Source: Candidatus Tiamatella incendiivivens (GTDB taxonomy: Archaea; Thermoproteota; Thermoprotei_A; Sulfolobales; Acidilobaceae). Taken from it: DNA of 64,000 nt. The notes beneath the pieces were generated by a model that saw nothing but the letters and a program-made list of their open reading frames with translations, was not told the origin of the DNA and did not search any database. The position numbers and the translations under genes were made by a program. Of this stretch, positions 1-64,000 are shown in pieces; the stretch's first letter is position 1; each line of letters opens with the position of its first letter. Location of the stretch: the NCBI GenBank assembly GCA_015522635.1, contig WALW01000019.1:310001-374000 (forward strand), written 5' to 3'.

Positions 1-37
1 TTTACAAAGCTGGCTATGTGGATATCTAAGCAGAAAC

Positions 38-92
38 TATAAAACCTTAAAAACAAGGAGACATGTATTACAGTGCTGATAGTGAGGAGGTG
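38..92 (+). promoter_or_regulatory. Promoter and ribosome binding site of rps15
   Basis: A TATA-like block lies at about 38-44 (ctataaa). A GAGGAGGTG Shine-Dalgarno element at 84-92 sits just before the TTG start at 102. The first about 40 bases are open in several frames and may hold the last codons of an upstream gene, but no reading can be chosen. Promoter assignment is by motif only. Confidence 0.45.
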
Positions 93-101
93 CATTAGAG
101 T

Positions 102-566
102 TTGAACAAGAAACGGGATAAAGGTAAATCACACTCAACCAGACCGGCAACACTCATGCCACCCAGCTGGGTTCCATATAGGCCTGAGGAAATTGAAATA
201 ATAATTGAGAACCTTGCAAAGAAAGGCTATGGACCGTCTATGATAGGTATTATTCTTAGAGACCAGTTTGGTATTCCACTCGTTAAACCCTATCTAGGGA
301 AAAAACTGTCTAAAATACTTGAAGAAAAGAATTTGACTCCTCCTCTACCTGAAGACCTGTTCCACCTGATAAGAAGAGCAGTTAATCTGAGAAGACATCT
401 AGGAGAACACCCTAAGGACTATCATAGTAAAACGGGTTTAATTGGGATAGAAGGTAAGATTCACAGGCTGTCTAAATATTATAAGAGAACAGGTAAACTG
501 CCAGTGGATTGGAAGTACAATCCTGAGGAAGCCAAATATTTGGTAGCATCCTATGCGGGTATGTAG
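102..566 (+). CDS. rps15: 30S ribosomal protein S15 (uS15)
   Basis: Small-subunit ribosomal protein that binds 16S rRNA in the platform. The 154-residue protein has the archaeal/eukaryotic architecture: an N-terminal extension with the typical SRP-PSW region (residues 12-25), then the helical S15 core ([19 protein letters not shown] near residues 87-105). Start is TTG with a strong SD element 9 bases upstream. It opens the archaeal cluster S15 - RecJ-like - Pcc1 - S3Ae, which I recognise from other archaea. Identification is secure. Confidence 0.97.
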
Positions 567-695
567 AATAATTTTATGTACTCATATAGATATCTATATC
601 GAACATTTTCTTTTCTCTCGTTTAATGTGATTCTAAAACCTATAATCCAGCAATGCCATTACTAAATGTTGGTTAGACCGATCGGGGGTCTTTTC

Positions 696-1976
696 ATGCT
701 TGCCCTGAGGATTCACGAACGTAATGATTTAGAGTCAAAACGTGATGTATTAGATAGTATTGCTAGAGACCTGCTTAATAATGGAGTTGAGAGCGGAGTA
801 ATTAGGATATATTCGTATCCATCCATTGACGCTATATTTTCTTCAAGCCTTCTTTTCTTTAACCTACAAAGACTAGGTATTCATGCTACTATGACTATAT
901 CAGTCGATCCACCGAAATATGTTAAGGAACCCCACATCATTATAGGTTACTCTTCTCCCAAGATATCCGATAATAAGTCTAGTTCGATGAGGGTATGTAT
1001 AACAAAGAAATTAACCGAGCCACCTTCACCAAACACGTTTTGCCTAGAATACAATTCCAGTTTAGGTGTAGCTGTAGCAACTTTCCTGGAAGGAGCTGGT
1101 GTTTTGTCCAAAGAATCCTCTCAGCTTTCTCTATTCTCAGTCTATTTATCTTCCAAAACACTCAGGCCGATAACTACCGATATAGACAGGGCATATATCA
1201 ACGATTGGGTTTCCAGAAGAGAGTTTGAGGACACAAGTCTCAGGGAGGATCTCCTTATACAGGGAATAGATTCCTATAGCATTCTGGACTCTCTTTACTA
1301 TACAATAGAACCTCTGATACCTGGTTTAACCGGAGATAGGCAATCAATAGTTGAGGAATTCAAGTCCAGGGGAATAGAATCACTATTAACAGAGAAAGCT
1401 GGCAACGTGGAAGATAAAGATATGGCTGAAATACTAAAGCTAATAGTTTCAAAAATAAATGAACATTCTAAAAAGAAGATAGATCCGAGAGATCTTATAG
1501 GGGAGGTTATAATATCCAGGAAGATAGGGTTGGATTTTGTTTCCCTCAAAAGAATATTATATTATGCTATAGCTAGGGAAGGAACATTCAATCCTGTAAC
1601 AAGGTTGGTATATGATCCCTCGTCATTTGTAGCTGTTTATTTAAAACAATACGAGAGACTAATAGATGAGTTAAAGATACAGGACAATATAAGAAGATCT
1701 TTTGTCCGGTTCGAAAGAATAAGGCGGCATCCCTGGCTAAACTTATATCTAGTACAAGGAGTACCAGTGGAATATATCCACATTATAGGATTCAACTTAA
1801 GGCTTAACGGGTTCATAGAGGAAGAATCTATAGTAGCTGTTAAGGGTGATAATGAACGACTGTCTACTACACTATCTGAAATAGAATATGGTCAAGATCA
1901 AGATATTATCAAAAAGCTAGAGGCTCAGATGACTGCGAAACTAGTAAATGCCAGGGTGTTCTTCGACTTTGCCTAA
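696..1976 (+). CDS. RecJ/Cdc45-like DHH-family protein, catalytic motifs lost
   Basis: A protein of about 426 residues in the position occupied by a RecJ-like protein in many archaea (between S15 and Pcc1). The N-terminal segment IYSYPSIDAIFSSSLLF matches the place of DHH motif I (xHxDxDGxxS), but the His and two Asp residues are absent. I see no DHH triad and no C-terminal GGGH motif either. It is therefore probably non-catalytic, as in Cdc45. RecJ/Cdc45 homologues in archaea join the CMG replicative helicase; that role here is inference. ATG 696 is chosen because GGGGGT at 684-689 is well spaced; ATG 666 is an alternative. The 3' end overlaps the next gene. Confidence 0.6.
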   Translation: MLALRIHERNDLESKRDVLDSIARDLLNNGVESGVIRIYSYPSIDAIFSSSLLFFNLQRLGIHATMTISVDPPKYVKEPHIIIGYSSPKISDNKSSSMRVCITKKLTEPPSPNTFCLEYNSSLGVAVATFLEGAGVLSKESSQLSLFSVYLSSKTLRPITTDIDRAYINDWVSRREFEDTSLREDLLIQGIDSYSILDSLYYTIEPLIPGLTGDRQSIVEEFKSRGIESLLTEKAGNVEDKDMAEILKLIVSKINEHSKKKIDPRDLIGEVIISRKIGLDFVSLKRILYYAIAREGTFNPVTRLVYDPSSFVAVYLKQYERLIDELKIQDNIRRSFVRFERIRRHPWLNLYLVQGVPVEYIHIIGFNLRLNGFIEEESIVAVKGDNERLSTTLSEIEYGQDQDIIKKLEAQMTAKLVNARVFFDFA

Positions 1977-2256
1977 AATATGTGTGCGGATAATAGTAAA
2001 GGGTTCCTCCGATGAAGTTAACATAGTTTCAAAGTCAGTTTCCCCTGATAATGATCTAGGCCTTCCCAGCGGAGTGACTCTAGATCTAGTTCCTAGAGAT
2101 AATATTGTTGAGTATAACATTTGTATGAATGCCACGGAGGGGCGTGATCTACTATCTTTAAAGAACACTGTCATCGATCTAATAGAACACCTGAAGATAG
2201 CTGACTGTGTCTATCATACCGTTGTACCACAGTCTGTAAATACAGATAATACTTAA
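1969..2256 (+). CDS. KEOPS complex subunit Pcc1-type (first paralogue)
   Basis: A small protein with the Pcc1 fold signature: a beta-rich N-terminus (ICVRIIVKGSS), a middle 'EYNICMNATEGRDLLSLKNTVIDLIEHL' type strand-helix pattern, and about 95 residues. KEOPS makes the universal t6A37 tRNA modification; Pcc1 is the dimerising subunit that binds Kae1 and tRNA. TTG 1969 overlaps the upstream stop and follows GGGTG; ATG 1948 is also possible. The neighbours (RecJ-like upstream, S3Ae downstream) are those of an archaeal Pcc1 paralogue. A second Pcc1-like gene lies at 15426-15671. Confidence 0.75.
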   Translation: MPKICVRIIVKGSSDEVNIVSKSVSPDNDLGLPSGVTLDLVPRDNIVEYNICMNATEGRDLLSLKNTVIDLIEHLKIADCVYHTVVPQSVNTDNT

Positions 2257-2308
2257 AAACTAAGAAGTATCCAGACCCTATTATAGGAGTTGAGGACGGT
2301 GTACAGGT

Positions 2309-2959
2309 ATGCCTAGGCCAAGGAGAACAGCTGTGAGAGACAAATGGAAAACTAAGAAATGGTATAAAATAATTGCACCTCCCCTGTTTGGTAATGCTAT
2401 GCTTGGAACTACACCTGCAGATGATCCTGATAAACTGATTGGTAGAGTACTAGAGGCTACATTATACGATTTAACAGGAGAGTTTACCCATGTTCACATA
2501 AAGCTTTACTTCCAGGTAGAGAAAGTAGAAGGTGACACAGCATATACCAGATTCAAGGGTCACGAGCTTCTCAGAGATTATATTAAGAGTTTAACTAGGA
2601 GAAAGAGTAGTAAGATACAGGGAATATTTGATGTATGGACTAAAGAAGGATATGGTCTAAGAATAACTGTGATAACATTTACGTCATTCAGATGTAAAAC
2701 TAGCCAGAGGAATGCTATAAGAAAGATTATGGAACAGATCGTGAGGAAAAGAGCCGGTGAATCTACTCTGGATGAGTTAATACAATCAATGATATTCTCT
2801 GAAAATGAGAATAGCCTAGTAAGGGAAATAGAGTCGGAGGCAAGGAAAGTTTACTCTATAAGGAAGGTTGAAGTGTATAAGTCCAAGCTATTATATATCA
2901 AGGCAGAGGAAGGGATAAGGAAGGCTATTATAGTACCTCCTTTCCAGCAGAGGCGCTAG
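2309..2959 (+). CDS. rps3ae: 30S ribosomal protein S3Ae (eS1)
   Basis: A 216-residue archaeal/eukaryotic-specific ribosomal protein of the 30S platform near the mRNA exit. The N-terminus (RDKWKTKKWYKIIAPP) and the central FTSFRCKTSQRNAIRK segment are diagnostic of the family. It ends the S15-RecJ-Pcc1-S3Ae gene set. ATG start. Confidence 0.96.
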   Translation: MPRPRRTAVRDKWKTKKWYKIIAPPLFGNAMLGTTPADDPDKLIGRVLEATLYDLTGEFTHVHIKLYFQVEKVEGDTAYTRFKGHELLRDYIKSLTRRKSSKIQGIFDVWTKEGYGLRITVITFTSFRCKTSQRNAIRKIMEQIVRKRAGESTLDELIQSMIFSENENSLVREIESEARKVYSIRKVEVYKSKLLYIKAEEGIRKAIIVPPFQQRR

Positions 2960-2996
2960 GCTTCTCTCGAGCCGTATTCTAAACCTTTAATTGAGA

Positions 2997-3785
2997 ATGA
3001 GTAATGCTCTTTTGATAGCTCTTTGCATCATTATAAAAACGCCATTAAGTATGGAGAAAACAATTGCTTCACTAGTCAAAGAAACCCGGCCGTATCTGGA
3101 AGCTAAACCATCACCAAGAGGTTATCAAGGACTAGTATTAGTTTATGGCTGCAAGAAAGAGAGCTTGGAAGTAGAAGTACTCTCCATGAAAGTCCTTAAG
3201 ATAGAAAGAGCGTTCATTATCCAGACTGTTGCTCTAGCGGATCCTGGAAGAATAGCTGAAATCATAGTTAAAACGGTTGAAGGCAAAATACATATGAACC
3301 ACTGTTTCGCGGTTAAAACTGTTAGAAGAGGAGCATACAGTTTTACTAGTATAAATAATGCAGTGGGAATAACAATAAAGGGAAAGACAGATGCCCGTGT
3401 AAATCTAACTAAATCAAATGTTGTAATAAGGGTAGAGATTATAGAAGAAAGCCTACATGACAATATACCCGGGATCTCTTCTCCTGTAGAAATACCGGGA
3501 TAAGAAGATGTTATATAATTATGCCAAGAAAATACACCAATCGTACTCGAACCGGGAGGAAATTATGTTACCCATGAAAAAGAGTATCTGGGTAAAATGT
3601 TTTCAAATGGTAAGAGTAAACATCCTAGCAGGCTCTAGAGAAGGAATATCCGTAGGCGTTTATCGTATAGCTAACAAAGTCATAGAGTTGTGCCTAGAAT
3701 AATCTTCTCAACAGAGTATGTAGTGGTATCTGGTTTAATAGCTATAATGACAATGATATACGATTGGGTAGAAGACGTTGAGTAA
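2997..3785 (+). pseudogene. Frame-disrupted THUMP-SPOUT RNA methyltransferase gene
   Basis: The first part (to TAA 3501) encodes a THUMP RNA-binding domain (CFAVKTVRRGAYSF ... NVVIRVEI). Beyond the stop, coding similarity continues in alternating frames. DKKMLYNYAKK is in the +1 frame (about 3499-3530), NTPIVLEPGGNYVTHEKEYL is in the original frame (about 3531-3612), and VNILAGSREGISVGVYRIAN is in +1 (about 3619-3690). Finally PRIIFSTEYVVVSGLIAIMT returns to the original frame (3693-3785). Joined, the last parts form a typical SPOUT alpha/beta-knot. At least four frame switches are needed, so the gene is broken or the sequence has indel errors. The end overlaps the next TTG start, as in an operon. 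The start could also be TTG 2991. Confidence 0.7.
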
Positions 3786-5058
3786 GAAAGCGATTATACT
3801 AGCAGCAGGTAAAGGCGAACGCCTACGTCCTCTTACATCAACAAGGCCAAAGCCGTCAATACCTATAGGAGGAGAACCGATTATATGCAAGCATATCAGA
3901 GCCTTATCCTCGATTGCTGATTCTATAGTAATTGTAGTAAGTTACATGAAAGAAAAGCTTGTTGAAACTGTAGAATTATGTAAGGAATACTCGCTTAATC
4001 CCTCAAGTATTCTTATAAAATTTGTAGATCAACCGCAAGAACTTGGAACAGGTCATGCAGTAAAGGTAGGATTGCAAGAGGTAATAAAGGACAGTAAAAC
4101 CGAGGAGATAATAATTGCCTATGGTGATGTATACTTACCTCACGACATGTATATAGATTTCCTAGAGGAGGAAGGAGAGATTCTAACGTCTGTGGTTGAT
4201 GACCCTTGGAATTATGGGGTTCTATTGATAGAGGATGGTTTGGTTAAAAAAGTAATAGAAAAACCGCCTAGAGGAGAGGAGCCTAGTAACATGGTTTTCT
4301 CGGGTTTACTGAAGATGAGCATGAAAGACACATACATACTCGACAGATTAAAATTATCTCCTAGAGGAGAATACGAGTTAACAGACGCGATAGAAGGTAT
4401 AGGGCTGGAAAGAGGGTTAAAGCCGTTTACACTTGACAAAGGGTTATGGATGGATATAGGGAGACCTTGGGATTTACTTGAAGCGAACTCGAGAGCAGTT
4501 ACTGAGTGCGTGGAGCACAATTGCTGGAACTCGGCGAATCACAAACTGAGAGAATCAGACAATGGTGAAGTATTCATTTCACATAAAAAATCAGTTATAG
4601 AAAGGAATTCAACAGTTTATGGGCCGGCTATAGTGGAGGCATACGCTCGTCTAAAACCATATGCGTTTATCAGGGATTTCACCTTCCTTTATAGGAAGGC
4701 TGTTGCGGGAGCCCATACTGAAATAAAAAACTCTATGCTTCTGGAAAACGCCAAGGTTCCTCATCAAAGCTATATTGGAGACTCCATAATAGGTGAATAC
4801 TCTAATCTAGGTGCATCTACTCAAACTGCTAATCTAAGATTTGACGACAAGCCTGTCAAAATGACTGTAAAAGATAGAAGAATTTCAACTGGAAGGAGGA
4901 AAATGGGTGCTGTTATAGGAGGTTACGTGAAAACGGGAATAGGAGTTCTTATATATCCAGGAGTAAAAATAGGTGCATACAGTCGGATATATCCAGGATG
5001 CATAGTCTCGCGCGATATACCTGATAAAACCGTTATGAAATGTAATAGTGGATGGTAA
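3778..5058 (+). CDS. Bifunctional sugar-1-phosphate nucleotidyltransferase / acyltransferase-like (GlmU-like)
   Basis: A 426-residue protein with an N-terminal nucleotidyltransferase domain (signature LAAGKGERLRPLTSTRPKP, residues 8-26; metal-site region AYGDVYLP near 114) and a C-terminal left-handed beta-helix built from hexapeptides (GVLIYPGVKIGAYSRIYPG). This is the architecture of archaeal glucose-1-phosphate thymidylyltransferase/GlmU-like enzymes that make NDP-sugars, including UDP-GlcNAc. The exact substrate cannot be read from sequence. TTG start overlaps the end of the broken THUMP-SPOUT gene. A paralogue lies beside glmS at 53469-54614. Confidence 0.85.
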   Translation: MSKKAIILAAGKGERLRPLTSTRPKPSIPIGGEPIICKHIRALSSIADSIVIVVSYMKEKLVETVELCKEYSLNPSSILIKFVDQPQELGTGHAVKVGLQEVIKDSKTEEIIIAYGDVYLPHDMYIDFLEEEGEILTSVVDDPWNYGVLLIEDGLVKKVIEKPPRGEEPSNMVFSGLLKMSMKDTYILDRLKLSPRGEYELTDAIEGIGLERGLKPFTLDKGLWMDIGRPWDLLEANSRAVTECVEHNCWNSANHKLRESDNGEVFISHKKSVIERNSTVYGPAIVEAYARLKPYAFIRDFTFLYRKAVAGAHTEIKNSMLLENAKVPHQSYIGDSIIGEYSNLGASTQTANLRFDDKPVKMTVKDRRISTGRRKMGAVIGGYVKTGIGVLIYPGVKIGAYSRIYPGCIVSRDIPDKTVMKCNSGW

Positions 5059-6595
5059 ATTGAGTGGTACTATAGGGCTCATATATCTTTCAGAGCTAAG
5101 AGTCGCTCTCTCTAGTTTGGCTTTTCATCTACTATCTGAGATGATAGAAGAATATGGTGCTAACGTACATAAAGTGTCTATGGAGAAGGGAGAAATAAAG
5201 AACTGGAATAGCAAAACATTCTACCCTGGTAAATATACTGCTCTTTTCATAAGTGTTCCTTATGAGCTCATGTATAAGGATTTCTCATACTTCCTTTATA
5301 GAACAGGAATTCCATTCTTCTCTAAAGCTCGGAATAATGAACCCATCCTCGTATTAGGGGGGCCTGCAGTCACAGGCAATCCCTTACCTATAGCTCCTAT
5401 TGCAGATGCTATAATAATAGGAGAAGCCGAAGAGGTTATGGAGAAAATCCTAGATGTCGTCAATTCAGACTATGATAGATCATCAAAGCTCAAGAAATTA
5501 TCTGAAATAAAAGGAATACTTGTCTGGGAGGCTAATGATAAAGTAGAGAGAGTTTTCACGAAAAATATTAACAATTCATTCTATCCTATTGAGCAAGATA
5601 TACCTAAAGACATAGAACCAATATGGGGAAGGGCGTTTCTAATGGAGGTTTCAAGAGGATGCAGTAGGAGCTGCCTGTTTTGTATGGAAGGAAGAATATT
5701 CAAACCAGTCAGATACAAATACTTGGACTCTATATCCCAGATATTGTCAAAAGTTATAGTTGACAAGGAGTTATATAGAAAAATAACATTATACAGCCTC
5801 TCCTTTTTCGATCACCCTCAATCGGATTCTATTTTAGAGTACCTTACAAGCAATGGATTAACAGCCTCTATTCCAAGCGTTAGGGTTGACACACTAAACG
5901 ATAAGAGGTTGGAGTTGATTAAAGAACTGGGCCAAAAAACCCTTACACTGGCCCCAGAAACAGGCAGCACAAGATTATCAAAAGCGTTGAGAAAAGAGAT
6001 ATATGCCAGTCAAGTCGAACAGGTAGTGGAATCGGCTTTGAATATAGGTTTGCGGCAGTTTAAACTCTATCTTATGACAGGCTTTTACAATGAGTCTCAA
6101 GCCAATATAAGGGATACTTTGAAAATGGTCAGTAAAATAGGGGAGATGATAAAAGCGAAGGGAGGAAGGCTAAAGATCTCCCTTAATCCCTTAATCCCTA
6201 AACCTTTTACACCGTTTCAATGGCATGGATTCCCTGATGTAGGTAAGCTACGAAGAAATATTCAATTAATGAGAAGAATGTTTGGAGCAAAGGTTTCTAG
6301 TTTTTCTTTTCTCGATCCTAGAATTGCTAGGCTTCAAACAATACTTTCAAGAGGAGGACCGGAGTTATCGAAAGCTATAGCTCTGTGGGGCCAAACAGAG
6401 GGGTTCTTATCATCTTGGAGGAGCATTTCACAGAGGCAGGATTTAAGAGAAAACCAGTATCTCTCTTTCTGGGATCCAGACTACACTCCATTATGGCATG
6501 AATACATTATTGATCCTTTCAATAGACCGACTCTTCTTAGAGATCTATACGTGGCTTTCTTGGAGTTTCAAAACAAACTTCCCGAGAACTCTTAG
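5048..6595 (+). CDS. Radical SAM protein with B12-binding-like N-terminal domain
   Basis: A 515-residue protein. Residues about 1-160 resemble a cobalamin-binding-type Rossmann domain (VLGGPAVTGNP; IIIGEAEE), and residues about 195-430 form a radical SAM core. The cluster ligands are in CSRSCLFC (Cys 204, 208 and 211), the CxxxCxxC motif. Family knowledge: COG1032-type enzymes use a 4Fe-4S cluster and SAM to generate radicals, often for methylation or methylthiolation; the substrate here is unknown. GTG start overlaps the previous gene by 11 bases. The 3' end overlaps the convergent rnp3 gene by 51 bp. Confidence 0.85.
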   Translation: MDGKLSGTIGLIYLSELRVALSSLAFHLLSEMIEEYGANVHKVSMEKGEIKNWNSKTFYPGKYTALFISVPYELMYKDFSYFLYRTGIPFFSKARNNEPILVLGGPAVTGNPLPIAPIADAIIIGEAEEVMEKILDVVNSDYDRSSKLKKLSEIKGILVWEANDKVERVFTKNINNSFYPIEQDIPKDIEPIWGRAFLMEVSRGCSRSCLFCMEGRIFKPVRYKYLDSISQILSKVIVDKELYRKITLYSLSFFDHPQSDSILEYLTSNGLTASIPSVRVDTLNDKRLELIKELGQKTLTLAPETGSTRLSKALRKEIYASQVEQVVESALNIGLRQFKLYLMTGFYNESQANIRDTLKMVSKIGEMIKAKGGRLKISLNPLIPKPFTPFQWHGFPDVGKLRRNIQLMRRMFGAKVSSFSFLDPRIARLQTILSRGGPELSKAIALWGQTEGFLSSWRSISQRQDLRENQYLSFWDPDYTPLWHEYIIDPFNRPTLLRDLYVAFLEFQNKLPENS

Positions 6596-7177
6596 AGGAA
6601 ATGATGTTATAGGCATTAAACTATAAGGTTCTGGTATACCGAGAAGTTCTAGTAAACCCTTCATCATCTTGGGATGCCATAATTCATGCTTGTTTTTGGC
6701 ATCAGAAACTAGTGTATAAGGTATATCATATGCATGCATTCTCCTTATCGCTATGGCGAATCTATACAAATTGTTTTTTGAAGACGTGAATGCTGGGAGT
6801 GGTAATTCTAATAGCTTCACCGTTCTAGACAATAGTCTCGCTTGTGACTTATCGATATATTTAGCCATCTCTGGGTTTATCCTTATTACATCTATATTCT
6901 TTATTGATGGAACATGCCTTAGGCTGGTTAACTTATCTACAATAACCACAACTAAACCATTGAGATCGCGTGACTTGTTACGAAGGTCTTTTACACCGGT
7001 ATCTTCTAGGACTATTCTCGGTATAAGAGTTAGATCATTACCTATTATATCGCATTTTTTCAAAAGACTAGCGTTAATGCCTATTAACTTAAATCCGAGG
7101 GATCTAGCTTTTGTACATATAGATGTTAGGGATTCGCAATGCTCTGGGGTTACCGATAGATCTACGTAGAAATTCAA
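6545..7177 (-). CDS. rnp3: RNase P protein component 3 (Rpp30)
   Basis: Subunit of archaeal RNase P, which removes 5' leaders from pre-tRNA. The 210-residue protein has the PHP-like (beta/alpha)8 pattern of the p30 family: MNFYVDLSV at the N-terminus, repeated strands (LVVVIVDKL; DVIRINPE), and a C-terminal LVSDAKN segment that corresponds to the family's SSGA-type region. TTG start overlaps the upstream stop by TTGA. It pairs with Pop5 (9860-10321) in the same window. Its 3' end runs into the radical SAM gene on the other strand. Confidence 0.9.
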   Translation of the reverse strand: MNFYVDLSVTPEHCESLTSICTKARSLGFKLIGINASLLKKCDIIGNDLTLIPRIVLEDTGVKDLRNKSRDLNGLVVVIVDKLTSLRHVPSIKNIDVIRINPEMAKYIDKSQARLLSRTVKLLELPLPAFTSSKNNLYRFAIAIRRMHAYDIPYTLVSDAKNKHELWHPKMMKGLLELLGIPEPYSLMPITSFPLRVLGKFVLKLQESHV

Positions 7178-7656
7178 TTATTACACCGAATGATTATATG
7201 GTTTGATATGATATCAGTCCAAAAATCTTTACCATGATATTGTGGTTTGAAAATTATCCTAATAGTATCATCTCCTTCACAGAGCTCAATCCTTCCTTTA
7301 AATGCATCTTGTTTCCCAAGCCTCAAATACAGGTTCCCAGAACGATCCGTTCTCTCATCTAACGTGTCTAAAAGCATTCCTATGAATGACTTCTTGAGGT
7401 TGCAGAGAATATTCTCTAAAAGTAATATAGCATCCTTACCATTAACAACTACTTGTAGAAGCCTAATTTCGTTTCCATGGAATCCTTTGAATGTACGCAA
7501 GGTAAATTTCCCCAGGTATTCATCCCTTATATCCCTAGGAAAAAGGCCAACTATCGATGCTTTCACTTTCTCTAAATCCTCGGTTGAGTGAGATATCGTT
7601 GACATAACTGCTTCTTTAAGCATAGACCGTTTAATCTTCCCCCTTTCCTTAGCCAT
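7174..7656 (-). CDS. Exosome-associated RNA-binding protein (COG1325 type)
   Basis: A 160-residue protein matching the archaeal 'predicted exosome subunit' family, which has an L5-like RNA-binding fold. Features include FKGFHGNEIRLLQVVVNGKDA in the middle and a C-terminal DTIRIIFKPQYH strand. It is directly upstream of rnp3 with a 4-base overlap, which suggests co-transcription and a role in RNA processing. ATG 7656 follows a GTGGTAG element; GTG 7665 is an alternative. Function is from family knowledge and neighbourhood, not direct motif evidence of catalysis. Confidence 0.75.
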   Translation of the reverse strand: MAKERGKIKRSMLKEAVMSTISHSTEDLEKVKASIVGLFPRDIRDEYLGKFTLRTFKGFHGNEIRLLQVVVNGKDAILLLENILCNLKKSFIGMLLDTLDERTDRSGNLYLRLGKQDAFKGRIELCEGDDTIRIIFKPQYHGKDFWTDIISNHIIIRCNN

Positions 7657-7774
7657 TTCTACCACTTTATGTTAGTTTTAATTGATTAATAGTAGTGTTC
7701 TAACCTATATCTGCAATATGAGAAAAGTTTTGTAATAGAATTAAACGGATTACAATCTTGACTGGAAAATTAGT

Positions 7775-8452
7775 TTATTGCAGATCTCCCTTGTGATACT
7801 TATAACGGATTTCATCTGATACTATCAGTCTTGCTCTTCTACTGGCTTCATGCCTCTTCTTTAGCTTTCTTTCTTTAGCTTTCTTCTTCCACTTCTGTTT
7901 GGTAGTATTCTTTAAACCTCTACTTTTATTAAGTCCCCGCATCTTCTTGCCAGTACTTGTTAATCCTCTGAAGGGTCTACCCCCGTGTTTACCTATTGCA
8001 ACCCACTTTAACTCAGCGTCCCGTTTTATGGCTGGGTGATGGGGATCAACAAGTATAACTTCATACCATTTATACCTACCATCTTCTGCTGCATAATAGC
8101 TGTTCAATACTACTAAGTTAGGGTACTTCCTCTGAGCTCGTTCCTCTGCTATAAGCCTAATGCTTTTTGCCGGTGCAAAGCCGTAAACACCCATTCTCTT
8201 AGGTCTCCTTCCCTTGTTGGGCCTCTGTTTCCTAAGCCCTCCTTTTCTCACTCTAACCCGGACAACAATAATTCCTTGCTTAGCCTTATAGCCTAGCTGA
8301 CGAGCTCTATCAATTCTTAACGGTTTTTCTGCCCTAATTATACTCGGCTGTCTCCTCCACCTGATTAAGAGCTGCTTAATATATTCTCCGTGGAGTCCCT
8401 CATAGGGCCTCTTCCAATTTGTCGCAATGTAATGATATACTGACTTTGACAT
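7775..8452 (-). CDS. rpl15e: 50S ribosomal protein L15e (eL15)
   Basis: A very basic 225-residue large-subunit protein. The N-terminus [16 protein letters not shown], the central [20 protein letters not shown] and the [13 protein letters not shown] segment are diagnostic. A GGTGGGAG element lies upstream of the ATG, and a TATA-like block (ctattatat on the minus strand, about 8508-8516) lies about 60 bases upstream. It is transcribed toward the exosome-associated gene and rnp3, a typical archaeal arrangement. Confidence 0.96.
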
Positions 8453-8628
8453 TACTCTTCTCCCACCATGGACTACGCTGAATCCAAAGTAATACTAACA
8501 GGAGGATATAATAGTTTTCTCCCAGAGGATAGCAATCCCTATCCACGGTCTCCAAGTTATGAAATATTCTTCGTAAACTATTTTTAAAGCTCATTTTTGA
8601 TGTGTCATACAGAACTGTGGTGATGTAC

Positions 8629-9846
8629 ATGCCTCTCAGAGACGTTTTACTTGGTGTTGTGGGAAAGACTAATGTTGGTAAGTCAACATTCTTTGCTGCT
8701 ACTACGGAAACTGTTGTAGAGATAGAGAATAGACCATTCACCACCATAAATCCTAATATAGGAATAAGTTATGTTAGAAAGAAATGCATCCATATAGAAC
8801 TAGGATTACAGCAATGTAATCCCAGAAACTCGATGTGCATAGAAGGTAACAGGTTTATCCCAGTAAAACTAATGGATGTAGCTGGATTGGTTCCTGGCGC
8901 CCATATGGGTCGTGGTTTGGGTAACAAGTTTTTGGATGACATTCGGCAAGCTGACGCTATTCTCCTTGTAGTCGATGCAAGTGGTTCTACATCCGAGGAT
9001 GGTGTACCAGTGAAGCCGGGTAGCTTTGACCCTATTAAGGAAGTCAACTTTATAATAAACGAGATAGACATGTGGATATTTAATAATATTAAGCGAGACT
9101 GGGAGAAATTTTCTAGAACGCTAGACACAGGATCCTATACCGATAAATATAGTGTTCTAGCACAACGCTTCTCAGGGTTTAGCATTAGAAAAGAACATAT
9201 TCATAGAGCCTTCGAAAGACTTGGAAAAACGCCGTCCAAACTAACTACATGGAGCGACGAAGATCTATTGGAGTTTGTCAAAGTTTTGAGAGAAGAGTCA
9301 AAACCGCTATTAATTATCGCAAATAAAGCAGACCATCGGATATCGGCGGAAAATATTAAACGTTTACAAGAGCGATTCCCAGAAACCCCTGTTATACCTG
9401 TTAGTAGTATAGCAGAGCTAGCTTTAAGGCATGCTTCCAAAAAGGGATTAGTAAAATATATCCCAGGGGATCCTTCATTTAAGATAACTTGGGGTGTTAA
9501 TGAACGTCAACGGGAAGCATTGGAGTCTATAAAAAACAACGTGTTGTTAAAATGGGGTTCAACCGGGGTTCAAAAGGCGATTAACACTGCTGTGTTTGAT
9601 GTGCTTGATATGATTACAGTCTATCCTGTAGAAGACGCAACGCATTATACGGACAAGGAGGGAAGAGTACTTCCAGATGCATTTTTAGTTCCAAGAGGAA
9701 CCACGGCAAGAGAGTTTGCCTACCTGATTCATACGGATCTAGGGGAAGGGTTTCTCTATGCTGTGAATGCAAAAACAAAGCAGAGGATTGGAGAGAACTA
9801 CGTCCTTAAGGATAATGATGTTGTAAAAATTGTTTCAACTCTTTGA
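8629..9846 (+). CDS. OBG/YchF-type GTP-binding protein with C-terminal TGS domain
   Basis: A P-loop GTPase. G1 is GVVGKTNVGKST near the N-terminus, the G2 region is TTINPNIG, and G3 is DVAGLVPGA, the characteristic OBG form. G4 is IIANKAD, and a C-terminal TGS domain (about the last 80 residues; LVPRGTTAREFAYLIHTDLG) is present. It binds GTP or ATP and is thought to act with ribosomes. ATG 8629 is preferred because GGTGAT lies 5 bases upstream; GTG 8602 and ATG 8623 are alternatives. A TATA-like block is at about 8578-8589. Confidence 0.9.
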   Translation: MPLRDVLLGVVGKTNVGKSTFFAATTETVVEIENRPFTTINPNIGISYVRKKCIHIELGLQQCNPRNSMCIEGNRFIPVKLMDVAGLVPGAHMGRGLGNKFLDDIRQADAILLVVDASGSTSEDGVPVKPGSFDPIKEVNFIINEIDMWIFNNIKRDWEKFSRTLDTGSYTDKYSVLAQRFSGFSIRKEHIHRAFERLGKTPSKLTTWSDEDLLEFVKVLREESKPLLIIANKADHRISAENIKRLQERFPETPVIPVSSIAELALRHASKKGLVKYIPGDPSFKITWGVNERQREALESIKNNVLLKWGSTGVQKAINTAVFDVLDMITVYPVEDATHYTDKEGRVLPDAFLVPRGTTAREFAYLIHTDLGEGFLYAVNAKTKQRIGENYVLKDNDVVKIVSTL

Positions 9847-9859
9847 GGTAAATTCTGGT

Positions 9860-10321
9860 CTATTTCCCACGAGCACCCTTTGCTTTTCTAACGCTACCAG
9901 TTACTGTAATTACAGTGAGTTTCACAGGATTTTGGTTATTATGTATTCCTATAACACCTAGTATTTGATCGAGTTTATGATGATAGACTCTCACAATGAA
10001 TCTTCGATTACTAGGGTTATAGTCTATGATTGTAAACCCAGAATTTACTAACCCTGCTTCCCCTATTATTTGCTTGAAACTCTCTTCAAGCCATTTAACT
10101 GCATGCCTATAATTCTTATAGAGCTCGTTAGAACCGTTCACCGTTTCTATTATAAGGTATCTTTTTCTGGGTTTTTCTTTGAGTGTTTTAATCTGAGAAA
10201 AGGGATCAGCACCAAATATTGATGAGCAACTTTTTTGTTTTCGATACATGTCTAAATAGAGGATTAATAGTACTATAAGAATCACCGCCTCTCCATAGCA
10301 TATTGTTGCTAGGTAATTCAT
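9860..10321 (-). CDS. rnp2: RNase P protein component 2 (Pop5), with N-terminal membrane-like segment
   Basis: Residues about 50-150 match the Pop5 fold: KRYLIIETVNGS, LNTGF-like 'GLVNSGFTIIDYNP', FIVRVYHHKLDQILGVIG and a final VTGSVRKAKG. Pop5 pairs with Rpp30 and activates the RNase P RNA catalytic domain. Unusually, the reading frame adds about 50 residues with a hydrophobic helix (residues 10-25, EAVILIVLLILYLDMY). An internal ATG at 10249 would give a soluble protein of normal size but has no clear SD. I give the longest frame; the true start is uncertain. Confidence 0.75.
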   Translation of the reverse strand: MNYLATICYGEAVILIVLLILYLDMYRKQKSCSSIFGADPFSQIKTLKEKPRKRYLIIETVNGSNELYKNYRHAVKWLEESFKQIIGEAGLVNSGFTIIDYNPSNRRFIVRVYHHKLDQILGVIGIHNNQNPVKLTVITVTGSVRKAKGARGK

Positions 10322-10658
10322 ATTATGTCAGCTCGTCGTGAGTCAGTTATTGTATTGCTCATACTAGAGCGACATCCTCATCCGATAAACCATAACATTC
10401 TACTTGTATTAAATTTAATCTTACATTGAGGCCTATGTACAATATATGCATATCTATTACTCTCTGTTAAAGTGATTTCAAAAATGTGAGGGAGGACCTA
10501 AGCGAGAGAAGACTAGTCGTCATCCATTTGCCGCATTGATCATAGGCTCACTCTATTTCCTTAGATATATATAATAGGTGGTTGCTTTAGATCAAAACAA
10601 TACGTTTAATAAAACATTATTTCTAAGGCTAATTATGGGATTATAGAGGCGGTGATTT
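10322..10658. other. Intergenic region between rnp2 and psmA, with possible small transcript
   Basis: A 337-bp gap between divergent genes. It holds the psmA promoter (TATA-like gtttaataaaa at 10604-10614 and GGTGA at 10651-10655). A second AT-rich TATA-like block (caatatatgcata, about 10440-10453) is far from psmA. Downstream of it, a stretch of higher GC (about 10485-10555) can fold: GTGA 10488-10491 with TCAC, and CCTA with TAGG. This could be a small RNA, but no C/D, H/ACA or tRNA signature is complete. No ORF is convincing. Confidence 0.3.
10604..10655 (+). promoter_or_regulatory. psmA promoter and ribosome binding site
   Basis: TATA-like gtttaataaaa at 10604-10614 would place transcription start near 10635, leaving a short leader that carries GGCGGTGA before ATG 10659. 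An additional TATA-like element (gatatatataa, 10564-10574) is present. Motif-based only. Confidence 0.45.
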
Positions 10659-11408
10659 ATGGCAGGATTGCCTGGACAGGCAATGGGATATGATAGGGCG
10701 ATAACTATATTCTCACCTGAGGGTAAGCTTTACCAAGTTGAATATGCTTTCGAAGCGGTTAGAAAGGGATGGACTAGTTTAGGGGTAAAATCCAGTAGTG
10801 CCGTAGTTCTATTGTCTGAGAAAAAGTATGTGACAAAGCTCATGGAACTCGATAGTATAGAGAAAGTGTTTATCATAGATGACCATATAGGCGTCACATT
10901 TGCAGGATTTGGTTCAGACGGGAGAGTACTTATAGATTATGCTAGGCTTGTCAGTATAAGACACAAGCTTCTATACGGTGATCCCATAAGCATTGAGTAT
11001 TTAACTAAACATGTAGCAGACATTAAACACCAGTATACACAATATGGAGGGGTTAGACCCTTTGGTGTTTCCATGATTTTCGGAGGGATAGACCCTGATA
11101 GTACTCCAAGACTGCTGAGAACAGAGCCAGGAGGACAGTATATAGGTTACTATGCTATAGCAATAGGAATGGGTGCCCAGGGAGCTAATGAGTATTTGGA
11201 AGCTCATTATAAGCCAGATATGACGCCTGAAGAGACTTTAGAGTTGTCTTTTAAGGCAATGATTTATTCGATGCAGCAAAGAAATGAAAACGTAAAAGAG
11301 TTAACGGAAGAAAACTTTGATGCTGGTATGGCTCTCGTGGAGACGGGCAAGTTTAAGAAATTATCTAGAGAGGAGGTAAGGAACATTCTTTCTAATGTCT
11401 TATCCTAA
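10659..11408 (+). CDS. psmA: Proteasome subunit alpha
   Basis: A 249-residue outer-ring subunit of the 20S proteasome. The N-terminal gate segment (GYDRAITIFSPEGKLYQVEY, residues 9-28) is the alpha-subunit signature, and no catalytic Thr is expected. It heads the archaeal proteasome/exosome superoperon with SBDS, Rrp4, Rrp41 and Rrp42 downstream. A 117-bp gap separates it from SBDS, including a small stem (tatcta/tagata, about 11421-11442) that might be a processing or weak termination site. Confidence 0.97.
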   Translation: MAGLPGQAMGYDRAITIFSPEGKLYQVEYAFEAVRKGWTSLGVKSSSAVVLLSEKKYVTKLMELDSIEKVFIIDDHIGVTFAGFGSDGRVLIDYARLVSIRHKLLYGDPISIEYLTKHVADIKHQYTQYGGVRPFGVSMIFGGIDPDSTPRLLRTEPGGQYIGYYAIAIGMGAQGANEYLEAHYKPDMTPEETLELSFKAMIYSMQQRNENVKELTEENFDAGMALVETGKFKKLSREEVRNILSNVLS

Positions 11409-11525
11409 ACAATTAACCTATCTATTTTCGCTGATAGATAATAATTTGGTGGAAGATAGTGATTTTAATTACATAAGCATACATGTTTTTAATGAGACTT
11501 ATCGAAGTGATCAGGTGATTATATA

Positions 11526-12224
11526 TTGAGTGGACACGAATACGTTATAGCCAAAATTGACATCGGAAGTAATAGATTTGAAATCTTGGTTAACCCGGAT
11601 TTAGCCTTTAAGTATAAATCAGGTGAGCAAGTCGACTTTGATGATTTATTGATGAGTGATATCGTTTATAAGGATGCAAGAAAGGGTTTTAAGGCTAGCT
11701 CCGAGTCAGTTAGAAAGGTTTTCGGTACGGAGGATATGAAGAAAATAGCAGATACAATATTACGTCAAGGAGAGCTTCAGTTAACTTCTGCCCAGAGAAA
11801 ACAATTGCTTGAGGCTAGGAAAAGGCAAATCATTAATTATATTGTTAAGAACGCAGTTGACCCTAAAACAAAGCTTCCTATACCTACGAAAAGGATAGAA
11901 AATCTTTTTGAAGAATTACGTATAAGTATCGATCTAAACAAATCAGCTGAAGCACAAGCTATTGATGCAGTTAAAAGAATTGCACGTGTAATCCCCATAA
12001 AACTTGCTAGAGCACTGGTCAGAGCAGTAATTCCACCAGAGTTCTCTGGAAGAGCCTATAATGAGTTAAGCAGACTCGGTGAACTAAAGAAAACCGAGTG
12101 GAAATCGGATGGAAGCTTAGTTGCAGAAATAGAAATCCCTGCAGGTGCACAGAACGACATTATAAATGCAATTAATAAACTCACAAAGGGAAGAGGACAG
12201 ATTCAGATAAAAGTGGTGGACTAA
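11526..12224 (+). CDS. Ribosome maturation protein SBDS (Sdo1 homologue)
   Basis: A 232-residue protein with the three SBDS domains: the N-terminal FYSH fold (residues about 1-90, VIAKIDIGSNRFEILVNP), a central helical domain (TSAQRKQLLEARKRQIINYI) and a C-terminal ferredoxin-like domain. In eukaryotes SBDS releases the anti-association factor eIF6/aIF6 from 60S; the archaeal protein is thought to act likewise. TTG start follows 'caggtgatt'. Four bases separate it from rrp4. Confidence 0.95.
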   Translation: MSGHEYVIAKIDIGSNRFEILVNPDLAFKYKSGEQVDFDDLLMSDIVYKDARKGFKASSESVRKVFGTEDMKKIADTILRQGELQLTSAQRKQLLEARKRQIINYIVKNAVDPKTKLPIPTKRIENLFEELRISIDLNKSAEAQAIDAVKRIARVIPIKLARALVRAVIPPEFSGRAYNELSRLGELKKTEWKSDGSLVAEIEIPAGAQNDIINAINKLTKGRGQIQIKVVD

Positions 12225-12228
12225 GAAA

Positions 12229-12930
12229 ATGGCTGAAGAAAAAATAATTATTTTACCTGGAGACAAACTTAACGGCCCTGACCTTGAAGTAAGAGGTCTT
12301 GGCAGAAACTACGCTACATATAAAATAGGCGATAATATTTTTGCAGCTCTTCCTGGAGTACTTGAAGTTACACAGGAGAAGAAGATTTTCATCCCGTTAG
12401 AAAATGTATACATACCTAAGCCTGGAGACATTATTATAGGTATAGTAGTGAATGTAGGATTATCTTATTGGACAATAGATATACGGGCACCGTATTCTGC
12501 TGTTTTAACTGGTCAGGAGTTCTTAAACAGACCATTTAATCCGGCTACAGAAACACTTTCACTCTATCTAGTGGAAGGCGATTACATCATCGGTAAAATA
12601 AGTTCCTTCGACAGATTTAGAAGTCCATTCATAACATTGAAGGGAAGTGATAAGTTTGGGAAGATTGTGAAGGGCAAAGTGATAGAAATAAAGCCTAGCC
12701 GAATCCCCAGGGTTATTGGAAAGAAGAGGAGCATGATTAACATGTTAATGGAAGAATCGGGATGCGATATTACAGTAGGTGTTAACGGGCTTATACATAT
12801 AGACTGTAAAAACCCACATCTAGAGGGTGTAGTTACACTTGCAGTAAAGAAGATCGAAGCCGAGGCTCATACATCTGGCCTCACTGATAGAGTGAGGAGT
12901 TTCCTGAAAGAGCAACTTTCAAGTTCTTAG
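12229..12930 (+). CDS. rrp4: Exosome RNA-binding subunit Rrp4
   Basis: Cap subunit of the archaeal exosome, which binds substrate RNA and feeds it to the Rrp41-Rrp42 ring. The 233 residues hold an N-terminal domain (IILPGDKL), an S1 domain ([20 protein letters not shown], residues about 66-85) and a KH domain ([20 protein letters not shown], residues about 158-177). It lies in the canonical order SBDS-rrp4-rrp41-rrp42. Confidence 0.96.
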
Positions 12931-12946
12931 GAGGGGTGGATTCCAG

Positions 12947-13678
12947 TTGAAATATGGTGAAAAACCTCAGTTAATTAAAGAGAATGGAACAAGGCTTGAT
13001 GGGAGGAGACCAGAAGACCCCCGCCCAATTTATATGGAAGTAGGTGTTCTGGAAAACGCGGATGGATCGGCTTTCGTTTCATTTGGAAAAACGAGAGTGT
13101 TAGCAGCAGTTTATGGACCCAGAGAACCCATACAGAAATATATGGTTCTACCGGATAGAGCGGTTTTACGTGTCAGATACCATATGGCTCCATTTTCGAC
13201 GGGGGAGAGAAAAAGCCCTGCTCCCTCTAGAAGGGAAATAGAGCTCTCAAAAGTAATAAGAGAAGCTCTCGAACCTGTTGTCATAACGGAGCTTTACCCT
13301 AGAACAATGATTGATCTATTCATAGAGGTGTTACAAGCAGACGGAGGAACAAGAACGACGGGAGCGACTGCAGCCTCCCTGGCTCTTGCAGACGCTGGTA
13401 TAGCTCTGAAGGATCTCGTAGCGGGTGTAGCGATAGGTAAGATTAATGGAGTACTTGTCGTTGATATAGATGAGGCTGAGGACATGTACGGAGAAGCCGA
13501 TATGCCTGTTGCTATGGCTATGAGACTGGGTTTGATTACACTGCTTCAGCTAAATGGTGTCCTTACGAAGGAAGAGTTTGCTCAAGCTATGGAAATGGCG
13601 AAAACTACTCTTGAGAGAGTAAGTGAAATGCAGAGGAAGACCTTGCTTGAGAAATATTCAAGTGTACTTCAGGTTTGA
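12947..13678 (+). CDS. rrp41: Exosome catalytic subunit Rrp41
   Basis: The 3'-5' phosphorolytic RNase PH subunit of the exosome. [13 protein letters not shown] near the N-terminus and the acidic active-site region [18 protein letters not shown] (residues about 174-191) are intact, so it should be catalytic. The 243-residue length is typical. TTG start follows AGGAGGGGTGG. It is followed 11 bases later by rrp42. Confidence 0.97.
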
Positions 13679-13689
13679 GGTGAAAAGTA

Positions 13690-14532
13690 GTGTCATTCAC
13701 ACCTTTTAGAATTCCCATAGTTCCCCAGCTCAAGAAGAATATGATACTTTCCATAATTGAAAAGGGGTTGAGAATTGATGAGAGAAAGCTAGAGGACATT
13801 AGGCCTATAAAAATTATCACAGGTTATTTAGATAAAGCCGAGGGTTCTGCATACGTGGAACTAGGGAAAACAAAAGTTATTGCAGGCGTCAAAGTAGAGG
13901 TAGGAGAGCCTTTCCGAGACATGCCTGATTTAGGTGTTTTAACCGTTCACGCCGAGTTTGTCCCTCTAGCGTCACCCTCGTTTGAGCCCGGTCCTCCCGA
14001 TGAAAATGCCATAGAACTGTCTAGAGTAATTGATAGAAGCTTTAGGGAACTAGGAGCAGTTGAGCTAGAAAAACTAGCTATTATACCTGGTAAGAAGGTA
14101 TGGATAGTATGGGTTGATCTATATATTATAGACCATGACGGGAACCTTCTAGATGCTTCCATGTTGGCAGCTCTAACTGCACTGAAAATGGCTATGATAC
14201 CGGGTTATACTATAGAAGGAGATAATGTGGTTATCGACAGAGAATCATCTAGTGGCGTGTTGCCCTTAAAAGAAGAGGCCGTGTATGTACACATCGCGAA
14301 GATAGGTAACTACCTTGTAGTAGATCCTAGTTTGGATGAAGAAGTTGTAGCGGATTCACGTATAGCTTTTTCAATTAGCCGTAATGGAAGAATAGCTGGC
14401 ATTCAAAAAATGGGCCAGGGTGGGATGAGTATAGAAGAAATCACCAAAGCTATGGAATTAGCTATTAGTGTTGCCCCGAAATATTTTAATGCAGTTGACT
14501 CAGTCCTAAACAAAGAGGAGAATAAAGGATAA
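13690..14532 (+). CDS. rrp42: Exosome subunit Rrp42
   Basis: A non-catalytic RNase PH-fold partner of Rrp41, alternating with it in the hexameric ring. GLRIDERKLEDIRPIKI and the EFVPLASPSFEPGPPDENAIEL segment are family hallmarks. The catalytic acidic triad of Rrp41 is replaced (DSRIAFSISRNG). GTG start after GAGGTGAAA. 280 residues, the usual length. Confidence 0.96.
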   Translation: MSFTPFRIPIVPQLKKNMILSIIEKGLRIDERKLEDIRPIKIITGYLDKAEGSAYVELGKTKVIAGVKVEVGEPFRDMPDLGVLTVHAEFVPLASPSFEPGPPDENAIELSRVIDRSFRELGAVELEKLAIIPGKKVWIVWVDLYIIDHDGNLLDASMLAALTALKMAMIPGYTIEGDNVVIDRESSSGVLPLKEEAVYVHIAKIGNYLVVDPSLDEEVVADSRIAFSISRNGRIAGIQKMGQGGMSIEEITKAMELAISVAPKYFNAVDSVLNKEENKG

Positions 14533-14547
14533 CAAGGTAGATGAGAT

Positions 14548-14832
14548 ATGGCAAGGAGGACGAAGCTTGTAGGGGTAGTAGGCAGATACGGCCCCCGTTA
14601 CGGATCAACATTAAGGAAGAGAGTTAGGAAAATAATGGAGAGACGCTATGCACCTCACAAATGTCCCGTTTGCGGGTCTATAGGGACAGTCTATAGGGTT
14701 TCCACGGGAATATGGAAATGTAGAAAATGCGGTGCAACTTGGGCTGGAGGAGCATATGTTCCAAATACAGGTCTTAACACAAATTATCCGCAAGTAATGG
14801 TAATGGATAGAGACGAATTCCTATCCAAGTAG
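14548..14832 (+). CDS. rpl37ae: 50S ribosomal protein L37Ae (eL43)
   Basis: A 94-residue zinc-binding ribosomal protein. The zinc ribbon uses CPVCG (residues about 37-41) and CRKCG (about 55-59). The N-terminus GVVGRYGPRYGSTLRKRVRK is typical. In many archaea the small RNA polymerase subunit RpoP follows it; here no such ORF is present before the Brix gene. Confidence 0.96.
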   Translation: MARRTKLVGVVGRYGPRYGSTLRKRVRKIMERRYAPHKCPVCGSIGTVYRVSTGIWKCRKCGATWAGGAYVPNTGLNTNYPQVMVMDRDEFLSK

Positions 14833-14855
14833 GAAGTGTTGAAGTTTTCATCAAT

Positions 14856-14880
14856 TATTATTTTTCCACAAAATTTTTTG
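14856..14880 (+). terminator. T-rich putative terminator after rpl37ae
   Basis: Runs of T (ttattattttt and ttttttg) follow the stop codon of L37Ae by about 25 bases, with no gene inside. Archaeal termination typically occurs at such U-rich stretches. A new promoter-like block (aaaatagtttttata, about 14889-14903) follows. Confidence 0.4.
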
Positions 14881-14911
14881 ATTTTGGTAAAATAGTTTTT
14901 ATAGGTGAGTT

Positions 14912-15457
14912 ATTTTACTTACACTAATAACTACCTCTAGAGATCCTGGGAATAGAACTAGGAGTTTTGTTAATGAACTTATATCTATAGTACCAGTTTT
15001 CATAAAATATAATCGCGGGAAAACCACGCTTAGGGAATTATATGACATAGCGTTATCACGGAGGGCTTCTCATATTTTGGCGGTATATGGAAAAAAAGGG
15101 AATCCAAGCTTGTTGAAGATATTCCATGTAAATGCAATAGAACAAGTATTAAACGAAGTCTCCGATATAGTTCTGAAAGGCGTGACTCTATATAGGGAAA
15201 GAACTGGAAGAAAGCCCAAACCATTTAATGGAAAATATTGCATAGCATATGCTGATGGAACAGAATTGCTGGCAGATTTAATTAATTGTTTAACTGGTTA
15301 TAGTTTTTGCCTGAAGGAAGGTGAGTATAGATATATAAAAATTGATTCTATTAACGAGTTAGCTGTTATTAGTTTTTACGATCAGACTGGATCAATTGTT
15401 GGCCCTATTATTAGGGTGAGAAAGATTGTTAATAGAAGCGGAAGTAAAAATAGATGA
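14912..15457 (+). CDS. Brix domain ribosome biogenesis protein (Imp4-like), start codon anomalous
   Basis: Protein of about 180 residues of the archaeal Brix/Imp4-like family, thought to help rRNA processing. The N-terminal signature LITTSRDPGNRTRSFVNEL and the later LAVYGKKGNP are diagnostic. The frame opens after TGA 14906, but no ATG, GTG or TTG occurs until TTG 15077, which would delete the conserved N-terminus. Two explanations fit: a rare ATT start at 14912, with GGTGA at 14904-14908, or one extra T in TTTT at 14913-14916. Removing that T fuses the frame to GTG 14905. The family assignment is strong; the start is not. Confidence 0.8.
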   Translation: MLLTLITTSRDPGNRTRSFVNELISIVPVFIKYNRGKTTLRELYDIALSRRASHILAVYGKKGNPSLLKIFHVNAIEQVLNEVSDIVLKGVTLYRERTGRKPKPFNGKYCIAYADGTELLADLINCLTGYSFCLKEGEYRYIKIDSINELAVISFYDQTGSIVGPIIRVRKIVNRSGSKNR

Positions 15458-15671
15458 ATCTAACAGGGATTTCAATAGAATTGTATGCAACTCGCTTGCT
15501 CCTGAGATAAAGGAGGAAGAGAAAATGGCTCGAGGCAAAATTATGTTGAAATGCGACCAACCAATTATAGTAGGTATAAAAACTTCTAAGATAGGGGAGT
15601 TGCAGGCTCTACTAAGCTCTTACCTTGGGTTGCTAAAGATAATATTAGATGTATACAGGGCTAATCTTTAA
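15426..15671 (+). CDS. pcc1: Pcc1-type KEOPS subunit (second paralogue)
   Basis: An 81-residue protein with the Pcc1 pattern: an N-terminal strand (LIEAEVKI), a central MARGKIMLKCDQPIIVGIKTSK segment, then a helix LQALLSSYLGLLKIILDVY matching the LRA-type dimer helix. It lies between Brix and prefoldin beta, a common archaeal place for pcc1. TTG start overlaps the Brix 3' end by 32 bases. Work on Thermococcus described a Pcc1 paralogue, Pcc2, as a further KEOPS subunit; this gene and 1969-2256 may be such a pair. Confidence 0.75.
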   Translation: MLIEAEVKIDESNRDFNRIVCNSLAPEIKEEEKMARGKIMLKCDQPIIVGIKTSKIGELQALLSSYLGLLKIILDVYRANL

Positions 15672-15709
15672 TACTATCTTAAAACAGCGTTTTCTCTGGG
15701 TGTGATTTA

Positions 15710-16081
15710 ATGGCAGAACAAGTTCCACCAGAGGTTCAATCTCTAGCAGTACGATATAACCAGTTAAGAGATTTTATATCCAGCCTTTTACAACAGAAAA
15801 TGGCTACTGAGGCGGAGTTGGAGGAATTGAAACGCTTAATAGAAGTTTTAGAACAGAAGGTTGAAGACGATTATGTATATGAAGCTATAGGAGGAGTGCT
15901 TGCTAAAAGAAAGAAGGAAGAAGTACTGGATGAAGCAAAGGAGAAACTCGAAATCTTGGAGGTGAGGTTGGAGAAATTTAAGAGTCAGGAGGAAAAGTAT
16001 ACTGTTGAACTAAAAGAAACAGAAGAAAAGCTAAAGGCGCTACTTGCAAAGCAGTATCAGTCACTGAGCAGACAAGCCTAA
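15710..16081 (+). CDS. pfdB: Prefoldin subunit beta
   Basis: A 123-residue subunit of the hexameric jellyfish-shaped chaperone that hands unfolded proteins to the thermosome. Two long coiled coils (residues about 5-45 and 75-115) flank a short beta-hairpin region (VYEAIGGVLAKRKKEEVLDE). Start ATG after a GGGTGTGATTTA element. It sits in the usual Brix-Pcc1-pfdB order. Confidence 0.95.
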   Translation: MAEQVPPEVQSLAVRYNQLRDFISSLLQQKMATEAELEELKRLIEVLEQKVEDDYVYEAIGGVLAKRKKEEVLDEAKEKLEILEVRLEKFKSQEEKYTVELKETEEKLKALLAKQYQSLSRQA

Positions 16082-16177
16082 ACCTTTCCTTTCGATTCAA
16101 AAGTAGCTTTTTACTAGGATCACTCCAATATCTGTCTTTAACTCTGGATACATTAATCTTAACCTGGGGGATACTGT

Positions 16178-16450
16178 TTGGATACGGATACAAACAAAAT
16201 CTCTTGCATAGTCCGGGAATTGCAAAACTATTTGCAACATCTGCTTCGCTTGTATCCTTGGAGGGCATTGGACTCCTTGGACTTGATGGTAGGTGTTGAC
16301 TTTGATGAAGACGATACTCTGAGGCTAAGAATAGATGTAGACGCTAGAGGGAGTAAGCCAGTTACACCAAGTTATGATGAAGCTCTTGCACAGCTTATTG
16401 ATAAGCTTAGAAAGAAGTTCGAGGAGGTAGTTAATGAGGGGTATTGTTGA
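16178..16450 (+). CDS. DUF3194 family protein
   Basis: A 90-residue conserved archaeal protein with no known activity. An N-terminal helix (IVRELQNYLQHLL) is followed by two charged strands (LDLMVGVDFDEDDTLRLRIDVDARG) and a C-terminal helix (YDEALAQLIDKLRKKFEEVV), the DUF3194 pattern. The family is usually next to prefoldin beta, as here. TTG start; it overlaps the following DHH gene by 17 bases, implying translational coupling. Confidence 0.7.
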   Translation: MDTDTNKISCIVRELQNYLQHLLRLYPWRALDSLDLMVGVDFDEDDTLRLRIDVDARGSKPVTPSYDEALAQLIDKLRKKFEEVVNEGYC

Positions 16451-17468
16451 TTTTTTATCAAGCGAATTAAAAGATAATGAGCAGCCTAAAGTTTGCATTA
16501 TAACACATAAAAACGCTGATCCAGATGCAGTAGCCTCCTCTCTAGGCATGTATTATATAGTAAAGAATCTTTGCGGAGAATGCAAGGCAACAATCTGTTT
16601 TCCTGAAGGAACAGCAGTTAGTTCTAGGGGGATAATTGAAAAGTATGTAAAATGCAGTGGGTCTGATGTCCGAAAAATTTTTACAACAGAATGTAAGAGT
16701 ATCGATCAGAATCAAGGTATTGTCATAACAGTCGATGCTGCTAATCTTGAGCAACTAGGGTGTTTTTCTGAATATATAGAGTATTCGCGCCATGTGATTG
16801 TAATAGACCATCATAGGACCGGTGAATTGAAATTCAGGTCTGATTTATATGTGGGTAGCGAAGATTATTCATCGACTTCAGAGATAATTGCTTTAATCTT
16901 GAATACATTTTTAGATAGAAGAAGCCAGGACTATCTTATTCAATGTCTTGCCACTATATTGATGGCAGGTATAGTGTATGACTCCAGGAGATTTCTAACG
17001 GTGGGCTCAAATACGTTTAGAGTAATGGATATGCTAGAGAGTTTTGGGGGAAATTATTTTGAGGCATTGGACTTGCTGGAAAAAGAGGAAGACAGAAGCC
17101 AGCGTATTGCAGTCTTAAAAGCTTACCAAAGGATTATTCTAAAAGAAATATGTAGTTTTATTGTAGTAGGAACACACGTTGGATCCTTTGAGTCCTATAT
17201 AGCTAGAACCTTGGTTAATGTTGGAGCAGACGTTGCTATTGTTCTTTCAGATAAAAAAGATGTCACACGAATAGCATTAAGATCAAGAAGTAACACTATA
17301 GACGTGTCTGCTTTTGCCTCTTGGCTTGTAAGAAAACTAGGAACAGGTAGCGGTGGAGGCCATTTTAATAGTGCGTTATTTGAAGGTGTTTTAAGGGAAT
17401 TCGAGAGAAGTAGGGATAAAAAAGTGAAGAAACTGTTAGATCTTTTCGGTGAGTTCTGCGATGGATGA
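16434..17468 (+). CDS. DHH family phosphoesterase (nanoRNase/RecJ-like)
   Basis: A 344-residue protein with intact DHH motifs: ITHKNADPDAVASSLG (motif I), VITVDAANLEQLG (motif II), VIVIDHHRTGEL (the DHH triad, motif III) and a C-terminal DHHA1 motif GTGSGGGHFNSA. These bind two metal ions, usually Mn, for phosphoesterase or exonuclease chemistry on short oligonucleotides. The order pfdB-DUF3194-DHH is common in archaea. Unlike the RecJ-like gene at 696-1976, all catalytic motifs are present. The exact substrate is unknown. Confidence 0.9.
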   Translation: MRGIVDFLSSELKDNEQPKVCIITHKNADPDAVASSLGMYYIVKNLCGECKATICFPEGTAVSSRGIIEKYVKCSGSDVRKIFTTECKSIDQNQGIVITVDAANLEQLGCFSEYIEYSRHVIVIDHHRTGELKFRSDLYVGSEDYSSTSEIIALILNTFLDRRSQDYLIQCLATILMAGIVYDSRRFLTVGSNTFRVMDMLESFGGNYFEALDLLEKEEDRSQRIAVLKAYQRIILKEICSFIVVGTHVGSFESYIARTLVNVGADVAIVLSDKKDVTRIALRSRSNTIDVSAFASWLVRKLGTGSGGGHFNSALFEGVLREFERSRDKKVKKLLDLFGEFCDG

Positions 17469-18147
17469 GAAGTCTGATGCCAAGTTGAGAGTATATGTTG
17501 ATGTTAGAGAGAAAGGTAGCATTGTCTCTTCTCTTCTAGAGAAAAAGCTTTTGGTTGTTTATAAAAGACTAGATGTTGGTGACTACCTCGTTTCTGATAA
17601 CATTGTTGTAGAGCGGAAAACTATAAGTGACTATATTAAAAGCCTGTATGATGGACGTTTATTTGACCAAGCCTCTAGGATGGCCTCGACTTACAATTAT
17701 CCTGTAATGGTGATTGAGGGGAAATTTATTCCGTTTAAAGACAAGGTTAAGTTTTATTCATCTTTAGCATCTCTTGCTGTAACTTATGGTTTTCGGGTTC
17801 TAATGGCAAATAATGCCCAGGATACTGTAGAGATTATATATTATATTGCAAAAAGGGCATCTTCTAGTAAGGGTCAGTTCATAGTAGTTCATAAAAAACC
17901 CAGACTATCCTGTCTAAAGGACTGGCAACTCTACATTATACAATCACTACCGTATGTCGGCCCTAAACTAGCCACTCGTCTTTTGGAACACTTCGGAAGT
18001 ATAGATAGAATAGTAAATGCACGATTATCTGAGCTGGCAAAGGTTCCAGGAGTAGGTGAGAAGAGGGCAGTAGAACTTTACAAAGTCTTCCATACGCCCT
18101 ATTCTACAATTACAGGGAAGAGCTATCATCTAGACGATTTTACATAG
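17461..18147 (+). CDS. xpf: XPF/ERCC4-type structure-specific endonuclease (short crenarchaeal form)
   Basis: About 228 residues. The ERCC4 nuclease domain contains DVREK near the N-terminus and the active-site VERKTISDY (the ERKxxxD motif, residues about 57-65). Tandem helix-hairpin-helix motifs follow (LPYVGPKLATRLLEHFG and LAKVPGVGEKRAVELY). The helicase of Hef/XPF is absent, as in crenarchaea, where the dimer works with PCNA. The C-terminus SYHLDDFT weakly resembles a PCNA-binding motif. ATG 17461 follows GGTGAG (17448-17453) and overlaps the DHH stop. Confidence 0.93.
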   Translation: MDEKSDAKLRVYVDVREKGSIVSSLLEKKLLVVYKRLDVGDYLVSDNIVVERKTISDYIKSLYDGRLFDQASRMASTYNYPVMVIEGKFIPFKDKVKFYSSLASLAVTYGFRVLMANNAQDTVEIIYYIAKRASSSKGQFIVVHKKPRLSCLKDWQLYIIQSLPYVGPKLATRLLEHFGSIDRIVNARLSELAKVPGVGEKRAVELYKVFHTPYSTITGKSYHLDDFT

Positions 18148-18170
18148 GAGACCCTCTTCTGCTCGGGTCA

Positions 18171-18224
18171 TTATTTAAAACCCCCGATAGAGAATCCACC
18201 CAAAACGATATGATATAGTGGGTG
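18171..18224 (+). promoter_or_regulatory. EF-2 promoter and leader
   Basis: TATA-like ttatttaaaa at 18171-18180 predicts initiation near 18200. A GTGGGTGT element at 18218-18225 precedes ATG 18229. Motif-based; expected to be strong because EF-2 is abundant. Confidence 0.5.
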
Positions 18225-18228
18225 TATA

Positions 18229-20442
18229 ATGATGGCCCGTTTCAAGATGGTATCTGAAATAGAGAAAATTATGAGCGATCTAGAGCATGTGAGGAATATA
18301 GGTATAATAGCGCACGTTGATCATGGAAAGACGACAACCAGTGACTCACTACTAGCTGCTGCTGGTATGATCTCGGATAGAATTGCTGGAGAAGCTTTGG
18401 CTCTAGACTATCTTAACGTTGAGAAACAGAGAGGTATAACAGTAAAATCTGCTAACGTTAGCCTTTACCACGAGTATAAGGGTCGGCCGTATATTATCAA
18501 CCTTATAGACACTCCTGGCCATGTGGATTTCAGTGGTAAAGTAACCCGAAGTCTTAGAGTGCTTGACGGTGCTATAGTAGTAGTGGACGCAGTTGAAGGC
18601 GTTATGACCCAGACAGAGACTGTTATAAGGCAATCACTGGAAGAGAGAGTTAGACCACTCCTTTTCATAAACAAAGTTGACAGACTGATAAAAGAGTTAA
18701 GATACACACCGCAGCAAATACAACAAAGATTCGTTGAAGTTATCCAGGAAGTGAATAATTTAATAGACCTCTATGCTGAACCTCGGTTTAAGAGCATATG
18801 GAAACTCAATCCTGCAGACGGTATTGTGGCATTCGGTTCTGCCAAGGATAAATGGGGCTTTACTATACCAATGGCCCAGGAAAAGAAGATTACATTTGCA
18901 GATGTTATTGATGCATATAACAAGGGCAAGGAAGGCGTTGCCGAGTTGTCCAAGAAGGTGCCTTTACATGAGACGTTGCTGGATATGGTTGTAAGGTTTG
19001 TTCCTAACCCTAGGGAGGCTCAGAGATATAGGATAGAGAAATTATGGAAAGGAGACATGAATAACTCCCTGGCTAAAGCCATGGTTGAGGTTGATCCTGA
19101 AGGGCCGGTAGTGTTTTTCATAAATGATATTAGAATAGATCCTCATGCAGGACTGGTAGCAACAGGTAGAGTCTTCTCGGGGGCGCTGAAACCTGGTAAA
19201 GAGTTATGGCTTGTGAATAGTAGGGTGCAACAGAAAGTATTGCAAGTTAGCCTCTTCATGGGTCCGTACAGAGAGGTTACAAAGGAGATAACAGCTGGAA
19301 ATATAGCTGCAGTGCTAGGGCTGGATAAAGCTAGGGCAGGAGAAACTGCGGTGGATATAGAAGCAAAAAATATGGCTGCACCTTTCGAGAGAATGCATTA
19401 TGTAAGTGAGCCTGTAGTTACTATAGCAATAGAGCCGAAGAAGCCTCAAGAGCTCTCTAAGATGATTGAAGCACTAAGAAGGTTGAGTATTGAAGATCCG
19501 AACCTTGTGGTTAAGATAAATGAAGAAACAGGTGAATACCTACTCTCAGGTATGGGCCCGCTGCATCTTGAAATAACGTTACAATTACTGAAAGAAAATT
19601 ATGGAATAGAAGTAGAAGCAAGCCCGCCTATAGTAGTATATCGAGAGAGTATCCGTAAGGCTAGTCAGGTCTTCGAAGGTAAAAGCCCTAACAAGCATAA
19701 CAGGTTCTACATATCAGTCGAGCCTTTGAATAAGGAAACGATAAAGCTAATGCAGAGTGGTGACATTGGAGAGGACCAGGATGTTAAGGAAAGAGCAAAA
19801 ATTCTCCGTGACAAAGCTGGGTGGGACTATGATGAGGCTAGAAGAATATGGGCATTCGATGAGAATCTCGATATATTTGTTAACAAAACCTCAGGTATAC
19901 AACATCTCAGAGAAGTTCAAGATACTATAATTCAGGCATATAGATTGGCAATGAAAGAAGGGCCTTTAGCAACAGAACCTGTAAGGGGGGTTAAAGTACT
20001 ATTGCATGATGCAATGGTTCACGAGGATCCTGCGCATAGAGGGCCTGCTCAGATATATCCAGCAGTCAGAAATGCTATTTATGCTGGGATATTGACTTCT
20101 AAACCGACACTACTAGAGCCTATACAAAAGCTTGACATTCGCACGCCGATGGACTATGTGAGCACTATAGCGTCTGTTCTAGCTAGGAGAAGAGGAAAGA
20201 TGTTGGATGTCATAAGTATGGGCCATGTTGCAAGGATTATAGCAGAGATACCTGTGGCTGAAACATTTGATTTGGCAGCAGAACTTAGGAGCGTCACGGC
20301 GGGAAGAGCTTTCTGGGGAACAGAGTTTAGTAGATGGAGCCCTGTCCCAGATTCAATGCTTGACGAATTAATCAAGAAGATAAGAGAGAGAAAGGGATTA
20401 CCTCCTCACCCACCAAAGCTGGACGACCTTATAGGTTTTTAA
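18229..20442 (+). CDS. fusA: Translation elongation factor 2 (EF-2)
   Basis: A 737-residue GTPase that drives ribosomal translocation. G motifs: AHVDHGKTT (G1), RGITVKSA (G2), DTPGHVDF (G3) and NKVDR (G4). The C-terminal segment [17 protein letters not shown] contains the His expected to carry diphthamide. Length and domains match archaeal EF-2. It is a single-gene unit between its own promoter and a T-rich tract. Confidence 0.98.
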
Positions 20443-20467
20443 ACCTTTCATTAATTGCCCTACCACT

Positions 20468-20484
20468 GTTTTTCCTCTTTTCTC
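20468..20484 (+). terminator. T-rich putative terminator after EF-2
   Basis: gtttttcctcttttctc lies about 25 bases after the EF-2 stop and before the complex I promoter. It is a pyrimidine-rich tract of the type used for archaeal termination; no stem is needed or seen. Confidence 0.4.
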
Positions 20485-20505
20485 TACGGATAGAGTTAAT
20501 TAAAG

Positions 20506-20550
20506 TTTATATATACAAATATGGGCAAGCTAATCCCTCGGCTAGAGGGG
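20506..20550 (+). promoter_or_regulatory. Complex I operon promoter and ribosome binding site
   Basis: TATA-like tttatatata at 20506-20515 predicts transcription start near 20536, downstream of the first ATG at 20521. GAGGGG at 20545-20550 then precedes ATG 20557 by 6 bases. This argues that nuoA starts at 20557 rather than 20521. Confidence 0.5.
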
Positions 20551-20556
20551 ATGTTT

Positions 20557-20964
20557 ATGAGCATAGCGTCATTATTGTCAGATCCGACGGTAGATGCAAT
20601 TACAGGGCTTGTAGTGCTTCCAGTTATTTTAATACTTATTTTATGGCTGGTTGTCCTATTTATAAGGAAAACTGTCAGGGAACACTCGGTAATCGAGGAA
20701 ACCGAGCCGTTCAAATATCAGAGATTTGAAGCTTCTAACCCTCCTTCAGGTGAAGCTAAGACAAAGGTTTCCATGCAGTATTTGGGTTATTTGGTCTCCT
20801 TCTTGGCGTTGGAGCCTATAGTTGTTTTATCTTTCATAGTGTTTAACACATCTAAGTTGAGTTTGGCCCTTCAGTTCTATGGGATATTTCTGATAGTATA
20901 CGTTCCATTTCTTGCTTATGCAGTGTATGAATCTAAGAAGATAAAGGAATGGATGTGGAGGTGA
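20557..20964 (+). CDS. nuoA: NADH-quinone oxidoreductase-like subunit A
   Basis: Membrane subunit of complex I at the quinone-site/membrane junction. Three predicted membrane helices are present (residues about 15-35, 75-97 and 104-124 of this start). The hallmark loop FEASNPPSGEAKTKVSMQYL precedes helix 2. About 135 residues. It heads an 11-gene operon A-B-C-D-H-I-J-K-M-L-N with short gaps or overlaps throughout. Confidence 0.93.
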   Translation: MSIASLLSDPTVDAITGLVVLPVILILILWLVVLFIRKTVREHSVIEETEPFKYQRFEASNPPSGEAKTKVSMQYLGYLVSFLALEPIVVLSFIVFNTSKLSLALQFYGIFLIVYVPFLAYAVYESKKIKEWMWR

Positions 20965-20970
20965 GTGTTC

Positions 20971-21546
20971 TTGGGCGAAGAGAAAGGGAAGGCTTATGTT
21001 GGAGACATCGACGTTTCAGCTAATAAGGCGGCAGAATTATTAATGAACAAGGCTAAACTGGGAAAAATGATTGATTGGGCGACAGCATTTAGCCTGTGGC
21101 CTGTTCACTTAACGACAAGTTGTTGTGGTTGTGAATTTGCGGCGACATGGAGTCCAAGATTTGACGCAGAGCGATACGGAGCGCTTCCTTGGATAGGTTC
21201 TAGACAAACTAATTTCATGATAATCGAAGGAACTGTTACTAAGAAAATGGCTAAGGCTGTTAGGATAACATGGGAGCAAATGCCGTTCCCTAAGTTTGCG
21301 ATTGCGATGGGTGCCTGTGCTCTTGACGGTGGAATCTTCCATAACAGCTATAATATAATTAGGCCATGGCAGATAGTTCCTATCGATGTTTATATACCGG
21401 GTTGTCCGCCAAGACCTGAAGCTGTTGCTAGAGCTATTATTGAGCTTCAAAAGATTATCCGTAGCAAAGGAGTCGCGAGTTCTTGGATAACTAAGGGAGT
21501 GAGAGAGGATAAGATAGGGCATTTTATAAAGAAAGGAGGCGAGTAA
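20971..21546 (+). CDS. nuoB: NADH-quinone oxidoreductase-like subunit B (N2 cluster)
   Basis: Carries the terminal 4Fe-4S cluster N2 that reduces quinone. The ligand pattern is complete: TSCCGCEF (tandem Cys plus next Cys), GACAL and IPGCPPRPEA. The start is taken as TTG 20971 because GGAGGTGA (20957-20964) lies 6 bases upstream; GTG 20965 would touch the SD element. 191 residues. Confidence 0.95.
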   Translation: MGEEKGKAYVGDIDVSANKAAELLMNKAKLGKMIDWATAFSLWPVHLTTSCCGCEFAATWSPRFDAERYGALPWIGSRQTNFMIIEGTVTKKMAKAVRITWEQMPFPKFAIAMGACALDGGIFHNSYNIIRPWQIVPIDVYIPGCPPRPEAVARAIIELQKIIRSKGVASSWITKGVREDKIGHFIKKGGE

Positions 21547-21549
21547 ACC

Positions 21550-22014
21550 ATGACTATTATTGAAGAACTTGAAGAGAAACTGGGAGATTTAAATCCCGAA
21601 ATTACTGAAGGAAAGGGGTTCATTTCTGTAAGCGTTGAAACTACAAAACTACGTGAAACCGCGAAACGCCTTTTAGACTTAGGGTTTGATCATGTAAAAA
21701 CCGTAACAGCCGTTGATTATAAGAAAGATAATCAGTTCGAGGTAATATATCATGCATCAAGCTACTTGAACACCGAGCTAGCAAAATACATTATTGAACT
21801 CAAGACTAGAATACCGAGAGATAACCCAGTAGTAGAATCGCTAAGCGATATATGGATAAGTGCAGAGTTCTTGGAGAGGGAAACGTTTGAATACTTCGGC
21901 ATAAACTTCACAGGCCACCCTGATCTCAGGCCTATCCTTCTATTACAGGAGATAGCCGATCAACATCCTCTAAGGAAGGATTTCATTGTTAAGGAGGAGG
22001 GGATATTCAAATGA
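21550..22014 (+). CDS. nuoC: NADH-quinone oxidoreductase-like subunit C (30 kDa)
   Basis: A 154-residue peripheral-arm subunit without cofactors. The C-terminal motif ETFEYFGINFTGHPDLRPILL (shortened: ERETFEYFGI...GHPDLR) and HPLRKDF are family hallmarks. It is separate from subunit D, unlike the fused NuoCD of some bacteria. It overlaps nuoD by four bases. Confidence 0.94.
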   Translation: MTIIEELEEKLGDLNPEITEGKGFISVSVETTKLRETAKRLLDLGFDHVKTVTAVDYKKDNQFEVIYHASSYLNTELAKYIIELKTRIPRDNPVVESLSDIWISAEFLERETFEYFGINFTGHPDLRPILLLQEIADQHPLRKDFIVKEEGIFK

Positions 22015-23228
22015 GTACCGCAACAACTATGCCAAGCAAACTTCCTGGAATGGATCTAAAGAAAATAGGAAAGAATCTATATGAAGTGTTCATAGGCCCA
22101 CAACATCCTGGAAGTGGGCACATGAGAATTATAATTAGAGTAGATGGAGATGTTATCGTGGAAGCCGATCCTGATCTAGGATATGTACATAGAACAATGG
22201 AAAAACTAGCAGAAGGCCGAGAGTTTATTAAGATAGTTCCGTTGATGGAAAGAATGGCTATTCTCGATGCTTGTAACATTTCACTACCCTATGTAGAGGC
22301 AGTAGAAAAACTTATGGGCATAGAACCCCCGCCTAGAGCTAAATATCTTAGAGTCCTCCTATGCGAGATAAATAGAGTTGCCAGCCACTTATATGGTATA
22401 GGAATTTTCGGCGTATTCTTAGGGCACTCAACTATGTATATGTGGCCGTTTGGTGATAGAGAAGTATTTGTCGAACTAGCTGAGAAACTAACCGGAGCCC
22501 GTCTCACACATACATATGCGATTCCAGGAGGAGTTAGAAGAGATCTACCGCAGGGATTCAAAGAGAACGCCGAGAAAGCGGTTAGGTATATGTCTAAGAG
22601 GCTTATGGAGTATAAGCAGATCTTTCTTGATAATCCAGTTATTCAGAAGAGGCTAATAGATGTAGGGATTATAAGCAAGAATCTTGCAGCTAGGCTTGGA
22701 ATAGTCGGACCGAATGTTAGAGCATCTGGTATAAAGTATGATGTTCGTATAATAGAACCCTATGAGGCATATGATGAAGTAGACTTCCAGGTTCCTGTTT
22801 ACGATGAAGGAGACTCGTTTGCCCGTGCATGGATACGTATAGTTGAAATTCAGCAGAGCCTCAATATTATAAAGCAAGTTCTCGAAAAGATGCCTGATGG
22901 AGATCCTATGCATGAAAGATTCTGGGCTAAAGTTCCACCACTTTATAAGAAAGTATTCCAGGAGACTAAGAGGGTTAAGCTCATACCTCTGTTTGCCAAT
23001 CTAAAGGTTCCAGCTGGCAGAGCATTTGCTAGGGCAGAAGCAGGAAGAGGAGAGATAGTGTATATGGTTGAAAGCGAGAATGCTATGAAGCCTTACAGAG
23101 TAAGAGTAGTATCTCCTTCGTTCAGGAATGCTGTTGTTTTCAAGTATATCGTACCTGGTCACAGGATAGCCGATCTTCCCGCTATTTACGGTAGCATAGA
23201 CTATTTCCCACCTGAAGCAGACAGGTGA
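22011..23228 (+). CDS. nuoD: NADH-quinone oxidoreductase-like subunit D (49 kDa)
   Basis: Forms the quinone-reduction cavity with NuoB. IGPQHPGSGHMRI near residue 26 carries the conserved His loop, and the C-terminus IDYFPPEADR is typical. The CxxC pairs that bind NiFe in related hydrogenases are absent (PLMERMAILDACN replaces the first), so this is a quinone reductase rather than an Ech/Mbh hydrogenase. 405 residues. Confidence 0.95.
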   Translation: MSTATTMPSKLPGMDLKKIGKNLYEVFIGPQHPGSGHMRIIIRVDGDVIVEADPDLGYVHRTMEKLAEGREFIKIVPLMERMAILDACNISLPYVEAVEKLMGIEPPPRAKYLRVLLCEINRVASHLYGIGIFGVFLGHSTMYMWPFGDREVFVELAEKLTGARLTHTYAIPGGVRRDLPQGFKENAEKAVRYMSKRLMEYKQIFLDNPVIQKRLIDVGIISKNLAARLGIVGPNVRASGIKYDVRIIEPYEAYDEVDFQVPVYDEGDSFARAWIRIVEIQQSLNIIKQVLEKMPDGDPMHERFWAKVPPLYKKVFQETKRVKLIPLFANLKVPAGRAFARAEAGRGEIVYMVESENAMKPYRVRVVSPSFRNAVVFKYIVPGHRIADLPAIYGSIDYFPPEADR

Positions 23229-23234
23229 TGCATT

Positions 23235-24272
23235 ATGGTGGATTGGATTAGACTGATTATAGACATAATATTCTGGCCTCCATTCTTCCAACTGGTAATA
23301 GCACCAGGCCTTGTAGCTGCCTTAATAATAGTTATCTTCATAATATGGTTTGAAAGGAAAACTGCTGCCAGAGTTCAGATGAGAATAGGGCCTTATCACA
23401 TTAGTCCCAGGATAGGTGGATTCCTCCAGTTAATAGCTGATCTGACAAGATACGCATTCCAGGAAATAATAGTTCCTACCGCTGTAGATAAACCTATATT
23501 CATAGGAGCACCATTAACTGCACTTGTATTCTCTCTACTTCCAGTTGTTTCAATGCCTTTCACAAGCACATCATATTATTACCCACTACCCATAAATTAC
23601 AGTCTACTATTAACTCTAGCTCTTAGCACGCTCTCACCCATATTTATCGTAGCTGCTGGATGGGCAAGCGACAATAAATTCGCAGTAATAGGCAGCCTCA
23701 GAGAGTCATTTGTTATAACAGCATATGAGTTACTAATAGTTATTACAGCGCTATCTGGTGGAGTGGCAGTCCTATCATATAATCTTGTCGATATAGTCAA
23801 TGCTCAGACACCGTTCTATAAATGGATGCTTTTCACTAATCCTCTAGCAGCCATTACAATGTTCGCTGCAATTCTGATGGCGACAAGCGGTTTCCCCTTC
23901 GAGATTCCTGAAGCGGAAAACGAGATAGTCGCTGGAGCATTCACAGAATACTCAGGATTAATGTATGGTATAAATATGGGTTCTGCATATATCAAGAGGT
24001 TTGTCTACACCTTACTTTTCACATTAATATTCTTGGGCGGATGGTTGCCATATAAACCAGGGGTACACCTTATAGGCGGCTATATAATTCCTCTCATAAT
24101 AGTTCTCGTTAAGGCAACTATAGTCATGGCTATAATAAGCTTTCTAAGAGCAGTGTATGGCAGGTTTAGAATAGACCAAGCTCTAGATGGAGCGTGGAGG
24201 GTCTTTATGCCTCTAGCCCTAATAGGGTTTGGCCTTGCATTACTTGAAGCATACATGGGGGTGTATGGATAA
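23235..24272 (+). CDS. nuoH: NADH-quinone oxidoreductase-like subunit H
   Basis: A 345-residue membrane subunit with about eight helices linking the quinone site to the proton pumps. FERKTAARVQMRIGPYH (residues about 37-53) and FPFEIPEAENEIVAGAFTEY (about 219-238) are the conserved cytoplasmic loops. It overlaps nuoI by one base. Confidence 0.96.
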   Translation: MVDWIRLIIDIIFWPPFFQLVIAPGLVAALIIVIFIIWFERKTAARVQMRIGPYHISPRIGGFLQLIADLTRYAFQEIIVPTAVDKPIFIGAPLTALVFSLLPVVSMPFTSTSYYYPLPINYSLLLTLALSTLSPIFIVAAGWASDNKFAVIGSLRESFVITAYELLIVITALSGGVAVLSYNLVDIVNAQTPFYKWMLFTNPLAAITMFAAILMATSGFPFEIPEAENEIVAGAFTEYSGLMYGINMGSAYIKRFVYTLLFTLIFLGGWLPYKPGVHLIGGYIIPLIIVLVKATIVMAIISFLRAVYGRFRIDQALDGAWRVFMPLALIGFGLALLEAYMGVYG

Positions 24273-24808
24273 TGCCAGGCAAGGTAGTTCAAAAACAGAC
24301 ACCGAAACCACGCTTTATAAATGCGATAACAGGTAATGTAGGAGCTATAGTGATTGGCCTGAAATACTTCGCCAACCCTAATAGGTTCACATTAAAATAT
24401 CCCTATGAATATATAGAGCTGGGAAACACGTATAGAGGATTCATAGTACTGGATATGAAGAAATGTATAGGGTGTATGTCATGTGCTAGAATATGCCCAG
24501 CTTCAGCAATGAAAATGGTCAAGGTAACCGTTGAGGAGGGCAAGAAACCCAAACCTTATCCAGTCATTAACTATAATAGATGTATTTTCTGCGGATTATG
24601 TGTGGATGTATGTCCTACAGAAGCCCTATATCACTTGCCGGTGCACGATGTTGTCTATTTAAACATGGATGAAATGGATCTCGATCTTGAAAGGATTCAG
24701 CAGACAGTAGAATCACCTAGTGTTAAAGAAGGAACTCCAGTCAAATACGTTTTCGACCCTGAGAAAGGATTAGTTAAGATACCTGCAAAAGAGGGGGGTG
24801 AGTCTTAA
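24272..24808 (+). CDS. nuoI: NADH-quinone oxidoreductase-like subunit I (2x4Fe-4S)
   Basis: A 178-residue ferredoxin-like subunit. Two CxxCxxCxxxCP motifs are intact: CIGCMSCARICP and CIFCGLCVDVCP. They carry clusters N6a and N6b, which pass electrons to NuoB. Because NuoE, F and G are absent from the operon, this protein may receive electrons directly from ferredoxin or another unknown donor; that is inference. Confidence 0.96.
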   Translation: MPGKVVQKQTPKPRFINAITGNVGAIVIGLKYFANPNRFTLKYPYEYIELGNTYRGFIVLDMKKCIGCMSCARICPASAMKMVKVTVEEGKKPKPYPVINYNRCIFCGLCVDVCPTEALYHLPVHDVVYLNMDEMDLDLERIQQTVESPSVKEGTPVKYVFDPEKGLVKIPAKEGGES

Positions 24809-25282
24809 ATGGAGCTAGTTTATACTTATCTAGGAATAACTATTCTTTCCGCGTTCGCTTTATATTTTGCTTACCTAACGGTAAGAGGAAAGGATCTAGT
24901 ATATTCAAGTGTAGCTCTAGCATTAACAGCATCAATGGTTAGCCTAATAGTTGCTTTCATGGGATTCCACTTAGTAGCAATTGTCCAGTTATTAGTATAT
25001 GTCGGGGCAGCTGTTATGTTCATAATTGTGAGCGTTGCACTCTTAGGTGCTAAAGAGACGACTGTTAGAAACGAGTACCTAGGTTTAACTGCCGGTATAT
25101 TCACATTAGCAGTTCTAGCACTATATTTAAACAGATTCTATACGGCATTCACATTCGCAAAAGTGCCTCCTACGTCAGTTATAAGCGACCTTCTATTATC
25201 GCGGTATATGGGCGTTTTAGTTTTGATTATAGTCGCACTTGCAGCTACGATAATTGAAGCTATATCCTTAGCAAAGAGGTGA
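24809..25282 (+). CDS. nuoJ: NADH-quinone oxidoreductase-like subunit J
   Basis: A 157-residue membrane protein with five predicted helices. The segment IVQLLVYVGAAVMFIIVSVA (residues about 57-76), the pi-bulge-containing helix 3, is typical of NuoJ. It starts directly after the nuoI stop and overlaps nuoK's ribosome binding site. Confidence 0.9.
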   Translation: MELVYTYLGITILSAFALYFAYLTVRGKDLVYSSVALALTASMVSLIVAFMGFHLVAIVQLLVYVGAAVMFIIVSVALLGAKETTVRNEYLGLTAGIFTLAVLALYLNRFYTAFTFAKVPPTSVISDLLLSRYMGVLVLIIVALAATIIEAISLAKR

Positions 25283-25287
25283 AGGCC

Positions 25288-25611
25288 ATGACAGCTATAA
25301 CAGTGGAATCAGTAGGATACACAATAACCCTAACGGGGCTGTTACTTATAAGCATAGGTGTATATGGGTTCGCTTCAACTAGGAATCTCATTAGGATGCT
25401 ACTTTCCCTAGAGATAGTTTTCAATGGGGTTTTCCTGGTTATTCTAGCGGTTATAACTTCAGCTCCCATGTATGCAACTGCTCTAGGAGTCATACTTATA
25501 AGCGTGGTATCGGGTGAGGTAGCTGTAGTAGTCGCTATAATAGCCGCATATTATAGGAAGACAGGGGTCTTGGATTCTGAATCAGCTGAAAACGTTGAAG
25601 GAGGGGTGTGA
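25288..25611 (+). CDS. nuoK: NADH-quinone oxidoreductase-like subunit K
   Basis: A small three-helix antiporter-related subunit of about 107 residues. It has the GVYGFASTRNLIRMLLSLEIVFNGVFL pattern (helix 2 with the key Glu in LSLEIVFN) and a second acidic helix, VVSGEVAVVVAI. ATG 25288 follows GAGGTGA (25276-25282), so it is preferred over GTG 25279. Confidence 0.92.
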   Translation: MTAITVESVGYTITLTGLLLISIGVYGFASTRNLIRMLLSLEIVFNGVFLVILAVITSAPMYATALGVILISVVSGEVAVVVAIIAAYYRKTGVLDSESAENVEGGV

Positions 25612-25613
25612 TC

Positions 25614-27161
25614 ATGGAGGCATCTATACCTATACTGTGGATAAGTGTTATCCTCCCGTTACTCGTTGCCTTGGTTGGAGTCAAAGTTAAGGATGAAAAC
25701 ATAGATAGTATAGCGTATACGTTGGCAGCAACCTTACTATTACCTGTAATTGTAGTTATAATCGCTGCATTTAAGGGGCTGCTCGGAGAAGGACTGGTTG
25801 ACCCTTGGATGGCTCACATCGGTAGTGTGGGAACATTTGCACTAACATTAGATGGTCTTTCAAGTTTGGTAATTGCAGGTGTAAGTCTAGTAACGGCCTT
25901 TGTCTCAATTTATTCAATTCCTTATATGAAAACAAGAGTTACTGAAATGAAAGAGGCCGGTGAGACGCCGCCATCACTAGGCGTCTACTTCTTCCTTTAC
26001 TCTCTATTCTCTGTTGCTATGCTAGGCCTAGTATATGCAACAAATATGGTGCTTTTCTATATATTCCTTGAACTAACACTATTGCCGTCATTCCTTCTAA
26101 TAGCGTATTATGGATATGGAGATCGAAAGAGGATAGCTATACTTTATCTTGTTTGGACTCATATAGGTGCAGTAATGTTCCTATCAGGCGTGCTTTATTA
26201 CGGGTTCCATGTAGGCAACTTTGACTACCTAGACGTTAATACTATGACGCCAATAACTGGTACTGCGAACATGTTAGGAACTGCAGCTAAATATGTAGCA
26301 TTACTAATGGTATTAGGCTTGTTCGTTAAGATGGCGGTATTCGGCTTTCATATGTGGCTGCCATATGCTCATGCGGAGGCTCCAACGCCTATTTCTGCGC
26401 TCTTATCACCGAATCTTATCGGCTTGGCTGGCTATGCGCTGGCTAGAATTACAGTACCCATATTCCCCACTTTCTTTGCTCAGTACAAGTGGATTCTGAT
26501 TTACTTAGCATTTACTACTATAATATATGGTGGCCTTGTTGCACTCAAGCAAACAGACTTTAAGAGATTTCTAGCTTACTCTAGTATCAGTCAAATGGGA
26601 TATATGCTTCTTGGAATAGCTACCTTGACGCCTATAGGGATAACAGGAGCTATGATACAGTACCTTTCTCACGCTCTTGGAAAGGCTCTCCTCTTCATGA
26701 CGGCTGGTGTGTTCATAACAGAGCTACATGGCCTTCGAGATATTAGACTTATGGGAGGCCTTGCTAGAAAATACCCATTAACTGCAGCATTAGCTTTACT
26801 GGGCTTTATGCACCTAGTCGGAATGCCTCCAACTATAGGTATGTGGAGCGAGTTATTCATCGTATTCGGGTTATTTAAGGATGTTGCATTGACGACGGAA
26901 TTCATACCCATCGTTATGTTAGTGATAGTAGCTTTGATGGTATCAGCATCATATTCGTTTGTCACCATGAGAAGGATATTCTATAACAAGCCGAGGAGTG
27001 AGAAGGCTGAGATGAAGACAGAAACTCCTGGAGCATTACAATATTCTATGCTCTTCATAGGGGTAATGGGTGTTGTTTTCTTCCTCTGGATAAACCCCTA
27101 TTATCACGGGCTACTCGAAGTGATCCATAAAACATTCTTGTTTGCTGGAATAGGAGGGTGA
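25614..27161 (+). CDS. nuoM: NADH-quinone oxidoreductase-like subunit M (antiporter-like)
   Basis: About 515 residues with 13-14 membrane helices of the Mrp-antiporter family. ELTLLPSFLLI contains the key Glu of helix 5, FVKMAVFGFHMWLPYAHAEA the central Lys, and YSSISQMGYMLLG the helix 12 region. It pumps ions when quinone is reduced. ATG 25614 is preferred after GGAGGGGTG. The gene order M before L is the reverse of the common bacterial L-M-N. Confidence 0.93.
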   Translation: MEASIPILWISVILPLLVALVGVKVKDENIDSIAYTLAATLLLPVIVVIIAAFKGLLGEGLVDPWMAHIGSVGTFALTLDGLSSLVIAGVSLVTAFVSIYSIPYMKTRVTEMKEAGETPPSLGVYFFLYSLFSVAMLGLVYATNMVLFYIFLELTLLPSFLLIAYYGYGDRKRIAILYLVWTHIGAVMFLSGVLYYGFHVGNFDYLDVNTMTPITGTANMLGTAAKYVALLMVLGLFVKMAVFGFHMWLPYAHAEAPTPISALLSPNLIGLAGYALARITVPIFPTFFAQYKWILIYLAFTTIIYGGLVALKQTDFKRFLAYSSISQMGYMLLGIATLTPIGITGAMIQYLSHALGKALLFMTAGVFITELHGLRDIRLMGGLARKYPLTAALALLGFMHLVGMPPTIGMWSELFIVFGLFKDVALTTEFIPIVMLVIVALMVSASYSFVTMRRIFYNKPRSEKAEMKTETPGALQYSMLFIGVMGVVFFLWINPYYHGLLEVIHKTFLFAGIGG

Positions 27162-29182
27162 TGACAGTGATAGATCCTATCTGGATATGGTTGACTCCAT
27201 ACTTAGGTGCATCGGCACTTGCAATACTATGGATTTTTGGTGTAAGAGATGAAAGGGTTTATGACTGGATTTCAGTGGGTAGTATACTAGTATCGGCAAT
27301 TATAGCTACCATATTAACACCTATAGTATACAATGGCCATTTAATTTACACGAAATATGCTTGGTTGCCAAGTTTAGGTATCAACTTTGGAACATATATG
27401 GATGGATTAGGAGCCTTCATGGCCCTTATAGTTTCATGGCTATCATTTCTAATAGCAGTCTACAGTACAGAGTACATGAAAAGAGACTGGGGCGTTCAGA
27501 GATATTTCTTCTTCTTCACATTCTTCGTTGGAAGCATGTTATTGCTAGTGCTAGCTGACAATCTTGTGCTAATGTTCGTGGGTTGGGAAGGAACAGGACT
27601 AGCTAGCTATGCATTAATTGGCCATTGGTATACTGATGAAGAGGAGACATGGGTAGGTGATCCAGGTAGAAAAGCCTTCGGAACACCAATGTACTTCGAG
27701 CCTAGTCATAGTGGTGTTCGAGCTATTCTATTCACCAGAGCTGGAGATATAGGGATGATAATAGGGATGGCACTATTCTATATGGTAGCTGGAACATTTA
27801 GTATACCTGAAATATCGCAAAACGCAACGGGATGGATGGGATTCCTTGCATCTAAAGGCGTATTGTCAGCTGCATTACTGGTATTCAGCCTGGGAGCACT
27901 AGCGAAAAGCGCTCAGTTCCCATTCCACGAGTGGCTTGTAACAGCAATGACTGGTCCTACACCAGTTTCAGCATTAATACACGCAGCCACAATGGTGAAA
28001 GCAGGAGTATACTTCATGTTAAGGTTCTCACCTATCTTCTATAACGGTGCTGTTGCACTAGGAGGCGTGGCTCTTACTGCAACTGAACAATACTTCAATA
28101 TAATTGCACTGCTAGGCGGTATAACGGCATTTATAATGGCAACCATGGCGCTTGTGTCAAGGGAACTGAAACTAATATGGGCTTTCTCGACAGCATCGCA
28201 ATTAGGATATATGTTCTTGGGTGTTGGTGCTGCAGGTCTTCTCTCTCAAAAAGAAATGGCTTATGAAGGCATAGCTGCAAGTGCAGCCCACTTAATGAGC
28301 CACGCCGTATTTAAGGCAGCTCTATTTCTTATAGCAGGATGGGCTATACACGCTGTTCACAGCAGATTTATCGATAATATGGGTAATTTCAGTAAATACA
28401 TGAAAATAACAACCGTCTCAATATGGTTTGCAGGCCTGAGTCTTGCAGGTTTACCTCCATTCTCTGGCTTCTGGAGTAAAGAAGGGGTAATACATGCAGC
28501 TGAAGCTGCTCACCTCGAAAACTTATGGTTACTGGCCGTTTTTACGGCAGGGTTAACAGGGTTCTATACTGTTAGAGCTATTATAAGAGCCTTTCATATG
28601 CCACCATACGAACCACCCCATCACGAAGCCGAGCTCCATGAGGCACCCCCACGGATACTATGGCCATATACAATACTAGCCTTTACTGCTCTTGCAATAG
28701 GATTGGCATGGCCTTTTGGTTTTGGCGCAGACTTCTCTAACCTTATCTCTAAGACCTTAGGTTTCGAAAAACCTGTGCAACTAGCGGTTTCATTCAATCT
28801 TACAACTTATAGCATAATAATATGGGTATTAGCGATGGTTCTATTAGTACCGGCACTTTATCTGGTACTTAAGGTTGATTTTGTTTCAATGCTAAAGACT
28901 AGTAAAACTGCAAGAATATTCCACGACTTCCTGTATGATAGGTGGTACATAAACGCATTGATTTATATCTTCATAGTAGGAGGGTTCCTCGGGATAATAG
29001 ACATACTAGGATACGTAGACGGGTTTATAGACGCATTCTACCATATTGGTATTCCAATAGCATTCATATTGATCTCCAAAGGATTCAGAGCGACCCACAG
29101 GGGGAGACCCGATCTATACCTAGCATATTATGCATATGGAATAGGCCTACTACTACTTCTACTCTATATGATTTGGGGGTGA
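27161..29182 (+). CDS. nuoL: NADH-quinone oxidoreductase-like subunit L (antiporter-like)
   Basis: The largest membrane subunit, about 670 residues. FVGWEGTGLASYALIG (helix 5 Glu), GALAKSAQFPFHEWLVTAM (helix 7-8 Lys and His) and ASQLGYMFLGVG are conserved antiporter motifs. A long C-terminal amphipathic and transmembrane extension (after about residue 560) is present, as expected for NuoL. Starts at ATG 27161 or GTG 27167, both after GGAGGG. Confidence 0.94.
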   Translation: MTVIDPIWIWLTPYLGASALAILWIFGVRDERVYDWISVGSILVSAIIATILTPIVYNGHLIYTKYAWLPSLGINFGTYMDGLGAFMALIVSWLSFLIAVYSTEYMKRDWGVQRYFFFFTFFVGSMLLLVLADNLVLMFVGWEGTGLASYALIGHWYTDEEETWVGDPGRKAFGTPMYFEPSHSGVRAILFTRAGDIGMIIGMALFYMVAGTFSIPEISQNATGWMGFLASKGVLSAALLVFSLGALAKSAQFPFHEWLVTAMTGPTPVSALIHAATMVKAGVYFMLRFSPIFYNGAVALGGVALTATEQYFNIIALLGGITAFIMATMALVSRELKLIWAFSTASQLGYMFLGVGAAGLLSQKEMAYEGIAASAAHLMSHAVFKAALFLIAGWAIHAVHSRFIDNMGNFSKYMKITTVSIWFAGLSLAGLPPFSGFWSKEGVIHAAEAAHLENLWLLAVFTAGLTGFYTVRAIIRAFHMPPYEPPHHEAELHEAPPRILWPYTILAFTALAIGLAWPFGFGADFSNLISKTLGFEKPVQLAVSFNLTTYSIIIWVLAMVLLVPALYLVLKVDFVSMLKTSKTARIFHDFLYDRWYINALIYIFIVGGFLGIIDILGYVDGFIDAFYHIGIPIAFILISKGFRATHRGRPDLYLAYYAYGIGLLLLLLYMIWG

Positions 29183-29189
29183 ATAGGTA

Positions 29190-30596
29190 ATGGTTCAAGA
29201 TGTTGCGGAAGAGGTCACGATTCTTACCTATATAATTTTGGTATTAGGCATACTTATACCGTTAACTAAACCACTCAAACTAGAGAAATCAAGGATACCG
29301 TATGCCTTCGGGTGGCTATCAACTCTGCTGTTTGCATTTATATCCTATATAATATTTAATGCACTCAGAAATACTGATGCAGTAACCTTATTCAACGGAC
29401 TGGTAACATACAATAGTTTCTCGGCATTCATGCTGCTATTATCAGCACTGTCAAGCGCTCTAGTACTCATGGCTATAAAAGGAAGAGCTGAAGAATGGCC
29501 AACTGCCCCAGCAGTTTACGGGTTGCTACCACTAATACAGTTTGGCCTAGTTTTCGCGATGGGTATAAATGATGCCTTACTCTTACTTGCCATATGGTTA
29601 CTAGTATCAGTAGCAAGCTATGTAGTAATAGCTTTACCTAAAAACACTGAAAGTGTGAAGGGAGCAATTAAATATGCTTTCATGGGTTCACTAGCAACAT
29701 TATTCCTAACTGTTTGGGTCGCGTTAAACATAGTGATAACAGGGTCTTTTACAATACTGGCTTATCCGACAGGTCTAGCTGCATTACTAGCTTTCGGGGC
29801 ATTCATTTTAAGCGTAGGGTTCAAAATGGGGATTGTCCCGTTCCACTGGTGGTTACCAGACGTCTATGGTAAAGCTAATGGATACGGTGTATCCATAGTG
29901 GCTGGCATTGTTAAGATAGGGTTCATAGCGGTAACAGCTAGAGTAATATATTTTATATCATCAACAGGGTTCTCTACTATAGTTACTGTAACTCTAGCAT
30001 CATTAGCTGTTGTAACGATGTTCTGGGGTAATCTCGCAGCTCTAACTACTAGAAACCTACAACGTATACTAGCATACAGTAGTATTGCACATATAGGATA
30101 CATCTTGGTTGGACTAACAGCCATATCTTATGCCGCTGGAACTCAGAATATTCAACTAGCTATGTATTCATTTGCAGCAGTAGCCATACATGTAGCGGCT
30201 TACGCGATAAGCAAAGCACCATTATTTGCTGTTATGGGAGAAGGATATACAGAACTAAATGATATAAAGGGATTGTTCCATAGGGATCCAGTGTCATCTG
30301 TTTCGATGGCTATACTCCTACTAAGCCTTCTAGGACTACCGCCACTACTAGGCTTCTGGGGTAAGCTTTACATGTTCACAGCAATAGCAAGCTACTCCCT
30401 TCCGTTGCTAGTAATAGCACTGCTTAACAGCGGTATAAGTGCGGTTTATTATGGTATAGCCATTAGAGACATGCTGTCAACTGAGCAGGGATCTGCTGCA
30501 TACGATGCACCTAGAAAAGCTTCGCTTGCTACCGCAGCAACGATAATAATAGTAGCGGGACTTTTAGCGTCAACCTTTTTCCATATAATTTATTAA
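29190..30596 (+). CDS. nuoN: NADH-quinone oxidoreductase-like subunit N (antiporter-like)
   Basis: The third antiporter-like subunit, 468 residues. GFKMGIVPFHWWLPDVYGKA holds the central Lys region, and AYSSIAHIGYILVGL the helix 12 motif. It completes the membrane arm. No NuoE, F or G gene follows; the next gene is an FdhE-like zinc protein after a 73-bp gap that contains its own TATA-like block. Confidence 0.93.
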   Translation: MVQDVAEEVTILTYIILVLGILIPLTKPLKLEKSRIPYAFGWLSTLLFAFISYIIFNALRNTDAVTLFNGLVTYNSFSAFMLLLSALSSALVLMAIKGRAEEWPTAPAVYGLLPLIQFGLVFAMGINDALLLLAIWLLVSVASYVVIALPKNTESVKGAIKYAFMGSLATLFLTVWVALNIVITGSFTILAYPTGLAALLAFGAFILSVGFKMGIVPFHWWLPDVYGKANGYGVSIVAGIVKIGFIAVTARVIYFISSTGFSTIVTVTLASLAVVTMFWGNLAALTTRNLQRILAYSSIAHIGYILVGLTAISYAAGTQNIQLAMYSFAAVAIHVAAYAISKAPLFAVMGEGYTELNDIKGLFHRDPVSSVSMAILLLSLLGLPPLLGFWGKLYMFTAIASYSLPLLVIALLNSGISAVYYGIAIRDMLSTEQGSAAYDAPRKASLATAATIIIVAGLLASTFFHIIY

Positions 30597-30669
30597 GTCA
30601 ATCTTTAAATCGACATAAACATCCAATCTTTTAACCATTAAATCCTATCAGGGAGCCTGGGGTCTAGTA

Positions 30670-31374
30670 TTGGATTATAAACAGGGATTTGCTGATACTC
30701 TTCTGAAAATAGCAAAGCGGTATAATATAGATGTCAATCATTCTTTTGCCGTGGAAATAGAATCCTTACAGGATGTGATTAGAAGAAAAACAATAGATCA
30801 TATAACAGCTAATAACATTGAAGTCACCCTTGAAAATGTATTATCTACTCTAGAGAAGATCTTGAGTGAACTTGACTTAACTACTGAGAGAAATAGTATT
30901 AAAAATCTGCTGGATTCTCAGGGCATAAAGGATAACTCCTATGTTGAACTTCTAACAGGCCAAGCTGTATTGCAGGCTTTATCAGACATAATAATGAAAA
31001 AAGAGGAATCCGTTGAAAGCAAAACAGCTATTTGCCCGGTATGCGGTACAGAAACCGATCAAGGATTTATTTCTCCTGACGGGTCAATATGGCTATATTG
31101 CCCTTTATGCGGCTACACATGGAGGCAATCCAGTGTTTCCCATCCAGTCTGTCCATATTGTGGGATGGATCATAAAGAAATGATAGGTATATTAAAGGAT
31201 AAAACAAACCCGTCAGTAGTCGTCATGTTATGTTCAAACTGCAAGAGATACTGGATATTAGTGGATGAGAGATATGCAAAAAGAGTTCCTAGAAGCCTGT
31301 ATCCACTATTCAGGAGTAAGGCTGAAAAAATAATTAAATATCTTCCGAAGGAGTTTCTAGAGAACTTAAAGTAA
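30670..31374 (+). CDS. FdhE-like zinc-ribbon protein
   Basis: A 234-residue protein with a helical N-terminal half and a C-terminal half carrying four CxxC knuckles: CPVCG, CPLCG, CPYCG and CSNCK (residues about 118-194). This is the layout of FdhE, an accessory protein for formate dehydrogenase maturation. No formate dehydrogenase is in the window, so the client is unknown. Its position after the complex I operon hints at a redox-enzyme assembly role (inference). TTG start; 3' end overlaps the convergent membrane protein gene by 41 bp. Confidence 0.65.
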   Translation: MDYKQGFADTLLKIAKRYNIDVNHSFAVEIESLQDVIRRKTIDHITANNIEVTLENVLSTLEKILSELDLTTERNSIKNLLDSQGIKDNSYVELLTGQAVLQALSDIIMKKEESVESKTAICPVCGTETDQGFISPDGSIWLYCPLCGYTWRQSSVSHPVCPYCGMDHKEMIGILKDKTNPSVVVMLCSNCKRYWILVDERYAKRVPRSLYPLFRSKAEKIIKYLPKEFLENLK

Positions 31375-31921
31375 TATTATCGAACTCGTTTCTCAACTCA
31401 GAAAGAGCTTCCTCTAGGCTCGTTTTACATCCTGTTAATAGACTAGTATAGCAGGTTAACTTATTCAACCTCTTATCAACGCCAAGTTTTCCCAGAGATC
31501 TATTAATTTTAGATATTCCTATAGGGATACTTACCCATAGTAAAAATGTTATAGAAGTCATTAGGATTCCTTCCATCAAGTTTCTTGTATTGATACGTTC
31601 TGCTTTGTTTAAAAAAGCATTAAAATTTCCGTCAATTCCCTGTGAATATTTGTATAGAGATAGTTCAAACGCCAAGTCATTGATCCAGGAAATATAAACA
31701 TATACCCTCAGGAGATCCAGGCCTGCTAGCATACCGAGAAAGAGAGAACTGCCGACAAATATATTGTTAAGCGTCTCATTTACAATTAACCCTGTGTACC
31801 ATAGGGTTTTCCTCGAGGCCTCGACAATTATGGTGAAAAGAACAAGCATGTTCCCTCTAGCCCACAGCCTAGGAATACTTTCAATAGCACTCTCTAAATC
31901 TTCTTTTGCCAAGTATAACAC
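31334..31921 (-). CDS. Hypothetical membrane protein
   Basis: I do not recognise this family. The 195 residues contain three or four hydrophobic segments (about 27-47, 55-80 and 120-142) and a charged C-terminal tail. It is four bases downstream of the metallo-beta-lactamase nuclease gene on the same strand, so probably co-transcribed. No motif suggests an activity. Confidence 0.5.
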   Translation of the reverse strand: MLYLAKEDLESAIESIPRLWARGNMLVLFTIIVEASRKTLWYTGLIVNETLNNIFVGSSLFLGMLAGLDLLRVYVYISWINDLAFELSLYKYSQGIDGNFNAFLNKAERINTRNLMEGILMTSITFLLWVSIPIGISKINRSLGKLGVDKRLNKLTCYTSLLTGCKTSLEEALSELRNEFDNITLSSLETPSEDI

Positions 31922-31925
31922 CTCA

Positions 31926-32930
31926 TTATATAGGCATTGCTATAGCATTGATGCCTAGTTTCCTCCTAAGTATATACGCAAAGAATCCAGCATATTCAGA
32001 CCTCGAAGAGTCTACGATCACCGTTTTCGGCTTAGATTCTTCTACGTACCGGAGTGTACCAATATAATCGGAGTGATCACTATAGGAAGCGATATAGGAT
32101 CTCTGATCCACCTGCATTATAGGTTTCCTGAACTCCCAACCGTTCAGTAAGACATGCATACCTACCCTAGAACTCTTATAGCGATAAAAACTCGTAGCAT
32201 GATCCATCACTATTACTTTATCTCTAAGCAGATCCCTAGCTTCCTTTGTACCGAGAAGAGAAAACTCTCCGAATCTACCTGAGATAATTTTAGAAAGGTT
32301 CCTTGTTATCTTATACATCTTTGAAGTCATAATAACAGGTTCATCGAACCCTAAATCTCTAAGTTTTAGCAGTACTCCTTGGATTTTCCCATAATAACCG
32401 TACAACCATAGTCTTCCTTTAGATTGCTTATACAATGATATGATCTCATCTAATACATCATTATTATTCCAAGACCTTATATGGTTCGGCGAGCCATATG
32501 TAGCATCAACAACAAGTATATCTGGTTTAGAAATAATCTCAGTACCTTCTAATTTGAAATCACCAGTATACCCTATTACAAGATCATCTGTCGTTACAAC
32601 AGGTGAGACACTCCCTGGAATATGCTCCGATTTCAGGAACTCCACATTGGTAGAGTCATCAAGCATAATCTTTCCGTCGATGTTGAGCTCATACCTCTTA
32701 TTGCGAGGAACTATAATATTAAGCCCATCTAGTATTGCGAAGGTTTCGGGAGTTGCTATAACTTTCAAGGCTTTTTTGGAGCTAGTTATAACATGCTTAT
32801 AATGGTCTGCATGTGCATGTGTCACTATTCTATACTTCTTGTCTCCACATCCGTCCATACTTAGGTTTCTAAAAATAATTGCCCCGTTCTTCAATATCTT
32901 CAGCGGCAAATTCCCTGTTCCTTGGAGCAT
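31926..32930 (-). CDS. Metallo-beta-lactamase-fold nuclease (SNM1/ligase-associated exonuclease-like)
   Basis: A 334-residue protein with the MBL metal motif THAHADHYKH (residues about 36-45). A second metal-site Asp is in IGYTGDFKLEG, and a C-terminal motif YIASYSDHSDYIGTL is typical of COG1236-like and SNM1-type exonucleases. Such enzymes cleave DNA or RNA with two zinc ions. Start is ATG 32930. It lies upstream of the hypothetical membrane protein. Substrate is unknown. Confidence 0.75.
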   Translation of the reverse strand: MLQGTGNLPLKILKNGAIIFRNLSMDGCGDKKYRIVTHAHADHYKHVITSSKKALKVIATPETFAILDGLNIIVPRNKRYELNIDGKIMLDDSTNVEFLKSEHIPGSVSPVVTTDDLVIGYTGDFKLEGTEIISKPDILVVDATYGSPNHIRSWNNNDVLDEIISLYKQSKGRLWLYGYYGKIQGVLLKLRDLGFDEPVIMTSKMYKITRNLSKIISGRFGEFSLLGTKEARDLLRDKVIVMDHATSFYRYKSSRVGMHVLLNGWEFRKPIMQVDQRSYIASYSDHSDYIGTLRYVEESKPKTVIVDSSRSEYAGFFAYILRRKLGINAIAMPI

Positions 32931-32949
32931 TGTTAAAACCCTCGATCAC

Positions 32950-33609
32950 TCATATGATTCTATATTTTCCTGCCTTTGAAATGACGAGAAGAGATATCGT
33001 TGTAATCACGGCAGCTGAGGTTAGAATAAAAAGTCTTATTGGCCCAGAGTTCAAAGAATTGCTTTCTGGCAGTATATTGCTGGATGACAATATTGTATAG
33101 CTCAACTCGTTTACCAGAACATTATTTCGATATATTTCTATTCTACCGAAGAGTGGAATGCAATATTCTCCAGGATAATAATTATATGATTGTAGAGATG
33201 CTCCATCCGTTGTTTCTCCTAGTTTAACGACTCTACTTGCTTTTACTACATACATTTCTTTGAATGATTCAACATAATATGTCAAAGCCTGCTCCGCATG
33301 ATAGGTATGCCCTGTGGAACAATAGTTTTCGGAAATTTTCAATAGATAGAAAACAGCCTGCTCTAATTGATTGTACTGCGGGGCTGAGGGATGATATTTA
33401 ATAAGACTTAGCTCCCTGTTATATGGATTCACTTTTACATCCATCGATCCTATTGGAATATAATTTATTGTAATAAAATAGCTTACTTGGTAGAGTTGAG
33501 CTCCTTCTCCTAGGACGAGATTATGTATTCCTTGTAGTATAATAGTCGTTAAAAACAAACATAAGAGGAATTTCTCTAGTTCCCCAGCTAGTTTCCTCAA
33601 AATACGCAC
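32950..33609 (-). CDS. Hypothetical exported, membrane-anchored protein
   Basis: Not a recognised family. The 219-residue protein has an N-terminal hydrophobic segment (FLLCLFLTTIILQGIHNLVLG, about residues 14-34, signal-like) and a C-terminal transmembrane helix (LFILTSAAVITTISLLVIS, about 193-211). The domain between, about 155 residues, is rich in Tyr, Asn and Ser and would face outside. Two Cys residues (in ENYCSTG and GEYCIPL) could pair. It is 19 bp upstream of the MBL nuclease on the same strand. Confidence 0.5.
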   Translation of the reverse strand: MRILRKLAGELEKFLLCLFLTTIILQGIHNLVLGEGAQLYQVSYFITINYIPIGSMDVKVNPYNRELSLIKYHPSAPQYNQLEQAVFYLLKISENYCSTGHTYHAEQALTYYVESFKEMYVVKASRVVKLGETTDGASLQSYNYYPGEYCIPLFGRIEIYRNNVLVNELSYTILSSSNILPESNSLNSGPIRLFILTSAAVITTISLLVISKAGKYRII

Positions 33610-33627
33610 CGATCAAGTTTTGACCGT

Positions 33628-34158
33628 TTAATGTGTCGAACCGTATCTTTCAACCGTTTTGACAATTTCTTCTTTAGCATTCTTAGCTGAGAGCCAGTCT
33701 TTCAGCTTTACCCATTTACCAGGTTCTAGCTCTTTGTAATGCTCGAAGAAGTGCTTAATCTTATCTTTTGTAATGTCCGGCACATCATCTATATCATTTA
33801 TGCTCCCATACAGCGGATCTAACTTTTGTTTAGGCACTGCTATAATCTTAGTATCAACTCCGGCCTCGTCTTCCATTATGAGCATTCCGACAGGTTTAAC
33901 CTCAATTATACTGCCTGGATAAATAGGCTCCCTGCTTAGGACGATGATATCAATGGGATCACCGTCCTCGGCTAAGGTTCCAGGAACAAATCCATAGTTG
34001 AACGGGTAAACCATGCTGGTATACAAGAATCTGTCTACCTTGATTAGACAGTGTTCCTTGTCTAGTTCGTATTTTACACTACCGCCCATTGGAATCTCTA
34101 TTAAAGCGTTGACTATTTCAGGGGCTTTATCACCCGGACCTAACTTCAAGCAGGACAT
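33628..34158 (-). CDS. ppa: Inorganic pyrophosphatase (family I)
   Basis: Hydrolyses pyrophosphate to phosphate, which pulls biosynthetic reactions forward. The 176-residue protein has the family I active-site sequence [11 protein letters not shown] and metal-binding Asp residues, with [12 protein letters not shown] just before. ATG 34158 follows GGAGGTGA at 34166-34173, so it is preferred over GTG 34167. It is divergent from rpl7ae with a shared AT-rich promoter block. Confidence 0.96.
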
Positions 34159-34196
34159 CGGAGTCACCTCCTAGTCATACATCATGCTTACCATAA

Positions 34197-34207
34197 GTTT
34201 AAAAATA
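34197..34207. promoter_or_regulatory. Shared AT-rich promoter block between ppa and rpl7ae
   Basis: gtttaaaaata reads as a TATA-like element in both directions. On the plus strand it would start rpl7ae transcripts near 34228; on the minus strand it would start ppa near 34176. GAGGAGGA (34253-34260) then precedes the rpl7ae ATG. Motif-based inference. Confidence 0.4.
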
Positions 34208-34266
34208 AATCACACCCACTTTTCTAGTATCCGCAAGGACGACCCGTACGGGGAGGAGGATGAAAT

Positions 34267-34638
34267 ATGTCTAAACCGTTTTACGTGAGATTCGATGTAT
34301 CATCAGATCTAGCTGAAAAGGTATATGAGGCAGTGAAGAAGGCTAAGGAAACAGGGAAACTCAAGAAGGGAACAAATGAAGCTACCAAGGCAGTTGAAAG
34401 GGGAGTAGCTAAGCTTGTAGTGATAGCCGAAGATGTGGATCCGCCAGAGATAGTAGCACATCTACCTCTTTTAGCTGAGGAGAAGAAAATACCATATGTA
34501 TATGTACCGAGTAAAAAGAAACTAGGAGAAGCGGCTGGAATAGAAGTTCAGGCAGCTAGTATAGCTATAATAGATTCCGGAGAAGCTGCAGGCTTGGTGA
34601 GTGAGATAGCTGAGAAGGTTAAGGAATTAAAGAAATAA
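34267..34638 (+). CDS. rpl7ae: 50S ribosomal protein L7Ae (eL8), K-turn binding
   Basis: A 123-residue RNA-binding protein of the ribosome that also binds the K-turns of C/D and H/ACA sRNPs and, in many archaea, RNase [34 protein letters not shown] (shortened: [12 protein letters not shown] ... AEDVDP) is the signature region. It is relevant to other genes here: Cbf5, Pop5, Rpp30 and the C/D sRNA at 53384-53446. Confidence 0.97.
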
Positions 34639-34676
34639 TCTGTTCTCTACCTCTAACAATATTTTTGACAAACATT

Positions 34677-35051
34677 TTACTCAACTTTAATATCTACACT
34701 GAATTCCCATAGTCCATGCAGATTACAATAGCCTAAAGCATACAGTGTTCCTGATCTTTTAACTCTAATAGTAAAAACTATCTTAGGATCGGCATATTCT
34801 GGTTCTAATATCGCTGTAGCCAAGTGAATAGGGTTAAAGGCTCTATTATCCTCTTTGAAGAATAATTGTATGTACCTTATTGAGTGAACTGCTTGATTGG
34901 GATGAGGCCCAACCTCTATCTCCACAGTGAATGGCTCTCCAGCTTTAACTGTTTTAGGTACTTTAATTTTCGGGGAATGCGTTTCTTTCTTACCAGCTGC
35001 TTCTCCTTCGATTTTTCCAGGCTTGTATATAAGATCTCCCAGATATGACAT
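34677..35051 (-). CDS. Superoxide reductase (neelaredoxin type)
   Basis: Reduces superoxide to hydrogen peroxide using a mononuclear iron. The ligand set is visible: THSP (first His), PHPNQAVH (two His) and the C-terminal CNLHG (Cys and His). The start is ATG 35051, giving 124 residues, because GGTGA precedes it by 6 bases and the N-terminus MSYLGDLIYKPG fits the family; the longer frame to 35132 adds an unconserved hydrophobic stretch. A minus-strand TATA-like element is at about 35102-35110. The Glu usually before the first His is represented by KETH. Confidence 0.9.
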   Translation of the reverse strand: MSYLGDLIYKPGKIEGEAAGKKETHSPKIKVPKTVKAGEPFTVEIEVGPHPNQAVHSIRYIQLFFKEDNRAFNPIHLATAILEPEYADPKIVFTIRVKRSGTLYALGYCNLHGLWEFSVDIKVE

Positions 35052-35199
35052 GAGTTTCACCGTTGAATATCCTTGTGCATAGATGTTTAATATAGTAATC
35101 GTATAAATAGCCTTAACAAAAGGAGGTAGCATTTATAATGCCTGAAGGTTTACAGCTATTACACCAGCGTTTAGGTAGGTATAATGGATGGTGTAAAAC

Positions 35200-35658
35200 T
35201 TGGCTGGAGAAGTAGAGAATTTCAGGTATATAATACGTATCGCTGGGACAGACATCGAGGGAACTTGGAAGGTGATTTACGGGTTATCTAAGATTAAAGG
35301 AATAGGTATTGCAACTGCAAATGCCATTTGTAGAATATTGGGGATTGATGAAAGCAAGAGAATAGGCTTTTTAACTGAAGCAGAGTTGAAGAAAATCGAG
35401 CAAGCGATTTCTGATATAAGACAACTCGGCCTTCCATCATGGATGTATAATAGAAGAAAGGACTATGAAACAGGTGAGGATCTCCATTTATATGGTGCTA
35501 ATCTGCTATGGGTTGCAAGGAGAGATATTGAAAGAGAGAAGAAAATTAGAAGCTGGAAAGGCCTCCGCCATGCTGTTGGCTTGAAAGTCAGAGGACAGAG
35601 AACACATACTACTGGTCGTTTAGGAGTCACTGTGGGTGTTTCAAAGAAAAAGAAGTGA
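35200..35658 (+). CDS. rps13: 30S ribosomal protein S13 (uS13)
   Basis: A 152-residue head protein of the small subunit. LSKIKGIGIATANAICRILG (H2TH region) and the C-terminal KVRGQRTHTTGR are diagnostic. TTG start follows GGATGGTG. First gene of the archaeal S13-S4-S11-RpoD operon. A TATA-like gcatttataatg lies at about 35130-35141. Confidence 0.96.
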   Translation: MAGEVENFRYIIRIAGTDIEGTWKVIYGLSKIKGIGIATANAICRILGIDESKRIGFLTEAELKKIEQAISDIRQLGLPSWMYNRRKDYETGEDLHLYGANLLWVARRDIEREKKIRSWKGLRHAVGLKVRGQRTHTTGRLGVTVGVSKKKK

Positions 35659-35669
35659 GGTAATGGTTT

Positions 35670-36182
35670 ATGGGCGACCCTCGAAAGCCTCGGAAAAAAT
35701 GGATAGGCCCCAAGCATCCCTGGGTAAAAGAACGTTTAGCTAGCGAGCTAGAAATAATGGGTAGATACGGTCTTAGAAACAAAAGAGAACTCTGGATAGC
35801 TCAGACTATGGCTAGGAAGTTCAGACATGAAGCTAGAGGTTTACTTGCCCTACCTGATGCTGTTAGGGCTGAAGAGGAAAAATCTCTGCTAGCTAGGCTG
35901 GTGAATTTGGGTCTAATAAGTGAAAACACAAAACTAGACGATGTTCTTGGACTTACAGCCGAACATGTTCTAGAACGCAGACTTCAAACAATTGTGTATA
36001 AAAAAGGTCTTGCGAAGACGATTCAACAGGCACGTCAATTCATAGTTCATGGTCATGTAGCCATAAACGGGAGAAGGATCACCTCTCCAGGATACCTTGT
36101 GAATAGAGAAGAGGAAAAACTCATAGACTATGCTCCCGGGAGCTCCATTATAGTTCAGTTAAAAGAGGAGGTTGAAGAGTAA
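35670..36182 (+). CDS. rps4: 30S ribosomal protein S4 (uS4)
   Basis: A 170-residue small-subunit assembly protein. The S4 RNA-binding domain is at residues about 105-150 ([20 protein letters not shown] ... [12 protein letters not shown]). It overlaps the rps11 start by one base. Standard position after S13 in archaea. Confidence 0.97.
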
Positions 36183-36583
36183 TGTCATTCCAATCGAGAG
36201 AGTTAAAATGGGGAGTTGCTCACATTTTCAGTAGTTTTAATAACACTATAGTCCATATAACTGATTTAACAGGTGCTGAAACGGTTGCAAGAGTTTCAGG
36301 CGGAATGGTTGTGAAAGCTGATAGAGAGAAACCGTCTCCATATGCGGCTATGATAGCTGCCGGTAAAGCTGCTCAACAAGCTATTGAGAAGGGCGTAACT
36401 GCTATACATATAAAGGTTAGAGGAGTAGGAGGCCATGGTCCTAAGACACCTGGTCCAGGTGCACATGCAGCTATAAGAGCCCTTGCTAGATCTGGCTTTA
36501 TTATTGGTAGGATAGAAGATGTTACACCGATACCCCATGACACTACTAGGCGCCCAGGTGGGCGGAGAGGAAGAAGAGTTTAA
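36182..36583 (+). CDS. rps11: 30S ribosomal protein S11 (uS11)
   Basis: A 133-residue platform protein. [22 protein letters not shown] at the N-terminus (shortened: [16 protein letters not shown]) and the C-terminal [20 protein letters not shown] are near-universal signatures. Followed 32 bases later by rpoD. Confidence 0.97.
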
Positions 36584-36615
36584 CCTTCCTTTAAATCCTT
36601 CTTTTCGGGGTGGCT

Positions 36616-37497
36616 ATGTTTTTGAAAAATATCAAGATTTTAGAGTTGTCCTCCAATCGAATAGCTATAGCGGTTGAGGGTTTTCCACTGGAACTCATTA
36701 ACTCTATTAGGAGGATTATCCTTGCAGAAGTACCTGTTATGGCTATTGATTGGGTATATGTAACTAGGAACGATTCTGCATTATTCAACGAAATGCTTTC
36801 TCATAAACTAGGGCTTCTCGTTATTAAGTCAGATAAAGCTATTGAAAAATATCTTGTTCCCGAGGAATGTAAAGCTGATCTTGAATGTGGTGAGGATCCT
36901 TCTTGTGTTGATGCCTTTATAACCAAGAAGCCTGAATGTTTTGTCAGAATGGTTTTGAAAAAAGAGAATCCAGCTAACGCCCAGGAGGCTCTTCTTACAG
37001 TAAAAGCCTCTGATATTGAAAGCGAGGATCCTGACGTTTATCCTGTACATGGTGAAACCGAACTTACAATGCTTGCATCCGGTCAGAGCTTAGATGTTGA
37101 AATGTATGCTAGGCTGGGAAGGGGGAAGGAGCACGCGAAGTTTATGCCGGCAGTTGTGGTGCTCAAATACGTTCCTATAGTTAGGTATGACTCTAAGAGC
37201 GTAACGGATGAATGTTTAGAGTGCATAAGAAAGTATAGTGCAAAACTTGCTGAGACGATTTCTAAGGGATCCAAGAGCAGGATTATCTGGTATGATACTG
37301 GCAATACTAGCCTTTTAAGACACTGTGCCGAGAGGGTTTGTAAGACAGGTTTAAAAGTAGAATACGATAAGAATAGGCTTATACTTATGGTTGAATCTCA
37401 CGGGGCACTAGATCCCAGAAAAATAATTAGTCTAGCGATTAAGGAGCTAGATAAAAAGGTTAAGGTATTACAAGATGAGATAGGAGGTGCGGATTGA
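36616..37497 (+). CDS. rpoD: DNA-directed RNA polymerase subunit D (Rpo3)
   Basis: Alpha/Rpb3-like assembly-platform subunit that pairs with Rpo11. FPLELINSIRRIILAEVP (residues about 23-40) is the conserved dimerisation helix. A cysteine-rich insert (C-x5-C-x5-C-x10-C, in EECKADLECGEDPSC and the following PECF) lies near residues 84-108. The C-terminal region where some archaea bind an Fe-S cluster has only DECLEC and a later RHCAERVC, not a ferredoxin-like CxxCxxCxxxCP. ATG 36616 is preferred over GTG 36610. Confidence 0.94.
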   Translation: MFLKNIKILELSSNRIAIAVEGFPLELINSIRRIILAEVPVMAIDWVYVTRNDSALFNEMLSHKLGLLVIKSDKAIEKYLVPEECKADLECGEDPSCVDAFITKKPECFVRMVLKKENPANAQEALLTVKASDIESEDPDVYPVHGETELTMLASGQSLDVEMYARLGRGKEHAKFMPAVVVLKYVPIVRYDSKSVTDECLECIRKYSAKLAETISKGSKSRIIWYDTGNTSLLRHCAERVCKTGLKVEYDKNRLILMVESHGALDPRKIISLAIKELDKKVKVLQDEIGGAD

Positions 37498-37862
37498 TGG
37501 GTAAGAGGACTGGTCCAACTAATATAGTACTAAGAAAAACAGCTGACAAACTCATGAAAGCATACGAGCAGACAGGCTCGAAAGTATGGAGAGATATAGC
37601 AGAACATTTACTAAAACCGGCTAGACAGAAAGTCTATGTTAACTTATCTAAGATTAATAGATACACCAGAGAAGGAGATATCGTCGTAGTACCTGGAAAA
37701 GTTTTGGGTAGCGGTGCCTTAGAGAAGAAAGTTACTGTAGCAGCCTTTTCATTCTCTGAAAAGGCTGTTGAAAAGATTGAGAATAGTGGAAGCTCTGTAG
37801 TCACGATCAATGAATTACTCGAAAAAGGTGTGTCTTCGTCTGATGTGAAGATAATAGTATGA
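37497..37862 (+). CDS. rpl18e: 50S ribosomal protein L18e (eL18)
   Basis: A 121-residue large-subunit protein. GDIVVVPGKVLGSGALEKKV (residues about 61-80) is the family signature. ATG 37497 overlaps the rpoD stop and follows GGAGGTG (37483-37489). Conserved archaeal order RpoD-L18e-L13-S9. Confidence 0.96.
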   Translation: MGKRTGPTNIVLRKTADKLMKAYEQTGSKVWRDIAEHLLKPARQKVYVNLSKINRYTREGDIVVVPGKVLGSGALEKKVTVAAFSFSEKAVEKIENSGSSVVTINELLEKGVSSSDVKIIV

Positions 37863-37879
37863 AGGGAGGTTGAAGAATT

Positions 37880-38323
37880 ATGGTTAAAATAGTTATAAAT
37901 GGAGAGGGTCATATTCTGGGGAGGCTTTCAAGCATAATCGCAAAGAAGCTTCTTGAAGGAGATGAGGTTATAGTAGTAAATGTTGAGAAGATAGTAGTGA
38001 GTGGAGAGAAGAGGATGGTTGTTAATTCCTATAAGAAGATCCTCGGTATTAGGGTGCATCTCTCGCATAAATGGAGGCCTAAAAGGACAAAGAGCCCTAT
38101 TAGATTATTTAAAGCATCTGTTAAGGGAATGTTGCCTAAGAATAATAAGAAAGGGAGGGAAGCGTTGAGTAGATTAAAAGCTTTTATCGGGGTTCCAGAC
38201 GAGTATAAGGATGCTGAGATGATCATCTACAGGAATGCCTATAAAGATAGGCTCAAAACCAACAAGTATGTTGAACTTTCAGTTATAGCTAAGGAAATGG
38301 GCTGGAAAGGTGTTGGGCAGTGA
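37880..38323 (+). CDS. rpl13: 50S ribosomal protein L13 (uL13)
   Basis: A 147-residue protein that binds 23S rRNA early in assembly. GEGHILGRLSSIIAKKLLEGDEV near the N-terminus (shortened: GHILGRLSSIIAKKLL) and RLKAFIGVPDEYK are typical of the archaeal form. Start ATG after GGGAGGTTG. It overlaps rps9 by four bases. Confidence 0.96.
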   Translation: MVKIVINGEGHILGRLSSIIAKKLLEGDEVIVVNVEKIVVSGEKRMVVNSYKKILGIRVHLSHKWRPKRTKSPIRLFKASVKGMLPKNNKKGREALSRLKAFIGVPDEYKDAEMIIYRNAYKDRLKTNKYVELSVIAKEMGWKGVGQ

Positions 38324-38763
38324 AGATGGTCTTAGTGACTGGAAAGAGGAAGAGAGCAATCGCTACAGCCATAATAAAACCTGGTAAGGGGAGAATATGG
38401 GTAAACGATATCCCTGCCGATATATATCCCATAGAGATGGCCAGATTGAAAATGCTTGAACCCCTGCTTGTAGCTGGGAGAAAGTTAAGGAGGCTCATAG
38501 ATATAAATATAAAGGTACACGGTGGAGGGTACATGAGCCAGGCAGAGGCAGTGAGGATGGCTATAGCTAAGGGGCTAATCGAGTACTTGAAAGGAGCTGA
38601 AGGAGAGAGTGAAGCTGAAAAAATAAAAGAACAGATTAAGCTTCTAGAGAGATTCTTCGATGAGTATGATAAACACATGCTAGTAGGAGACCCCCGTAGA
38701 ACGGAACCAAAGAAACCAATGAAATATGGTGCTAGAAGAAGATGGCAGAAGAGCTATAGGTGA
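38320..38763 (+). CDS. rps9: 30S ribosomal protein S9 (uS9)
   Basis: A 147-residue small-subunit protein whose C-terminal tail reaches the P-site tRNA: GARRRWQKSYR at the end. TGKRKRAIATAIIKPGKGRI and the HGGGYMSQAEAVRMAIAKGL segment are diagnostic. The start may be GTG 38320 or ATG 38326; neither has a clear SD at good spacing. Confidence 0.96.
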   Translation: MKMVLVTGKRKRAIATAIIKPGKGRIWVNDIPADIYPIEMARLKMLEPLLVAGRKLRRLIDINIKVHGGGYMSQAEAVRMAIAKGLIEYLKGAEGESEAEKIKEQIKLLERFFDEYDKHMLVGDPRRTEPKKPMKYGARRRWQKSYR

Positions 38764-38769
38764 CTCAAC

Positions 38770-38994
38770 ATGCTTGCTCCAGTCAGATGTTTTACTTGCG
38801 GAGCTCCACTCGCCCATCTATGGCCGGAGTTCAAGAAAAGGGTTGAAGCAGGAGAAGATCCGGGCAAGGTTCTAGACGATCTTGGCGTAAAGAGGTATTG
38901 TTGCAGGAGAACATTACTATCAACAGTTGCTTATATTGAAGAGTTAGTCGTTTACACACATATAGGTTTTAAGAAAAAGGTGAAACCGTACTAG
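38770..38994 (+). CDS. rpoN: DNA-directed RNA polymerase subunit N (Rpo10)
   Basis: A 74-residue zinc-binding subunit. [14 protein letters not shown] (the CxxC near the N-terminus) and the unusual adjacent-Cys motif [10 protein letters not shown] are the family hallmarks. In many archaea RpoK and enolase follow before S2; here S2 starts 15 bases later, so those genes are elsewhere. Confidence 0.97.
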
Positions 38995-39008
38995 AAAGGT
39001 GATGTGAT

Positions 39009-39641
39009 ATGAGTGATCAAGAGCAGGTAAAAACACAGGAAGAATTCCTGGTTCCCTTAGAGACTTATAGAAAAGCTGGTGTTTTCCTTGGAACACACAT
39101 ATGCACTAAATACATGGAGCAATTCGTTTACAAGATAAGACCAGATGGGCTCTATATACTAGATATTAGAAAAATAGATGAAAGACTCCGTGTAGCCTCG
39201 AAATTCCTCTCGAATTACGAGCCGGAAAAAATTGCAGTTGTAGCTGTTAGACAGTATGGGCAAAAACCTGTTAAAATGATGTGTGAAAGAGTAGGCTGTA
39301 AACCTATCACGGGGAGAGTGATTCCAGGTATTTTCACTAATCCCAAACTAGAATGGTATATAGAACCAGATGTTGTTCTAGTAACCGATCCGAGAGCAGA
39401 AGCGCAGGCTATTAAAGAGGCCTTCAAGGTGGGTATACCAATTGTAGCTTTAACAGATACCGATAATAGAATTGAGAATATTGACCTTATAATACCGGTT
39501 AACAATAAAGGCAGGAAAAGTTTAGCCCTAGTCTACTGGATACTGTCCAGGGAGATCCTCAGGAACAGAGGTATTATAGGACCAGATCAAGATCTCGATC
39601 TAACTTGGGAAGACTACATAGTAAGACCTGTCAGGAAGTAA
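39009..39641 (+). CDS. rps2: 30S ribosomal protein S2 (uS2)
   Basis: A 210-residue protein at the head-body junction. [29 protein letters not shown] (shortened: [15 protein letters not shown]) and [20 protein letters not shown] are archaeal S2 signatures. It closes the S13-to-S2 ribosomal/RNAP gene block. Confidence 0.97.
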
Positions 39642-39731
39642 TCTGCATAACTATTTTTACCTCATACTCTAAGCATTCTGCTTTTATGGCCGACTCGTAA
39701 ACTGAGGGTAAAATAGGTATGGGTATGTAGA

Positions 39732-40541
39732 ATGAAAATATCCCTGAGTATTCCATTACTAGGATTGAATTGGAAGAGAACAACAAATCCCTATTTAGTT
39801 ATCCCAGTTAACCAGGTTTTACTTGTCGACTATTCTGTCTGCGAAGGGAAGAGCAAAACTAAGCTAGAACTCAACAAGCACATTCCAGTTCTAAAAGAAC
39901 TTCTCCAAAAAACGGTAAACAAACTTACACAGGTATACACCTATTTATCCATTAAAAATGATAAAGGTTTATGTTTGAACATAAACCTCTCTGAAAGTAG
40001 CTATACACCTTTGGTTTCCTTATATACTGCTTCTACACTATCTGCTATCTACGTTATGCTAAGAGAGGTACTAAACGGAAAACCCGGAGTAAACGATATC
40101 ATTGATATTGCAAGTTATATATGGTCACGGGAAAAACCAGGTGTTAGAATGCTCTATGAAGCATTGATGATTTCCGCAATAAAACGTAAGCCAATACTTT
40201 ATAGGGGAAGCGAGGAGCATATAGTTCTAGATGAGTTCTTGTTGGACAAGATTGCAGAAGGGAGATATATTCCGTTACTAGATGCTAATGAAAGGGATTT
40301 TGATCCGCAATTAGAATCAGCATTGGTAAAGCTGGAAGGAATCTCTATTATAAGTGCAGTAAATACTCTAGCCTCAAAGGTGAATAGTCCTAGTTTTGAA
40401 ATAAGTGTGCTTCGAGACTTCTTTAAAGTAGATAATGCTATAAGCTACATACTATATAATCTCCCAGTACCGCAGGAAAACTGTAAGTATATCCAGTCAA
40501 TTGAAGGTTATTTAGAGGAGATATGTGTTGATAAAGCCTGA
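39732..40541 (+). CDS. Divergent GHMP-kinase-like protein in the mevalonate gene group
   Basis: A 269-residue protein at the position where mevalonate kinase-type genes precede isopentenyl phosphate kinase. The N-terminus (SIPLLGLNWKRTTNPYLVIPVN) and a helix-rich middle (TPLVSLYTASTLSAIYVML) look like a GHMP fold. The ATP-binding glycine-rich motif (PxxxGLGSSA) is not visible: SESSYTPLVS occupies that place. It may be an inactivated or highly diverged kinase, or an unrelated protein. It overlaps the IPK gene, so co-expression is likely. Function unassigned. Confidence 0.45.
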   Translation: MKISLSIPLLGLNWKRTTNPYLVIPVNQVLLVDYSVCEGKSKTKLELNKHIPVLKELLQKTVNKLTQVYTYLSIKNDKGLCLNINLSESSYTPLVSLYTASTLSAIYVMLREVLNGKPGVNDIIDIASYIWSREKPGVRMLYEALMISAIKRKPILYRGSEEHIVLDEFLLDKIAEGRYIPLLDANERDFDPQLESALVKLEGISIISAVNTLASKVNSPSFEISVLRDFFKVDNAISYILYNLPVPQENCKYIQSIEGYLEEICVDKA

Positions 40542-41295
40542 GAGATTCATTATCAAATTAGGAGGGAGTGTCATAACTAAAAAAGATAGAAGATACAAGG
40601 CAGACAAGGAATCGTTATGCCAGATAGTAGATCATCTAAAGGTTTCAAAGCCTCTGGTTATAGTTCATGGCGGAGGCAGTTTTGGCCACTATATGGTGTA
40701 TAATATACTGCAAAGGAAAGCAAGATTAGAACACACAGACCTACCTCAAATAAGTTACATTATGGATAAACTCAACCAAGAGGTAATACAATGCCTTCTG
40801 GATAAGGGAATTCCCGCCGTTAGCTTTCCACCGCATTCACTATGCCGTATTATTGACAGCGCGGTATCGTGTAATATGGAGACGATGAAAGAGGCAGTCA
40901 GTAGAAGATTAGTACCTGTACTGTATGGTGATAGTGTACTAGCAGGTAATGGGATCGAAATACTCTCTGGCGATACGCTAACGGTTCTTGCGGCTAGAGA
41001 AATTAACGTTAAGAGACTATACTTCCTAACAGATGTTGATGGCTTATACGAAGACTTAGAAACCAAGGAAATCGTGAGACACTTAGTAATTAAAAAAGGA
41101 GAACCATTGCCCTTCAATGTAAAGGGCTCCTCAACTATAGACGTTACCGGTGGTATGAGAGCTAAAATAAATTCCTTGAAAAACCTTCTATCCGGCTCCA
41201 AAGTATATATTCTGAATGGTAGAAACCAAGAACACTTGTATAGGGCTTTAATTAAAGGCGAAAATCCTAGTACACTTATAGAAGTATATGATTAA
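40525..41295 (+). CDS. ipk: Isopentenyl phosphate kinase
   Basis: Amino-acid-kinase-fold enzyme that phosphorylates isopentenyl phosphate to IPP in the archaeal modified mevalonate pathway. IIKLGGSVITKKD (N-terminal phosphate loop) and VIVHGGGSFGHYMV with the key His are diagnostic; LYFLTDVDGLYED is the nucleotide-site segment. GTG 40525 or TTG 40528 start, after GAGGAG. 256 residues. It overlaps the upstream gene by 17 bases. Confidence 0.93.
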   Translation: MLIKPERFIIKLGGSVITKKDRRYKADKESLCQIVDHLKVSKPLVIVHGGGSFGHYMVYNILQRKARLEHTDLPQISYIMDKLNQEVIQCLLDKGIPAVSFPPHSLCRIIDSAVSCNMETMKEAVSRRLVPVLYGDSVLAGNGIEILSGDTLTVLAAREINVKRLYFLTDVDGLYEDLETKEIVRHLVIKKGEPLPFNVKGSSTIDVTGGMRAKINSLKNLLSGSKVYILNGRNQEHLYRALIKGENPSTLIEVYD

Positions 41296-41321
41296 GAGCC
41301 TTATAGTAGGGAGGGAATAAG

Positions 41322-42470
41322 TTGAAGTTTGAGTTAACTACCAAGAATAGAAAGCTTGATCATATAAAAGTAACTGTTGATAGAAATGTCGAGTCCAAAG
41401 CCTCAACCCTCCTAGAAAGCATTTTCATTGATCATAACTCCTTACCTGAAGTTAACATTGATGAGATTGATATTTCTACTCGATTTCTAGGAAAAAAGAT
41501 CAGTGCCCCCCTAATTATAACTGGTATGACTGGTGGGCATCCAGAGACTGCTGAAATAAATAAGTATCTAGCTGTTGAGGCAGAAAAGTATGGTATTGCT
41601 TTAGGTGTTGGAAGTCAAAGAGCTGCTATTGAGCACAAGGAGCTTGAATGGACATTTAGCATAGCTCGGGAACATGCGCCTGATATACCTTTAGTTGCTA
41701 ATATTGGAGCCCCACAGTTAGTTAAGGGTTATGGTATCAGGGAGATACTAGATGCAGTTCAGATGATTGAAGCTGACGGAATAGCAATACACTTGAATCC
41801 TCTACAAGAAATATTTCAAATGGAAGGAGACACCGACTTTAAGGGAATATTATCTAAAATAGTTGAAATACTAGATGAGAGTCCAGTACCAATTATAATA
41901 AAGGAGACAGGTGCAGGGCTTTCACCGGCAGTTATTAATGTTCTGTACAATCTAGGTGTTAGATACTTTGACGTTTCCGGTTTGGGAGGAACTAACTGGG
42001 CTAAGGTTGAGGTACTGAGAGCAGAATACCGGGGGGACAAGGAGTTTGTTGCAAGGCTTGATGGTTATGGAGATGTATGGGGAAACCCCACGGCATATTC
42101 TGTGATAATGGCTAGGAGGCATGCACCTGAGTCCACTATTATTTCTAGCGGAGGCATCAGAACGGGTTTGGATGTGGTTAAATCAATAGTAATTGGAGGA
42201 GATTTAGGAGGATTTGCACTTCCAGTTTTAAGAGCACTTATTAAGGAAGGAATAGATGGATTGGATAGTTTCCTAGAGAACATCATATTTCAGATCAAGG
42301 CGGGAACTCTGCTAACTGGCTCGATGAATATAGTAGAGCTGAGATGTAAGAGATTTACAATAAAATCAAATGAACTAAGATCGATGTTAGCCGATAAAGG
42401 ATTCGACCCTCATTATTATAATCATATCAAATGCCATAATAAGTTGAAGGTGCCGTCGGGATGGATGTAA
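41322..42470 (+). CDS. fni: Isopentenyl-diphosphate delta-isomerase, type 2 (FMN-dependent)
   Basis: Converts IPP to DMAPP using reduced FMN. The 382-residue TIM barrel shows ITGMTGGHPETAEIN, the LNPLQEIFQMEGD active-site segment, IIIKETGAG, and the SGGIRTGLDVVKSI phosphate/FMN site. TTG start follows GGGAGGG. It overlaps the polyprenyl synthase gene by 10 bases. Confidence 0.95.
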   Translation: MKFELTTKNRKLDHIKVTVDRNVESKASTLLESIFIDHNSLPEVNIDEIDISTRFLGKKISAPLIITGMTGGHPETAEINKYLAVEAEKYGIALGVGSQRAAIEHKELEWTFSIAREHAPDIPLVANIGAPQLVKGYGIREILDAVQMIEADGIAIHLNPLQEIFQMEGDTDFKGILSKIVEILDESPVPIIIKETGAGLSPAVINVLYNLGVRYFDVSGLGGTNWAKVEVLRAEYRGDKEFVARLDGYGDVWGNPTAYSVIMARRHAPESTIISSGGIRTGLDVVKSIVIGGDLGGFALPVLRALIKEGIDGLDSFLENIIFQIKAGTLLTGSMNIVELRCKRFTIKSNELRSMLADKGFDPHYYNHIKCHNKLKVPSGWM

Positions 42471-43459
42471 TGAGGGGGTTGATCGAGAAGTATGTGCCTA
42501 TAATAAAATCTGAACTCGATAAAATTGCAAGAGGGTTTCCTGAAAACGTATACATTGCAGCTCGTCACCTATTGCTTGCTGGAGGTAAACGTGTTAGACC
42601 GGCACTGACTTTAACATACGCTAGAATGCTTGGAGGAGAAGATGGTGAGGTCAAGGCCCTTCCATTCGCGGTTTCAGTTGAACTGGTTCACAACTTCACA
42701 CTTATACATGATGATATTATGGATAAAGACGAGTATAGGAGAGGAGTAAAAACTGTTCATACCGTTTTCGGTGAGAACATGGCTATACTTGCAGGGGATC
42801 TATTATTCGCTATTTCCTTTGAAAATGCTCTTGGAAATGAAAATGTCCAACCCGAAAACAAGGTAAAAGCCGTTCACCTCCTCTCCCAAGCTTCTAGAAT
42901 CGTGGCTGAAGGACAGGCATTAGATGTAAGTTTTGAAGATAGATGGGATGTGACACTAGAGGATTACCTGGATATGATTCACAGGAAAACTGGGGCCTTA
43001 ATAGAAGCGGCAACAGGCATGGGTGCACTTGCAGTCACACAGGATGATTATATTGTAATGGACGCAAGAACATACGGGAAAAATGTAGGTATAGCATTCC
43101 AGTTGAGAGATGATATTCTAGGAATCTTTGGAGATCTGTCAATAACGGGTAAACCTGTATATAACGATATATCTAGAGCTAAGAAGACCGTGCTGGTACT
43201 ATATGCTTTGTCACACCTTAATTTTGACGAGTCTAAAAGATTGAAAGAAATACTTGAAAGTAAGACTAGTAACATAGAACTACTCAAAGAAGCCGCCAGC
43301 CTAATCGAAAAATCCGGTGCAAAGGAGTATGCTTTGAACTTAGCTTACAGGTTTTCAAAGGAAGCCGTAGAAATAGTCGAGAAATCTAATGCTATAGACG
43401 AAGATGCCAGAAAGGCTCTAATAGAGTTCGCTAAGTTCGTTGTTGAGAGGGAAAAATAG
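42461..43459 (+). CDS. Polyprenyl diphosphate synthase (geranylgeranyl/farnesylgeranyl type)
   Basis: A trans-prenyltransferase that elongates DMAPP with IPP to make archaeal lipid chains. The first Asp-rich motif is LIHDDIMDKD (residues about 84-93) and the second FQLRDDILGIFGD (about 214-226). GGKRVRPALTL near residue 42 binds IPP. The residues ahead of the first motif (VELVHNFT) would help set chain length, but I do not predict the product. 332 residues. Confidence 0.93.
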   Translation: MDVMRGLIEKYVPIIKSELDKIARGFPENVYIAARHLLLAGGKRVRPALTLTYARMLGGEDGEVKALPFAVSVELVHNFTLIHDDIMDKDEYRRGVKTVHTVFGENMAILAGDLLFAISFENALGNENVQPENKVKAVHLLSQASRIVAEGQALDVSFEDRWDVTLEDYLDMIHRKTGALIEAATGMGALAVTQDDYIVMDARTYGKNVGIAFQLRDDILGIFGDLSITGKPVYNDISRAKKTVLVLYALSHLNFDESKRLKEILESKTSNIELLKEAASLIEKSGAKEYALNLAYRFSKEAVEIVEKSNAIDEDARKALIEFAKFVVEREK

Positions 43460-43935
43460 TGGGTGTCGTATATGAATACCCTTCTCTTTTCGTTAAGGGA
43501 TCAAGGAATCCTCCATTTTGTACTGTCAAAAACGGATACTATGAAACTAGCCAGGAAAAAACCAGTGAATTCGGATATGCGATAATTGAGGACTCACTAG
43601 AAAAAGTAATCGACATTAATGGCTCAAGTGTTAAAGAAGACTATTGCCTAGAAATACCCTGGTTGGGTAAAGTATTGAAAGTTGCAAAAGGAGCACCTCT
43701 GATTCTAATAGAGATTTCGGCTGTACAGGTTTTCCTTGTCAAGAGAGAAGGTGACAGTATTAAGAAAGGAGAGATACTAGCTCATATAATAACCAGTAAA
43801 TCTGGGTCAAGAAGTATAAGAGCATACTCGGATGGAGTCATTGTCTTTATAGGTTCAATAAGTCTTTCTAATCCAGAGGTATATGTAGTGGCGGTGGCAG
43901 AATGTGACAGAGTTAAATGGTTTAGAAGAAATTGA
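43459..43935 (+). CDS. DUF2118 family protein (biotinyl/lipoyl-like fold)
   Basis: A conserved archaeal protein of 158 residues with no known activity. The C-terminal half (KREGDSIKKGEILAHIITSKSG ... RAYSDGVIVFIGSI; each piece separate) resembles a barrel-sandwich hybrid domain, but no biotinylated or lipoylated Lys motif is evident. GTG start. It overlaps gltX by 32 bases and the prenyl synthase stop by one base. Confidence 0.65.
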   Translation: MGVVYEYPSLFVKGSRNPPFCTVKNGYYETSQEKTSEFGYAIIEDSLEKVIDINGSSVKEDYCLEIPWLGKVLKVAKGAPLILIEISAVQVFLVKREGDSIKKGEILAHIITSKSGSRSIRAYSDGVIVFIGSISLSNPEVYVVAVAECDRVKWFRRN

Positions 43936-45622
43936 AAGGATCATTTGGGCATATGCATTGAAAAATGCATTGGACTATGAAGGAAAGGCTGTCACAAAGA
44001 GTGTTATATCTAAGGTATTTAAGGAAAAACCAGGATTGAAAAACAAAGCTAGGAATGTAATAGAAATAGTTAACGGTATAGTAGAGAAAGTTAACAGTAT
44101 GACGTATGAAGAGCAGACAAAATTGTTTGAGCAGTACAAAGACTTGGTCACTACTCCTGAGAGAAGGAAAAAAGAGGTACTGCCACCACTTCCAAACGCT
44201 GTCGAGGGCAAGGTTGTTACTCGCTTTGCTCCTAACCCTGACTTTGTCATCCATCTAGGTAATGCGAGGCCTGCGATCTTAAGCCATGAGTATGCGAGAA
44301 AGTATAAGGGGAGATTCATACTTAGATTTGAAGATACGGATCCTAGAACTAAGACGCCTATAAAAGCAGTTTATGGCCTAATTAAAGAAGACCTGAAATG
44401 GCTGGGCATGAAATGGGACGAAGAGCATATTCAATCTCTGAGAATGAGCATATTTTATAAGACAGCAAAAGAGTTGATAGAGAAAGGTGGTGCTTATGTT
44501 GATATATGTAAACTTGAGGAGTCTAAGAAGCTTATAAAAGGAGGTATAGGATGTTCGACTAGAAAAAACCCTTTATCCTGGCAATTTGAGCAATTTGAAA
44601 AAATGATTAAAGGCTATTATGGAGAAGGAGAAGCGGTTCTAAGAGTTAAGACTGATTTAAACCATCCTGATATCAGTGTTAGGGATTGGGTTGCTTTCAG
44701 AATAATAGATACAGGCAAATTCCCCCATCCACTTGTCGGAGACAAATATGTTGCATGGCCAACGTATAACTTCGCTGTATCCGTAGATGACCATCTGATG
44801 GGGGTTACACACATACTAAGAGGAAAAGAACACATGCAGAACGTTACTAAACAAAAGTTTCTATTTAAACATATGGGTTGGGAGTATCCCACAGCCATTC
44901 ATTTCGGAAGAGTTCATTTCGAAGGGTTCATAATGAGTAAATCAAAGATAAGAGAATTGATAGGGAAAGAACCTGACAGGTTCTGGGGATATGATGACCC
45001 AAGATTTGGAACATTAAGAGGCCTAAGAAGGAGGGGGATTCTCTCAGATGCAATAAAACAATTAATACTTGAAGTCGGTATAAAAGGCATTGATACTAGA
45101 ATAACATATACTAACCTAGCTGCTATAAACAGGAAAATGCTAGATGAAAAAGCCCATAGAATAATGTTCGTTTATGAGCCCATAGAATTTACTGTAGAAT
45201 CTAACACTCCATTAAAATCGAGAGTTCCTGTGCATCCGTCATTAAAAGACGTTAGAATGTACACTGTTCAACCTGGTGATAAGGTTTGTATTAACAGGAG
45301 TGATGTGGGCTCAGAGGCGATTAGACTTCTAGGACTAGGGAATTTTGCTATCGGTAAAGATGAACTGAAGTATATTGGTTCCGACATGTCTGTAGCTAGA
45401 GAACATAAAATACCTATAATTCAATGGGTGCCATGTAGCCAAAAAGTAAATGTCTCTGTCTACAAACCTTCTGGCCTAGAATTTCTTGTACAGAAGGGAT
45501 ATTCTGAACCAGGAATTTTAGAGTATAAAGTTGATGATAAACTCCAATTCATTAGATACGGGTTTGTGAGAGTCGATAAAATTACCGATGAGCTTGTTAG
45601 GGTGATTTTTTCACATGAATAA
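43904..45622 (+). CDS. gltX: Glutamyl-tRNA synthetase (archaeal type)
   Basis: Class I synthetase charging tRNA-Glu (and usually tRNA-Gln before amidation in archaea). The 572 residues include an N-terminal helical extension, the HIGH-like motif in FAPNPDFVIHLGNAR, the GlnRS-like LRFEDTDPRTK, and the KMSKS-like IMSKSKIRELI, followed by a beta-barrel anticodon domain. GTG start after GGCGGTGG. It overlaps the PsiE-like gene by eight bases. Confidence 0.96.
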   Translation: MTELNGLEEIERIIWAYALKNALDYEGKAVTKSVISKVFKEKPGLKNKARNVIEIVNGIVEKVNSMTYEEQTKLFEQYKDLVTTPERRKKEVLPPLPNAVEGKVVTRFAPNPDFVIHLGNARPAILSHEYARKYKGRFILRFEDTDPRTKTPIKAVYGLIKEDLKWLGMKWDEEHIQSLRMSIFYKTAKELIEKGGAYVDICKLEESKKLIKGGIGCSTRKNPLSWQFEQFEKMIKGYYGEGEAVLRVKTDLNHPDISVRDWVAFRIIDTGKFPHPLVGDKYVAWPTYNFAVSVDDHLMGVTHILRGKEHMQNVTKQKFLFKHMGWEYPTAIHFGRVHFEGFIMSKSKIRELIGKEPDRFWGYDDPRFGTLRGLRRRGILSDAIKQLILEVGIKGIDTRITYTNLAAINRKMLDEKAHRIMFVYEPIEFTVESNTPLKSRVPVHPSLKDVRMYTVQPGDKVCINRSDVGSEAIRLLGLGNFAIGKDELKYIGSDMSVAREHKIPIIQWVPCSQKVNVSVYKPSGLEFLVQKGYSEPGILEYKVDDKLQFIRYGFVRVDKITDELVRVIFSHE

Positions 45623-46067
45623 TCAAGGAACACAGGAGAGATCATTTTTAGACAAAATTTTAAGAGGTATTGTTGCATCTATAGAATTAATCATTGCAGG
45701 ATTGCTTATAATCACTTTACTCATAGCTGGCATTAAAACTCTTGATTATCTTTCTATTTTCTTTTACTATAAGGGATTCGATAAACAAATGTTCCTTGAG
45801 ATACTTGATGTAATTCTACTTTCTATCCTAGCTTTGGACTTATTGAGGACACTAGTGGTTGCCGTGATTAAGAGAACTCTTCCTATTTCAATAGTAATTG
45901 AAGTTGCGCTATTGGCTGTTCTTAGAGAAATTATAGCTATTGAAATAAGAAATCCTACTAATGCTAGAATACTGGTTTATGGAGTAATTATAATTATACT
46001 AGTATTCTCGTGGATTTCAATTCAATGGTTCCGCGTTAAAATAGAGGGGGTTCGGGTTAATGCTTGA
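45615..46067 (+). CDS. PsiE-like (phosphate-starvation-inducible E family) membrane protein
   Basis: A 150-residue protein with four predicted helices (about residues 18-45, 60-82, 88-107 and 115-138). The segment LREIIAIEIRNPTNARILVYG matches the PsiE family pattern. Role unknown beyond membrane location. It overlaps the gltX 3' end and converges on tRNA-Ser. Confidence 0.6.
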   Translation: MNNQGTQERSFLDKILRGIVASIELIIAGLLIITLLIAGIKTLDYLSIFFYYKGFDKQMFLEILDVILLSILALDLLRTLVVAVIKRTLPISIVIEVALLAVLREIIAIEIRNPTNARILVYGVIIIILVFSWISIQWFRVKIEGVRVNA

Positions 46068-46096
46068 AAAACCTATTTTAGTGTGGGATGATGCGA

Positions 46097-46183
46097 TGGC
46101 GCCGGGGGCGGGATTTGAACCCGCGCGGGCTTCCGCCCACTGGCTCTCCAGGCCAGCCCCTTGGGCCGCTCGGGCACCCCGGC
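46097..46183 (-). tRNA. tRNA-Ser (anticodon GGA)
   Basis: Minus-strand type II tRNA. The acceptor stem GCCGGGG pairs with CCCCGGC; the discriminator is G and CCA is encoded (46097-46099). The anticodon stem CTGGC/GCCAG closes the loop CTGGAGA, giving anticodon GGA (Ser, UCC/UCU). A long variable arm (TGGGCGGAAGCCCG) and a T-loop GGGTTCAAATC are present. No intron. It lies 44 bp downstream of cbf5 on the same strand. Confidence 0.95.
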
Positions 46184-46227
46184 ATACAGTATACTTCCAT
46201 TAATCCCGTATTAGGTAGGAGATCTTA

Positions 46228-47313
46228 TTATTTGTTTAATGTGTCACTCTTTTTCCAAACACTAGGATAAACTTTTGGCTTCATCACTACACGCTTAGAT
46301 TTTACGACTAAACCTTTATCCATTCCCTTAAGGTTTTCAGAGTCAATAAGAGCCTTACCAATGCTTACCAGTTCCCCCTTACGAGTGAGGAGAGCTGTGG
46401 TTTCTCCCTTCTTAAAGGGTTGAAAGGCAACTATACCTGGTGCAGCTAGATCTGCTCCATGCGCTATGCTATCCACCGCGGAATCTCTTGTAACAATTTT
46501 AGGTATGTGACAGACAGCATATTCGACTGGGAGAATAATCTCTTTCAACATATCGTCCTTTCCTTCCTCTTTATACCTATAAAGAGCTTCAGAGACTTCT
46601 TGAAGCCTATACATTTTTTTATCCTCTGTAAATGGCCCTGTCCTAATCCTCCGTAGCTCTCTCATATGTGCTCCTACACCAAGCAGAAGGCCGGCATCAT
46701 GGCAAATCTTCCTCATATAAGTTCCTGCTTCACTATCGATTACAAGGAGAGCATACTTCCCCGTATATTCTAGGAGCTCAATTTTGCTTACACGTTTAAT
46801 TCTGACAGTTCTTTTTACTGAACTCCTAAGAGGAGGCCTTTGATATATATTACCTTCAAGCGTTTTTAGAACTCTAGTTAAATCGGACTCAGCGATAGGA
46901 GAATGAAGTTGCATGACGCAAACGTATGTTTTAGAGGAATGAATTATATTCCCAAGTACCTTAGTAGCACTAGCTAGAGCTACTGGGAGTACACCGGTCA
47001 CTTTGGGGTTTCCCCGGAATCGTCCTCAGACTATTTCCTCTAGGGTACCGCCATGACCGGCTTTCTTAAGCCCGAACATTCTCTTTATCCATGCAACTAC
47101 CTCATGGCTTGTTGGGCCTGGCGGTTTATCGAGGTTTATAATCCCTAGATCAAACCGTTCTTCGAGGCTACGCTCAGATGGAATCTTCCCATAAGAATAA
47201 TCGGTTTCTTCTTCTCTTACAATGATCCATTCTCTTTTGTTATTGCAAAACGATGATATGCTTTCGATAAACTCCCACCCGTTATCCTTCAACTCTGATC
47301 CCTCATAATTCAT
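46228..47313 (-). CDS. cbf5: tRNA/rRNA pseudouridine synthase Cbf5, split by an intron
   Basis: Catalytic subunit of H/ACA sRNPs and a tRNA Psi55 synthase (TruB family). Exon 1 (47313-47040) encodes [19 protein letters not shown] and HGGTL; exon 2 (47009-46228) encodes [17 protein letters not shown] and a C-terminal PUA domain (about residues 255-345; [15 protein letters not shown]). Removing 47039-47010 restores GGTLDPKVTG with the catalytic Asp, giving 351 residues. Unspliced, the frame hits TGA after HGGTLEEIV. No SD precedes ATG 47313; a TATA-like block at 47337-47346 (about 25 bases upstream) suggests a leaderless mRNA. Confidence 0.92.
47010..47039 (-). other. Archaeal bulge-helix-bulge intron in cbf5 (30 nt)
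   Basis: On the minus strand, exon 1 ends CCCTAG and exon 2 begins ACCCCAAAG. The intron folds as A-GGAA-ATA-GTC-TGAG-GAC-GA-TTCC-GGGG-AA. The central helix is exon CCCT with intron GGGG (one G-U pair). The 5' bulge is AG^A, the 3' bulge AA^A, and the inner helix GGAA/TTCC. The outer helix is relaxed near the site but closes further out (GCCGGTCA with TGACCGGT). Splicing by the tRNA endonuclease and ligase joins G and AC into the Asp codon. Introns in archaeal cbf5 are known; the fold here is my own reading. Confidence 0.9.
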
Positions 47314-47336
47314 TTTATTATGTTTAATATCTTAGT

Positions 47337-47346
47337 TATTATAAAG
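47337..47346 (-). promoter_or_regulatory. cbf5 promoter (TATA-like)
   Basis: ctttataata on the minus strand, centred about 28 bases upstream of the cbf5 ATG, with no Shine-Dalgarno element in the AT-rich leader. This spacing predicts a leaderless transcript. Motif-based. Confidence 0.4.
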
Positions 47347-47414
47347 ACAAGTCTAGGACAAGAAAACCTATGGGAAATAGGACATATTGCTCGCTTACTA
47401 TGTAAGATCTTTCA

Positions 47415-47705
47415 TTAAACTAATTTAACCTCAATTTTCACAGGTTCTCTCATGAACTCTGTTAACCCCGAGTTTTCTAAAGCCTTAGCGATCTCCTCAT
47501 CACTAGCTCCTCTTTCTATTTCCACTTTTTTGCCAGTAGGTTCAATATGGTTCACGTTTGCTTTTCTCCGCCTTACACCAGATATGCTCTTAGGGCCTGA
47601 GATTAGAATGAAATTTTCGTCTATTATATCTATGATAACGCATTTTCTCCCGGCTTCTCTACCTTTAACTTTTATACATATTCTCCCTATTTCTATTGCA
47701 GGCAT
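47415..47705 (-). CDS. rpl14e: 50S ribosomal protein L14e (eL14)
   Basis: A 96-residue archaeal/eukaryotic protein with an SH3-like fold. IEIGRICIKVKGREAGRKCV and VNHIEPTGKKVEI are typical. ATG 47705 follows GGGTGATAAAG and is preferred over the longer frame to 47771, which overlaps cmk. Standard order adk-DUF106-L34e-cmk-L14e-cbf5. Confidence 0.94.
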   Translation of the reverse strand: MPAIEIGRICIKVKGREAGRKCVIIDIIDENFILISGPKSISGVRRRKANVNHIEPTGKKVEIERGASDEEIAKALENSGLTEFMREPVKIEVKLV

Positions 47706-47742
47706 CTTTATCACCCATAGCCATATAGCGTTAATGGGTTTG

Positions 47743-48339
47743 TCATTGTTGTCCCATTTTAAATTTTCCAAGTATGTTTTCCACAGTCTTCTCTATTATG
47801 GAGTATACTGCATCTATACTTAGTTTCTCGGTGTTTATAATAAGGTCGAACTTGTCTAGAATATTGATGTCAATACCGTATAACGCCATAAACCTCATGT
47901 ATTGGCTTTCCTCTCTGCCCAGTGTTTCTCTTATTATATCAAGAGATTCACAGGTTTCCCTCTCGGTTATTCTCATTATTCTAGTATCTAGTGGGGCGTT
48001 TATATATATGGAAAGATCAGCTAAGTCTGCTAGGACAAACGCTGATAGATGGCCTTCAATAACTCCTCCCTCGCTAACTGCTTTTTCCAAGGTTGTTTTA
48101 TCAATCATCAAGTCTATTGAAGAATTCTTTTCGGCTACTCGGCTGAGTTCCATTAGGCTGATCCCTTTGGATTTTGCTATTTCACGGAAAATTTGGCCTG
48201 CAGAATGATATGGTAGAGAAAGATCAGAAGAGAGTCTTTTGGCGTATGTCGTTTTCCCACTTCCAGGCGGCCCGCTTATGACTATGATAGGATTTCTGTT
48301 CCCTTCCTTATTTTCCTTCTCAGTAATTCGGCTAGGCAT
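47743..48339 (-). CDS. cmk: Cytidylate kinase
   Basis: Phosphorylates CMP/dCMP. Walker A is SGPPGSGKTTYAKR (residues about 21-34). The NMP-binding region is HSAGQIFREIAKSKGI, with the later VIEGHLSAFVLADLADL. The start is ATG 48339 (TTG 48348 possible), which overlaps the rpl34e 3' end by 58 bases; no start codon lies between the overlap and the P-loop. About 198 residues. Confidence 0.93.
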   Translation of the reverse strand: MPSRITEKENKEGNRNPIIVISGPPGSGKTTYAKRLSSDLSLPYHSAGQIFREIAKSKGISLMELSRVAEKNSSIDLMIDKTTLEKAVSEGGVIEGHLSAFVLADLADLSIYINAPLDTRIMRITERETCESLDIIRETLGREESQYMRFMALYGIDINILDKFDLIINTEKLSIDAVYSIIEKTVENILGKFKMGQQ

Positions 48340-48557
48340 TCGTGGCAAATATACCCACCATATATTCTTCCCGGTCTTTTCTTAGTTTTCGAAAGCCTCC
48401 TTAAATCTGGTACTCTAAGTTTCGGGATGCCCTGTAGTGGTCTGCCGCAGAGAGCACAATGAGCAAGCTTTGGCTTCTTTTTCTCATAGTGTGTTACATT
48501 ATTTCCTCCTGGAATTCTGATCGTAATCCTTCTGCTTCTATACGCCAGTCTAGGCAT
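48282..48557 (-). CDS. rpl34e: 50S ribosomal protein L34e (eL34)
   Basis: A 91-residue zinc-binding ribosomal protein: HCALCGRPLQGIP and ICHECLAELL supply the Cys pairs. The N-terminus PRLAYRSRRITIRIPGGN is characteristic. It overlaps cmk by 58 bases, longer than usual for this conserved pair. Confidence 0.95.
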   Translation of the reverse strand: MPRLAYRSRRITIRIPGGNNVTHYEKKKPKLAHCALCGRPLQGIPKLRVPDLRRLSKTKKRPGRIYGGYICHECLAELLRRKIRKGTEILS

Positions 48558-48622
48558 GGTTTTTCACCTTTGCCTATTCTGGCATACCACAGTGAAAATA
48601 GAGTTAGGTATTTCTAGGTATA

Positions 48623-49075
48623 TTAAATTATTAGGTCTTTTCTGAAAAGAACAAAGGCATATATATAGCCTAGGAAGTGTACAAAAACGCTTGGAACGTA
48701 ATATAATCCATTACTTATTATTGTAATGCCTGGAACGTAAATAGGACTCATTATTGTCGTCCCAATCGTCACCATAATTACCATTGAAGATATAGAGTAT
48801 GCTATTATTAGAAGAACCATTTTCTTGAGGCTGGAAAACAGTAGAAAATTCCTTGCCTTCTTGTACTCCTTGTACAATATGCGAAGCTTCTTTTTGACCC
48901 TAGGTCTTGACGCAGCTTCCTCTACTGTTTTCCTGTATTCGCTTATGGTATTCAAGGCTTGCTCTATATCAGCTTCTCTAATAAATGACCTAGAGAATAG
49001 AATTGCAATCCAAGCAAAGATAAGAGCAGTCAAAAACACTATAAAAGAAATCATATTGAAGACACCGGAAAACAA
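48623..49075 (-). CDS. DUF106/EMC3-family membrane protein (YidC/Oxa1 superfamily)
   Basis: A 150-residue protein with three predicted helices (about residues 8-28, 82-108 and 117-143) and a coiled coil between the first two (EQALNTISEYRKTVEEAASR). This matches archaeal DUF106, related to EMC3/TMCO1 and thought to aid membrane protein insertion. It lies between adk and rpl34e near secY, the conserved archaeal place, consistent with an insertion role. Confidence 0.85.
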   Translation of the reverse strand: MFSGVFNMISFIVFLTALIFAWIAILFSRSFIREADIEQALNTISEYRKTVEEAASRPRVKKKLRILYKEYKKARNFLLFSSLKKMVLLIIAYSISSMVIMVTIGTTIMSPIYVPGITIISNGLYYVPSVFVHFLGYIYAFVLFRKDLII

Positions 49076-49079
49076 TTGT

Positions 49080-49697
49080 CTATATATTCCGTAGAAGTTC
49101 CATTATCTTAGAAGCAGCTGTTTCTGGATGTCCTTCAGGGTTCTCTACTATTGCTACAGCAGAGCCGTAGAATACTGCACTAGCTATAGCTGAGTATCGG
49201 GCGAAGTCCCTTAGTTCTCTAATCGCTTCAGGTCCTCCGAAGTCGCTTCTTTTTCTAGTGATGTCCTTAACTTGCCTCTGATGTATAACCTTAGGGTTTG
49301 CTTCAATTAGAACTATAAGATCAGGTTTGAATACATCAGTGACATGCTTTGGGAGTCCAGGCCAGTAACCTACTATTGTTTTGATTATGCTGTGAGTATC
49401 AATAAGTAGATAACCCTTCGATTTTGATTCTAGTTTTTCTGCAGCATCTTCAATCATGTTTTCTGCAGCCAACTTCTGCAGCTCTAATTGATCTCTTAGC
49501 CTCAGTTTTCTCAGTTCGTCTCTATCCTTCGCTATACCTTCTTTTGTGGCGGTTTTAATCATGTATGTTCCATAGTTTGCTATGAAGATATTCATTTCCT
49601 CATCTCTAGCTTTTTCCTCTACGAGTTGTAGAACAGTAGTTTTACCCACTCCAGGTATCCCAGTTATTATCGCAACTCTAAACGGGTTCCTCATCAC
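49080..49697 (-). CDS. adkA: Adenylate kinase (archaeal AdkA type)
   Basis: Interconverts AMP, ADP and ATP. The 205-residue archaeal trimeric form has Walker A ITGIPGVGKTTVLQ at the N-terminus and lacks the bacterial LID. VLIEANPKVIHQRQVKD and RDFARYSAIASAVFYGSAV are family segments. It overlaps the secY stop by four bases. Confidence 0.95.
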   Translation of the reverse strand: MMRNPFRVAIITGIPGVGKTTVLQLVEEKARDEEMNIFIANYGTYMIKTATKEGIAKDRDELRKLRLRDQLELQKLAAENMIEDAAEKLESKSKGYLLIDTHSIIKTIVGYWPGLPKHVTDVFKPDLIVLIEANPKVIHQRQVKDITRKRSDFGGPEAIRELRDFARYSAIASAVFYGSAVAIVENPEGHPETAASKIMELLRNI

Positions 49698-51082
49698 TCT
49701 TCACCCAGGATACGGCGGAGCAATGGGTATGTTTCTAATGCTCTTTCATATGAGATCATAGTATAGTACTGGTATATTATACCTACTGCAAGCAGTATTC
49801 CAGTACCACTTCCATATGCACCGAATATATCCGCTGTAACGGCTATGACACCGACTAGGATAGAACTAAGTAGAGTCAATGGATATATATATTTAGCTAA
49901 AACCCTTTCAATTATCTTGGGATTCCTACGCATACCCGGTATCTCCATACCCGACTTTACAAGGTTTTCGGCCTGCTGCGAAGGATTTAACCCAGCTATT
50001 TCAACCCACATGAAACCGAATAGAATTGAGATTAATATCCAGGATACGGAGAATACAACTGTTTTCAGCGGATCAGCTAAAGACATAAGGACTCCTCTGG
50101 GCGGACTTAGATAGTAGACAGTATCTCTAAGCATTTTACTCCATATAGACTCTGGATTAAGTAGATTAATTGAAAGGTTTCCAAGTAACTGTAGGTCTGC
50201 AACAGTAATTCCAAGTAATAGGACAGGTATGTTAGTAACATACATGAATTGCAGTGGGATTTTACTCCTTATACCTCTCATTCTCTGGGATGTGATTGGG
50301 ATCTCAACACGTGTAGATTGTGTATACACAAGGAGTAATATTATACCCAATGTAAATATAAGCCCCGTCAAATCTGGGAATCCTCTAGGCCTTACTATTA
50401 AGTCCATAACAGGTGTTTTCAGCAAAGCCGGGATGAACCCATAATAGTTTGATGTTCCTGGTACAAAGCCGAGTAAGCTCCACATCATAGTCTCAGCCAC
50501 ACCAGCCAGAATGAACAAGCTTATAGCGCTACCTATACCCCAGCCTTTTTGCAACATTTCATCCATAAGTATAACTATAAACGTTGCTAAGCTGAGTTCA
50601 ATTATTACAATAGTCCTATCCAGCCATGAAGCCGTACAACCAGTAAGCGGGTTCCCAGCTCCAGGAGCTAAAGTCCAGTATCTGCATCCTAAAACATACA
50701 TACTAGCTTCGAATATCCCGAAAAGAACTGCAAGTGTTTTCTGCGCTGCTGTGAAAGTTCTCTTATCATCGGGGTCTGTAAGGTCCATGTCGATTATTTT
50801 AGCACCTATCAATACTTGTAGGATAAGTCCTGCAGTTACGATCGGACCTATGCCTAGTTCCATTAATGTGCCAGCTTTTGATGCGAATATTATTCTCTGT
50901 AAATCTATCTGCGTCTGCCCTTGTTTTGCTATACCGAATAGAGGCGTGTTGGCCATGATCAAGTAGATAACAAGGACTATGCCAGTCCAAGCTAGTCTTC
51001 TATATAGAGAGGGTTTCTGAACCGGTTTCGATATTGTTGGTATGTAATTGGCCATCTTAGCTAGAGCAGCTACGATTCCCAT
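49694..51082 (-). CDS. secY: Preprotein translocase subunit SecY
   Basis: The 462-residue channel of the Sec translocon with ten predicted helices. LMELGIGPIVTAGLILQVLIG (shortened: ELGIGPIVTAGLILQ) is the helix 2 region, and PITSQRMRGIRSKIPLQFMY the cytoplasmic ribosome-binding loop region. GGTGG precedes the ATG. It lies with adk and DUF106; the ribosomal spc genes that usually precede secY (L30, L15) are not upstream here. Confidence 0.97.
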   Translation of the reverse strand: MGIVAALAKMANYIPTISKPVQKPSLYRRLAWTGIVLVIYLIMANTPLFGIAKQGQTQIDLQRIIFASKAGTLMELGIGPIVTAGLILQVLIGAKIIDMDLTDPDDKRTFTAAQKTLAVLFGIFEASMYVLGCRYWTLAPGAGNPLTGCTASWLDRTIVIIELSLATFIVILMDEMLQKGWGIGSAISLFILAGVAETMMWSLLGFVPGTSNYYGFIPALLKTPVMDLIVRPRGFPDLTGLIFTLGIILLLVYTQSTRVEIPITSQRMRGIRSKIPLQFMYVTNIPVLLLGITVADLQLLGNLSINLLNPESIWSKMLRDTVYYLSPPRGVLMSLADPLKTVVFSVSWILISILFGFMWVEIAGLNPSQQAENLVKSGMEIPGMRRNPKIIERVLAKYIYPLTLLSSILVGVIAVTADIFGAYGSGTGILLAVGIIYQYYTMISYERALETYPLLRRILGEE

Positions 51083-51168
51083 TAAGCATCCACCTTATGT
51101 GATCCGTTTCCGCCTATTCATTGAACGCTATCTAACCGGAAATAAAAAGGATATTCTAGCATATCCCC

Positions 51169-51504
51169 CTAGCAGATTTTTTCTCCGGGTTTTACGTCCT
51201 CCTCTACGGTTAAAAGAATAGGTTTAGACTCCTCTGAACAACCAGCAGCTAAAACCATTCCCTGACTAACTAGCCCTGCCATTCTTTTCGGCTTCAAGTT
51301 AGCGGTAACTATTACTTCCTTTCCAAGGAAATCCTCAGGCTTATACCATCTTGCAAGCCCTGCAAGGATCTGCCTCTTCTCTTCGCCTAGATCGACAATG
51401 AGTCTTATGAGTTTACGTGAGTTCGGTACCGGTTCTGCTTCAACGACTTTGCCTACTCTTAAGTCTATTTTTGCAAAATCAGAATATTCTATAACATCTT
51501 GCAT
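51169..51504 (-). CDS. tRNA-binding-domain protein (MetRS beta/C-terminal-like)
   Basis: A 111-residue OB-fold protein. FAKIDLRVGKVVEAEPVPNS, ILAGLARWYKPEDFLGKEV (each within the EMAP/Arc1p-type fold) and KPKRMAGLVSQGMVLAA are typical of the detached C-terminal domain of methionyl-tRNA synthetase. It may bind tRNA and help MetRS dimerise. ATG 51504 follows GGTGGTTA; two bases separate it from the stop of the upstream peptidase gene. Confidence 0.88.
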   Translation of the reverse strand: MQDVIEYSDFAKIDLRVGKVVEAEPVPNSRKLIRLIVDLGEEKRQILAGLARWYKPEDFLGKEVIVTANLKPKRMAGLVSQGMVLAAGCSEESKPILLTVEEDVKPGEKIC

Positions 51505-51505
51505 A

Positions 51506-53272
51506 TTAACCACCACCAAGGTTCTTCAGAAGGTTCTTCTTGTGAAGCTCTTCAATAAAATGTTTGATAGTGCATAGCACTTCCTTATCAGAGATTCCGT
51601 AATAGCCTTTTAGATATCTTTCTATACTATTGGTATCCCAGCCATTTCCAAGTAGCCGATAGAACTCTATGAGTAACGTCCTAGTTAGGGGGTCATAGTA
51701 TTTTTCCGCAGATTCATAATTCAAGTTCAGTACAAAGTTTTCTGGTATATATTTCAAAACTGCGTTATAATGTTCTCCTTCAAAACAAGTGGTTTCCTCA
51801 TAGTAGGTAAATATGTTTATGAGAGAAGTTAAGAGTGTACTTATTCTATCAAACTGTTCCTCGACGAGTTTTCTTAGGTAGGGATCACCGAGTGTTTTCA
51901 TTTTGATAAGATCGAACCTCTGTTTAATGGATTCTATTCCATTTCTTATGGAATTATTTTCCCATCCTAGTACATTGTCTAGAGAATGGAGTAGATATTT
52001 CCATACCATCCTAGACAAACTGTCTCCTTTTTCACTGGTAAGCCTTGAAATATAGTGTAGTGATCGTAATGAAGCTTGACCTACAATTTGTAGTATCTGA
52101 GGAGATATTTTCTCAGGGGCATCCTCATTTGTGTGGTAGTATTTGTCTGGCCACTGGTTAATCATGATAGCGGGAATTCCATAGGATGCCAGTACATCAT
52201 GATCACTGCCGAACTCGAATAGCACTCTGGGCTTAAATGGAACGTAGGGCAGGTCAGTAGAACCCCCCCAACTCTTATTACTATTAGCCTCTTTCTCTAA
52301 GAAGTAACTTACAACTGCTTCCTCAATACCTGGAGAGGAGGGGCTGGATTCTACGAGATTCAGTGATCCACCATTTAATCGCGGATCGCCACCTACCATA
52401 TCTAAGTTTAATGCAAAAACAAATTTTTCAGAGGGGATAAACCCTGTTTCAAGTGCATAAATTGTACCTAAATATTCTGGTGTCCATACCAGTACTATGT
52501 TATGAAACGGTTGCCAAGTTTCTTTCATTTTTTCACTAAATTTTTGTGCAAGCCATAGGAGAGTTGCTGCTCCACTAGCGTTATCATTTGCACCAGGCTT
52601 AGGATGGCATAAATGAGCTATAAGAAGTATAGACGATTCGGTCTTACCGGGAATTAATGTTTTTATTACCGGTATTTTATACTCATCATTTTTCAAATCT
52701 ATAAATAATTCAATTCCAGGTTCCTTCTTGATGAGTCTTTCGGTCAGAATTCTGGAAGAGGTTATTACTGGGACTGATAGTTGATTCACTAGAATCGGTG
52801 GGATCCTAATATACGGGAATCCGCTCCCTGTTCTTGCTTTATCATTGACATAATAAATTATGCCAGAGAGATTGTTTAACTGGTCTCCACATCGTTTATA
52901 CAGAATTAACGGGTGTTTGTGGGTAACTAGAATAGCATTTTCCCCGCCGCATCTTTTCTTCTCTTCAAATACTATAGGGCCTTCCAGGATTTCCCCGCCT
53001 GTTGATTCAGAGTACGCTGCCACCAAAGTAGGAATATCATTATAACTCCACTTCGATGCATTCCATTTCATCCAAGCACTTTTAACAGTCCATGAAGGCG
53101 GTTTCTTGAAGTAAGATGTGTCTTTTAGGTATATCATTTCTACATCTAAGTTCAATTGGAGAATGTAGTCTCTGACAAAATCAGACGCTTCCAAATATCC
53201 TTGCGAACCAGGTATCCTATGGTAATTGCTAATACTCTTGACAAGGTTATGGATCCGGATTCCGTCTAACAT
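51506..53272 (-). CDS. M28/DUF4910-type zinc aminopeptidase-like protein with C-terminal winged-helix region
   Basis: A 588-residue protein. Metal ligands of the M28 fold are visible: LLIAHLCHPKPGANDNASGA (His and Asp), VWTPEYLGT (Glu), ALNLDMVGGD (Asp) and YYHTNEDAPEKI (His). An inserted PA-like region lies at about 80-200. The family includes archaeal and bacterial aminopeptidases and enzymes acting on modified sugars or peptides. No signal peptide, so cytoplasmic. GGTGAATA precedes ATG 53272. It is transcribed with the tRNA-binding-domain gene. Confidence 0.8.
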   Translation of the reverse strand: MLDGIRIHNLVKSISNYHRIPGSQGYLEASDFVRDYILQLNLDVEMIYLKDTSYFKKPPSWTVKSAWMKWNASKWSYNDIPTLVAAYSESTGGEILEGPIVFEEKKRCGGENAILVTHKHPLILYKRCGDQLNNLSGIIYYVNDKARTGSGFPYIRIPPILVNQLSVPVITSSRILTERLIKKEPGIELFIDLKNDEYKIPVIKTLIPGKTESSILLIAHLCHPKPGANDNASGAATLLWLAQKFSEKMKETWQPFHNIVLVWTPEYLGTIYALETGFIPSEKFVFALNLDMVGGDPRLNGGSLNLVESSPSSPGIEEAVVSYFLEKEANSNKSWGGSTDLPYVPFKPRVLFEFGSDHDVLASYGIPAIMINQWPDKYYHTNEDAPEKISPQILQIVGQASLRSLHYISRLTSEKGDSLSRMVWKYLLHSLDNVLGWENNSIRNGIESIKQRFDLIKMKTLGDPYLRKLVEEQFDRISTLLTSLINIFTYYEETTCFEGEHYNAVLKYIPENFVLNLNYESAEKYYDPLTRTLLIEFYRLLGNGWDTNSIERYLKGYYGISDKEVLCTIKHFIEELHKKNLLKNLGGG

Positions 53273-53383
53273 TATTCACCGTAAAAAAGTATGTTATAAT
53301 GAAGTATTTGTGTATTCAATGATTCAACTAGGATTTACTTTCTGATAAAATAGATTATAATATTCTTACAGTTTAGCTTATAA

Positions 53384-53446
53384 TCGGGATGAGGAGCCCA
53401 GACGGACTGAAGCCTGTAATGATGTCACCTGTCTCATCTGACCATT
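53384..53446 (+). ncRNA. C/D box sRNA (2'-O-methylation guide)
   Basis: Complete archaeal C/D layout in an intergenic gap. C box ATGAGGA (53389-53395), D' CTGA (53407-53410), C' ATGATGT (53419-53425) and D CTGA (53438-53441). The D' guide is 53396-53406 (11 nt), the D guide 53426-53437 (12 nt), and the D'-C' spacer 8 nt. The D guide CACCTGTCTCAT is complementary to ATGAGACAGGTG; TGAGACAGGT matches, from memory, a conserved 23S rRNA stretch before the sarcin-ricin loop. The N+5 rule would methylate the G after TGA. TATA-like gattataata lies at about 53353-53362. Confidence 0.8.
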
Positions 53447-53468
53447 CAGACTAGATTAATGTTCTATT

Positions 53469-54614
53469 CTAGCAGTCAATTATCTCTCCGGGATTTATCT
53501 TGGCCAAGGGCCCTATCGTGCATCCGGGAGAGATAATTGATCCAAGCTTGGGTTTCTTATGACGGTAATATACTTTATCTCTAATCCTAGGCGGTAGATC
53601 CGTAATGTGTGAGCTTTGGAAGATACTGTATTCTCTTATGTCACATTGTTCTCCGATTATCGTGTCTGCTATTATGACTCCTGTGGCTGTCCTTGTTTTT
53701 TGCATGGTTATTGATCTTTTCACTTCATTTCTAGATCCTACAATTGTATCTCTTTCTATAATACTGTAAGGCCTTATGTACGTTGAAAAACCGATGAATG
53801 CTCCTTTCCCTATGTATGCTGGTCCTTGTATGTAAACTTCTTCATCGATAAATACGTCTTCTTCTATAAGTACAGGACCCTTAATCACTGAGGTGGGTGA
53901 TATTTTAGCATTCTTAGAGATTTTAATTGAATCTTTTAGCTCATGTTTTAATAGAACGGTTCCCGCTTCTAGGAGATCCCATGGATAGCCTATCTCTATC
54001 CACTCGCCGCTCCATATGTATGCTCCTAGCTTGCCGTTTTTAGCTAAATGGTTTAAACCGACGGTAAAGCCTTTATCAATTATGGATTCCAGCCCTTGTT
54101 CGTTCAATATTAGTATACCGGCGAATACGTATCCGGGTTTCCCTGGTTCCTTTTTGAATCCCTCAGCTCTATCTCCGCTTATTATTACTTCACCATAAGT
54201 TTCTAATCCGGACACTATCGGTGTTACCACAATGGTATTAGGGTAGTTAGACTCGTAGTAGTACTGTAGAGCGTATCTAACAATGTCCGGTGGAGTTGAT
54301 ACGAACCCTGTGAATGCTATGACATAGGGACCTGTGAGCTTCTCTTCTCTTATAAATGAATGAGCTCTTTTAATAGCATCGTCTTCCCCGGATCCTTCCT
54401 GTGTAATTGTTTTTATCCTCAAGTCGTAAGGAGCATGGAATTGATCACCCGATCTTCCAATTGTTAGTAAATTAGTTATTCCAGCTTTGTGAAGGTAATC
54501 TAAGGTATATTGGAACAGAGGTTTTCCTAGAAGTTCTATGAATGGTTTTCTTTTACTTTTTGTTAGAGGCATAAGCCTTTTACCATATCCACCTGCAAGT
54601 ATGATTCCGTACAT
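53469..54614 (-). CDS. Sugar-1-phosphate nucleotidyltransferase / GlmU-like enzyme
   Basis: About 381 residues: nucleotidyltransferase domain (IILAGGYGKRLMPLTKSKRKP near the N-terminus, read in parts) plus a C-terminal left-handed beta-helix (GPAYIGKGAFIGFSTYIRPYS; ISPGCTIGPLAKINPGEI). ATG 54614 follows GGTGAG. It is directly downstream of glmS, so it likely handles glucosamine-1-phosphate, acetylation and/or UDP transfer toward UDP-GlcNAc, used in glycoprotein glycans. It is a diverged paralogue of 3778-5058. Confidence 0.85.
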   Translation of the reverse strand: MYGIILAGGYGKRLMPLTKSKRKPFIELLGKPLFQYTLDYLHKAGITNLLTIGRSGDQFHAPYDLRIKTITQEGSGEDDAIKRAHSFIREEKLTGPYVIAFTGFVSTPPDIVRYALQYYYESNYPNTIVVTPIVSGLETYGEVIISGDRAEGFKKEPGKPGYVFAGILILNEQGLESIIDKGFTVGLNHLAKNGKLGAYIWSGEWIEIGYPWDLLEAGTVLLKHELKDSIKISKNAKISPTSVIKGPVLIEEDVFIDEEVYIQGPAYIGKGAFIGFSTYIRPYSIIERDTIVGSRNEVKRSITMQKTRTATGVIIADTIIGEQCDIREYSIFQSSHITDLPPRIRDKVYYRHKKPKLGSIISPGCTIGPLAKINPGEIIDC

Positions 54615-54623
54615 TTTCCTCAC

Positions 54624-56474
54624 CTATTCTACAGTAACTGTTTTAGCTAAATTCCGGGGTTTATCAGGATCGTATCCTTTTTCCACGGAGATATAATAGG
54701 AGAGTAATTGATAGGCAGGAGTGTGAGCATAGGGTTCAAGTATTTCGTTTTCATATGATGGTATATTCAAAATTCTGGCTTCTGGCATATTGGTTCTAAT
54801 TATATCAGCCGTGGGGGTTGAAACGTAGATTACGCCTTTCCTTGCATGCATTTCCTTGATATTGCCTATCAATTCTTTCCAATGGTTTATTGTAAAGACG
54901 AAGAGTATGGGAAATCCAGGTTCGACTAGGGCAATCGGTCCGTGCTTGCTTTCGCCTGCAGGATAGGCTTCAGCGTGAATATAATCAATCTCCTTCACTT
55001 TTAATGCTGCTTCTAAAGCTAATATAGCCCCCAATCCTCTTCCGAGTATATACATACTCCGACTATTCGCCAGGTCTTTTGCGTACATCTTTACTAATGG
55101 TTCGCTTATTCTGATAGATGACTCGGCTATTTCCGAGGCCTTTGAAAGAATGCTCAGATATTCACTGGACTCGCTATCTGTTAGTCTTCCTACTATATGG
55201 GCATACTGTACGGCTATGTAGGTTAGTGATAGGACTTGCGTTAGATAGGTTTTCGTTGCAGCTACACCTATCTCAGGCCCGGCTCTCATGTAAATAGCAT
55301 AATCGCTTTCTCTAGGAATGGCACTTTCAAGCACGTTTGATACTGATATTATTTTTCCACCGCTTATTCTAAATGATCTGACAGCTGTTAATGTGTCAAT
55401 CGTTTCTCCGCTTTGGCTAATAGCTACAAGTATATCCTTGTCCCCTACCTCTTCTGAAATCTGAGTATACTCAGACGATATGAAGGGAATCGAAGCTCTC
55501 CCACCTAGTTTTGAGAGAAAGTATTTGAAAACCAGACCAGCATGGAAACTTGTTCCAGCCCCGGTAATGTAGATTTTCTCTGAGTTAACTAGATGTTCGA
55601 TGACTCTTTCTATACTTGGATCAGATTGTAATCCGAAGAATGTTTCTCTCAATGCTAGTGGTTGCTCGTAAATCTCTTTAAGCATAAAATGAGGATACCC
55701 AGCCTTAGAGATGTTTTCAATATTCCAATCTATTGTTTTTATTCTGGTTGTATAATCTATGAATCCATTTGCACGCTTTATCATTATTTCACTAGGTGAT
55801 ATCCATCCATATTCTCCATCTCTAAGTGGAATGATGTGATTTGTATAGCTTAGAACTGCAGGAATATCACTAGCAACTAAATTGACTCCTGATCCTACGC
55901 CAATAATCAATGGACTTAATTTTTTAGCAAAGTATATCCTAACAGGTTCCTCTTTATAGATAATAGCGAAGGCATAGCTTCCCTCAATTTCTCCTAGAGT
56001 TTCTCCCAAGATATCAATGAATCGCTTACCATCAGCTTCCCTTATCTTTTCTTCAATAAGGTGTGCTATAACCTCAGTATCTGTTTCACTCTTGAATAAA
56101 TGGCCTTTCTCTTGTAGGCCTTTCTTGATAACATAGAAATTCTTTATGATCCCATTATGAACTATGGCAATAATGCCTTTGCAATCAGTATGGGGATGAG
56201 CATTCTCGTCGCTAGGAGGTCCATGTGTCGCCCATCTTGTATGGCCTATCCCGGTTAGACCGTCGATTTCACTAAAATTTAGCTTGTTGGAAACTTCATC
56301 AATTTTGCCTCGTGCCTTTCTAATAATAATGTCCCCATTAGATATCACGGCGATGCCTACGCTATCATAGCCACGATATTCAAGCATTTTCAGAAGTTTA
56401 GTCAGGGTCTTACCTATTGTTTTATCCCTCAGCATATTCTTTTGCTTTGCCGCTATCCCTACAATACCACACAT
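54624..56474 (-). CDS. glmS: Glutamine--fructose-6-phosphate aminotransferase (isomerising)
   Basis: Makes glucosamine-6-phosphate. The mature N-terminal Cys (MCGIVGIA) is the glutaminase nucleophile; LEYRGYDSVGIAV and IGHTRWATHGPPSDENAHPH follow. Two SIS domains lie at about 290-420 and 460-600 (ITGAGTSFHAGLVFKYF; AISQSGETIDTLTAV; HAEAYPAGESKHGPIAL). 616 residues, full length, ending in the conserved DKPRNLAKTVTVE. Confidence 0.97.
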   Translation of the reverse strand: MCGIVGIAAKQKNMLRDKTIGKTLTKLLKMLEYRGYDSVGIAVISNGDIIIRKARGKIDEVSNKLNFSEIDGLTGIGHTRWATHGPPSDENAHPHTDCKGIIAIVHNGIIKNFYVIKKGLQEKGHLFKSETDTEVIAHLIEEKIREADGKRFIDILGETLGEIEGSYAFAIIYKEEPVRIYFAKKLSPLIIGVGSGVNLVASDIPAVLSYTNHIIPLRDGEYGWISPSEIMIKRANGFIDYTTRIKTIDWNIENISKAGYPHFMLKEIYEQPLALRETFFGLQSDPSIERVIEHLVNSEKIYITGAGTSFHAGLVFKYFLSKLGGRASIPFISSEYTQISEEVGDKDILVAISQSGETIDTLTAVRSFRISGGKIISVSNVLESAIPRESDYAIYMRAGPEIGVAATKTYLTQVLSLTYIAVQYAHIVGRLTDSESSEYLSILSKASEIAESSIRISEPLVKMYAKDLANSRSMYILGRGLGAILALEAALKVKEIDYIHAEAYPAGESKHGPIALVEPGFPILFVFTINHWKELIGNIKEMHARKGVIYVSTPTADIIRTNMPEARILNIPSYENEILEPYAHTPAYQLLSYYISVEKGYDPDKPRNLAKTVTVE

Positions 56475-56566
56475 ATTAATATACCCCCGCTTGGTAATGA
56501 TGTATGATTTTTCAACGCTATTATGGATTGGTGTTTTGCGATATTTATTTAGTTGTACTAGTTTTT

Positions 56567-56800
56567 ATGGGGGCTCTTAGCTTTGGCCCTAACTCATCTG
56601 GGATCGTCAGAACCCTAGTTAAACAGATAACTAGGGTAAACGCGTCATTGCCCCCTAATTCTTCATTACATAATTTATCTTTAAAATATAATGAAATCTG
56701 TTTCTTAAACATAATTCTATTAATCAAAAATATATCGAAGGAAATCAGAATAGTTCTTCGCGTTGTATGCAAGAAACTTAAAAACCGGGGAATCCTCTAG
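56567..56800 (+). CDS. Small hypothetical ORF with internal inverted repeat
   Basis: A 77-residue frame (MGALSFGPNSSGIVRTLVKQ...) that I do not recognise. A TATA-like atatttattt at 56541-56550 lies about 22-25 bases before ATG 56567, so the mRNA could be leaderless. It contains a perfect 10-bp inverted repeat (56612-56637) and an enclosing GGGGGC/GCCCCC pair, so the region might encode a structured RNA instead. A conserved zinc-ribbon ORF follows 18 bases later. Low confidence as a protein. Confidence 0.35.
   Translation: MGALSFGPNSSGIVRTLVKQITRVNASLPPNSSLHNLSLKYNEICFLNIILLIKNISKEIRIVLRVVCKKLKNRGIL
56612..56637 (+). repeat. Perfect 10-bp inverted repeat (stem-loop)
   Basis: accctagtta (56612-56621), loop aacaga, taactagggt (56628-56637). 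A second pairing, GGGGGC (56569-56574) with GCCCCC (56650-56655), encloses it. Together they would form an 87-nt folded RNA, but no known RNA family signature is recognised. Confidence 0.6.
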
Positions 56801-56818
56801 GAAACACGGTGAGTTGCA

Positions 56819-56968
56819 TTGACTAGCTGGATATTAAGATGCACAGAATGTGGAAGGGAATGGAAACTTGATGTTAGTTTTAATTTAAATGAGATGGGCA
56901 AGATCTACCATTATTGCACGTTTTGTAAGAAAAATACATTTCACCTTGTTGTAAAACGGATCGATTAG
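56819..56968 (+). CDS. Tiny zinc-ribbon protein (49 residues)
   Basis: TTG start with GGTGAG (56809-56814) 4 bases upstream; 49 codons ending at TAG 56966-56968. Two CxxC knuckles (CTECG at residues 8-12 and CTFCK near 33-37) spaced by 21 residues suggest a zinc ribbon. It is not RpoP, whose spacing is shorter. Function unknown; perhaps nucleic-acid binding. The 3' end overlaps the convergent ThrRS-ed gene by four bases. Confidence 0.65.
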   Translation: MTSWILRCTECGREWKLDVSFNLNEMGKIYHYCTFCKKNTFHLVVKRID

Positions 56969-58242
56969 CTGGTTATCTTTTTAATGTAACCAATCCCAGG
57001 TCTGCAAGGTTTTATTAACTTGTTTAGCACGGTTTCTAGCTCGGATAAACCTATCGAAAATTGGATGCCTTCTCTTCTATCCCGGATAGCTAATGTTTCT
57101 CTACCAATGTCACTTTTGCCGATTATTATTGTGTAGTTGCTCCATAGCTGGCCGGCATCTCTTAACTTTCTACCTAATCTTACCCTTCTTTCATCTAGGT
57201 ATATCCGCAAATTGCTGTATGTGTCTAGGAAGGCTGCTATTTTCCCCGCGTAATCTACTTCTTCAATACCTCCTGTCGCTGTTGCTATGTATATGTTTAC
57301 AGGGGAAAGCCAGCATTCCAGTGAAGGCGGGTTTTCTGAAAATTCAGATTCTTTTATTGCTATGTATACCCTTTTCGCTAAAACTATTTCCACCGGATAT
57401 GTTATACAAAGAGAATTCGTGCAAACACCTATTTCCTCACTCTCTACGTATAGTTTATTCCCTGATATAAAGACTGGTTTTTCGAATAAACCCGTAGAAA
57501 CAATGTCTAAATCGCTTTTAGAAAAGAATAACAGTAGGTTTCCGTTTGCATTTGTTATCAAACCCGGAGGTTCCATTTTCTCTTGCAGGATTTCATTAAT
57601 ATTACATAGATGAGTTGAATATATTCTAAGAGATGCGTTGAACAGTGATTGAATTCTAGCAACCAACGCGTTTAATTGAACGGGAAATATCCCAGTCTTA
57701 TCGAAGTACCCCCATCTTTTATAGACCTCTTTGAATACTGGTTTCAGATTCAGCGATTCAATTATCTTCCTTAGCGGATAACATTCTCTTTCAGGTATGT
57801 TTCTCATATCCGAACGCTCATATCGCCTTGATAGCTCACTTACTGGATGGCCGTAACAGTATATGTAAAATTCTTTATACCATCCAAAAGGTGCTCTAAT
57901 AATTTTTACGTTAATATCTCCTGGAAAGCTTTTCATAGAACTTTCCAGCTCCTTCATTATTGAAATAGCTATCGAGGGCGGAGCTAGTTTATCTGATAGA
58001 TGTGCATAAGGATATAATACGATTGTACCGGGTTTAAGCGAATCTATAAGTTTAATGACATCACTAGTAAACGCTTTTTTTATCTCATCAAGTAAGGCCT
58101 TGTCATTTTCCTCTATACTCACAAATATGACCAAGGCATTCCTAATAGGTTCCTCTAGTGATACAGGCAGCTCTCTGATCTTCGTTGCGGGCTCGTTTGA
58201 TTTAAACCAGAACTCTTTGGCATGAATGATCTGAACCTTCAT
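56965..58242 (-). CDS. Free-standing threonyl-tRNA synthetase editing protein (ThrRS-ed)
   Basis: Residues about 1-140 match the archaeal ThrRS editing domain, a D-Tyr deacylase-like fold that hydrolyses Ser-tRNA-Thr: VQIIHAKEFWFKS, IVLYPYAHLSDKLAPPSIA and RAPFGWYKEFYIYCYGHPVSELS. The C-terminal about 100 residues look like a class II anticodon-binding domain (AKIAAFLDTY; LRDAGQLWSNYTIIIG). The middle lacks class II motifs 1-3, so it cannot aminoacylate. In many Crenarchaeota ThrRS is split into catalytic and editing proteins; this is the editing one. ATG 58242 follows GGTG. Confidence 0.88.
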   Translation of the reverse strand: MKVQIIHAKEFWFKSNEPATKIRELPVSLEEPIRNALVIFVSIEENDKALLDEIKKAFTSDVIKLIDSLKPGTIVLYPYAHLSDKLAPPSIAISIMKELESSMKSFPGDINVKIIRAPFGWYKEFYIYCYGHPVSELSRRYERSDMRNIPERECYPLRKIIESLNLKPVFKEVYKRWGYFDKTGIFPVQLNALVARIQSLFNASLRIYSTHLCNINEILQEKMEPPGLITNANGNLLLFFSKSDLDIVSTGLFEKPVFISGNKLYVESEEIGVCTNSLCITYPVEIVLAKRVYIAIKESEFSENPPSLECWLSPVNIYIATATGGIEEVDYAGKIAAFLDTYSNLRIYLDERRVRLGRKLRDAGQLWSNYTIIIGKSDIGRETLAIRDRREGIQFSIGLSELETVLNKLIKPCRPGIGYIKKITS

Positions 58243-58363
58243 TTTTAACACCTATCGGAATATTTTTTTACTTCGCTTTATAGTTTCAGTTACCGGACCC
58301 TCTATATGACAACAGATAGAATTCATGTTTAATACCTTTCTCAGCCAAATCATAGTTTTTAGG

Positions 58364-59374
58364 ATGAAGACCAAGGTGGTTCTTGTTTTGGTAAAGGAAG
58401 AAAAGATAAATGAGGAAGCAGCAGAGGAGCATAGTTTAGACAGTATAAGTAAACTACCCGGAGTAGGATCCACCACTCTTTCCAAACTAAAGGATGCTGG
58501 GTATACTACGCTTCAGGCAATAGCCGTAGTTACACCGGAAGAATTAAGCGTCGATACGGGTATCCCTATAGCTACCGCTCAAAAAATAATATCAGCTGCA
58601 CGCCAAGCTTTGAACATAACTTTCAAGACAGCTCTCGAATTGAAGCGGGAGAGAATAAATACCCGTAAAATAACTACCTCAAGTAAGAACCTTGACGAAT
58701 TACTTGGCGGAGGAATAGAGACTAGGATGCTTACAGAAGTTTTCGGCGAATACGGTAGCGGTAAAACCCAGATATGCCATCAGCTATCTGTAAACGTACA
58801 ATTACCCGAAGATAAGGGAGGATTGAGGGGTAAAGCAGTTTACATAGATACAGAAGGCACATTTAGATGGGAGAGAATAGAAGCTATGGCAAAGGGATTA
58901 GGCCTCGACCCTGATGAGATTATGGGTGATATCTACTGGATAAGAGCCATAAACAGTAATCACCAGATAGAAGTTGTCGGCAAGCTCTTCGAGTTTGTAA
59001 ATGAGGAAGATATAAAGCTTGTGGTATTAGACTCTGTTACAAGCCACTTCAGAGCCGAGTATCCTGGCAGGGAGAACCTTGCTGCTAGACAGCAGAAGCT
59101 TAATAAACATCTCCATCAGCTAGTAAGACTTGCGGAAGTATACAATATCGCTGTTGTCATAACTAACCAAGTAATGTCAAGGCCGGACGTCTTCTATGGA
59201 GATCCAACACAAGCTGTTGGAGGCCACGTATTATATCATGCCCCAGGAGTTAGAGTTCAACTTAAACGGAGCAGAGGCAATAAACGAATAGCAAGAATAG
59301 TAGATGCACCACACCTTCCCGAGGGGGAGACTGTGTTCTCGATAACTGAATGGGGCATCAGAGACCCTGATTAA
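58364..59374 (+). CDS. radA: DNA repair and recombination protein RadA
   Basis: Archaeal RecA/Rad51 recombinase. The N-terminal HhH domain ([20 protein letters not shown]), the polymerisation motif FKTA, Walker [10 protein letters not shown], Walker B LVVLDSV and the L2-adjacent NQVMSRPD segment are intact. About 336 residues. ATG 58364 is preferred: TATA-like tttaata (58328-58334) lies about 30 bases upstream, downstream of the longer frame's ATG 58325. Single-gene unit. Confidence 0.96.
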
Positions 59375-59799
59375 CCTAAACTATTGCAAGTAGTCCAGCA
59401 ATAATCTCTTGATTTAAATGAATACCAGGTTCTCATCCATACGCTTTCCCATATTATCCTCCCGTCAACAACTCCGTGAGCCTTTTTCAACGTGAGCCTT
59501 TTTCAATAGGATATTCATACCACTAATGTAATCAAAAACGTGTCATCTTTTCCCCAATATTGTATTCATTATCAGCCTACACAGTATGCAAGCTGTATCC
59601 ATTTATCCTCGACAACCCAGTAAAATACCAGGCTATCATCTATTGTAACAGTACTAGGTGAGAGCTTCTTCTCTAAGACTCTTATGTTTCTTGTATGATA
59701 TTCTTGCTGAATACTATTTTTATGAGAAATCGCCCTACATATATATTGGCATATCTCCTTACACTTGTCCGGATTACGGGCTAACGGGCTGGATCACCT
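59375..59799. other. Intergenic region after radA, with tandem duplication and decayed reading frame
   Basis: A 425-bp gap. It contains a perfect 16-bp tandem duplication (59475-59506). On the minus strand, about 75 codons (about 59785 to 59565) are open without an initiation codon and include hydrophobic, Trp-rich stretches (TIDDSLVFYWVVEDKWIQLA), which may be a gene remnant. I see no RNA gene, and no clear promoter beyond an AT-rich block near 59738. Confidence 0.35.
59475..59506 (+). repeat. 16-bp perfect tandem duplication
   Basis: cgtgagcctttttcaa occurs twice in direct succession (59475-59490, 59491-59506). The T5 tract and exact identity suggest a recent slippage duplication in non-coding DNA. 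No further copies were noticed nearby. Confidence 0.9.
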
Positions 59800-60555
59800 A
59801 TGATGCGTTACGGATTATTGATAAGGGATCTTTATGTATTGCTGGTTTTATTAATTGCTTCCTACTGGGATTACCGTAAAAGAGAGATCGAGCCCAGTTA
59901 TTGGGTTTATACAAGTATCACTGGCATAATCTTGTCCGTGTTAATGTACAGGCTAGGGTTTATTGGAGTTAACTTAGAAACCTACCTAGTATTTTCATTA
60001 TTCGCCATAGGACTTGTTGGTTTATTTTACCTGCTCGGTTATATGGGTGGAGCGGATCTTTATGCAATAATCTTTATAACAGTTTCGACTCCCAGGTCAC
60101 TTAATTCATTTGAGTTAATCCCGTCAACCTTTATGACAGTAGTATATGCTGCTGTAGCCTCTGCACTCATCCCGGTATACTTCTGTCTTTATAATGTCGT
60201 GTCAGCGAATAGAAGAAAAATTATCCATAAACAGGAAAAGGGGTTCATCCTTTGCTTCCTAGGCATACCTAAAAGAGCGAAAGAGTATATAAGGGATAAC
60301 GGGTACTGGTTTCCATTGACCACGTATACGAATGGAAAGCTAGTCACTAGATATTCATTCCACGTAGAAGAGGAACCTGATGATCATAGGCAAAGTATCA
60401 ATAGTCTTTTAAATGAAAACGTTATAGATGAAAATAGCATTATTTGGGTTACACCTGGCATTCCATTTATAATATTCATCTTGATAGGGTACTTGCTAAG
60501 CATAATAATTAGCGATATACCACTGCAAATCTTATTTGGTGGTCTCGGTGGCTGA
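59800..60555 (+). CDS. Prepilin/prearchaellin peptidase (A24 family)
   Basis: Membrane aspartic protease that removes class III signal peptides from pilins or archaellins. The catalytic Asp residues are in SYWDYRKREI (residues about 22-31) and the GxGD-like YMGGADLY (about 83-90). About six helices. 251 residues; a soluble loop (about 140-220) interrupts the later helices. No pilin or archaellin gene is in the window. Starts at ATG 59800 or 59803. Confidence 0.88.
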   Translation: MMRYGLLIRDLYVLLVLLIASYWDYRKREIEPSYWVYTSITGIILSVLMYRLGFIGVNLETYLVFSLFAIGLVGLFYLLGYMGGADLYAIIFITVSTPRSLNSFELIPSTFMTVVYAAVASALIPVYFCLYNVVSANRRKIIHKQEKGFILCFLGIPKRAKEYIRDNGYWFPLTTYTNGKLVTRYSFHVEEEPDDHRQSINSLLNENVIDENSIIWVTPGIPFIIFILIGYLLSIIISDIPLQILFGGLGG

Positions 60556-61093
60556 AAAAAGGGAAATACTTTGGGCTCCTTGGAGGATGAAGTATATTAA
60601 AGAAACAGTTGAGAATGAAGAAGGGAAGCTAAGTGAGTGTATACTCTGCAGAGTCGTTAAGGAGTCCGATGACAAGAAAAATTTAATCCTATATAGAGGT
60701 GCTAGAGTCTATATAATACTAAACAAGTACCCCTATAATACAGGCCATCTCATGATTGTTCCCTATAGACATGTTCCAAGCATAGAGGATTTGGATCGTT
60801 GTGAACTCCTTGAATTGTCGTTGACGATAAAACATGCGGTCAAAGCGTTACGAGATGCATTTAATCCAGACGGATTTAATATCGGTGTCAATATAGGACG
60901 AGCCGCTGGTGCAGGGATACAAGAACACGTCCACGTACATGTTGTTCCTAGATGGATTGGAGATTCCAATTTCATACCAGTCATAGGAGGAGTAAAGGTT
61001 ATACCTCAAGGCCTAGATGAAACATATAGTCAAATAAAACCCTTTGTTGAAGAGGAAATGAAGAAAGTTAAGAAAGAAATGAGAGGATGCTAG
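60548..61093 (+). CDS. HIT family hydrolase (Ap4A/FHIT-like)
   Basis: About 181 residues. The histidine triad HVHVHVVPRW (residues about 130-139) is intact, preceded by NIGRAAGAGIQ. The N-terminus LWAPWRMKYI and the zinc-like CILCRVVKE segment fit the branch that hydrolyses dinucleoside polyphosphates. GTG 60548 follows GGTGGT; TTG 60536 is the longer alternative. It overlaps the next DHH gene by seven bases. Confidence 0.9.
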   Translation: MAEKREILWAPWRMKYIKETVENEEGKLSECILCRVVKESDDKKNLILYRGARVYIILNKYPYNTGHLMIVPYRHVPSIEDLDRCELLELSLTIKHAVKALRDAFNPDGFNIGVNIGRAAGAGIQEHVHVHVVPRWIGDSNFIPVIGGVKVIPQGLDETYSQIKPFVEEEMKKVKKEMRGC

Positions 61094-62097
61094 CTCAAAT
61101 GATGTATTTATTTACTCATACAGACTTAGATGGGGTTGGAAGCGCTGCGGTTTACTTGATTCTCAAAGGCAAAAGACTAGGAGACTCAGGTATCTCGGTA
61201 ACATACAGTGAACCATATAATATTCACCAAAGAATGATGGATTATATACCATATATTGAAAAACAGGACAGGGTAGTAGTTTCCGATATAGGTATAAATC
61301 CCAAAATATATGTGGAACTAAGGGACGTTCTAAGAAAGGTGCTTGAGAGAAACGCTACAATAGAATGGTACGATCATCATAAATGGTCTGATAAATGGAT
61401 TAATGAATTCACAAAGCTAAGAATAGATTTACATGTAGATACTTCAACATGCGCGACTGGTGTCGTCGCTAGATACGCAAAACCGGAAATATGGATTAAC
61501 GGGGAAATAAAGAAAACAGTAGAAGAGCTAGTGTATTCTGTTTGTGCTGCTGACCTATGGAAATGGGATCACTATTTAGCACCGAGGTTATTCAGAATAG
61601 TCACATTAAATGGCAGTCAAGGTGAAATTCGTAGGAACATGGTTCTCCGGAAATTTACAGATCAAAAGATATGGGATAACGAACTTGAAGAACTCTTAGA
61701 AGACTACGTTAACGTGGAACTAAAGAACTACTCTAAGCTTGATAAAGGATTAGTTAGAATGTGTAGCAAAAATTGTTGCCTTGGTTTAACAGTAAAGAAC
61801 AGGGGGCCGCCTACAAATAGTTTTGTCGGGGCGTATGTTCTCTCACGCTTTAACGTTGACATGGCATGTATAGCGAAAAGCAATGGATCACTATCTTTAA
61901 GAAGTAGGAAGGTTGATGTGCAAAAGGTAGCTCTAGCCTTAGGTGGAGGAGGCCACTCTCGTGCGGCTGGAGCAAAAATAGATCTCTCTACGATTGACGT
62001 TTTACTCTTCAATTTCTATCCCAGATTGTTCCTGAGGAGAATTGGACGTAAAATCCTGAAAATAGCTGAGAGCAGCCAAGCCTGCGACGTCCAATAG
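61087..62097 (+). CDS. DHH family phosphoesterase (DHHA1 type)
   Basis: A 336-residue protein with intact motifs: FTHTDLDGVGSAAV (motif I), VVSDIGINP, EWYDHHKWSD (DHH triad) and a C-terminal GGGGHSRAAGAKI (DHHA1). Predicted two-metal phosphoesterase acting on oligonucleotides or nucleotides. It is the third DHH protein in the window and the second with all catalytic residues. The start may be ATG 61087 or 61102. Confidence 0.9.
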   Translation: MLAQMMYLFTHTDLDGVGSAAVYLILKGKRLGDSGISVTYSEPYNIHQRMMDYIPYIEKQDRVVVSDIGINPKIYVELRDVLRKVLERNATIEWYDHHKWSDKWINEFTKLRIDLHVDTSTCATGVVARYAKPEIWINGEIKKTVEELVYSVCAADLWKWDHYLAPRLFRIVTLNGSQGEIRRNMVLRKFTDQKIWDNELEELLEDYVNVELKNYSKLDKGLVRMCSKNCCLGLTVKNRGPPTNSFVGAYVLSRFNVDMACIAKSNGSLSLRSRKVDVQKVALALGGGGHSRAAGAKIDLSTIDVLLFNFYPRLFLRRIGRKILKIAESSQACDVQ

Positions 62098-62110
62098 AAT
62101 AGTTTTTAAC

Positions 62111-62170
62111 CTTAATAAAGACTGTATGGTTTTTGAGGAGTATAAAGAGTGTGTATTAGGATTAGAGGAG
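62111..62170 (+). promoter_or_regulatory. Ribosomal L3-L4 operon promoter and ribosome binding site
   Basis: TATA-like cttaataaag at 62111-62120 predicts initiation near 62141. GAGGAG at 62165-62170 precedes ATG 62181 by 10 bases. The T-rich tagtttttaacc just before could end the upstream transcript. Motif-based. Confidence 0.45.
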
Positions 62171-62180
62171 GCTGCTGACA

Positions 62181-63218
62181 ATGGGTGCACGTAAACATCA
62201 CGCTCCGAGAAGAGGGAGTTTGGGAGTAAGACCGCGTAAACGAGCTTCAGGTATAATTCCTAGAATAAAGAGTTGGCCTATGGTAGAACTAGAGAAACCT
62301 ACTATATTAGGTTTCCTCGGATACAAGGCTGGAATGACGCATGCTTTTATTGTTGACCAAAGAAAAGGTTCACCTACACATGGTATGGAAGTATTCACCC
62401 CCGTTTCAATCGTAGAGACCCCGCCTATGATCCCCTTAGCTATTAGAGCATACGTCTTTGATCCTAATGTAGGCCTGAAAGTTGTTGGTGAAGCTTGGAC
62501 TCCTCCTCCTGAGGAATTAAATCTTCATAGAAAAATTAAAACTCTAGGAACCTTTGATCTCGATAAGAAAATGAAAGAGATAGAAGACAAAATCTCTGGT
62601 AAAAACGAGGCTGAGATACGAGTCATAATAGCGTCGCAACCCAAACTGGTTGGTGGCCTTGAAAAAAAGAAACCAGATTTAATTGAATTTAAAGTAGGTG
62701 GAAGTGATATCTCAAGCGTTCTTGACTATACAAAGAGTATCGTAGGCAAGGAAATAAGGGTATTTGAAGTGTTTAGCGCCGGTAGCTTCATAGACGTTAT
62801 CTCTATTACTAAAGGAAAGGGGTTTCAAGGTATGATAAAGCGGTTTGGTGTAAAAGAGCTGCCAAGATGGCATAAACATAGGAAAGGAAGTAGAAAATCA
62901 GGTTCTAGAAGCCATGGAAGAGGGACGTGGAGCGAGACACCGCAAGCGGGTCAATTAGGCTTCCACAGAAGAACAGAGTATAACAAGAGAATCCTATTGT
63001 TAGGTGAAAATGGTTTTGAAATAACTCCAAGCGGTGGGTTCGTTAACTATGGGCTGGTGAAGACGGATTTCATCGCATTGCAAGGTACAATACCTGGAAG
63101 CGTTAAGAGACCTGTAGTGCTAAGATACCCTGTAAGACCACCTGCTTGGATAGGCAAGCTTGACGATATAAAGCCTGTTGTAACATATTTCAGTCTTTCA
63201 TCCAAACAAGGTAACTGA
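62181..63218 (+). CDS. rpl3: 50S ribosomal protein L3 (uL3)
   Basis: A 345-residue protein near the peptidyl-transferase centre. The archaeal N-terminus (HHAPRRGSLGVRPRKRA), FLGYKAGMTHA and the basic loop RWHKHRKGSRKSGSRSHGRG are diagnostic. First gene of the L3-L4-L23-L2 type operon, which continues past the window. Confidence 0.97.
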   Translation: MGARKHHAPRRGSLGVRPRKRASGIIPRIKSWPMVELEKPTILGFLGYKAGMTHAFIVDQRKGSPTHGMEVFTPVSIVETPPMIPLAIRAYVFDPNVGLKVVGEAWTPPPEELNLHRKIKTLGTFDLDKKMKEIEDKISGKNEAEIRVIIASQPKLVGGLEKKKPDLIEFKVGGSDISSVLDYTKSIVGKEIRVFEVFSAGSFIDVISITKGKGFQGMIKRFGVKELPRWHKHRKGSRKSGSRSHGRGTWSETPQAGQLGFHRRTEYNKRILLLGENGFEITPSGGFVNYGLVKTDFIALQGTIPGSVKRPVVLRYPVRPPAWIGKLDDIKPVVTYFSLSSKQGN

Positions 63219-63238
63219 ATTAATGGAGGTGTAAGGCA

Positions 63239-64000
63239 ATGAAATTTAAAACAGGGTTAACTTCATATGCATCCACCGGTCTTAACGGCGTTTCATATAG
63301 TGCTGAAAGCAGCGAATTGAAAAAATATCATCTACCAACTATTTTTAGTTTTCCTGTAAGAAAAGACTTGATAAAAAGAGTATATTACGCTGAGTTCACC
63401 GCTAGACTCCAACCGCAGGGCAGGGATCTCTTAGCTGGTAAAAGAACCACAGCAGAGAGTTGGGGGATTAATCGTGGTGTTTCGAGAGTTCCAAGGCTTA
63501 AGGGGACTTCGAGGGCTGCTTTTGTAAATATGACAGTCGGTGGTCACTTAGCTCATCCTCCTAGGGTTGAGAAAATAATTCGAGAGAGGGTCAATAAGAA
63601 GGAGCGCGTTCTTGGTACAATAAGCGCATTATCTGCTACAGCTGTACCATCTATGGTTCGGGAGAGAGGACATATATTCGAGCTAGATAATCTTCCGATA
63701 ATTATTCCGGCTTCTCTAGAAGATGAAGTCATTAAAATGAAAGATGCAATAGAGTTATTCCAGAAAATAGGGGTGTATGAGGATATTGTAAAGTCATCTA
63801 ATAGTATTAGGATCAGAGCTGGAAAGGGTAAGAGGCGTGGGAGGAAATACAAGGAAAGGAAAAGCATTCTATTATTGCTGTCTAGCACGAGTAAGCCCTT
63901 AGCAAAAGCTGCTAGAAACTTCCCTGGAATAGATATTTCGACAGGATGGACTGTGAATGTTCTGCAACTAGCTCCAGGAGCTGTACCAGGCCGATTAACA
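63239..64000 (+). CDS. rpl4: 50S ribosomal protein L4 (uL4), cut by the window end
   Basis: 254 codons are present with no stop, so only a short C-terminal piece is missing (archaeal L4 is about 255-290 residues). FSFPVRKDLIKRVYYAEFTA, LQPQGRDLLAGKRTTAESWG, VPRLKGTSRAAF and the VGGHLAHPP segment identify it. GGAGGTG precedes ATG 63239. It is 20 bases downstream of rpl3, in the same operon. Confidence 0.95.
   Translation, partial: MKFKTGLTSYASTGLNGVSYSAESSELKKYHLPTIFSFPVRKDLIKRVYYAEFTARLQPQGRDLLAGKRTTAESWGINRGVSRVPRLKGTSRAAFVNMTVGGHLAHPPRVEKIIRERVNKKERVLGTISALSATAVPSMVRERGHIFELDNLPIIIPASLEDEVIKMKDAIELFQKIGVYEDIVKSSNSIRIRAGKGKRRGRKYKERKSILLLLSSTSKPLAKAARNFPGIDISTGWTVNVLQLAPGAVPGRLT

Follow-up and report, generated by a model that had tools for sequence, protein, structure and literature searches.

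A divergent, hairpin-bearing box C/D guide RNA, very probably directed at the wobble base of tRNA-Gln(UUG), in Candidatus Tiamatella incendiivivens and its order

The closest described counterpart of the RNA reported here is sR14 (Rfam RF01145), with which it shares the D guide RGGGCCAAAGC and the order of the boxes. It differs from sR14 in that the D' spacer of ~10–11 nt is replaced by a C-D' interval of 34 nt holding a 10-bp hairpin, and furthermore in its C'-D spacer of 15 nt, in its D box AAGA and in a score under the threshold of the family. In S. acidocaldarius, snoRNAdb predicts a C/D-guided methylation of U34 of tRNA-Gln(UUG) and the modification was observed, as stated in the accessible part of PMC7668247; sR14 would seem to be the RNA behind this prediction. 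Guidance of 2'-O-methylation of a wobble base is likewise described for sR50, the intron of pre-tRNA-Trp, in the accessible part of PMC7994747; while sR50 is an intron of its own pre-tRNA, the RNA described here has a gene to itself and forms its duplex across a spliced junction. As criteria for a box C/D RNA the same part of PMC7994747 gives a terminal stem, a uridine in box C and two sheared G-A pairs joining box C to box D, and the accessible part of PMC4644070 asks for at least nine target pairs that span the +5 nucleotide.

The locus and the strand of the folded element

The window, which denotes the whole analysed stretch of 64,000 nucleotides (contig WALW01000019.1, positions 310,001 to 374,000), had been described in an earlier note as holding, at 56541–56968, an ORF or a folded RNA followed by a small zinc-ribbon gene, and all items listed there are present in the sequence. 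The guide RNA is followed downstream by the gene glmS (54624..56474), likewise on the minus strand. A ThrRS-like protein (56965–58251) with an archaeal editing domain and an anticodon-binding domain scores under the cut-offs for full-length synthetases and looks like a free-standing editing protein. An A/T block is found at ~56541–56553, an ATG at 56567 starts 77 codons that run to 56800, and a perfect 10-bp inverted repeat (56612–56621/56628–56637, loop of 6) is enclosed by a 6-bp GC pair (56569–56574/56650–56655). The folded structure was confirmed, as the fold beats shuffled sequences on both strands (plus strand: z −3.75, 0/200 shuffles equally stable; minus strand: z −3.08, 1/200). Folding alone is blind to the strand, and the element was assigned to the minus strand because of the box motifs, the guide and the relatives. 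Thus, from the alternative of ORF or folded RNA the folded RNA was retained and the plus strand and the 77-codon ORF were given up. Similarly, the TATA-like block before the ATG exists as an A/T block but it is not the promoter of the RNA, which is encoded on the opposite strand. The features of the plus strand are as follows.

56567..56800, plus strand: 77-codon frame, not a gene; closed in G001, G002 and G012
56738..56797, plus strand: 3' remnant of a lost ASCH-domain gene within the 77-codon frame, found by tblastn against the intact gene of G001
56819..56968, plus strand: 49-residue zinc-ribbon protein with a TTG start and a bL33-like predicted fold, present in 38 of 40 relatives

A small protein or an RNA encoded on the plus strand would be suggested by the 77 open codons with a TATA-like block ahead of them and by a fold as good as that of the minus strand. 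However, the frame, which is antisense to the guide RNA, is interrupted by in-frame stops in all three close RNA-bearing relatives examined (in G002 after 22 codons, in G001 after 15 and in G012 after 24), its tail is the remnant of a decayed ASCH gene, and the C/D boxes, the guide and the peak of TATA-like hexamers described below are all on the minus strand. We therefore regard a plus-strand product as highly improbable, and the frame cannot be upheld as the leaderless protein considered earlier. The tblastn match between the remnant and the ASCH gene of G001 (L032 1590–2260; Pfam ASCH) amounts to 65% over 20 amino acids with an E-value of 8e-5, from a search restricted to a pair of short sequences. 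This gene lies between the guide RNA and the zinc-ribbon gene and is intact in G001 and G012 and broken by stops in G002. In the window merely the last 20 ASCH codons are left, which end the 77-codon frame, so that the gene is caught in the course of its loss.

The 49-residue zinc ribbon is a real and conserved gene, as the earlier note had supposed in describing it as SD-led, equipped with CxxC/CxxC and easily missed: the frame holds both CxxC pairs, GGTGAG is located five bases upstream of the TTG, and eight residues including the four cysteines are invariant in 25 sequences. With the ribosomal zinc ribbon bL33 the protein shares its size and the two CxxC pairs, and its predicted fold (model pLDDT 87) resembles that of bL33 over its length, the agreement being middling with Z ~5–6 over 44–47 residues and a TM of ~0.5–0.6. 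The similarity in sequence is weak (best bL33 match in a profile search E 0.0056); the archaeal ribosome chains among the matches listed in the same search were those of eL42 only, over short stretches, and Foldseek gave no match at an E-value of 0.001 or better. Archaea are not known to possess bL33.

Parts and target of the minus-strand RNA

The minus strand from 56655 to 56569 very probably represents an archaeal box C/D guide RNA for U34 of tRNA-Gln(UUG), in a single-guide form with a hairpin. Along this strand the parts follow each other in the order terminal stem, C box, hairpin, D', C', guide and D box.

56569..56655, minus strand: box C/D guide RNA, divergent and sR14-like, given from stem to stem (true ends may differ); copies in G001, G002 and G012
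56650..56655, minus strand: 5' strand of the terminal stem, GGGGGC, pairing with 56569–56574
56645..56649, minus strand: box C, AAUGA here and GAUGA in G001, G002 and G012, placed from the alignment
56612..56637, minus strand: 10-bp hairpin within the C-D' interval, at the position expected for the D' guide
56607..56610, minus strand: box D', CUGA, placed from the sequence
56594..56598, minus strand: box C', GAUGA, putative k-loop with D', the pairing being read from the sequence
56580..56589, minus strand: D guide GGGCCAAAGC; its complement is in the anticodon arm of spliced tRNA-Gln(UUG), and the A at 56583 is opposite U34
56575..56578, minus strand: box D, reading AAGA in G002 as in the window, CUGA in G001, CGGA in G012
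56569..56574, minus strand: 3' strand of the terminal stem, GCCCCC
56680..56691, minus strand: TATA-like element for the guide RNA, TTATAT and TTTAAA starting 36 and 30 nt before 56655

At the level of primary sequence, the C/D kink-turn is composed of the stem GGGGGC/GCCCCC, of GA at 56646–56645 facing GA at 56576–56575, and of the uridine at 56647, and the D'/C' k-loop of CUGA at 56610–56607 and GAUGA at 56598–56594. Box D departs from CUGA in the window, and the copies passing the sR14 threshold deviate as well (CAGA, CGGA). A canonical double-guide layout would show guide-length spacers of ~10–12 nt on both sides; here, the C-D' interval is 34 nt long with a hairpin and the C'-D spacer has 15 nt instead of 12. 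The RNA is thus classified as single-guide, because the hairpin takes the place of the guide in the C-D' interval. Of the 111 parsed copies of the family, 47 have a TATA-like hexamer between −40 and −31 relative to box C; at the mirror place on the other strand, 11 of 111 have one.

The tRNA gene of the same genome that ARAGORN labelled Stop(tta), probably due to its intron, is that of tRNA-Gln(UUG) (G000:C10:21855–21960, L127); the intron follows position 37, and the exons match query positions 1–38 and 39–73 at 100%. With positions 31–40 of the spliced anticodon arm, 5'-GCUUUGGCCC, the D guide forms 10/10 contiguous Watson-Crick pairs, a result equalled by 18 of 3000 shuffled guides, while against the 42 tRNA genes as they stand the best match has 7 contiguous pairs. 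These 10 pairs include the +5 position, the fifth nucleotide upstream of box D being placed opposite U34, and on tRNA-Gln(CUG) this nucleotide would face C34, a mismatch. From this complementarity, the guide RNA most likely directs 2'-O-methylation of U34, the first anticodon base of tRNA-Gln(UUG). A target in rRNA was rejected, as no contiguous guide match above 7 was found in the own 16S and nothing convincing in 16S or in the 23S of three relatives; the own assembly has no detectable 23S rRNA. The guide duplex extends over the exon junction, with 7 pairs before and 3 pairs after it, for which reason the spliced tRNA would be the better substrate. An intronless tRNA-Gln(UUG), GCTTTGGCCCCCG, displaying the spliced sequence directly, occurs in 10 of 39 tRNA loci of relatives. 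In G001 and in G002, one UUG gene each is interrupted by an intron at the corresponding position; for G012, a genome 55% complete, the single tRNA-Gln locus taken is the CUG isoacceptor and the UUG target was not seen.

In the mechanism that we propose, the C/D kink-turn, which the GC stem of 6 bp closes, and the D'/C' k-loop would each be bound by L7Ae. The L7Ae-bound RNA would be joined by Nop5 and fibrillarin, and the D guide would pair with the anticodon arm of tRNA-Gln(UUG) in its spliced form so that the wobble base U34 receives a 2'-O-methyl group. Expression of the RNA of the window and its binding by these proteins are predictions from its sequence.

Copies in related genomes

A BLAST search with 56560–56680 against 40 relatives returned G002 (E 2e-15) and G001 (3e-6), both of the same genus, and G012 of the same family (5e-4). 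The other matches, with E-values from 0.007 to 1, were taken as chance, apart from a second match within the G002 copy and that of G030, which turned out to be the real copy of this genome. In the alignment of the four species GAUGA or AAUGA, GAUGA and UAGGGCCAAAGC are invariant on the minus strand, within the GC stem. A pattern search allowing one mismatch matched 40 of 197 genomes (control: 3), and the loci found show the box C/D anatomy of C, D', C', guide and D. The pattern GATG-N1-6-GGGCCAAAGC occurs in 137 of the 197 genomes of the order, mostly with one match each (reversed control: 4 genomes), and in its exact form is absent from the remaining 60; of several C'+guide matches in a genome, one or part of them were taken. 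The resulting 139 copy rows, which include likely chance matches kept in (L075, L078, L138, L142, L143, L183), could be parsed for the C-D' interval in 111 and for the terminal stem in 132 cases. In the named collection, an exact scan matched 70 stretches, of which 65 are from Thermoproteota, nearly all titled Desulfurococcales, Sulfolobales or members thereof, and five from bacteria (Gemmatimonadetes, Rufibacter, Blastomonas, Iodobacter, Janthinobacterium), taken as chance. The zinc-ribbon gene is found within ~1.1 kb of 57 of the 139 copies, 43 of which have it upstream and divergent, like the window, in a search confined to the fetched loci of ~1.2–1.5 kb on each side. The sR14-type copies of family f11, presumably Sulfolobaceae, are divergent from the same gene at 66–80 nt in the loci listed, and five of them score 56–60 bits on sR14.

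The Rfam threshold of sR14 (38 bits) was passed by six of the 17 loci of relatives scanned (L081, L083, L084, L202, L225, L229), three of 11 loci reaching 58.6–60.3 bits and three of six further loci 56.5, 56.5, and 38.2 bits; other hairpin-bearing or distant copies remained under the cut-off at 19–32 bits. At curated Rfam thresholds the window yielded only a tRNA and its guide-RNA stretch nothing relevant at E-values up to 5, and the copies of G001 and G012 (L033, L034) gave no sR14 match at E-values up to 0.5. A sequence model, R1, for which 27 hairpin-type copies from other genera were used, recovers G001 (16.6 bits) and misses the window, G002 and G012, so that within the close group homology runs from the window via G001 to the family. 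The window copy is hence the weak link of the case. Its D box AAGA, its 15-nt spacer, its score below the Rfam threshold and its failure with R1 could also reflect a decaying, non-functional copy in this genus, with U34 being methylated otherwise or not at all. Yet four species have retained the guide, C', the GC stem and the GA of box C while part of the hairpin sequence changes between them, and the genome holds no second C'+guide match; decay thus appears very unlikely to us, and a working guide RNA is preferred.

Terminal stems score at least 14 in 24 of 132 copies compared with 4.1% of controls with swapped partners, and most copies have no strong stem (median score 7, controls 5). In the covariation analysis, which the earlier note had proposed as a check, formal covariation was weak in the alignment of four sequences (two pairs changed on both sides, matched by 76/500 shuffles) and RNAalifold did not recover the hairpin on the alignment of 27 sequences; covariation was therefore dropped as a proof.

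The position of the RNA upstream of the glmS start on the same strand in all four close genomes (G000, G001, G002, G012), in G012 ending 18 nt before the ATG with GGAGG in between, might indicate a cis-acting leader that controls glmS, either as a riboswitch or as a kink-turn bound by L7Ae. Against this, a glmS start is downstream in just two of 30 loci covering up to 1.5 kb on each side, L063 (window) and L064 (G002), and of the remaining loci L059, L077, and L079 hold a 3' part of a glmS and 25 none. Furthermore, the most conserved stretch is the guide complementary to the tRNA, and in the window a stretch that by its A/T-rich letters resembles a promoter lies between the RNA and glmS. Control of glmS is consequently judged very unlikely, and a glmS riboswitch was discarded, as distant copies show C/D boxes mostly without glmS and linkage to a glmS start does not extend through the family.

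The hairpin in the C-D' interval and its significance

None of 300 shuffles of the 34-nt interval of the window gives as good a hairpin. A short C-D' interval is seen in 58 of the 137 genomes, a long one with a hairpin of 6 bp or more in 39 and a long one without hairpin in 12; the other 28 were unparsed, of which 17 belong to f1, the family of the window, mostly lacking a CUGA D' box. Three of the 12 without hairpin (L186, L191, L192) resemble canonical short forms, a later CTGA having been picked by the script. Short and hairpin types are largely found in different families: the former prevail in f2 (18/22), f3 (12/16), and f11 (25/26), the latter are seen in f9 (24/29), f5 (4/5), f10 (2/3), f7 (2/7, 5 unparsed), and f1 (6/25, 17 unparsed). 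Compared with shuffled intervals, 36 of 53 long ones contain a hairpin at p ≤ 0.05. Upon removal of the hairpin the interval left has a median of 7 nt in 39 copies and 8 nt in the window; the short type has a median of 11 nt and a range of 8–15 nt in 58 copies. The hairpin may accordingly serve to hold the two kink-turns at a workable distance.

The arms of the hairpin vary in sequence between families. In alignment A3 (27 copies, L066 to L184), columns 18–26, a 5' arm GGGG[AC]CCTC is nearly unchanged in f5, f9 and one f3 copy. Such constancy exceeds what a spacer alone would require, and the arm may act as a further element of recognition.

A hairpin in the D' interval was not mentioned in the literature covered by a limited search, and the word "hairpin" does not occur in the accessible parts of PMC4644070 or PMC7994747. 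While the type of guide and the modification are already known, the hairpin form is new as far as could be checked. We put forward tentatively, as a proposal that we find about as easy to doubt as to believe and lean slightly towards doubting, that in archaea the D' guide of one widespread class of box C/D RNAs has been traded for a stable hairpin, that a single-guide RNP acting on tRNA only keeps the geometry of two kink-turns by folding out the extra bases, and that its guide reads the spliced junction, whereby wobble methylation of tRNA-Gln(UUG) would follow splicing.

All hairpin-type copies scanned are under the current Rfam threshold of sR14, and such genes are therefore likely missed in annotation. 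The locus holds an RNA of a known kind with a known modification, divergent in form, provided with a hairpin and overlooked by current annotation. With it an unannotated intergenic element would gain a function, and a guide RNA spread over the order would be tied to one wobble modification. A fixed spacing was reportedly described for archaeal C/D RNPs by Tran et al. in 2005, and the family may offer natural variants for testing if a folded-out hairpin can satisfy it.
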